Shown here: piece after piece, positions 1-33,360 of the stretch
Numbering within the stretch: the first letter of the stretch is position 1
Layout: each line of letters opens with the position of its first letter
Source of the DNA: Chlorobiota bacterium
Lineage (GTDB): Bacteria > Bacteroidota > Bacteroidia > Bacteroidales > F082
Length of the DNA stretch: 33,360 bases
Assembly: GCA_013151505.1 (NCBI GenBank)
Contig: JAADID010000081.1
Span: forward strand, 1 to 33,360
Reading direction: 5' to 3'
Made by a program: the position numbers and the translations under genes
The notes under the pieces: model-generated
Told to the model about the DNA's origin: nothing
Database searches by the model: none
What the model saw: only the letters and a program-made list of their open reading frames with translations

Positions 1-1853
1 GCATTATTGATGTGAGCGATCCGGAAGCGCCGGGCGAAATTGGTTTTTTTGATACGGGAAGTGAGGCAAAGGGTGTTTATATCAGCGGCAATTACGTTTA
101 TGTAGCGGATGGAGGTGATGGTCTGCGCATTATTGATGTGAGCGATCCGGAAGCACCGAGCGAAGTTGGTTTTTATGATACGGGCATGTGGGCATACGAT
201 GTTTATGTAAGTGGCAATTATGCTTACGTGGCGGATTATTTTGACGGTTTACGCATCATAGATGTGAGCAACCCGGCAGCACCGGCAGAAGCCGGCTTTT
301 TTGATACGGAAAGTTTCGCACTCGGTGTTTACGTCAGCGGCAATTACGCTTATGTGGCAGATTGGTATGATGGATTACGCATCATTGATATAAGTGATCC
401 GGCAGCGCCGACAGAAGTTGGTTTTTTCAATGCGGGAAGTCTTGCAAGGGGTGTTTACCTCAATGGTAATTATGCTTATGTAGCAGTTGGTGGTTGCGGA
501 GGTTTATATATTGTTGATGTGAGCAACCCGATAGCACCGGTCAAAGTTGGTTTTTTTGATCCCGGGAATAGTATATTCGATGGACCCTGGACTTACGGTG
601 TTTTCGTCAGCGGCAATTATGCTTATATCGCAAACTTCTTTGATGGTTTACGAATTATTGACGTGAACGATCCGGAAGCCCCAACCGAAACCGGTTTTTT
701 TGATACGGGAAGTGATGCGATGAATACTTACGTCAGCGGCAATTATGCTTATGTGGCAAACTGGTACGACGGCTTACGCATCATTGATGTGAGCAACCCG
801 GAAGCGCCAACCGAGGTTGGTTTCTATGATACCGAAGGCTTTGCGTGGAGTGTTTATGTAAGCGGTAATTATGCTTATGTGGCGGATACTTATGATGGTT
901 TACGCATTATTGATGTGAGTGATCCGGCGGCACCTGTCGAAGTTGGCTTCTTTGATACGGGTAGTCTTGCGGAGAATGTTTTCGTCCTCGGTAATTACGC
1001 GTATGTGGCGGATGCATTTAAAGGTATGCGTATCATTGACGTGAGCAATCCGGCTGCGCCGGTTGAAGTCGGGTTTTTTGATACGGAGAGTGAGGCGAGG
1101 AATGTTTACGTCGTCGGCAACTATGCTTATGTGGCAGACTGGGATGATGGTTTACGCATCATAGATGTGAGCAATCCGGCAACACCGGTAGAAGTCGGTT
1201 TCTTTTATTCGGGGATTCGTGCAAACCGTGTTTATGTCAGTGGCAGCTACGCTTATGTGGCAGGTTATGTTGATGGTTTACGCATCTTAGATGTGAGCGA
1301 TCCGTCAGCACCCATTGAAGTTGGGTTTTTTGATACGGAAAACCTTGCATGGGATGTTTACGTCAGCGATAATTACGCTTATGTGGCAAATAACCTTGAC
1401 GGCTTACGCATCATAGATGTAAGCAATCCGTCAGCACCGGTCGAAGTTGGGTTTTTTAATACGACGAGCTCTGCACTGGGGGTTTTCCTCAGCGACAATT
1501 ATATTTATGTGTCAGATTATTATGACGGAATGTATATTTTTCAAAATGATTTGATTACAAACGTTAATGATGATAAAGTAAATGTACCGGGAACATCCGG
1601 TTTAACGCAGAATTATCCTAATCCTTTTAATAAATCAACCGCAATACAATATACTCTACTGCAATCTGCTCATGTCACGCTGAAAATATACAATAGTGCA
1701 GGCCAGTTAATAACAACCCTGGTTGACGAACAAAAACCTGCCGGGAAATATTCAGTTAATTGGAATGCGGAAAATGTTGGCGACGGTATTTATTTTTACA
1801 GAATTACTGCGGGAAAATTTTCGGATGAGAAGAAAATGATAGTTTACAGGTAA
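1..1853 (+). CDS. LVIVD-repeat (beta-propeller-like) secreted protein with C-terminal T9SS type A sorting domain; 5' end lies outside the window
   Basis: About 12 repeats of ~42 aa of the form LRIIDVSxPxAPxEVGFFDTxxxAxxVYVSGNYAYVADxxDG. C-terminus LTQNYPNPFNKSTAIQYTL...GIYFYRITAGKFSDEKKMIVYR is typical of T9SS sorting domains. The frame stays open to base 1; the GTG at 12 is inside a repeat (IIDVSDP). Confidence 0.9.
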   Translation, partial: IIDVSDPEAPGEIGFFDTGSEAKGVYISGNYVYVADGGDGLRIIDVSDPEAPSEVGFYDTGMWAYDVYVSGNYAYVADYFDGLRIIDVSNPAAPAEAGFFDTESFALGVYVSGNYAYVADWYDGLRIIDISDPAAPTEVGFFNAGSLARGVYLNGNYAYVAVGGCGGLYIVDVSNPIAPVKVGFFDPGNSIFDGPWTYGVFVSGNYAYIANFFDGLRIIDVNDPEAPTETGFFDTGSDAMNTYVSGNYAYVANWYDGLRIIDVSNPEAPTEVGFYDTEGFAWSVYVSGNYAYVADTYDGLRIIDVSDPAAPVEVGFFDTGSLAENVFVLGNYAYVADAFKGMRIIDVSNPAAPVEVGFFDTESEARNVYVVGNYAYVADWDDGLRIIDVSNPATPVEVGFFYSGIRANRVYVSGSYAYVAGYVDGLRILDVSDPSAPIEVGFFDTENLAWDVYVSDNYAYVANNLDGLRIIDVSNPSAPVEVGFFNTTSSALGVFLSDNYIYVSDYYDGMYIFQNDLITNVNDDKVNVPGTSGLTQNYPNPFNKSTAIQYTLLQSAHVTLKIYNSAGQLITTLVDEQKPAGKYSVNWNAENVGDGIYFYRITAGKFSDEKKMIVYR

Positions 1854-2044
1854 TAAAACCATTACTTTTTCTATAGTCTCTCACAAGTTTTCCCGCCCGG
1901 TCGGTGTGTAAGTGAGACTTGTGCGAAGATAGACAGATGGAAACTTTCATGACCGGGGAAACCATCCTAAACAGGAATCCCGCGGTTGGTGTCCTCACCG
2001 GGAAAAAGTCCCCGAAATCTGGACCCGCATAACGACATGACACA

Positions 2045-2189
2045 TTAATGGCTAAAGCCGATATGACGTGGCTTCTGTTTTTGATCACGGCGCTCAAGCA
2101 CCGTGCAAAACCCCATGACAGAACATTTTGCCCCGGCTTTTAAGCCGGGGGTAAAAAATGTAAAGAAACAATCTGGCTTTAGCCATTAA
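2045..2189. repeat. Copy 1 of a dispersed multi-hairpin element with 15-bp terminal inverted repeats
   Basis: TTAATGGCTAAAGCC (2045-2059) and its exact reverse complement GGCTTTAGCCATTAA (2175-2189); internal hairpins CACGGcGCTcaAGCaCCGTG (2086-2105) and CCCCGGCTT-TT-AAGCCGGGG (2131-2150). Related copy at 18190-18396. Confidence 0.75.
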
Positions 2190-2267
2190 AAAATTATTAT
2201 ATATCTCATATATCCAGTATGATACATCATGAGTATCAGTAGTAACCGCAATAATCCGATATCAACT

Positions 2268-2291
2268 GTTGTTGGTAAGGATACCAACAAC
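2268..2291. repeat. Perfect inverted repeat/hairpin, 10-bp stem, 4-nt loop
   Basis: GTTGTTGGTA-agga-TACCAACAAC. Confidence 0.8.
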
Positions 2292-2360
2292 GGCAAGGGA
2301 GGCAGGTAATTGTGTAATCTTTTCGACCTGCAAGGCCGGAATGAAAGGTGTGATTTTCCC

Positions 2361-2393
2361 GACCTGCCGGGTGCAAGCCCACCCGGCCGGGTC
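2361..2393. repeat. Nested hairpin overlapping the 3' end of the cpYpsA-like gene
   Basis: GACC..CCGGGTG-caagcc-CACCCGG...GGTC (inner 7-bp stem, outer 4-bp stem). Confidence 0.6.
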
Positions 2394-2850
2394 AGGAGAA
2401 AACTTTTTTGAGGATTTCCAACGTCTTCAGATAGATCCCCGGGCTTATACTTTCCCGCGGGCCGGCAATGTTCAAGACTTTGATTTTATGTTTTTCAATC
2501 CATTGCCAAATGGTTGTTTTCAAATCATGATCTCCGGTTTTGATGATAAGCAACGGTTTTTTGATTTGCCTGGCATATTCGGCAGTAAAGATGGTTCCGT
2601 TTCCCATCTCATCCGAAAAAATGATGAGTGTGCCATCGCCGTCTTTCACATTGAGCCGGGTACGTTCTGCATACAGTGAGGTTTTGGTTTCGGCCAGCGG
2701 ATATTTGCTATCGATCCTGCCATCCTCGGCAAGGCGCCCTTTGGGGCACCATCCGCCGCATTGAATATTTCTTTCCAAGGCAAAATCAAGGGCAGCACGG
2801 TCAACGCCCGTCTGCCCTCCGCTGATTATCTTTTCAACATACTTGTTCAC
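2392..2850 (-). CDS. Putative molybdenum carrier / cpYpsA-type SLOG-superfamily protein
   Basis: ISGGQTGVDRAALDFA...GGWCPKGRLAEDGRI...YPLAET...GDGTLIIF is typical of the family. GTG start 1 nt after the upstream stop codon. Confidence 0.85.
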   Translation of the reverse strand: MNKYVEKIISGGQTGVDRAALDFALERNIQCGGWCPKGRLAEDGRIDSKYPLAETKTSLYAERTRLNVKDGDGTLIIFSDEMGNGTIFTAEYARQIKKPLLIIKTGDHDLKTTIWQWIEKHKIKVLNIAGPRESISPGIYLKTLEILKKVFS

Positions 2851-2851
2851 A

Positions 2852-5095
2852 TTACGTTATTCCGTTGTTTTGATAATTGACAAAGTCGCGTTGTGATTTA
2901 TAAAGATTGACAACCTGTAAAGCCAGGTTCTTCGTTTCATTCAGGATATTAAAATACAGTATGCTGTTTTTTGTTCCCACTTCTGCATTTTTTATCCGTT
3001 TGATCATCACTTTATTCAGTTCACCAAGCATGCCAAGGAATTGCCTTTGCAGTTCCTGCAATTCTTCCTGCTTACTGAAGTCCTCTGCCTTCAGACTTTC
3101 AGCAACAAGCAGGATCAACTCCGAAAGCCGGGCATGAACTTTTCTCAACTCATTTATCTGCTCTTTTAACAGCGGTTTATGGTTATTGTCAACATGATTA
3201 AGCGCAGGAGTGACAATAAACGAAATACTGTGAAGCATTTCACGCATATAGTCAAGCACCTGGACAAAATAATAAGCCGTATCGGTTGCCTCGGCACGTA
3301 ATTTTTCCACGATCAGGCCGATATGGTCTTTCAGATATTTTGTTCTTGCCGTAATCTTATCAATTTCCTTTTTTTTCAGGTCTTTGAAATTTTCTTTTTC
3401 CAGCCCGTCAATAGCCCTGCCATAATTTTCAACAATGATCTTCAGGTTTTTGACAATCCCTTTCATTGATTTCTCGACAATATTTTCATCGGAAAGAGTT
3501 TCCAGTTCATCTTCCTCTCCTTTTTCTTCCAGCGTTTTTTTGTGATGAATGACATGTGTCCGGTAAATTACATAAGCCACAACGGCCAGCATGATGACCA
3601 TGCCCACAATTCCAGCGTAATTAAAGATATAAACCATAATAAAAGCCACAGTAAAGGCGGAAATTGCCGTCAGAAACCAACCGCCAACCACGGCAAACAC
3701 ACCCGATATCCGGTAAACAGCGCTTTCCCGGTCCCATGCCTTATCAGCGAGCGAAGCGCCCATAGCGACCATAAAAGTTACATACGTAGTCGAAAGGGGC
3801 AATTTAAGCGAAGTTCCGAAAGCGATAAGAATACTGGAAACCGTAAGGATGACCGACGCACGGATCAGATCAAATTCGGGCTTGTCTTTTTTCCTGGTCC
3901 CACTTTTTTCTTTATAAGGTTCAAACTGTTTCTCGATAGTCCGTACCAATCCACCGGGCAGCGCTTTTTTGATGTTTGATGAAAAATTTATAGATGAACG
4001 CACCAGTACTTTTGATATCCATGTTGACCTGAACCTTTCGTCTCCTTCATCCTGGCGGCCAAGGTCGAGGGATGTCTGAACCACCGATCTGGCCTTGGAT
4101 GAAATGAACAAAGTCAACACCATAATGATCCCTGCTATCACAAGAAAAAGAGTAGGCGTTGGCACTTTTCCGGCCAGTCCGCTCATCAGAAAGCTGTTTG
4201 GGTCAGCGCCGGGGTTGACAGCAAACAATTCATAGGAATTAAAACCGGCGATGGGCACCCCGATAAAGTTTACAAGGTCGTTACCGGCAAAGGCCATAGC
4301 AAGGGCAAATGTACCGATCAAGACAATAACTTTCAGGATATTAAACCGGGTAAGCCAGAATAGCAGTTGCAGCAGAATAGTCCATCCTATCCAACTGTAA
4401 AGCAGGATCAAAGCGCTATTGGCATTGATCCAGTCTTTCGTTTCATCTGTCATAAAGGAGGCTCCCTTCGCTCCTTTGATCAGCATAAAATACGTCATGG
4501 CTGTAAAGGCGATACCCCCCCACACAGCGCCGAGGTATTTGATCCGCCTGACATAATTAAAAGAAAAAGCTATTCTTATAAAATACTGGATTAACGCACC
4601 TGTGGTAAAAGCAATTCCGACGGATAGCAGGATACCGGAAATAATAGCGAGAGCCTTGGAAGAGTTGATAAACTGGCCTATGGTCATACCTCCGTCACTG
4701 CTAATCAACTTTATGGTAGCCATTCCCACCGCTGCTCCCAGCAATTCAAACACAATGGAAACCGTGGTTGATGTTGGCAAACCTGCCGTATTGTAAGCAT
4801 CCAGCAAGATCACATCGGTGACCATCACAGCCATAAAAATGATCATAATCTCGGAAAAATAAAACTCTCCGGGATTAAAAATGCCTTTTCGCGCCACTTC
4901 CATCATACCGCTGGAAAATACAGCCCCCACCATGATACCCAGTGCGGCAACGATCACAATGGTACGAAAAGGGGCAACCCGTGAACCAATGGCAGCATTC
5001 AGAAAATTTACGGCGTCATTGCTGACTCCTACAATCAGGTCGGATGCAGCGAGCAGAAAAAGGACAATGACAATGGTCAGATAAACGTATTCCAC
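2852..5095 (-). CDS. PiT-family inorganic phosphate transporter with C-terminal PhoU-like helical region
   Basis: N-terminal 'GVSNDAVNFLNAAIGSRVAPFRTIV', internal 'AFAGNDLVNFIGVPIAG' and 'LPLSTTYVTFMVAMGASLAD' are PiT signatures. The ~200-aa C-terminus is helical and charged. Confidence 0.92.
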   Translation of the reverse strand: MEYVYLTIVIVLFLLAASDLIVGVSNDAVNFLNAAIGSRVAPFRTIVIVAALGIMVGAVFSSGMMEVARKGIFNPGEFYFSEIMIIFMAVMVTDVILLDAYNTAGLPTSTTVSIVFELLGAAVGMATIKLISSDGGMTIGQFINSSKALAIISGILLSVGIAFTTGALIQYFIRIAFSFNYVRRIKYLGAVWGGIAFTAMTYFMLIKGAKGASFMTDETKDWINANSALILLYSWIGWTILLQLLFWLTRFNILKVIVLIGTFALAMAFAGNDLVNFIGVPIAGFNSYELFAVNPGADPNSFLMSGLAGKVPTPTLFLVIAGIIMVLTLFISSKARSVVQTSLDLGRQDEGDERFRSTWISKVLVRSSINFSSNIKKALPGGLVRTIEKQFEPYKEKSGTRKKDKPEFDLIRASVILTVSSILIAFGTSLKLPLSTTYVTFMVAMGASLADKAWDRESAVYRISGVFAVVGGWFLTAISAFTVAFIMVYIFNYAGIVGMVIMLAVVAYVIYRTHVIHHKKTLEEKGEEDELETLSDENIVEKSMKGIVKNLKIIVENYGRAIDGLEKENFKDLKKKEIDKITARTKYLKDHIGLIVEKLRAEATDTAYYFVQVLDYMREMLHSISFIVTPALNHVDNNHKPLLKEQINELRKVHARLSELILLVAESLKAEDFSKQEELQELQRQFLGMLGELNKVMIKRIKNAEVGTKNSILYFNILNETKNLALQVVNLYKSQRDFVNYQNNGIT

Positions 5096-5186
5096 TATTC
5101 TTAAATTTAATTAATGACTAAAGGACAAAAAAAGATAAAACAAACATTGTATCAGTTAAATGTTTATTAAGAAATTGTTAAGTCTT

Positions 5187-7322
5187 TTATTTTTCAAATA
5201 CCGGTTTCATTCCGAGGTTATACATGATAAAACTGTAGATGTCTGTGGTTTCTTCAATTTGTTTGGCCGTTGGTTTCCCCGCACCATGGCCCGCACGGGT
5301 TTCTATTCTTACCAAAACCGGGTTCTTCCCGCCGTTCTTCTCCTGCAAAGTAGCCATAAACTTAAAAGTGTGCGCCGGAACCACCCGGTCGTCATGGTCG
5401 GCAGTAATGGCAAGAGTTGCCGGATAGTTGACGCCTTCTTTTATATTGTGTAAGGGTGAGTAGGAATAAAGATATTTAAACATTTCCTCGCTGTCGGCGC
5501 TGGTACCGTAATCAGAAGCCCACGCCCAGCCAATGGTGAAATTCTGGTAACGCAGCATATCCATTACCCCGACTATCGGGATGGCGACTTTGAACAGATC
5601 GGGCTGTTGAGTCATGCAGGCGCCCACAAGCAAACCGCCGTTTGAACCCCCAATGATGGCCAGTTTATCGCGTGAGGTGTATTGGTTGTTGATCAGCCAT
5701 TTAGCTGCATAGATAAAATCATCAAAAACATTTTGTTTGTTCATTTTGGTACCTGCCTCATGCCATTCTTCGCCATACTCGCCTCCGCCCCGTAAGTTGG
5801 CCATGGCATAAATCCCCCCCTGCTCAAGAAATATAACACGGCTGACACTGAAGCTCGGCGTTAAGCTGATGTTAAATCCACCGTAACCATAAAGCAAAGT
5901 CGGATTTTTCCCGTCTTTTTTCATTCCCCTTTTGTAAACAATGAACATGGGCACTATAGTCCCGTCTTTGCTTTCATAGAATACCTGTTCCGTTTCATAG
6001 TCTTCCGGATTAAAGTCCACTTCAGAAGATTTAAACACCGTGGATTCCCCGGATTCAATATTGTAACGATAGATCGTTGATGGAAAAGTAAAAGAGGTAA
6101 AGCCATAAAACGCAATGTTGTCATCTTTATCACCGTTAAATCCTCTCAGAGTCCCGATGGCAGGCAGGATCAACTCATTCTGATAATGGCCTTTCAGGTC
6201 GTAAAAATAGGCCCTGCTGCTTGCATCCTTCAGGTACTGGATAAACAACCTTCCGCCGACGATTTTTGCATCTTCCAACACATCTTCTTTTTCTTCGATC
6301 AGCGTTTCCCAGGTTGCCGGATCAGGATTTTTAAAATCAACCAGGATCAATCGTCCTTTGGGTGCATTGTCGTTGGTCTGGATCAATAACTTTTCGCCGA
6401 TATGGTCAATCACCTGATAATCGTAGTCGAAACCCTCCGCAATTTTTTTGAATTTTAAACGGCCAACATCATCAGCCCGGGCAGCATACAAAGCATTTCC
6501 GCTGGTGCTTTCCGACTCAGTGATCATCACAAATGCCTTATCTTTGGTCAGGTACGCGTAAAAGTTTCTCAAAGGATGCTCTTTATCCTGAAAGATCAGC
6601 TTGTCTTCTTTCTGGTTTGTTCCCAGTTTATGATAAAAAACTTTATGAAAACGGTTTTGTCCCGATAGTTCGTCACCTTTCTCCGGCTTACCATACGCCG
6701 AATAGAAAAAACCGTCGCCTTTCCAGGAGATGCCGGAGAACTTGACCCATCGGATGTGATCATTCAGCCTCTTTCTGTCCTTAATCTGCATCACATAGAT
6801 TTCATTCCAGTCTGAACCTCCGCTGGCTATACTGTAGCCCAGATATTTACCATCTTTCGAAACGCCGAGGCCGGCCAGCGCCACCGTTCCGTCTTCCGAT
6901 AATTTGTTGGGATCAAGCAAAACTTCCGGTTCGGAATCCGGAGTTTTCTGCATGTACAGAACACTCTGATTCTGAATGCCGTCGTTTTTGAAAAAGAAAT
7001 ATTTTCCGCCTCTTTTGAACGGCACACCATATTTGGGGTAATTCCAGATTTCAGTCAGCCGTTCGCGAAATTCTTCCCTGAAAGGGATCTTTGACAAATA
7101 TTCCTGTGTGATCTTATTTTCGGCCTTTACCCATTCTTTTGTTTCTTTCGAGTTGTCATCTTCCAGCCAGCGGTAAGGGTCAGCAACTTTGTGTCCGAAA
7201 TAAACATCTGTCGTATCCACCTTTTTTGCCCTGGGATATTGAATATCAACTCTGTTTTGCTGTGAACAAGCTGATATCAGGAGAAAAAACGCGACTGAAA
7301 ATAAAAAAGTTGCAGATTTCAT
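5187..7322 (-). CDS. Prolyl oligopeptidase (S9A) family serine peptidase, lipoprotein signal
   Basis: PRAKKVDTTDVYFGHKVADPYRWLEDD; catalytic GGSNGGLLVGA; DDRVVPAHTFKF; GHGAGKP; N-terminal FLLISACSQQ lipobox. Confidence 0.95.
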   Translation of the reverse strand: MKSATFLFSVAFFLLISACSQQNRVDIQYPRAKKVDTTDVYFGHKVADPYRWLEDDNSKETKEWVKAENKITQEYLSKIPFREEFRERLTEIWNYPKYGVPFKRGGKYFFFKNDGIQNQSVLYMQKTPDSEPEVLLDPNKLSEDGTVALAGLGVSKDGKYLGYSIASGGSDWNEIYVMQIKDRKRLNDHIRWVKFSGISWKGDGFFYSAYGKPEKGDELSGQNRFHKVFYHKLGTNQKEDKLIFQDKEHPLRNFYAYLTKDKAFVMITESESTSGNALYAARADDVGRLKFKKIAEGFDYDYQVIDHIGEKLLIQTNDNAPKGRLILVDFKNPDPATWETLIEEKEDVLEDAKIVGGRLFIQYLKDASSRAYFYDLKGHYQNELILPAIGTLRGFNGDKDDNIAFYGFTSFTFPSTIYRYNIESGESTVFKSSEVDFNPEDYETEQVFYESKDGTIVPMFIVYKRGMKKDGKNPTLLYGYGGFNISLTPSFSVSRVIFLEQGGIYAMANLRGGGEYGEEWHEAGTKMNKQNVFDDFIYAAKWLINNQYTSRDKLAIIGGSNGGLLVGACMTQQPDLFKVAIPIVGVMDMLRYQNFTIGWAWASDYGTSADSEEMFKYLYSYSPLHNIKEGVNYPATLAITADHDDRVVPAHTFKFMATLQEKNGGKNPVLVRIETRAGHGAGKPTAKQIEETTDIYSFIMYNLGMKPVFEK

Positions 7323-7463
7323 GGTTCCTGGTTTTTGGAAGGTATAAATATAGAAATTTAATTAAACCTGACGATATTTCCTGACATTTTACCTTTCCGC
7401 GGACAAAGCGGCAATATTTATCAATAATTTCGCACAATATTCTTCTTTTAAACAAAACATGAC

Positions 7464-7985
7464 ATGAGCAAAATATACGTCGTCGGTTTCATGGGAGTCG
7501 GTAAAAGTACCGTAGGGAAAAAACTTGCCCGGAAACTGGGGTATGACTTCCTTGACATGGATGATGCTTTTGAAGAAAAATACAAGATCAGCATTCAGGA
7601 TTTTTTTGAAAAATACGGTGAAGAGTTGTTTCGTAAACTGGAGCATCAACTGCTCAAAGATACTTTCACAATGGAAAACGTTGTCATTTCAACCGGCGGG
7701 GGAACGGTTGTATGTGAAAATGCCATGGAACTGATGAACAAAAACGGAATTACAATTTACCTGAAGATGCCGGTTGGCGCACTCGTGAAACGACTGAAAA
7801 ACGTTAAAAGAAAAAGGCCGCTGATCCACGGTAAAAAAGAAAATGAAATAGAACAGGTCATTGAGGAAAGGATGAAAGAACGTTTTCCTTATTATCAAAC
7901 GGCAAAAATTGAGGTGGATGTGACGGGGATTGATGTTCAGGAACTGGTGAGGAAAATAAAAGCGCAGGTGGAAGTAATGGAATGA
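7464..7985 (+). CDS. aroK: Shikimate kinase
   Basis: VGFMGVGKSTVGKKLARKLGYDFLDMDDAFEEKYKISIQDFFEKYGEELFRKLE...STGGGTVV. Confidence 0.93.
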   Translation: MSKIYVVGFMGVGKSTVGKKLARKLGYDFLDMDDAFEEKYKISIQDFFEKYGEELFRKLEHQLLKDTFTMENVVISTGGGTVVCENAMELMNKNGITIYLKMPVGALVKRLKNVKRKRPLIHGKKENEIEQVIEERMKERFPYYQTAKIEVDVTGIDVQELVRKIKAQVEVME

Positions 7986-8013
7986 TGAATGGATACTGCC
8001 TGCCTGTCCGAAT

Positions 8014-8027
8014 CCGTCAGGTGACGG
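8014..8027. repeat. Short perfect hairpin CCGTCA-gg-TGACGG
   Basis: 6-bp stem, 2-nt loop, downstream of aroK. Confidence 0.5.
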
Positions 8028-8068
8028 AGAAGGCGGGGATGCCTGTAATTTGAAAATGGTCAATAGAA

Positions 8069-8124
8069 AATTGTTGATTGCCGATTGCCAACTGCGGACT
8101 GAAGACTGAAAATTACCAATGGCT
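8069..8124. repeat. Degenerate 7-bp-period tandem array between aroK and the aldolase gene
   Basis: AATTGTT GATTGCC GATTGCC AACTGCG GACTGAA GACTGAA AATTACC AATGGCT read in register. Confidence 0.6.
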
Positions 8125-8223
8125 GTCAAAAACTGTCCGGACGGGAATCGGGAATAACGCAGAAAATGAAACAAATAAGTTATCTTGCGATAACTATTGG
8201 GATTAGGCCGGAAAAAAACAAAA

Positions 8224-8811
8224 ATGTCTTACGAAGGAGTAAAATACAACACAGAATACATTTCCGAGATTGTTCCTGCAGACAACAGGATTGACGAACT
8301 CAGGAAATGGTGCCGGATATTTCATGAAAAAGAACTCGCACCCCATTATCCCGGAGGTACTCACGGCAACATGAGTTTCAGGGTAAATCCGGAAAAAGAT
8401 ATCTTTATCATTACGGCAGCCCGCACCAGTTTTGCAGAAGAATTATCCCCGGAAGCATTTTTCACAGTCACCGCTGTTGACCTTAAAAATGCCGTTGTGT
8501 ATGTTTCGGGATCAAAAACCAGGGAACCCTCATCCGAAACTCTGCTGCATTTCGCTATTTACCGCGAACGTTCCGATGTGATGGCCATACTGCACGGACA
8601 TTGCAAAACCATCACCCAACACGCAGAAAAACTGGGCATTGTCACAACAAAGGAATTTGTCGAGCCGGGAACCGTAAAAGTCGTGGACAGCGTGCTTGAA
8701 GTACTGGACAATCACCATTTCATCGAAATGAAAGGTCACGGTTTTTTATCGCTCGGAAAATCCATTAACGAAGCCGGACTACTGGCCATGGAAATGCTGA
8801 AAAAGGTTTGA
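8224..8811 (+). CDS. Class II aldolase/adducin family protein
   Basis: HYPGGTHGNMSFRV...SETLLHFAIYRERSDVMAILHGH...IEMKGHGFLSLGKSINEAG. ATG at 8224 preferred over the GTG extension at 8197. Confidence 0.85.
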   Translation: MSYEGVKYNTEYISEIVPADNRIDELRKWCRIFHEKELAPHYPGGTHGNMSFRVNPEKDIFIITAARTSFAEELSPEAFFTVTAVDLKNAVVYVSGSKTREPSSETLLHFAIYRERSDVMAILHGHCKTITQHAEKLGIVTTKEFVEPGTVKVVDSVLEVLDNHHFIEMKGHGFLSLGKSINEAGLLAMEMLKKV

Positions 8812-8911
8812 GGTGGTGGGCGTTACAAGTTATGTGGCATATTGGTAAAAAACGCCGTTTCGCCGCAACGAAAGTTTTTGTGTGCCGCTGTAAAGCCTCG
8901 GTAAACATCTG

Positions 8912-10342
8912 CTATCTTTTCCCAAGCAGTACCACATTTTCCACATGATGCGTCTGCGGGAACATGTCCACCGGTTGCACTTTTTTCACTTCATACTTCT
9001 CATTAAGCAGGGCAATGTCCCTGGCCTGCGTAGCGGGGTTACAACTTACATAGATGATCTTTTGCGGTCCGGCGATCAGCATTTGCCGAACCACTTTCTG
9101 ATGCATTCCTGCCCGCGGCGGGTCGGTAACGATGATATCCGGTTTACCCTGGGTGGCAAAGAATTCTTCATCAAGCAAACCGGCCAGATCACCGGAATAA
9201 AATTCCACATTGTCAATGGCATTCAGTTTCATGTTTTCTCTGGCGTCCCTGACCGCATCCTCCAAATATTCCACACCGATCACCCTTTTAACCGCTCTTG
9301 AAATAAATGCGGCAATAGTTCCTGTCCCGGTGTATAGATCATAAACCAGTTCATTCCCCTGAAACTCAGCAAATTCAAAAGCCGTTTTGTACAATTTGAA
9401 GGCTTGTTCCGGGTTGGTCTGATAAAATGATACCGGCCCCACCTTGAACCTGAACGGCGGTTCACCTTCAACAGGCGAAGGCATCGTCTCCATGATGAAA
9501 GGTTTGCCTTTGAACAGTTTGATCTCCAGGTCAGAGATCGTATCGTTTTTCTTTTCGTTCACCACATACATCAGCGAGGTGATCTCCGGGAAACGTTCAG
9601 CGACAAAATCCATCACATCAGCAATTTCATTGCTTTCATGGCCAAAAACCACAATCACCATCAGGTCGCCGGTCACTGCCGTGCGGATGATCAGGTTCCG
9701 CAGAAACCCTTCCTGGCTTCTGACATTGTAAAAGGAAAGCCCGTGTTCCAAAGCATATTTTTTAACTTCTACCCGGATATCGTTTGAGGGGTCTTTCTGA
9801 AGATAACAATGTTCTATATCCAGTATCTTGTCAAACATCCCCGGCAGGTGAAAACCGAGGCCGTTGGTGTTTTCGGGACCTCCCTCCTCTTTTGAAGTAT
9901 CCAGTTCGGTCAGCCATCGCCTGTCGGAAAAGGTGAACTCCAGCTTATTGCGGTAGTAGTATGGTTTGTCGGAACCCAGGATAGGCATCACATCGGGGTA
10001 AGGCACTTTGGCAATCCTTTCCAGCGCATCCCTCACCTGTTTCTGTTTGAAGGCCAGTTGATACTGATAATCTATGTGCTGCCACTTGCAACCGCCGCAC
10101 AGGCCGAAGTGCGAACATTCCGGTTCCACACGGTATTCCGATTTTTTATGGAGATGGACAATCCGGGCTTCGTAATAATTTTTCCGTTTTTTAAACACCT
10201 GCACATCCGCCACATCGCCCGTAGCGGCAAAAGGGACAAACACAACCCGCTCGTTGTACCTTCCGACGGCTTTCCCCTCGGCGCCTACATCAACGATCTC
10301 CAGCTTCTCAATAAAAGGTAATGGTTTTTTTCTTCTCGCCAT
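8912..10342 (-). CDS. rlmD: 23S rRNA (uracil-C5)-methyltransferase, RlmD/RumA family
   Basis: TRAM-like N-terminus, CSHFGLCGGCKWQHIDYQYQLAFKQKQV Fe-S motif, VYDLYTGTGTIA, TDPPRAGM, IIYVSCNPATQARD. Confidence 0.93.
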   Translation of the reverse strand: MARRKKPLPFIEKLEIVDVGAEGKAVGRYNERVVFVPFAATGDVADVQVFKKRKNYYEARIVHLHKKSEYRVEPECSHFGLCGGCKWQHIDYQYQLAFKQKQVRDALERIAKVPYPDVMPILGSDKPYYYRNKLEFTFSDRRWLTELDTSKEEGGPENTNGLGFHLPGMFDKILDIEHCYLQKDPSNDIRVEVKKYALEHGLSFYNVRSQEGFLRNLIIRTAVTGDLMVIVVFGHESNEIADVMDFVAERFPEITSLMYVVNEKKNDTISDLEIKLFKGKPFIMETMPSPVEGEPPFRFKVGPVSFYQTNPEQAFKLYKTAFEFAEFQGNELVYDLYTGTGTIAAFISRAVKRVIGVEYLEDAVRDARENMKLNAIDNVEFYSGDLAGLLDEEFFATQGKPDIIVTDPPRAGMHQKVVRQMLIAGPQKIIYVSCNPATQARDIALLNEKYEVKKVQPVDMFPQTHHVENVVLLGKR

Positions 10343-10360
10343 GACTTATATTTGGAACGG

Positions 10361-10368
10361 CAAAGATA
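10361..10368 (-). promoter_or_regulatory. Bacteroidetes -7-like box (TATCTTTG) upstream of rlmD
   Basis: Plus strand CAAAGATA = minus strand TATCTTTG, matching TAnnTTTG, ~20 bp from the start codon. Confidence 0.5.
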
Positions 10369-10456
10369 CGCGTTCAATTTGTCAGCAGAAACCGTTTGTT
10401 TCTAACCAATGATATTTATCAGCGATCAATCTGCAAAAGTCAACGCCAACTATTTA

Positions 10457-11661
10457 TTAAAACGCCACCTGGAACCGCATCTGGTAAATGTTTGCAAACC
10501 CCTGGTTTCCCACATCGGAATAGATATAATTGAACATAACCCGCACGGCAGGGTTCAGGTACCAGTTCAACCCGGCAGTGATATCCTGCATGCTGCCGCC
10601 CCGCAAATCTTTGTCGTTCAGATTGATTGATGAATATCTCAAACTAATCTCAAAAGCTCCCCACCCCCCTTTTCCAAGGTTCCTTTTCGGGGCTAACCTC
10701 CCGAAAGCCGTTTTCTTCTGGCTGTAGTTTTTGTGTTCTCCTGTGATGAACCAGCTTATAATCGCATATCCCGCATTGTAATAATAAGAGGTGAAATTTG
10801 TATTCATAGACGGGGATGGGACAACTTTTGTCGTCATATATTCACCCTGGAATGACAGCGGACCGAAAATAAACACAAATTCCGAACCCATAACCTCTGC
10901 GGTTTTGGTTTCTTTTACAGAAAGCGTAACATATTTTGGTGTCAGATGGGCTTCCGGTCTGTCGTTCAATATAAGTAAACGGTTGTCGTTAAACTGGTGT
11001 TCGTAAGCCACACCAAGATGCATGACAGTATACCATCTGCCATCCGGTTTGTAAATGGGTTGGCCTGCTACCCTGAAAGTCAGACGATACTGGTTACCCA
11101 GATAAAGACCAACATTCCTTGTTGGAAAGAAATAGCCGGCATACCATGAAAAGCGTTTGTTAAACTGATGATTATAAACCATCGCACCCAGGTCACGCTC
11201 CGGTGTGAAAGCATCGGTAAGTGAGCGTTCCATCAGTGTAATGTCATTGGAACTGGTTAACAATTCAAAACCAAAAGGTTGCTTGAAATGTCCGACCCTG
11301 ATATGCCCAACACCCGGTATTTTTGTCAACTCAATGTAAGCGTCTTTCACCCCGGCATCACCCCGTGCAAAATCAAATTGCATTTTAAACTTCACATTAC
11401 CGAATAATATCCCCGAAGTAAAAAACCTTAATCGCCTGAATTCGCTACCGTTCATCGCCGGGAAATTTTCATCCAGCACATCATTTTGATTGATCATCAT
11501 GATGTCATACTGAATCGTCCCCCGATCTTTATTTTAAACTGATCATCAGCACGCTGAAACTGAAGACCTTTGTTCCATTTAATATTCCACTCGTGTGAAG
11601 ATTGCGCAAATAATACAGTGGCTGCCGAAAATATCAGAAAAAATAAAATTGTTTTTCTCAT
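10457..11661 (-). pseudogene. OprO/OprP-like porin, interrupted by a one-base frameshift near 11515-11523
   Basis: Manual translation from ATG at 11661 gives signal peptide MRKTILFFLIFSAATVLFAQ then SSHEWNIKWNKGLQFQRADDQFKIKIGG, then a stop after 'RFSMTS'. The 10457-11500 ORF continues the family in another frame (IQYDIMMINQNDVLDENFPAMNGSEFRRLRFFTSG). Could be a sequencing error. Confidence 0.75.
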
Positions 11662-11733
11662 TGTATTCATTTTCGGGGTACAAAAATATATTTTTGGGAA
11701 AGCAAAACGGGATACCGTTTATTATCTTTATGT

Positions 11734-11741
11734 TAACTTTG
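11734..11741 (+). promoter_or_regulatory. Bacteroidetes -7-like box (TAACTTTG) upstream of nnrDE
   Basis: TAACTTTG 17 bp upstream of the ATG at 11758. Confidence 0.55.
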
Positions 11742-11757
11742 TGAAAAGTTCTCAACA

Positions 11758-13269
11758 ATGAAAATACTACCGGTTGATAAAATCAGAGAGGCAGATGCCT
11801 ATACGATAAAAAACGAACCCATTGCTTCCATTGACCTGATGGAAAGGGCAGCCAACCAGTTGTTTAAATGGATCAGAAAACGCGTTGACCGCACGCATGT
11901 CATTCATATATTTGCAGGTCTGGGAAACAATGGCGGCGACGGGCTTGCCCTGTCGCGGATGTTGTCAAAAAAAGGATATGATGTAAAAGTTTATCTTATC
12001 AGGTATTCTGATAAAACATCTGAAGATTTTGGTATCAATTTTGATCGGCTTCCCGAAAAAATCCAAAATAAAAATATTACTGATATAAAGGATGGCGATC
12101 CTTTGCCCGAAATAGGTGAAAATGATATCATCGTGGATGCCATCTTCGGTTCCGGCCTGGCTCGGCCTGTCAAAGGATTTATTGGTAAAGTAGTGGAACA
12201 CATTAACAGTCAGCCGGCAGTCAAAATTTCCATTGACATCCCGTCAGGGCTTTTTGCCGACAGCCATTCCGACCCCAAAGAGGGCGCCATCGTCAGCGCC
12301 GATTACACATTGAGTTTTCAGTTTCCGAAACTTGCGTTTTTATTGCCTGAAAACGATCATTTTACCGGACAATGGCATGTATTGGATATCGGGTTGATGG
12401 CGGAATATATCAACGAGGTAAAGGTTAGCGAGTTTTACATGCAGAAACGGGATATTACCCCTATGCTGAAACAACGGCGGATTTTTTCGCACAAAGGCAC
12501 ATTTGGACATGCGCTGCTTATTGCCGGCAGTTACGGAAAGATGGGAGCTGCCATTCTGGCTTCCAAAGGATGCCTGCGGTCAGGTGTCGGACTGTTGCAT
12601 ACGCACATCCCCAAAGTGGGATATTCCATCATGCAAACCGCCACACCCGAGACCATGCTGAGTATTGACCGCTATGAGAATTACTTTTCAGAAGTCCCCG
12701 ACCTCGGTATGTATAATGCAGTAGGCATCGGACCGGGTCTTGGCATGGAACACCAGTCGCAAATGGCCTTGAAACTATTGATCCAGAATTACAAAAACCC
12801 CATCGTCTTTGATGCGGATGCATTGAACATCCTGGCAGAAAACAAGACCTGGCTTTCCTGGCTTCCGCCGCACAGTGTTCTCACCCCCCACCCCAAAGAG
12901 TTTGAACGGCTTGCAGGCAAATGGTCGGATGATTATGATAAGCTGAAAAAACTACGTGATTTCAGCTCGAAGTTCGGTGTGTATGTTGTATTGAAAGGAG
13001 CTTACACGGCCATCTGTTTCCCGGATAAAACCATTTATTTCAATTCCACAGGCAATCCGGGAATGGCTACTGCAGGCAGCGGGGATGTGCTCACAGGTAT
13101 GATCACAGGATTGCTTGCACAAGACTATACCCCCGGTGTGGCTGCCGTCATCGGTGTATATCTTCACGGCCTGGCCGGAGATCTGGCGGCCAGAAAGAAG
13201 GGACAGGAAGCCATGTTGGCAGGGGACATCATCGAAAACATAGGAAAAGCTTTCAAAAAGACAAGGTAA
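11758..13269 (+). CDS. nnrDE: Bifunctional NAD(P)H-hydrate epimerase / ADP-dependent NAD(P)H-hydrate dehydratase
   Basis: YjeF_N motif GLGNNGGDGLALSR; C-terminal kinase-like motifs LTPHPKEFERL and GNPGMATAGSGDVLTG. Confidence 0.95.
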   Translation: MKILPVDKIREADAYTIKNEPIASIDLMERAANQLFKWIRKRVDRTHVIHIFAGLGNNGGDGLALSRMLSKKGYDVKVYLIRYSDKTSEDFGINFDRLPEKIQNKNITDIKDGDPLPEIGENDIIVDAIFGSGLARPVKGFIGKVVEHINSQPAVKISIDIPSGLFADSHSDPKEGAIVSADYTLSFQFPKLAFLLPENDHFTGQWHVLDIGLMAEYINEVKVSEFYMQKRDITPMLKQRRIFSHKGTFGHALLIAGSYGKMGAAILASKGCLRSGVGLLHTHIPKVGYSIMQTATPETMLSIDRYENYFSEVPDLGMYNAVGIGPGLGMEHQSQMALKLLIQNYKNPIVFDADALNILAENKTWLSWLPPHSVLTPHPKEFERLAGKWSDDYDKLKKLRDFSSKFGVYVVLKGAYTAICFPDKTIYFNSTGNPGMATAGSGDVLTGMITGLLAQDYTPGVAAVIGVYLHGLAGDLAARKKGQEAMLAGDIIENIGKAFKKTR

Positions 13270-13312
13270 ACTTCTTTTTTATCAGCTACCCGGCCCACCA
13301 GGGCAGGGTCAT

Positions 13313-13334
13313 AAAAAAGGCGGCCAGAGCCGCC
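13313..13334 (-). terminator. Rho-independent terminator downstream of groES (minus strand)
   Basis: GGCGGC-tctg-GCCGCC followed by T6 on the minus strand (plus strand AAAAAAGGCGGCCAGAGCCGCC). Confidence 0.75.
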
Positions 13335-13341
13335 TCTACTT

Positions 13342-13629
13342 TTATATCTTTTCGGTTTCGACCACCTTGGCAAGCAGGTCGGCATAAGGCATCATCAGGT
13401 ATTTGTTACCTTCAAACTCAAACTCGGTTCCTGAATATTTTTTGAAAAATACAATGTCACCTACCGAGATGCCCGGGTTTTCAATATTGCCAATGGCAAC
13501 CACCCTGGCGTATTGCGGTTTCTCTTTGGCTGTATCGGGAATAATGATGCCCGAAGGAGTCTTCTGCTGTTCTTCTTCCTGCGTCATGTCCAGTAAAACA
13601 TTCTCGTTTAAAGGCTGTAATTCTTTCAT
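13342..13629 (-). CDS. groES: GroES-family co-chaperonin (solo, no groEL within the window)
   Basis: LQPLNENVLLDM...KTPSGIIIPDTAKEKPQYARVVAIG...VGDIVFFKKYSGTEFEFEGNKYLMMPYADLLA. Confidence 0.85.
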   Translation of the reverse strand: MKELQPLNENVLLDMTQEEEQQKTPSGIIIPDTAKEKPQYARVVAIGNIENPGISVGDIVFFKKYSGTEFEFEGNKYLMMPYADLLAKVVETEKI

Positions 13630-13694
13630 CTTTTATCTTATTTAATGTTAGTTAATAATTTTCCAATATTTATTTGACTCTATTTCATTCATTT

Positions 13695-14279
13695 CTAATT
13701 GATCCCCAGCAGGGTATTGATCCGGGCTTTGTCAAATCCAACAATCACCTCGCCGTTGATATCCGTCTGCGGAACTCCCTGCTGTCCACTGCGCCTCACC
13801 ATGGCTTCGGCAGCTTTCTGGTCTTTTGAAACATCAATATCCCGGTAACGGATACCATATTTGTCAAGATGACGTTTCAGGGCATTGCACCACGTACAAC
13901 TCGGTGTTGAATAAACGGTCACACGTTTTTGAGGTTTACCGTCACCATCTGTTTTTGCCGTAAATAAAACACTTTCGAACAATGACTTGTAAAAACCTTC
14001 ATCATTGCATCCCTTAACGGATTTCACAAAATTCTTTCCTTCAAAAACCAGCAATGAAGGCGCTGAAGTGATATTATATTTCGGATGGATATCGCGGACA
14101 GTCGTTACATCTGCCGCCAGTACATTCACATCCTTCACTTCACCGGCTGCCTCTTCTACCCCCGCATAACTGCAATCGCTTGCTTCCGACCCTTTCTTGT
14201 ACAACAGCACGTAGTTTTTCTTATCCTTCGCCAGATACTTCTGCATTTCATCAAACGAATGAATCTCTTTCACTTTCAT
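13695..14279 (-). CDS. Thioredoxin-like domain fused to a glutaredoxin domain
   Basis: C-terminal VTVYSTPSCTWCNALKRHLDKYGIRYRDIDV...GVPQTDINGEVIVGFD (CxxC glutaredoxin); N-terminal Trx-like fold with single-Cys site SEASDCSYAG and 'ITSAPSLLVFEG'. Confidence 0.8.
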   Translation of the reverse strand: MKVKEIHSFDEMQKYLAKDKKNYVLLYKKGSEASDCSYAGVEEAAGEVKDVNVLAADVTTVRDIHPKYNITSAPSLLVFEGKNFVKSVKGCNDEGFYKSLFESVLFTAKTDGDGKPQKRVTVYSTPSCTWCNALKRHLDKYGIRYRDIDVSKDQKAAEAMVRRSGQQGVPQTDINGEVIVGFDKARINTLLGIN

Positions 14280-14496
14280 AATCCAAAAAATTTAACGTGT
14301 CTTAATCAAATGATATGCCAAGGCAAAATTACCTCTTTTACAAGTGCCGAAATTGCAGTTATGACAAAATTTCACCTCTGGTGTTGGGGGATGAAATATG
14401 TGGGTATCGGGTAAAGGGGTATAAGGTATATAGGGGTATAGTGTGTCTTGTCCTGAAATAGGTTTACAAAAAAGTAAATTTTTTAGTCAATGAAAT

Positions 14497-14541
14497 TTAT
14501 CCGACTGCATCAATTGCACCAACTGAATCAATTGCACCCAA
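14497..14541. repeat. Degenerate 9-bp-period tandem repeat
   Basis: CATCAATTG CACCAACTG AATCAATTG CACCCAATA in register. Confidence 0.55.
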
Positions 14542-14577
14542 TACCTTTATACCTCTATACCCGTCCTTTATACCTTT

Positions 14578-15021
14578 TCAATATAAATACGGAAGCATCC
14601 GCTTCGTCCTCAACACATACGCTTTGTAGTCAGGAAATTGCTGATGTAACCGCTTTTCTTCATAAACGATTTTCAGCAACAAAACAATGATCAGCAGTAC
14701 GAATACACCCAGCCTCATCCATGAAAAATAATCAAAGACCAGGGGCAGAAGGGCAACCAACTGGGCAAGATACATGGGATGCCTGACCACGCTGTAAGGG
14801 CCGGTTGTTACCAACTGCCCGTTGGTTTTTGGCGTGGGCGTAATATTAAAATTCCCAATTCTGATCGTATAAATGGCTACAATCCCCAAAAATATACCCG
14901 CAGCTTCAATCAGGATACCCGAGTAATCATTGGCTATGGCTGGCGCCGATGAAAGCAGGTATATCAGGGAGGCCAATTGTAAAAAAACAAGTAAATAAGG
15001 ATATATTTTTTCTTTGAACAT
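14578..15021 (-). CDS. Isoprenylcysteine carboxyl methyltransferase (ICMT)-like integral membrane methyltransferase
   Basis: LVTTGPYSVVRHPMYLAQL...EEKRLHQQFPDYKAYVLRTKRMLPYLY. Confidence 0.8.
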   Translation of the reverse strand: MFKEKIYPYLLVFLQLASLIYLLSSAPAIANDYSGILIEAAGIFLGIVAIYTIRIGNFNITPTPKTNGQLVTTGPYSVVRHPMYLAQLVALLPLVFDYFSWMRLGVFVLLIIVLLLKIVYEEKRLHQQFPDYKAYVLRTKRMLPYLY

Positions 15022-15039
15022 GTCACCCGGAATTAAAAA

Positions 15040-15098
15040 CCGGCTCCGGGATTAAGTTATGTTGCAAGTAGAGAGAAAGTTAAAAATTCCGGAACCGG
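15040..15098 (-). promoter_or_regulatory. Inverted repeat spanning the predicted leader of the ICMT-like gene
   Basis: CCGGCTCCGGGATT (15040-15053) and AATTCCGGAACCGG (15085-15098); 12 of 14 complementary, lying between the TACCTTTG box and the start codon. Confidence 0.5.
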
Positions 15099-15102
15099 CA
15101 CA

Positions 15103-15110
15103 CAAAGGTA
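15103..15110 (-). promoter_or_regulatory. Bacteroidetes -7-like box (TACCTTTG) for the ICMT-like gene
   Basis: Plus strand CAAAGGTA = minus strand TACCTTTG. Confidence 0.5.
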
Positions 15111-15157
15111 CATGAAATTTTTCTTTCAGATAATTTAGAAATCAATTAAACTGATTT

Positions 15158-15165
15158 TACCTTTG
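15158..15165 (+). promoter_or_regulatory. Bacteroidetes -7-like box (TACCTTTG) for the citrate lyase genes
   Basis: TACCTTTG ~30 bp upstream of the citD ATG, divergent to the minus-strand box at 15103-15110. Confidence 0.5.
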
Positions 15166-15195
15166 CAATAATTACAAAAGCTAAAAACCACCTTT

Positions 15196-15624
15196 ATGAA
15201 AAATACAGGAGAAGCAGGAAACCGGGGGCCGGATGTTCGTTCCGACTGCCATGCCGAAATAGAGATGACATCATCAGGAGGTATAATTCTGGAAATCAAG
15301 AGCAAAGTTAAAACACTTTTCGGTAAATCCATCGAAAAACTGGCACGCGACATCCTGAATTATTTTGACATAAAAAATGCACGGCTGACGATTGAGGATG
15401 CCGGGGCGCTTGAACTGGTCATTGCCGCACGCATGGAAGCTGCCATTAAAAAAGCAATGAAAACCGAAAAGGAATATCTTTTGCCGGTGATCAAAGAAAA
15501 CACGACTGCCAGTAACAAGGATGATTTCAGGTTCTCGCGATTGTACCTGCCGGGAAACAGCCCCAAACTGATGATCAATGCAGGGATTCACAATCCCAAC
15601 GGAATTATACGGAATTATCCTTGA
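15196..15624 (+). CDS. citD: Citrate lyase acyl carrier protein (gamma) plus first CitE beta-strand; ends at a frameshift stop
   Basis: CitD-like MKNTGEAGNRGPDVRSDC...GIILEIKSKVKTLFGKSIEKLARDILNYFDIKNARLTIEDAGALELVIAARMEAAI, then CitE N-terminus FRFSRLYLPGNSPKLMINAGIHNPNGII followed by a premature stop. Confidence 0.85.
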   Translation: MKNTGEAGNRGPDVRSDCHAEIEMTSSGGIILEIKSKVKTLFGKSIEKLARDILNYFDIKNARLTIEDAGALELVIAARMEAAIKKAMKTEKEYLLPVIKENTTASNKDDFRFSRLYLPGNSPKLMINAGIHNPNGIIRNYP

Positions 15625-16420
15625 CCTTGAGGATTCGGTGTCGGCTGACAAAAAGTTCGAAGCGCGTTTTCTGGTCAGAAATGCGTTGAGGAGCATGAAT
15701 TTTTACGGTGCCGAAAGGATGGTGCGCATCAACCAGATACCCGGGGGACTGGATGACCTTAAATACTGCATACCGCATCATGTAAACCTTATCCTCGTTC
15801 CCAAGTGCGAACAGGCATCTGATATTCATAAGGTAAACGAAGACGAAGAGATTGACAGGATAAAGAAAGAACACAATACCGGTTATCCTGTCTGGCTTAT
15901 GCCGATCATCGAAAGTGCGCTGGGTGTTCTCAATGCTTACGCCATTGCATCGGCAGCTCAAAATGTGGTCGCACTGGCAATCGGACTGGAAGATTATACG
16001 GCTGATATCGGGACCAGACGCACTGACGAAGGCAAAGAATCATTTTTTGCCCGGAGTATGGTCGTTAATGCAGCACGGGCTGCCGGTATCCAACCCATTG
16101 ATTCCGTTTTCTCGGATGTTTCGGACATGGAGGCACTGGCAAAGAATGTCCAGGCATCCAAAGCACTGGGATTTGACGGGATGGGCTGTATTCATCCACG
16201 GCAGATCAAAGTGATTCATGAGAATTTTGCTCCTGCAGATGATGAAATCGAAAAAGCCAAAAAGATCGTTCTTGCGTTCAAAGAGGCCGAAGCCAAGGGA
16301 CTGGGTGTGGTTTCGCTGGGCTCAAAAATGATCGATCCACCGGTGGTTAAAAGAGCGCAAAGAACGATTCGGATAGCTGTGGATGTGGGAAAACTGGATG
16401 AGAACTGGATGAATAAATAA
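15578..16420 (+). CDS. citE: Citrate lyase beta subunit (CitE, HpcH/HpaI family), missing its N-terminal strand in this frame
   Basis: GIILDLEDSVSADKKFEAR...VLAIGLEDYTADIG-type motif (VVALAIGLEDYTADIGTRRTDEGKE)...GFDGMGCIHPRQIKVIHENFAP. The frame begins only at an internal ATG because of the 10-bp duplication. Confidence 0.85.
   Translation: MQGFTIPTELYGIILDLEDSVSADKKFEARFLVRNALRSMNFYGAERMVRINQIPGGLDDLKYCIPHHVNLILVPKCEQASDIHKVNEDEEIDRIKKEHNTGYPVWLMPIIESALGVLNAYAIASAAQNVVALAIGLEDYTADIGTRRTDEGKESFFARSMVVNAARAAGIQPIDSVFSDVSDMEALAKNVQASKALGFDGMGCIHPRQIKVIHENFAPADDEIEKAKKIVLAFKEAEAKGLGVVSLGSKMIDPPVVKRAQRTIRIAVDVGKLDENWMNK
15599..15618 (+). repeat. Perfect 10-bp tandem duplication ACGGAATTAT x2 at the citD/citE junction
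   Basis: ...CCCA[ACGGAATTAT][ACGGAATTAT]CCTTGACC...; removing one unit gives P-N-G-I-I-L-D-L-E-D in a single frame. Confidence 0.95.
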
Positions 16421-16467
16421 TGACAACCAAATAAAACATCATTACATTTATAATTCGCTATCATTTT

Positions 16468-16487
16468 CCCTGACCTTCAGGTCAGGG
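16468..16487. repeat. Solo 20-nt hairpin (9+2+9) between citE and citF
   Basis: CCCTGACCT-TC-AGGTCAGGG; same layout as 2131-2150 and 18339-18358. Confidence 0.75.
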
Positions 16488-16512
16488 CAAGAGGGTAAAA
16501 AAGAAAGATTCT

Positions 16513-18072
16513 ATGAAAAAATACGATAAACTAACTAAAAACGCAGCCGGACGCATGGTCCCCGCCATTATAAACGGAGAAGAACATATTCCCTTTCAGG
16601 GAGTAGGAAAATACAAGCCCGAAGGCAGGAAATATGCACCCAGAATAGCAAGTTGTACCGACTATCCCGATGACGGTAACAAAACGGTCGGAAGTTTGAA
16701 AGAAGCGCTGATCAAAGCGGGATTAAAAGACGGGATGACCATCTCAACACATCACCACTTCCGCAACGGCGACCTCATAGCCAATCAGATATTTGATATT
16801 GCCCACGAGTTGGGTATTAAAAATCTTCGCTGGTTTCCTTCGGCATCATTTCCCTGCCACGAACACCTGATCCCTTACCTTGAAGACGGGACCATCAACC
16901 GCATTGAAGGAAGTATGAACGGACCATTGGGAAAATTTGCCTCGGAAGGAAAAATGAAAGGAGTGGGTGTCCTGCGTTCACACGGTGGCCGCTACCAGGC
17001 CGTTCAGGACGGGGAAGTGGTGATTGACATCGCAGTGATCGCCGCCCCCACGGCAGACCCATTCGGCAATGCCAACGGTGTTTACGGAGATGCCGCCTGC
17101 GGACTACTGGGGTTTGCCCTTGCCGACTCACAATACGCTGAGAAAGTGATCGTTGTTACAGACAACCTGGTGCCGTTTCCTGCAATACCCTGGCAGATTC
17201 ACGGGAATTATGTGGATTACGTTGTGAAAGTGGACAAAGTGGGCATCCCGGAAAAGATCATTTCGGGCACGACCAAAATAACCAAAAGTCCCGACCGCTT
17301 GCTGATCGCCGAAATGACTGCAAAATTCTGCGAAGAAGCCGGCCTGATCTATGACGGATTTTCTTACCAGGCAGGAGCAGGCGGAACAGCACTGTCTATC
17401 GGGAACTACTTTGGTGACATTTTACGGAAAAATGGCTGGAAAGCCCGGTTCATTCGTGCAGGAAGCAACAAATATGCTGTCGAAATGCTGGAAGAAGGGT
17501 TGGTGGATTACATCCTCGATGGACAGACTTTCGACCTGGAAGGGGTGCGTTCCATGCGTGAAAATCCGAACCACGTGAACACTTCGCCTTTTACTTCTTA
17601 TAATTATCATGGCAAAGGGAATTTTGCTTCAATGGTGGACATTGTGGTTCTGGGAGCCACCGAAGTGGATGTGCATTTCAATGCCAATGTGGTTACCCAT
17701 TCCGACGGATATCTGCTTCATGGTATCGGCGGCTGGCAGAATTGCCTGTTCTCGAAATGCACGATTCTTCCCATTCCCCTGTTCAGGGACCGGATACCTG
17801 TTATCCGTGATGAGGTGACGACCCTTTGCGGGCCCGGAGAACTGATTGATGTCATTGTGACCGAAAGAGGGATCGCCATCAATCCTTTGAGAAAAGACCT
17901 GATCGAAAAAACAAAAAATTCAGGATTACCAATCAAGACCATCGAGCAGTTGAAAGAAGAAGCAGAGGCCATTTGCGGTGTTCCCGAAAAGCCGAAATTG
18001 TCAGACGAGATCATTGCCGTTATCAAATGGGTGGACGGAACGGTGATTGACGCGGTGAGGAAGGTGGAATAA
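16513..18072 (+). CDS. citF: Citrate lyase alpha subunit
   Basis: NAAGRMVPAIINGEEHIPFQGVGKYKPEG...ISTHHHFRNGDLIANQIFDIAHELGIKNLRWFPSASFPCHEHLI...SHGGRYQAVQDGEVVIDIAVIAAPTADPFGNANGVYG. Confidence 0.95.
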   Translation: MKKYDKLTKNAAGRMVPAIINGEEHIPFQGVGKYKPEGRKYAPRIASCTDYPDDGNKTVGSLKEALIKAGLKDGMTISTHHHFRNGDLIANQIFDIAHELGIKNLRWFPSASFPCHEHLIPYLEDGTINRIEGSMNGPLGKFASEGKMKGVGVLRSHGGRYQAVQDGEVVIDIAVIAAPTADPFGNANGVYGDAACGLLGFALADSQYAEKVIVVTDNLVPFPAIPWQIHGNYVDYVVKVDKVGIPEKIISGTTKITKSPDRLLIAEMTAKFCEEAGLIYDGFSYQAGAGGTALSIGNYFGDILRKNGWKARFIRAGSNKYAVEMLEEGLVDYILDGQTFDLEGVRSMRENPNHVNTSPFTSYNYHGKGNFASMVDIVVLGATEVDVHFNANVVTHSDGYLLHGIGGWQNCLFSKCTILPIPLFRDRIPVIRDEVTTLCGPGELIDVIVTERGIAINPLRKDLIEKTKNSGLPIKTIEQLKEEAEAICGVPEKPKLSDEIIAVIKWVDGTVIDAVRKVE

Positions 18073-18189
18073 CAAAGAAAACGAGTGTCATTTCGGATGC
18101 GACGAAGGAGCATGAGAAATCCCCTGAATATTTCTGTCTTTTTGAGTAAAAAGACCCTGAAATAAGGGCCCGCATCATGACATGACATA

Positions 18190-18396
18190 TTAATGGCTAA
18201 AGCCGGTTTGATTTTCTTTTTTAATCACGGCGCTGAAGCACCGTGCAAAACGCAATGGCGGGATATTTTACTTCGACTTTTAAGCTTTTCTGGTTCACGC
18301 ATACAAGAGCAAAAAGATTTTTATCAATAGAAATTTTGCCCTGCCCTTCAGGGCAGGGATTTATAGTTTCAAATTCAATCTGGCTTTAGCCGTCAA
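18190..18396. repeat. Copy 2 of the dispersed multi-hairpin element (see 2045-2189)
   Basis: TTAATGGCTAAAGCC (18190-18204) with GGCTTTAGCCGTCAA (18382-18396); shared core ATCACGGCGCTgAAGCACCGTGCAAAAC; extra hairpin CCCTGCCCT-TC-AGGGCAGGG (18339-18358). Similarity continues left of the IR (CCCGCATcAtGACATGACAtATTAATGG). Confidence 0.75.
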
Positions 18397-18438
18397 TAAA
18401 GACATAAACTGTTATGTTAAAGCGTATTAAATATATAT

Positions 18439-18558
18439 GTCATCAGTAGGGATGCGGAGTGCAGCAGAACGACGAGAAATCCCCCGGGTATGCACCCACG
18501 TTCCCTGGGGATTACTCACCACAACCGCACTACCCCGCGCACCAGGGTTCGGAATGAC
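18439..18558. repeat. Intergenic repeat of the 'GTCAT...GAGAAATCCCC...GGAATGAC' type
   Basis: GTCATCAGTAGGGATGCGGAGTGCAGCAGAACGACGAGAAATCCCC...GGGGATTACTC...GGAATGAC; a partial relative GTCATTTCGGATGCGACGAAGGAGCATGAGAAATCCCC lies at 18087-18124. Confidence 0.6.
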
Positions 18559-18661
18559 AGGGTGATGACGTGAGGGACTTCTCCTCTTTCTCCAAAGGCG
18601 AGATCGTCGAAATGGCAGGGAATTTCAAATGACAGGTTTCTCTTTGGCTCTTGGCTCTCAT

Positions 18662-19600
18662 TTACATATAAATCCAATGCCACACCACACCGTCTTTGCT
18701 GTTGTATTCCAGAGTAGGGAAAGGAAGTTTTACGAAACTCAGTGCTTTAAAAACAAAACGTAAAAACCCGGAGCCGGTTTTTATCCGGACCCAGTCAATA
18801 TCCATCGAAACATAGTATTGCCTGACCCTGTCAAAATGAGGAATGGGGTTACCATCCTGATCATATTCAGGATTTTTCACCGGGTGAAGCATGCCGTCGG
18901 CACCATATCCCACCGCCACATTGATCCAGGAAGGAAAACGGGTATCTTTTTTAATAAAGGAACGGATATTCATGGAGACCCAGTAGGTGTGACCATTGTA
19001 ATCTTTCAGCATACGTTGCAATGTGGTTTTTCCTAGTTGGTCAGGATTGTATTGTGCATAATCTGTTGGGTGATAAGAAAATTTAAGACGGAAACGCTGA
19101 TCACGCCAGAGAAGGTTTTGCGTTACGGAAAGTCCCGAACCAACCGCATTGGCAAGTAAATCCGTTGCCGAGGCACCATAAGAAGCCGAGAAGCCATCCA
19201 TGATTTCGATTACCGTCATGGCGCCAAAACCCATGAGTCCTCCATACCATGATGCTTTTTTATTGTTAACACCCGACCAGCGTAACATCCAGTAGCCATA
19301 ATTGCTGATGGTATAAGCGGTCGTAGCATGGCCGACTTTGTCCACTTGCAGCCAGTAACGGCTGTCGTCAATAAAATGAAAAGAAGTCATCGGATTGTCT
19401 TTATACCAGCCGTAATACAATATTGCAAGCGAAGTGACATAAACAGCTGAGCCTGTATAAATCACAGTATTCAGCCGCTTACGGTTTATTGAATCTTTAT
19501 CTTCTACTTTTACCTGCCCCATAATTCCCTGTGCCAGGAAAATAAAAACCAGCAACCAAAGTGTTTTAGCAGTTAACCGCTGACTGTAAAACTTCCTCAT
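18662..19600 (-). CDS. DUF2279 family protein (YfiM-like)
   Basis: DKVGHATTAYTISNYGYWMLRWSGVNNKKASWYGGLMGFGAMTVIEIMDGFSASYGASATDLLANAVGS; signal peptide at N-terminus. Confidence 0.75.
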   Translation of the reverse strand: MRKFYSQRLTAKTLWLLVFIFLAQGIMGQVKVEDKDSINRKRLNTVIYTGSAVYVTSLAILYYGWYKDNPMTSFHFIDDSRYWLQVDKVGHATTAYTISNYGYWMLRWSGVNNKKASWYGGLMGFGAMTVIEIMDGFSASYGASATDLLANAVGSGLSVTQNLLWRDQRFRLKFSYHPTDYAQYNPDQLGKTTLQRMLKDYNGHTYWVSMNIRSFIKKDTRFPSWINVAVGYGADGMLHPVKNPEYDQDGNPIPHFDRVRQYYVSMDIDWVRIKTGSGFLRFVFKALSFVKLPFPTLEYNSKDGVVWHWIYM

Positions 19601-20973
19601 TTGAACTGCGTTATAATGTTAAAGATAATTTTTGTTTTTTCATCCAGCAGTTTTTTTGTCCTGGCTTCGGCCAGAAATCGCAGGTAGGGTTCGGTGTTTG
19701 AAGGCCGGATGTTGAACCACCAGTCAGCAAACTCAAGGCGGTAACCGTCAAAATCGTAAAACTTTACCGGCAGCTCATTCTGAAGAAACCAGTCTTTCAC
19801 TGCATTCATTGCCACCTGTTTATTTTCAATCTTGAAATTCACCTCGCCGGTATTGAAATATGAAGAGATTCGCGAAATCATTTCTGAAAAGGTAATGCCC
19901 TCGTCACGGAACCTGTTCACAATTTTCAGCACCAATAGTGCAGCCACCAATCCGCTGTCGGAATAATAAAAATCCCTGAAATAATAATGTCCCGCCAATT
20001 CACCACCATAAATGCCATTTACCTCTTTCAGTTTGGTGGCGCCATACGCCCTGCCAACCCGCCAGGTAATCATCTCCACATCAAACTGCTGCAGATATTC
20101 ACCGACAGCTTTCGAGGTTCGGATATCCTGAACAACTTTTCTGCCCTCTACCTGCTCCTTTCCATTAAAAAAATGATGGCCAAGCAAAGCGATGATCAGG
20201 TCAGGGGAAACAAAGTTCCCTTTTTCATCAATAAACATCACCCGGTCGGCATCCCCGTCGAAAATAAGCCCGATATCCGATTTCCGGGATTTAACTGCAT
20301 CAACGATCTGTTTGCGGTTTTCCGGCTCAAGGGGATTGGGTTCGTGTGCCGGAAAATTCCCGTCGGGAGAACAATTCATATAATCGATCCCGTCGCCCAA
20401 AAGTTCTTTAATAAATAAAGAAGCCATTCCGTCAGAACAATCCACTGTGATTTTCAGGCCGGAAAAATCATCTGTATATTGCCGGAGAAAAGAAAGATAC
20501 GAACTCTTCAGGCCGATCTTTTCAATCTTACCTTTTACAAGATGTGGGATAACCGGTTCGCTCTTTTCGATCAGCGATTCTACCTCTTTCAGCCCGTTGT
20601 CATATCCAATGGGCTTAACATCTTTTCCGGAAACCTTTAAACCATTGTGGTCTTTCGGATTGTGCGAAGCCGTGATCATTACGGAAGCATCAAATCCGAG
20701 TTTTCCGGTTCCCCAGTAAACCATCGGCGTTGTTGACAACCCCGCATCGGCTACATCTGCACCGGCGTCTGTGATGCCGTTTGTGAGTGCTTCAAACATA
20801 TCACCGGAAGAAAGCCGGGCATCTCTGCCCACAAGAATTTTATCTGCTTTTAAAATTTGCGGAAGAAAAAAACCAATCCTGTAAACAATCTCCGGGGTCA
20901 GTTCTTCTCCCCATTTGCCGCGTATGTCATAAGCTTTGAATGCCTTTAAATTGGTGAGATTTTTCATTGGCAA
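19597..20973 (-). CDS. Phosphomannomutase/phosphoglucomutase
   Basis: FKAYDIRGKWGEELTPEIVYRIG...VMITASHNPKDHNGLKV...LIFDGDADRVMFIDEKG...GGELAGHYYFRDFYYSDSGLVAAL...RPSNTEPYLRFLAEA. Confidence 0.93.
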   Translation of the reverse strand: MPMKNLTNLKAFKAYDIRGKWGEELTPEIVYRIGFFLPQILKADKILVGRDARLSSGDMFEALTNGITDAGADVADAGLSTTPMVYWGTGKLGFDASVMITASHNPKDHNGLKVSGKDVKPIGYDNGLKEVESLIEKSEPVIPHLVKGKIEKIGLKSSYLSFLRQYTDDFSGLKITVDCSDGMASLFIKELLGDGIDYMNCSPDGNFPAHEPNPLEPENRKQIVDAVKSRKSDIGLIFDGDADRVMFIDEKGNFVSPDLIIALLGHHFFNGKEQVEGRKVVQDIRTSKAVGEYLQQFDVEMITWRVGRAYGATKLKEVNGIYGGELAGHYYFRDFYYSDSGLVAALLVLKIVNRFRDEGITFSEMISRISSYFNTGEVNFKIENKQVAMNAVKDWFLQNELPVKFYDFDGYRLEFADWWFNIRPSNTEPYLRFLAEARTKKLLDEKTKIIFNIITQFK

Positions 20974-21118
20974 GCTTTTAGTTCACTACAATTTCTAATT
21001 GACCTAAACAAATTCGAAACACAAATTTCTAAACCGGTAAACTTCATTCTTGTTGACATTTGAGTTTTAGTCATTAGTACTTATTTAGCAATCAGGCATT
21101 AGAGCAATTAGGTCAATT

Positions 21119-22204
21119 TTACTTATAAATCCTCATCTTATTCAGTGCCTCCTGATACTTTTTGGCATTTTTCCTGTGCTGGGCATTTGTTTTTGCAAAA
21201 ACATGATATCCCGACAGGTCATCTTTGGCACAGAAGAAAAAATACTTGTTACGATCATAATCCAACACAGCATCAATCGAAGAAATGGAAGGAATGCAGA
21301 TAGGCCCCGGCGGCAGACCCAGATGCTTATATGTATTGTAAGGTGAATCAACTTCCTTGTGAACATTGAGTACCCTGCGGATATTATAATCACCAATGGC
21401 ATAGACCACAGTGGGATCGGCCTGCAAGCGCCATTCATATTTCAACCGATTGAGATAAACCCCGGCAATCATGGGCTTTTCATCATTCTTATTTGTTTCC
21501 TTCTCGACAATTGAAGCCAGTGTTACGACCTCTACGGGTGTCATGCCTAATTCCCTGGCTTTGGCTTTACGTTCCTCGTTCCAGAATTTATCATGCTCTT
21601 CCAGCATGCGGTCTATAAATCCCTTTGCATCGGTATTCCAGTAAAACTCATAGGTGTTGGGGATAAAAGCCGCCGGAATGGTTTCTTTCGTATATCCGAT
21701 TTGCTTCAAATATACCGTATCGGTCAGTAAGCCGGCAATATCAGCCGAATCCGCTTCGATCTGTTTTCCGACAATGCCGGCCAGTTGAAAAACATCCCTG
21801 ACATTGTTGAATGTCACCTTTACGGGAACCTGCTTTCCGGACCGCAACATGTTGATCAGGTCGTTGTTGTTCATACCGTCTTTAACGATGTACCGCCCGG
21901 GCAAAACCCTTTTCGGGTATTTCTTCTTTTCTGCCAGCCATTCAAAATGCCTGCGGTGAACGATCAGACCGTTCTTGTATAAAATAAGTTTTACGTCTTC
22001 AAAATCCGAATTCGTGGGAATATAAACCGACACTTCTTTTCCTTCCGGCGTCCATACGTTGGGTTTATAAACTACCTGATACAAATAATAACCGGCTCCC
22101 GCTGCCGCAAGGATCAACAAAAAGAAAAACCAGAAAAGAAATTTCCTGAAACGGTTTTTTTTCTTTTTTCGCGGCCGGCTGTATTTCGAATGATAATACT
22201 CCAT
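21119..22204 (-). CDS. mltG: Endolytic transglycosylase MltG
   Basis: LASIVEKETNKNDEKPMIAGVYLNRLKYEWRLQADPTVVYAIGD...SPYNTYKHLGLPPGPICIPSISSIDAVLDYDRNKYFFFCA. Confidence 0.95.
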   Translation of the reverse strand: MEYYHSKYSRPRKKKKNRFRKFLFWFFFLLILAAAGAGYYLYQVVYKPNVWTPEGKEVSVYIPTNSDFEDVKLILYKNGLIVHRRHFEWLAEKKKYPKRVLPGRYIVKDGMNNNDLINMLRSGKQVPVKVTFNNVRDVFQLAGIVGKQIEADSADIAGLLTDTVYLKQIGYTKETIPAAFIPNTYEFYWNTDAKGFIDRMLEEHDKFWNEERKAKARELGMTPVEVVTLASIVEKETNKNDEKPMIAGVYLNRLKYEWRLQADPTVVYAIGDYNIRRVLNVHKEVDSPYNTYKHLGLPPGPICIPSISSIDAVLDYDRNKYFFFCAKDDLSGYHVFAKTNAQHRKNAKKYQEALNKMRIYK

Positions 22205-22215
22205 ATATAGCTGGT

Positions 22216-22740
22216 TTATTTACGATTGATTAATTGAAGCAGATATTCATTTATCCATTGATCTCCCCTCCTGTTCCACTCCATTTTTTTTCCACATATT
22301 TCAAAGCCCGTTTTCTGAAACAACTTTAAACTTAAAATATTGTCTTCTTCGATGTTGCAGTATAACTGATGCAATCCCAAATGATCAAACGCATATTCAA
22401 TAAGAACTTCCAGGGCTTTGGTTGCCACACCTTTGTTCCTGAATTGCTCCATCACCATTATACCCACTCCTGCCCTTTGATGTTGCGGTTCAAAGTCAAA
22501 AAGATCAACGGTTCCCACCGGCTCGTGAGTTGCATTTTTCATTACAATAATAAAACGGGCCTGTTTGACACTGTAAATATCCTTATCCTGAAGCAGAATA
22601 TACTGCTCAAGATCAAAACGTGAAAAAGGGGTGAGTGTATTACTCAGATGCCACAACCGGCTATCGTTTTCCATTTTATACAGAAAATCCACATCCTCCG
22701 GTTCGGGGGATCTGAGTAATATGTCGTCTTTTTCCAACAT
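22216..22740 (-). CDS. GNAT family N-acetyltransferase
   Basis: LRSPEPEDVDFLYKMENDSRLW...AGVGIMVMEQFRNKGVATKALEVLIEYAFDHLGLHQLYCNIEEDNILSLKLFQKTGFEICG. Confidence 0.9.
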   Translation of the reverse strand: MLEKDDILLRSPEPEDVDFLYKMENDSRLWHLSNTLTPFSRFDLEQYILLQDKDIYSVKQARFIIVMKNATHEPVGTVDLFDFEPQHQRAGVGIMVMEQFRNKGVATKALEVLIEYAFDHLGLHQLYCNIEEDNILSLKLFQKTGFEICGKKMEWNRRGDQWINEYLLQLINRK

Positions 22741-22833
22741 GATTTATTTAATAATGATAAATCAAAGATAATTTTAATTCAATAATTCCAAAACCATCGG
22801 TTTAACACATGGCTATTACTTTTTATTCAATAT

Positions 22834-23622
22834 TCAATTTTGTACATCTCCTTTAAAAACCATCTCTACCGGCCCCCGCAACCAGACATCCGTAAACCGT
22901 CCGTTTTCTTCCCGGAATATTACCGAGAATTCGCCACCTGTAGTATGAACAGGATAATCCTTTTTTCCTGTTTCCAGATAGGCCGCTATGGCCGAAGCCG
23001 TCACACCCGTCCCGCAGGAGAGGGTTTCGCCTTCCACCCCGCGCTCATAAGTCCTGACGAATATCCGGTCTTCGTTCAACTCCACAAAATTCACATTGGT
23101 CCCTTCCGGTGCGAAAATCTCGCTGAAACGCGTTTTCCTGCCCTCTTTTTCTACATCCACTTCCGCCACTTTATCCACAAACTCAACATAGTGCGGCACG
23201 CCGGTATTCAGGAAATAATATCCTTTGTTTTTTTCAACCTGCTCGACGTCATTCATCTTCAGTGAAACGTCAAAACAACAACCTTCTTCCAGCACTTTGT
23301 CAATCACGGCCTCGTGTGTGCCGTCCGTAGCATCGAATATCATTTTCTTTCCGGCAATACCCTGCTGAAAGGCAAAAGCAGCAATACACCGTCCCCCGTT
23401 GCCGCACATACCTGCCGGGTGCCCGTCAGAATTGTAATACAGCATCGAAAAATCATGTTGGCCCGATTCCCTCAACAACATCAATCCGTCGGCTCCTATG
23501 CCAAAATGTCGGTCACATAAAGAAGCTATTCGTTCTGCCGGAAATTTAAAGTTGGTTTTCCTGTCGTCAATAATGATAAAATCATTTCCGTTTCCCTGAT
23601 ACTTATAAAAGCTGATTTTCAT
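22834..23622 (-). CDS. dapF: Diaminopimelate epimerase
   Basis: FYKYQGNGNDFIIID...MCGNGGRCIAAFA...NTGVPHYVEFV...ERGVEGETLSCGTGVTASAIAA. Confidence 0.96.
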   Translation of the reverse strand: MKISFYKYQGNGNDFIIIDDRKTNFKFPAERIASLCDRHFGIGADGLMLLRESGQHDFSMLYYNSDGHPAGMCGNGGRCIAAFAFQQGIAGKKMIFDATDGTHEAVIDKVLEEGCCFDVSLKMNDVEQVEKNKGYYFLNTGVPHYVEFVDKVAEVDVEKEGRKTRFSEIFAPEGTNVNFVELNEDRIFVRTYERGVEGETLSCGTGVTASAIAAYLETGKKDYPVHTTGGEFSVIFREENGRFTDVWLRGPVEMVFKGDVQN

Positions 23623-23752
23623 GTTAAAAAAATCTAAAATTAGCAGTTTTGCGACACAGTGGCACGCTTTTTAAAGTAATGAAAATAACATATTAATGTA
23701 AAATCTGATTTGAATCCAAATGCGGATATCATTAACATCAACTTAACATTTT

Positions 23753-23796
23753 TTAACGGGGGACAGAGAATGTTTGTGATACCCCCTCCGTTTAAC
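23753..23796. repeat. Imperfect inverted repeat upstream of the degP-like gene
   Basis: TTAACGGGGG...CCCCCTCCGTTTAAC. Confidence 0.4.
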
Positions 23797-23851
23797 AGAC
23801 AAAAATAACTTAAAACGAGAATATATTAATAGAACCTAAAAATTTAAAAAA

Positions 23852-25327
23852 ATGAAAACGTTTAGCAAAAGCTTTCTCGGTGCAGTCAGCGGGACGGTAC
23901 TGGTTATTGTCCTGCTGTTCACATTCAATTATTATTCAGCCAGTCACAATGGCCAGGCTACAATTCAAAAAAGTCATACGCAAGCGTTAATTCAGGATAA
24001 CAAAATACCGGTCCAACAAGCCAGTTATGCCATTCCCCCGCAGAGTGTTGACCTGACAGAAGCTGCGCAAAAAACAGTGAATGCGGTAGTCCACATCAAG
24101 ACTGAAATGCGGGTACAGAGCAGTTCTTACGAATATTTCTTCGGCCCTTTCAGGGATTATTTCGGAAACCCCTATCAGAACAATACTTATGTAGCTTTTG
24201 GCTCGGGAGTCATTATTTCTCCTGACGGATATATCGTTACCAACAACCATGTTGTAGATAATGCCGATAAAATTTCGGTTACTTTCAATGATAAAAAAGA
24301 GCTGCCTGCCGAAGTTATCGGAACTGACCCCAGAACCGATCTGGCGTTGATTAAGGTGGATGCCGAAAATCTGCATTATCTCACTTACGGCGATTCGGAC
24401 AAATTAAAGATCGGCGAGTGGGTGCTTGCCGTCGGGAATCCGTTCAACCTGACTTCTACCGTCACGGCAGGGATTGTCAGCGCCAAAGCACGGAATATCA
24501 ATATCCTCGGGGCACAGTCGGCCATTGAGTCTTTCATACAGACCGATGCCGTGGTCAACCGGGGCAACAGCGGAGGCGCACTGGTGAATACAGAGGGCCA
24601 ACTGGTGGGTATCAATGCTGCCATCGCTTCGCACACCGGTGTTTACGAAGGATACTCTTTTGCCATTCCGGTGAATATTGTCAAAAAAGTCGTGGACGAC
24701 CTGATGAAATACGGAGAAACCCAACGGGCTTACATCGGCGTTCAAATCAGTGACATCAATTCGGAGTTTGCCGAAGAAAAGGGCCTCGACGGAACGGAAG
24801 GCGTTTATGTGGCCGGAGTGGTTGACAACAGCGGAGCCGACGAAGCAGGAATTGAGGCAGGCGATGTTATTGTCGCCATTGACGGATCTCCCATCAACAG
24901 TGTTTCGGAACTGATGGGTAACATTGCCCAGCACAGCCCCGGTGACATCATTAAAGTTGCTGTGAACAGGGACGACGAGGTGAAAACATTTGATGTTTTG
25001 CTGAAAAACCAGAACAATACAACAGCGCTGGTCAAACCGGAGGATACATTCTACAATGAACTACTGGGTGCATCAATGCAAAAGGCGCCCAAAGAAGACT
25101 TGGAGAAACTGGGTGTCTCAAACGGAGTAAAGGTCGTAAAAATTAATGACGGGATTTTACTCCGTGGCGGCATCACGAACGGATTTATCATTACCGAAAT
25201 CAATGGTAAAAAGGTACAATCCGAAAACACCCTGAACGATGCCATTGAATCCACAAGAAACAACCTGGTCAGGATAAAAGGTGTTTATCCGAACGGGACG
25301 AGAGTTTCTTTTGAATTTATGCTGTAA
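23852..25327 (+). CDS. degP: Do/HtrA-family periplasmic serine protease with PDZ domains
   Basis: GSGVIISPDGYIVTNNHVVDNADKISV...DPRTDLALIKVDAEN...TDAVVNRGNSGGALVNTEGQLVGINAAIAS; two PDZ regions. Confidence 0.93.
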   Translation: MKTFSKSFLGAVSGTVLVIVLLFTFNYYSASHNGQATIQKSHTQALIQDNKIPVQQASYAIPPQSVDLTEAAQKTVNAVVHIKTEMRVQSSSYEYFFGPFRDYFGNPYQNNTYVAFGSGVIISPDGYIVTNNHVVDNADKISVTFNDKKELPAEVIGTDPRTDLALIKVDAENLHYLTYGDSDKLKIGEWVLAVGNPFNLTSTVTAGIVSAKARNINILGAQSAIESFIQTDAVVNRGNSGGALVNTEGQLVGINAAIASHTGVYEGYSFAIPVNIVKKVVDDLMKYGETQRAYIGVQISDINSEFAEEKGLDGTEGVYVAGVVDNSGADEAGIEAGDVIVAIDGSPINSVSELMGNIAQHSPGDIIKVAVNRDDEVKTFDVLLKNQNNTTALVKPEDTFYNELLGASMQKAPKEDLEKLGVSNGVKVVKINDGILLRGGITNGFIITEINGKKVQSENTLNDAIESTRNNLVRIKGVYPNGTRVSFEFML

Positions 25328-25396
25328 AAATTTGCAATTTGGAATTATTTTAAATAAATTGCACCCTTTTTAGATTAATAATAACCTAAACATATT

Positions 25397-26263
25397 ATGC
25401 GACAACTAAAAATCACTAAATCAATCACTAACCGTAATACCGCGTCCCTTGACAAATACTTGCAGGAGATCGGTAAAGAGGACCTTATCACAGCTGAGGA
25501 AGAAGTGGAACTGGCACGCCGGATCAAAACCGGCGACAGTGAGGCATTGGAAAAACTGACTAAAGCAAATTTGAGGTTTGTTGTCTCGGTGGCCAAACAA
25601 TATCAGAATCAGGGACTCAGCCTGCCCGACCTGATCAACGAAGGCAATGTGGGGCTGATCAAAGCTGCAAAACGTTTCGATGAAACACGCGGCTTTAAAT
25701 TCATCTCTTATGCTGTCTGGTGGATCAGGCAATCTATTTTGCAGGCGCTGGCCGAGCAATCAAGAATTGTCCGGTTGCCGCTAAACCAGGTCGGTTCGCT
25801 GAACAAGATCAAAAAGGTAACTTCCAGGCTTGAACAAAGATATGAACGTCCGCCTTCGCAGGACGAAATTGCCAACGAAATGGAAGTTCCCGGTCACAAG
25901 ATCAACTCAACCATGAAAATAGCCACAAGGTTCGTTTCCATGGACGCGCCGCTGGCAAGCGACGAAGAAACAAAATTTGTGGATGTCTATGTGCCTACCG
26001 ATTCTCCTTCTACCGACGAAGACCTGATGCATGAATCACTGGGGCGTGAAATCCAGCGTTCTTTGTCAACACTGAGTGAAAAAGAACGTGATGTGATCAA
26101 TATGTATTACGGCATAGGGATGAACCATGGCCTGACTCTTGAAGAGATCGGCGCCAAATTTGACCTCACCCGCGAAAGGGTCAGGCAAATTAAAGAAAAG
26201 GCTATCAGGAGGCTGAGACACACCTCCCGTAGCAGGTTGCTTAAAGCATACCTGGGACAGTAG
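25397..26263 (+). CDS. rpoD: Primary RNA polymerase sigma factor (Bacteroidetes short RpoD)
   Basis: [104 protein letters not shown]. Confidence 0.96.
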
Positions 26264-26289
26264 TCTGCAAACGTTTTAAATAAGGAATT

Positions 26290-26326
26290 AAGGCAGTTTT
26301 TTTGTGTGAAAAACTGCCTTTTTTTT
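26290..26326 (+). terminator. Rho-independent terminator after rpoD
   Basis: AAGGCAGTTTTT-ttgtgtg-AAAAACTGCCTT followed by a T-tract. Confidence 0.9.
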
Positions 26327-26390
26327 ATTTTTGCCGAACAGGTATAAATTAATATCTGAAAAACATAATTAAAAACCAACAACCGCGACA

Positions 26391-27854
26391 ATGAGCCAAA
26401 AGAAAAACATTAATGGAATTTATGAGTTATCGCTCGACAACTGGTCTGAAAAAGAAATGATCGCCAATGAGTTCACCAGTGTGCTTTCTAGACTGTTTTA
26501 CAGAAAGTCCATTGAACTGGTATTGTACCGTAACCAGTTGATTGACCGGAGTGCGAGTTTAATACTCTATTTGCACTCTTATGTTGAGAACCTTATTGAC
26601 AAGCCGCTGAAGATAGAGGATTCGCTCGAGCTGGCCAAAGCCATTCTTCATTCCAATATAGGGCCTTCCAAACTGGATATCGGACGACTTAACCTGGAAT
26701 GGATCGAAGAAAAGGACAACTATGTGGATTATGAGGATTTTATCAAACACAAACTGAAACATCTGCTTGGTTTCAAAACAAAATGGACCAAACCGACGGA
26801 TATTGTACTTTATGGGTTTGGACGTATCGGCCGGTTACTTGCACGCGAACTCATTATTCAGGGCAATGGAAAACAAATGAGGGTCAGGGCTATTGTGACA
26901 CGCGGTAACGACGAGATACAAATCATCAAACGGGCCTCGCTTTTCCGTCACGATTCGGTACACGGACCTTTCCGTGGCGTTGCTGTCGAGGACCCGGAAA
27001 ACAAACAATTTTTTATTAACGGCCACAGTGTGTTGATGCTGGCTGCGAGGAACCCGGAAGATATTGATTATACCCAATATGGCATTGAAGATGCCCTGCT
27101 GATTGATAATACCGGTATTTTCCGCGACCGCGAAGGACTGAGCAGACACCTGAAAGCCAAAGGTATCGCAAGGGTCTTGTTAACGGCTCCCGGAAAAGGA
27201 GACATCCCCAATGTCGTATTCGGGGTAAATGAAGACAGTGTGGACTGGAAAAATGAAAAAATATTTTCTGCAGCTTCCTGTACGACAAATGCAGCCGTGC
27301 CGATTCTGGCAGTTATTGAAAAAAACATCGGAATTGAAAAAGGCCACCTGGAAACCGTTCACTCTTACACAAACGACCAGAACCTGCTGGACAACTACCA
27401 CAAAAAATACAGAAGGGGACGTTCGGCACCGCTAAACCTGGTCATCACGGAAACAGGCGCTGCCAGTGCGGTAGCCAAGGCCATTCCTTCCCTGAAAAAC
27501 AAACTGACAGGTAATGCCATCCGCGTTCCCACACCCAATGTTTCGCTGGTGGTTATGACTCTTGAATTGAAAAGGGAAAGTTCCGTTGAAGAAATAAACG
27601 AGTTAATGAGAGCCGCCTCGCTGTCAGGCAATATGGTGGCACAGATCAGATATTCAACTTCAAATGACGCCGTATCCACCGATTTTATAAGTGAACCGGC
27701 AACGGCTGTTTTCGATAGCCTGGCAACTCAGGTATCACAGGATAAAAAGACAGCTATCGTTTATGTCTGGTACGATAACGAATTCGGCTATGCCCTTCAG
27801 GTGATCAGGGTAGCTAAAATGATGGCCGGGAAAAAACGCCCGACCTATTATTAA
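26391..27854 (+). CDS. gap: Glyceraldehyde-3-phosphate dehydrogenase, long form with ~130-aa N-terminal extension
   Basis: VLYGFGRIGRLLARELI...ENKQFFINGHSVLMLAARNPEDIDYTQYGIEDALLIDNTGIFRDREGLSRHLKAKGIARVLLTAPGKGDIPNVVFGVNE...SAASCTTNAAVPIL...WYDNEFGYALQVIR. Confidence 0.93.
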   Translation: MSQKKNINGIYELSLDNWSEKEMIANEFTSVLSRLFYRKSIELVLYRNQLIDRSASLILYLHSYVENLIDKPLKIEDSLELAKAILHSNIGPSKLDIGRLNLEWIEEKDNYVDYEDFIKHKLKHLLGFKTKWTKPTDIVLYGFGRIGRLLARELIIQGNGKQMRVRAIVTRGNDEIQIIKRASLFRHDSVHGPFRGVAVEDPENKQFFINGHSVLMLAARNPEDIDYTQYGIEDALLIDNTGIFRDREGLSRHLKAKGIARVLLTAPGKGDIPNVVFGVNEDSVDWKNEKIFSAASCTTNAAVPILAVIEKNIGIEKGHLETVHSYTNDQNLLDNYHKKYRRGRSAPLNLVITETGAASAVAKAIPSLKNKLTGNAIRVPTPNVSLVVMTLELKRESSVEEINELMRAASLSGNMVAQIRYSTSNDAVSTDFISEPATAVFDSLATQVSQDKKTAIVYVWYDNEFGYALQVIRVAKMMAGKKRPTYY

Positions 27855-28052
27855 CATCAGGACAGTAAACCGGATAATTAAATCATACTTTTTCGTAAAG
27901 GACTGGTTATCGGGTTTATTCGTTGTTGAAAAAATCATCTGACAACAAATAAAAGGACGTTTCTTTTATACGTATTTTGCCCGATTAATTAATTTCAGGC
28001 CGAAAGCTGGCATTTTAATGAATTTTAGGCAGAGAAACCATTTTCCAATGGG

Positions 28053-28060
28053 TAACTTTG
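28053..28060 (+). promoter_or_regulatory. Bacteroidetes -7-like box (TAACTTTG) upstream of pyrG
   Basis: TAACTTTG, 6 bp before the first 16-bp repeat unit. Confidence 0.55.
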
Positions 28061-28066
28061 CTGGAA

Positions 28067-29733
<1,667 letters not shown>

Positions 29734-29746
29734 TTCTGATTGACAG

Positions 29747-29785
29747 GAATCGGTTGAATCGGTTGAATTGGTTGAATCGGGGAAT
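29747..29785. repeat. 9-bp-period tandem repeat downstream of pyrG
   Basis: GAATCGGTT GAATCGGTT GAATTGGTT GAATCGGGG AATTGG. Confidence 0.75.
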
Positions 29786-29802
29786 TGGTTAATCAGGGAA
29801 CT

Positions 29803-29970
29803 TCAAACTTCAGACCCCTTTTTCTTATACCTTCCTGCTTTTTTCAGGGCCTGGCTCAACAGATATTCAATTTGTCCGTTTGTGCTGCGAAATTCATCCT
29901 GCGCCCATTTTTCAATGGCTTCCATCATTTCAGGATTGATCCTGAGGACAAATGCTTTCTTTTTCGGCAT
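29803..29970 (-). CDS. Small Arc/MetJ-type ribbon-helix-helix-like protein (55 aa; not in the supplied ORF track)
   Basis: Manual minus-strand translation: MPKKKAFVLRINPEMMEAIEKWAQDEFRSTNGQIEYLLSQALKKAGRYKKKGSEV*. Starts 2 nt after the stop of the upstream membrane-protein gene. Confidence 0.8.
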   Translation of the reverse strand: MPKKKAFVLRINPEMMEAIEKWAQDEFRSTNGQIEYLLSQALKKAGRYKKKGSEV

Positions 29971-29972
29971 AA

Positions 29973-30503
29973 TTAATATTCCTTCATCATTTTATCCATC
30001 GCCCGGCGCAACGCATCACCCCGCTGTGTTCCGAAAAGTACTTTTTTGCCATTCTTAAGATACAATTGTAATCCGGTCTTTCCTTTGACATTGTACGCTT
30101 TTCCTGCTTTGCCCGTTCCCTGCCGGACACCCCACCCGCCATATTCGCGAAGCGGTTTGTACTGTCTTACCTCGTATCTTTCGATCTCTTCTTTAGCAAT
30201 CTTTTTTTCTTTGTTGATAATCGGCGGGTAGCGGTAGTAAAAACCACCTTCTCTTATTTCTGTAATCAGTTTTATTTTTGCCAATAAAAAAAAGATCAGT
30301 CCGAATACCAATATCTCCAACCCCATGCTGATAAGCAACGATTTAGCTGCTTCCGTTTCAAAAACCGATGTGTTTTCCGGAATGGGTACCTGATAATAAA
30401 AATAAAGTTGAGGTATGAATGAAGCAAGAAATGCACTGATTAAAAGCAACCAAATCCACGGGCTTGTGAAACGTTGTTCTTCTTTAAAAAATATTCTATC
30501 CAT
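29973..30503 (-). CDS. Membrane protein with two predicted TM helices and a C-terminal soluble domain
   Basis: Two hydrophobic segments (WIWLLLISAFLASFIPQLYFYY; LLISMGLEILVFGLIFFLLAKI) and a C-terminus YGGWGVRQGTGKAGKAYNVKGKTGLQLYLKNGKKVLFGTQRGDALRRAM. Confidence 0.75.
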   Translation of the reverse strand: MDRIFFKEEQRFTSPWIWLLLISAFLASFIPQLYFYYQVPIPENTSVFETEAAKSLLISMGLEILVFGLIFFLLAKIKLITEIREGGFYYRYPPIINKEKKIAKEEIERYEVRQYKPLREYGGWGVRQGTGKAGKAYNVKGKTGLQLYLKNGKKVLFGTQRGDALRRAMDKMMKEY

Positions 30504-30549
30504 TTTTTTATCAAAGCCGTTTAAAACCTAAAAATATGACTTAATCCGA

Positions 30550-31401
30550 TTAATATATGCTGCCGGTATTTATAACCGGCGCAACATCCTTATCCGAAGT
30601 CAGCACGACCATCAGGTTGCTCACCATTGTTGCTTTCCTTTCTTCATCAAGGTCAATGATCTGTTTTTTTGATAAAGAATCCAGCGCCATTTCCACCATG
30701 CCCACAGCCCCTTCAACGATCTTGGTTCTTGCCGCAACAATGGCTGCTGCCTGCTGGCGTTTCAGCATGGCACCTGCAATCTCCTGTGCATAGGCAATGT
30801 AATTGATCCTGGCCTCTATGACTTCAATCCCGGCGATGGCCAGGCGTTCGGCAATTTCATTTTCCAGCATTTGGTTGACCTCTTCTCCCCCGCCACGCAG
30901 CGTAAGTTCTGCAGCTTCCACTTCAAAATTATCGTAAGGATAATGGCCTGCCAGTTTACGTACAGCCGCTTCACTCTGTATATCCACAAAATGAACGTAA
31001 TCGTCCACGTCAAAAGAAGCTTTAAAGGTATCGCGAACGCGCCAGACCAAAACAACTCCGATCATGATCGGGTTTCCGATCTTATCGTTAACTTTGATGG
31101 GATCGCTGTCCAGGTTGCGTGCCCGGAGTGAAATATTTTTTTTGACAATAAACGGGTTTACCCAGAAAAATCCGTTTTTTCGGATGGTCCCTTTATAGGC
31201 CCCGAATAAAATAAGCACCCTGGATTCATTGGGATTGATGATTACAAATCCCGGAAGAAAAAACACGCCGATAATGAGAAAGACAATGAGCCAGATCATT
31301 TTCATAAAAATGATGCCCAGTACGGGGCCGATGATGAGTACTAATGCAAACAGCAGCATCAGATAACCCGAAGCCGGTTGATATTCTTTTTCGTTTTTCA
31401 T
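30550..31401 (-). CDS. SPFH (band 7/prohibitin homology) domain protein
   Basis: PGFVIINPNESRVLILFGAYKGTIRKNGFFWVNPF...VVLVWRVRDTFKASFDVDDYVHFVDIQSEAAVRKLAGHYPYD...AGIEVIEARINYIAYAQEIAGAMLKRQQAAAIVAARTKIVEGAVGMVEMAL. Confidence 0.93.
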   Translation of the reverse strand: MKNEKEYQPASGYLMLLFALVLIIGPVLGIIFMKMIWLIVFLIIGVFFLPGFVIINPNESRVLILFGAYKGTIRKNGFFWVNPFIVKKNISLRARNLDSDPIKVNDKIGNPIMIGVVLVWRVRDTFKASFDVDDYVHFVDIQSEAAVRKLAGHYPYDNFEVEAAELTLRGGGEEVNQMLENEIAERLAIAGIEVIEARINYIAYAQEIAGAMLKRQQAAAIVAARTKIVEGAVGMVEMALDSLSKKQIIDLDEERKATMVSNLMVVLTSDKDVAPVINTGSIY

Positions 31402-31560
31402 GATTTTAATTTTAAGTGATATTATTTTGATATTGCAATAATACTACTTTTTTTATCGTTTGTCAAGTATTTCTCCTAAAAAAATTTAACCCTGATATCC
31501 AAATCTTAAAGGATTAAGTAAAACGGAAGCAGTTTCTTTATGATAATTTATAAAACTGAC

Positions 31561-31568
31561 TAACTTTG
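31561..31568 (+). promoter_or_regulatory. Bacteroidetes -7-like box (TAACTTTG) upstream of yidC
   Basis: TAACTTTG 33 bp upstream of the ATG at 31601. Confidence 0.55.
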
Positions 31569-31600
31569 CACCCCTGTTTTTATATTTATACTGACTGTTG

Positions 31601-33360
31601 ATGAATAGAAATACGATCACCGGTTTTATTTTAATTGCTGCCATCATGATCGCTTACACGGTCTGGATGACGCCTTCAAAAGAAGAGCTGGCCAGGAAGA
31701 AAGAGATACAGGATTCCATTAACCGGGTTCAGCAAATAGAGGCGCAAAAGGAGCAGGCAAAACAAAAAAAACAGGCCGAGTTAACCACGCAAACCCCGCC
31801 GGCAGAAGTTAATGAAGAACCGGCAGCTTCAGCGCAGGAACAAACTACCGTTACAAGCGACTTTACAGAATGGCAGAAGAAATATGCCAACTTCGCTCAT
31901 GCGGCAATGGGCAAACAGGATACCATCACCATTGAGACCGATCTTGCCGTTTATAAAATAAGTAAAAAAAGCGGTTTTATCGTTGATGCCGTTTTGAAAA
32001 ACTATAAAACCTGGGATTCTTTACCACTCCGGCTTTTCGAACCGGAATATAACAAGTTCGGTTTGACTTTCTTTGCCAGTAACAGGGTGATCAATACAAA
32101 CGACCTTTATTTTACTCCTTCCGACTCTTCTTCACACCATTTTAGTGTGAACGGCGAAAACAGCTTTCAATTCAGCATGCGTCTTTATACGGATGATGAT
32201 GCCGGCAACCCCAATCCTGACAGCTACATTGAATACCTGTATGATTTTAAAGGTGATGATTACATGTTTGATTTTACCATTAACCTGGTCAATATGAGGG
32301 GTATCATTCCGGCAAACATCAATACGATGGAGTTGTACTGGGATGCCGATCTGATTCAGCAGGAGCACAGTATTGACCGGTTTAACGGCTCAACCATTTA
32401 TTATAAATATTACCATGATGACGTGGACTACCTCTCCGAAACAAAAGACGACGAAGAGCAGATCAGTACACGATTGAGATGGATTTCATTCAAACAGCGG
32501 TTTTTCTCATCCACACTCATTGCAAAACAATTTTTCGAAGGAGGCAGCCTTAAGACCTACGAACTGGAAAACAAGCCTTACGTGAATTACCTCAAAACGA
32601 TGGAAGCCAGTCTGGACATTCCCATCAATCCCACGGCAAACACTTCCATTCCGATGTCATTTTACATGGGCCCCAACAAATTCAAAATACTCAAGTCCTA
32701 CAACCTTGAACTGGAGCGTCAGATACCCATTGGCTGGAGTTTTTTCCTGCTGGCATGGATAAACCAGTACATCGTAATCCCTGTGTTTGACTGGCTTGGA
32801 GGGTACGGGTGGAATTACGGCATCGTCATTCTGGTTCTGACCATTATGCTAAAGGTCGTCCTTTTCCCGATTGCTTACAAGACTTACATGTCGTCAGCTA
32901 AAATGAGGGTGTTGAAACCCGAGGTGGACGAAATAAATAAAAAATTCCCGAAAAAAGAGGATGCCATGAAAAAGCAGCAGGCAGTCATGGCGCTTTATAA
33001 AAAAGCAGGAGCCAATCCGGCGTCAGGATGTGTGCCCATGCTGTTGCAGATGCCCATTTTGTTTGCCATGTTCCGCTTTTTCCCTTCTTCCATCGAATTG
33101 CGTCAGCAGTCGTTCCTGTGGGCACATGACCTGTCAAGTTACGATTCCATACTCGACCTGCCCTTTAAAATACCGTTCTATGGTGATCACGTCAGTTTGT
33201 TTACACTGCTGATGACCATTTCCACCGTCATGTACACTTACCTGAATAATCAGATGATGGGCCAGCAGTCAGCACAAATGCCCGGAATGAAGACCATGAT
33301 GTATTTGATGCCTATTCTGTTCCTCGGTATTTTCAATAATTACGCATCGGGACTGAGTTA
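31601..33360 (+). CDS. yidC: Membrane protein insertase YidC, 3' truncated by the window edge
   Basis: MNRNTITGFILIAAIMIAYTVWMTPSKEELARKKEIQDSI...; later WGIVILVLT-like 'NYGIVILVLTIMLKVVLFPIAYKTYMSSAKMRVLKPEVDEINKKFP' and 'GCVPMLLQMPILFAMFRFFPSSIELRQQSFLWAHDLSSYDSI'. Absent from the ORF track because no stop is reached. Confidence 0.93.
   Translation, partial: MNRNTITGFILIAAIMIAYTVWMTPSKEELARKKEIQDSINRVQQIEAQKEQAKQKKQAELTTQTPPAEVNEEPAASAQEQTTVTSDFTEWQKKYANFAHAAMGKQDTITIETDLAVYKISKKSGFIVDAVLKNYKTWDSLPLRLFEPEYNKFGLTFFASNRVINTNDLYFTPSDSSSHHFSVNGENSFQFSMRLYTDDDAGNPNPDSYIEYLYDFKGDDYMFDFTINLVNMRGIIPANINTMELYWDADLIQQEHSIDRFNGSTIYYKYYHDDVDYLSETKDDEEQISTRLRWISFKQRFFSSTLIAKQFFEGGSLKTYELENKPYVNYLKTMEASLDIPINPTANTSIPMSFYMGPNKFKILKSYNLELERQIPIGWSFFLLAWINQYIVIPVFDWLGGYGWNYGIVILVLTIMLKVVLFPIAYKTYMSSAKMRVLKPEVDEINKKFPKKEDAMKKQQAVMALYKKAGANPASGCVPMLLQMPILFAMFRFFPSSIELRQQSFLWAHDLSSYDSILDLPFKIPFYGDHVSLFTLLMTISTVMYTYLNNQMMGQQSAQMPGMKTMMYLMPILFLGIFNNYASGLS

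Follow-up and report, generated by a model that had tools for sequence, protein, structure and literature searches.

The stretch of DNA analysed here as a whole (the window) spans 33,360 nt of contig JAADID010000081.1 from a Chlorobiota bacterium. It carries, in two of its intergenic spaces, two copies of a single dispersed and almost wholly intergenic family (Table 1). As an earlier note on this DNA had remarked, both are located between convergent genes: copy 1 between 1853+ and 2392-, its neighbours being an LVIVD-repeat protein that bears a secretion tail and a YpsA-like protein, and copy 2 between 18072+ and 18662-, its neighbours being the alpha subunit of citrate lyase and a DUF2279 lipoprotein. 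Copy 1 had been described as closed by exact 15-bp inverted repeats enclosing two further hairpins, and this is indeed what is found: the ends TTAATGGCTAAAGCC (2045-2059) and GGCTTTAGCCATTAA (2175-2189) correspond base for base, each contains the self-complementary GGCTAAAGCC, and the two inner hairpins are in place. With one mismatch at most, GGCTAAAGCC is present five times in the window, for 1.46 expected, a count reached in 0 of 100 shuffles. Taken as single-stranded DNA, positions 2040-2194 fold far above shuffled sequences on both strands (z -6.9 and -7.7). The related copy is real and as described, save for its right end, which had been thought diverged and hardly is: 13 of the 15 end-repeat bases are kept there, while the adjacent inner stem has a different sequence with its pairing intact (CCCTGCCCTTCAGGGCAGGG).

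Table 1. Features of the two copies, in positions of the window
Feature	Position	Strand	Description and basis
Copy 1, core element	2045-2189	.	two inverted half-units, A then B; similarity to C88, C44 and C115 starts at left TTAA
Copy 1, A half-unit	2045-2110	+	TTAA, hairpin 1, spacer, hairpin 2, CAAAA; alignment, covariance model
Copy 1, A half-unit, hairpin 1	2050-2059	+	GGC-TAAA-GCC
Copy 1, A half-unit, hairpin 2	2086-2105	+	CACGGCGCTCAAGCACCGTG, then CAAAA at 2106-2110
Copy 1, B half-unit	2126-2189	-	minus-strand reading; alignment, covariance model
Copy 1, B half-unit, hairpin 2	2131-2150	-	CCCCGGCTTAAAAGCCGGGG
Copy 1, B half-unit, hairpin 1	2175-2184	-	GGC-TAAA-GCC
Copy 1, outer module, B side	2190-2246	.	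common to C44 and C88; similarity to about +57 past right TTAA
Copy 2, core element	18190-18396	.	longer linker separating the half-units
Copy 2, A half-unit	18190-18250	+	hairpin 2 at 18226-18245; alignment, covariance model
Copy 2, B half-unit	18334-18396	-	hairpin 2 at 18339-18358; alignment, covariance model
Copy 2, outer module, A side	18135-18189	.	about 55 nt; common to C243, C62, C310, C64, C85, C18 and C253
Copy 2, outer module, B side	18397-18443	.	common to C243 and C62; similarity to +47/+48

The surroundings of copy 1 hold further features of their own. Beside it, at 2257-2293, lies another common palindrome, of the type GTTGTTGGT...ACCAACAAC / GTTGGTGTCCTCACCAAC, which is present in many intergenic spaces. 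The 85 bp at 1897-1981, upstream of copy 1, are 95% identical to a stretch of the sister-species genome G001 (G001:C283:415-499) in a non-matching place, and are another dispersed repeat. Farther along, a reading frame of 747 aa (2852-5095) matches the PHO4 phosphate transporter family over its first 330 residues or so, followed by a long remainder without assignment.

The genome that harbours the window (3.56 Mb, 348 contigs) contains far more than two copies, as a check of the consensus against it reveals. A nucleotide search returned 68 matching pieces; the end motif, with up to two mismatches, was met 67 times, versus 21 for a reversed control; a covariance model retrieved 65 half-units in approximately 35 places, its top match being the B half-unit of copy 1 (E 2.6e-18). 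Because several contigs end within a copy (C18, C253, C134, C64, C90 and C167), the true copy number is probably higher. The family thereby accounts both for a common intergenic palindrome of these genomes (GGCTAAAGCC plus a second hairpin) and for breaks between their contigs. No Rfam model matches the element, and a literature search with the hairpin sequence did not retrieve a description of the family.

Each copy consists of an A half-unit, a linker and a B half-unit, the latter displaying the plan of A when read on the opposite strand. Alignment of 49 half-units yields the form TTAA-N-[GGC-TRAA-GCC]-spacer-[8-bp stem, TRAA loop]-YAAAA, with an A+T-rich spacer, some 20-25 bases long, between the hairpins, a base after hairpin 1 that tends to pair with the N preceding it, and flanks that are nearly uninformative beyond TTAA. 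The TRAA loop is found in all 49 hairpins 1 and in 47 of the 49 hairpins 2, and YAAAA follows hairpin 2 in 46 half-units. Since TRAA is not self-complementary, the half-unit has a polarity, and the inverted ends of the element exist because two such polar units face each other. The stem of hairpin 2 changes in sequence while retaining its pairing, with variants such as CACGGCGCT.AAGCACCGTG, CCCCGGCTTAAAAGCCGGGG, CCCTGCCATAAATGGCAGGG, CCCCACGCTAAAGCGTGGGG, CACCGGGCTAAAGCCCGGTG and others. Covariation bears this out: 95.6% of the cells are paired, versus 75.8% in shuffles and 26-40% in slid controls, and the covariation score is 0.488 versus 0.140 in shuffles, of which none in 500 reaches the observed value. 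Left unaided, RNAalifold recovers both hairpins.

Hairpin 2 also hosts some oddities. In six copies (L060, L063, L066, L073, L082, L087) the A-side loop carries an extra piece of about 23 nt, TCCAGACGGATTGCTTTGCAAAA, and a related piece is found at L140, in G001, where the other hairpin type has it as part of its loop; an insert borne by the loops of different hairpins is odd. On the B side, a nested palindrome, GCCCGCCTGACCGGACGGGC, occupies the loop in L061:1532-1608, L092:547-624 and L093.

Preserved pairing might also be expected of RNA or DNA structures selected by the host, such as bidirectional terminators, stabilisers of mRNA 3' ends or protein-binding sites, for which dispersal would be secondary. 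The location of the copies agrees with this, as 27 of the 28 examined are outside open frames of at least 100 aa, with flanking genes that are convergent in nine cases, tandem in nine and divergent in two only. However, an excess of convergent over divergent neighbours is equally expected if insertions upstream of genes get removed. Furthermore, hairpin 2 is followed on its 3' side by YAAAA and not by a run of T, scans for terminators and promoters gave nothing over chance, Rfam has no counterpart, and the element is missing at matching sites of sister species, a poor fit to a conserved local function. We therefore regard a primary role for the host as unlikely.

The comparison with sister species is informative about the nature of the copies. 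Five intergenic sites occupied here (those of copies 1 and 2, or w1 and w2, and those on C309, C305 and C138) have matching sites without the element: the covariance model identifies no half-unit in the spaces corresponding to copies 1 and 2 in G004, to copy 2 in G002 and G003, to C309 and C305 in G001, or to C138 in G004. Because the flanks are about 75-90% identical between species, insertion points can be placed only approximately, and C309 against G001 is the only clean alignment; there, the gap neatly spans the element, which is absent from G001 together with some tens of flanking bases. These absences imply that copies are insertions, or losses, at the scale of species within the genus. 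The G001 site matching copy C296 has no half-unit and contains a different repeat family, and the palindrome GTTGTTGGT...ACCAACAAC / GTTGGTGTCCTCACCAAC is found there as well.

Where does the element end? When copies of different subfamilies are aligned, similarity starts between about -4 and 0 at the left TTAA and commonly stops between 0 and +8 at the right TTAA. Within subfamilies it extends farther: copy 2, C243, C62 and others have some 56 further bases in common beyond the A half-unit and about 50 beyond the B half-unit, whereas in copy 1, C44 and C88 the shared extension is on the B side and measures about 57 bases. We considered the conserved A-side flank as an independent repeat targeted by the element, but it is never present without an adjacent half-unit, and is treated, for this reason, as an outer module of the subfamily. 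In the two subfamilies with conserved outer modules, the mobile unit may end elsewhere than at TTAA. Alignments of copies and comparison with sister-species sites did not reveal a dependable target-site duplication, even though the TTAA at both ends could be read as one. Shared outer modules are also what the duplication of one genomic region would leave behind, yet the flanking genes differ from copy to copy and most similarities stop at TTAA; the probability of segmental duplication as the source of the copies is negligible. Neither outcome that could have undermined the earlier note, a family limited to two copies or duplicated segments without ends, is the case, and its proposal of a non-autonomous dispersed family is supported by some 35 copies, by core-form ends at TTAA and by the five sister-species sites.

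A transposase gene with matching ends is found on contig C257, directly flanked by half-units on both sides. Its 155-aa product matches Pfam Y1_Tnp (E 1.9e-24), and the NCBIfam IS200/IS605 transposase family with a score barely over the cut-off. By profile comparison, its nearest relatives are the transposases of IS608 and ISDra2. The predicted fold (pLDDT 90.9) points to the same two enzymes, the E. coli RAYT 4ER8 appearing lower in the list of matches. Among 25 homologues, the catalytic residues H54, Y114, Q118 and H122 are invariant, while H56 and H121 are kept in at least 90%. With HuH, WQ, a length of about 150 aa and the motif Y---Q--HH (Y114-Q118-H121-H122), the protein bears the signature of TnpA_Y1 subclass 1.2, a placement by motif and not by tree. 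The motif recurs in the homologues and in the other readable Y1 proteins of the genome, with a near variant, YIKNQKKRH, on C150.

The association of unit and enzyme extends well beyond one locus. Among 20 homologues with at least 50% identity, 18 have half-units on at least one side of the gene and 16 have them in opposite orientations on both sides. Over 34 loci, including six same-genome paralogues, the best unit score near the gene follows the identity of the transposase (rho 0.88, p 8e-12). The paralogues have almost no half-unit match near their genes, and the link therefore needs more than the common descent of the genome; unit and transposase run parallel partly through shared ancestry, although the same-genome paralogues speak against this as the sole cause. 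At the level of 41 genomes, at least three half-units are present in 10 of the 12 that have a close transposase versus 4 of the 29 that do not (p 5e-5), and in 7 of 9 versus 4 of 29 once the source genomes of the model are removed (p 7e-4), with p-values that treat related genomes as independent. There are exceptions: G005, G030 and G034 have 13-17 units and no close full-length match to the transposase, a situation that would have to be explained by loss of the gene, an incomplete assembly or another mover, while G014 and G019 have a related transposase without any match to the covariance model.

Other Y1 genes of the genome have repeats of their own. The subclass-1.2-type paralogue at L100 (G000:C114:2229-2570 plus flanks), 51% identical, is flanked by hairpins of another family, CCCAGCCCTGAAGGGCTGGG, for which the genome holds 47 matching pieces; transposase and hairpins are, together, a second and separate system. 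Hairpin repeats also lie alongside the Y1 genes L099 (C150), L102 (C201) and L104 (C174). Those of C150 and C201 were considered as further dispersed families and set aside, being mostly local, unlike the repeats of C114.

Most homologues have their gene tightly placed between a minus-strand and a plus-strand unit, and the closeness of the C257 protein to the transposases of IS608 and ISDra2 could suggest that gene and units make up a mobile IS200-like insertion sequence, from which the dispersed copies derive by internal deletion. This is improbable. The gene is present once, the next Y1 protein of the genome being 51% identical, and its G001 counterpart (91% identical) has the same neighbour gene. 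Moreover, the units point outward at the gene and inward in the dispersed copies, which are therefore not simple deletions of a gene-bearing element. With a single copy and the same neighbourhood in a sister species, the enzyme appears to be settled in the genome, a behaviour that is typical of RAYTs rather than of insertion sequences.

The label MITE/REP-like of the earlier note has to be split accordingly. Exact 15-bp inverted ends, a size of 145 bp and a TTAA beside both ends would suit a classical MITE mobilised by a DDE transposase, TTAATGGCTAAAGCC being its terminal inverted repeat and TTAA its target-site duplication. Yet these ends are themselves hairpins, each followed by a second paired hairpin in a fixed polarity, and in many genomes the units bracket a Y1 transposase, which is a HuH enzyme working on single-stranded DNA and not a DDE enzyme. 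The units around the transposase gene keep TTAA too, while more distant relatives lose it and retain the hairpins; the one empty site that can be cleanly aligned, that of C309 in G001, has no lone TTAA. A DDE origin is thus very improbable and MITE does not fit, whereas REP-like does. All copies examined are small, and the only gene found with the same ends is the Y1 gene.

IS608 and ISDra2 transposases recognise hairpins in single-stranded DNA, with contacts to a T of the loop and guide tetranucleotides. We hold it likely, with good confidence, that the family is a REPIN-type non-autonomous repeat, processed in trans by the single-copy Y1 transposase of C257. The link to this enzyme is well supported by association, and we infer from it that the enzyme moves the element. 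Acting in trans, the Y1 (HuH) transposase would recognise half-units folded as single-stranded DNA, then cleave and re-join them. The protein would bind the TRAA-loop hairpins on the strand that presents TRAA in both loops, and TTAA, on the 5' side of the hairpin, would serve as the guide tetranucleotide, the part played by GTAG in REPs. Cleavage would take place at TTAA and/or YAAAA, and copies would spread via single-stranded intermediates at replication.

The nearest analogues are the REPINs, inverted doublets of REPs hypothesised to be moved by RAYTs (Bertels and Rainey, 2011; PMC3116915). As in Pseudomonas fluorescens, the repeat is intergenic and consists of two palindromic units inverted about a variable spacer, in dozens of copies and with compensatory changes, and one settled cognate Y1 transposase is flanked by the same repeats. 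By contrast, there are two hairpins per unit, with TRAA loops and a TTAA flank, instead of one GTAG-tagged hairpin: neither GTAG nor GTGG stands at the 5' foot of the hairpins, where TTAA is found. The enzyme differs too, with Y---Q--HH where RAYTs (class 2) have Y---NP. The biochemistry of RAYTs and IS608 shows recognition of loops, stems and the tetranucleotide 5' of the hairpin (PMC8266576), and, by analogy only, the conserved TRAA and TTAA would fit such recognition elements. TIRtrons (De Nocera et al., 2013; PMC3733652) also combine RAYT-like genes with inverted-repeat flanks unrelated to GTAG-REPs, of which some recur in the genome, but their repeat consensus and protein motif differ, and most TIRYTs were later assigned to subclass 2.1. 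The IS200/IS605 family (IS608, ISDra2) provides the nearest solved structures; in the present case, however, mobile near-identical copies bearing the gene are absent, no TnpB is seen next to it, and the units are paired and inverted.

The classification of Corneloup et al. (2018; PMC6006769) offers two further terms of comparison. Subclass 2.6 (RAYT group 5) is likewise found in Bacteroidetes, with non-GTAG hairpins around the gene and copies elsewhere; its motif, however, is Y---NP, and its atypical structures are compared here by description only. Subclass 1.2 is defined by Y---Q--HH, by a low copy number and by its presence in cyanobacteria and Bacteroidetes, and the C257 protein shares with it a length of about 150 aa, HuH, WQ, Y---Q--HH, a low copy number and a host among the Bacteroidetes. 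Yet the subclass is listed with 'no' REP and as generally devoid of typical terminal secondary structures, whereas the genes studied here have hairpin units on their flanks, with further copies dispersed genome-wide. The REP search described there combined a mandatory foot sequence, GT[AG]G, with manual inspection, and may for this reason have missed TTAA-flanked units. Later literature on subclass 1.2, in a search that excluded most subscription journals, does not report such repeats. We lean, if only slightly, to the view that subclass 1.2, so far credited with neither REPs nor the behaviour of insertion sequences, is in Bacteroidota a parallel lineage of settled transposases, each with its own TTAA-flanked two-hairpin REPIN-like family. 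If so, REP-type systems arose at least twice from Y1 enzymes, in class 1 and in class 2. This suggests that domestication of Y1 enzymes into caretakers of short palindromes occurred in the IS200-like branch too, and it provides a candidate substrate for a group of transposases described without one, the activity of which is directly testable on short oligonucleotides.
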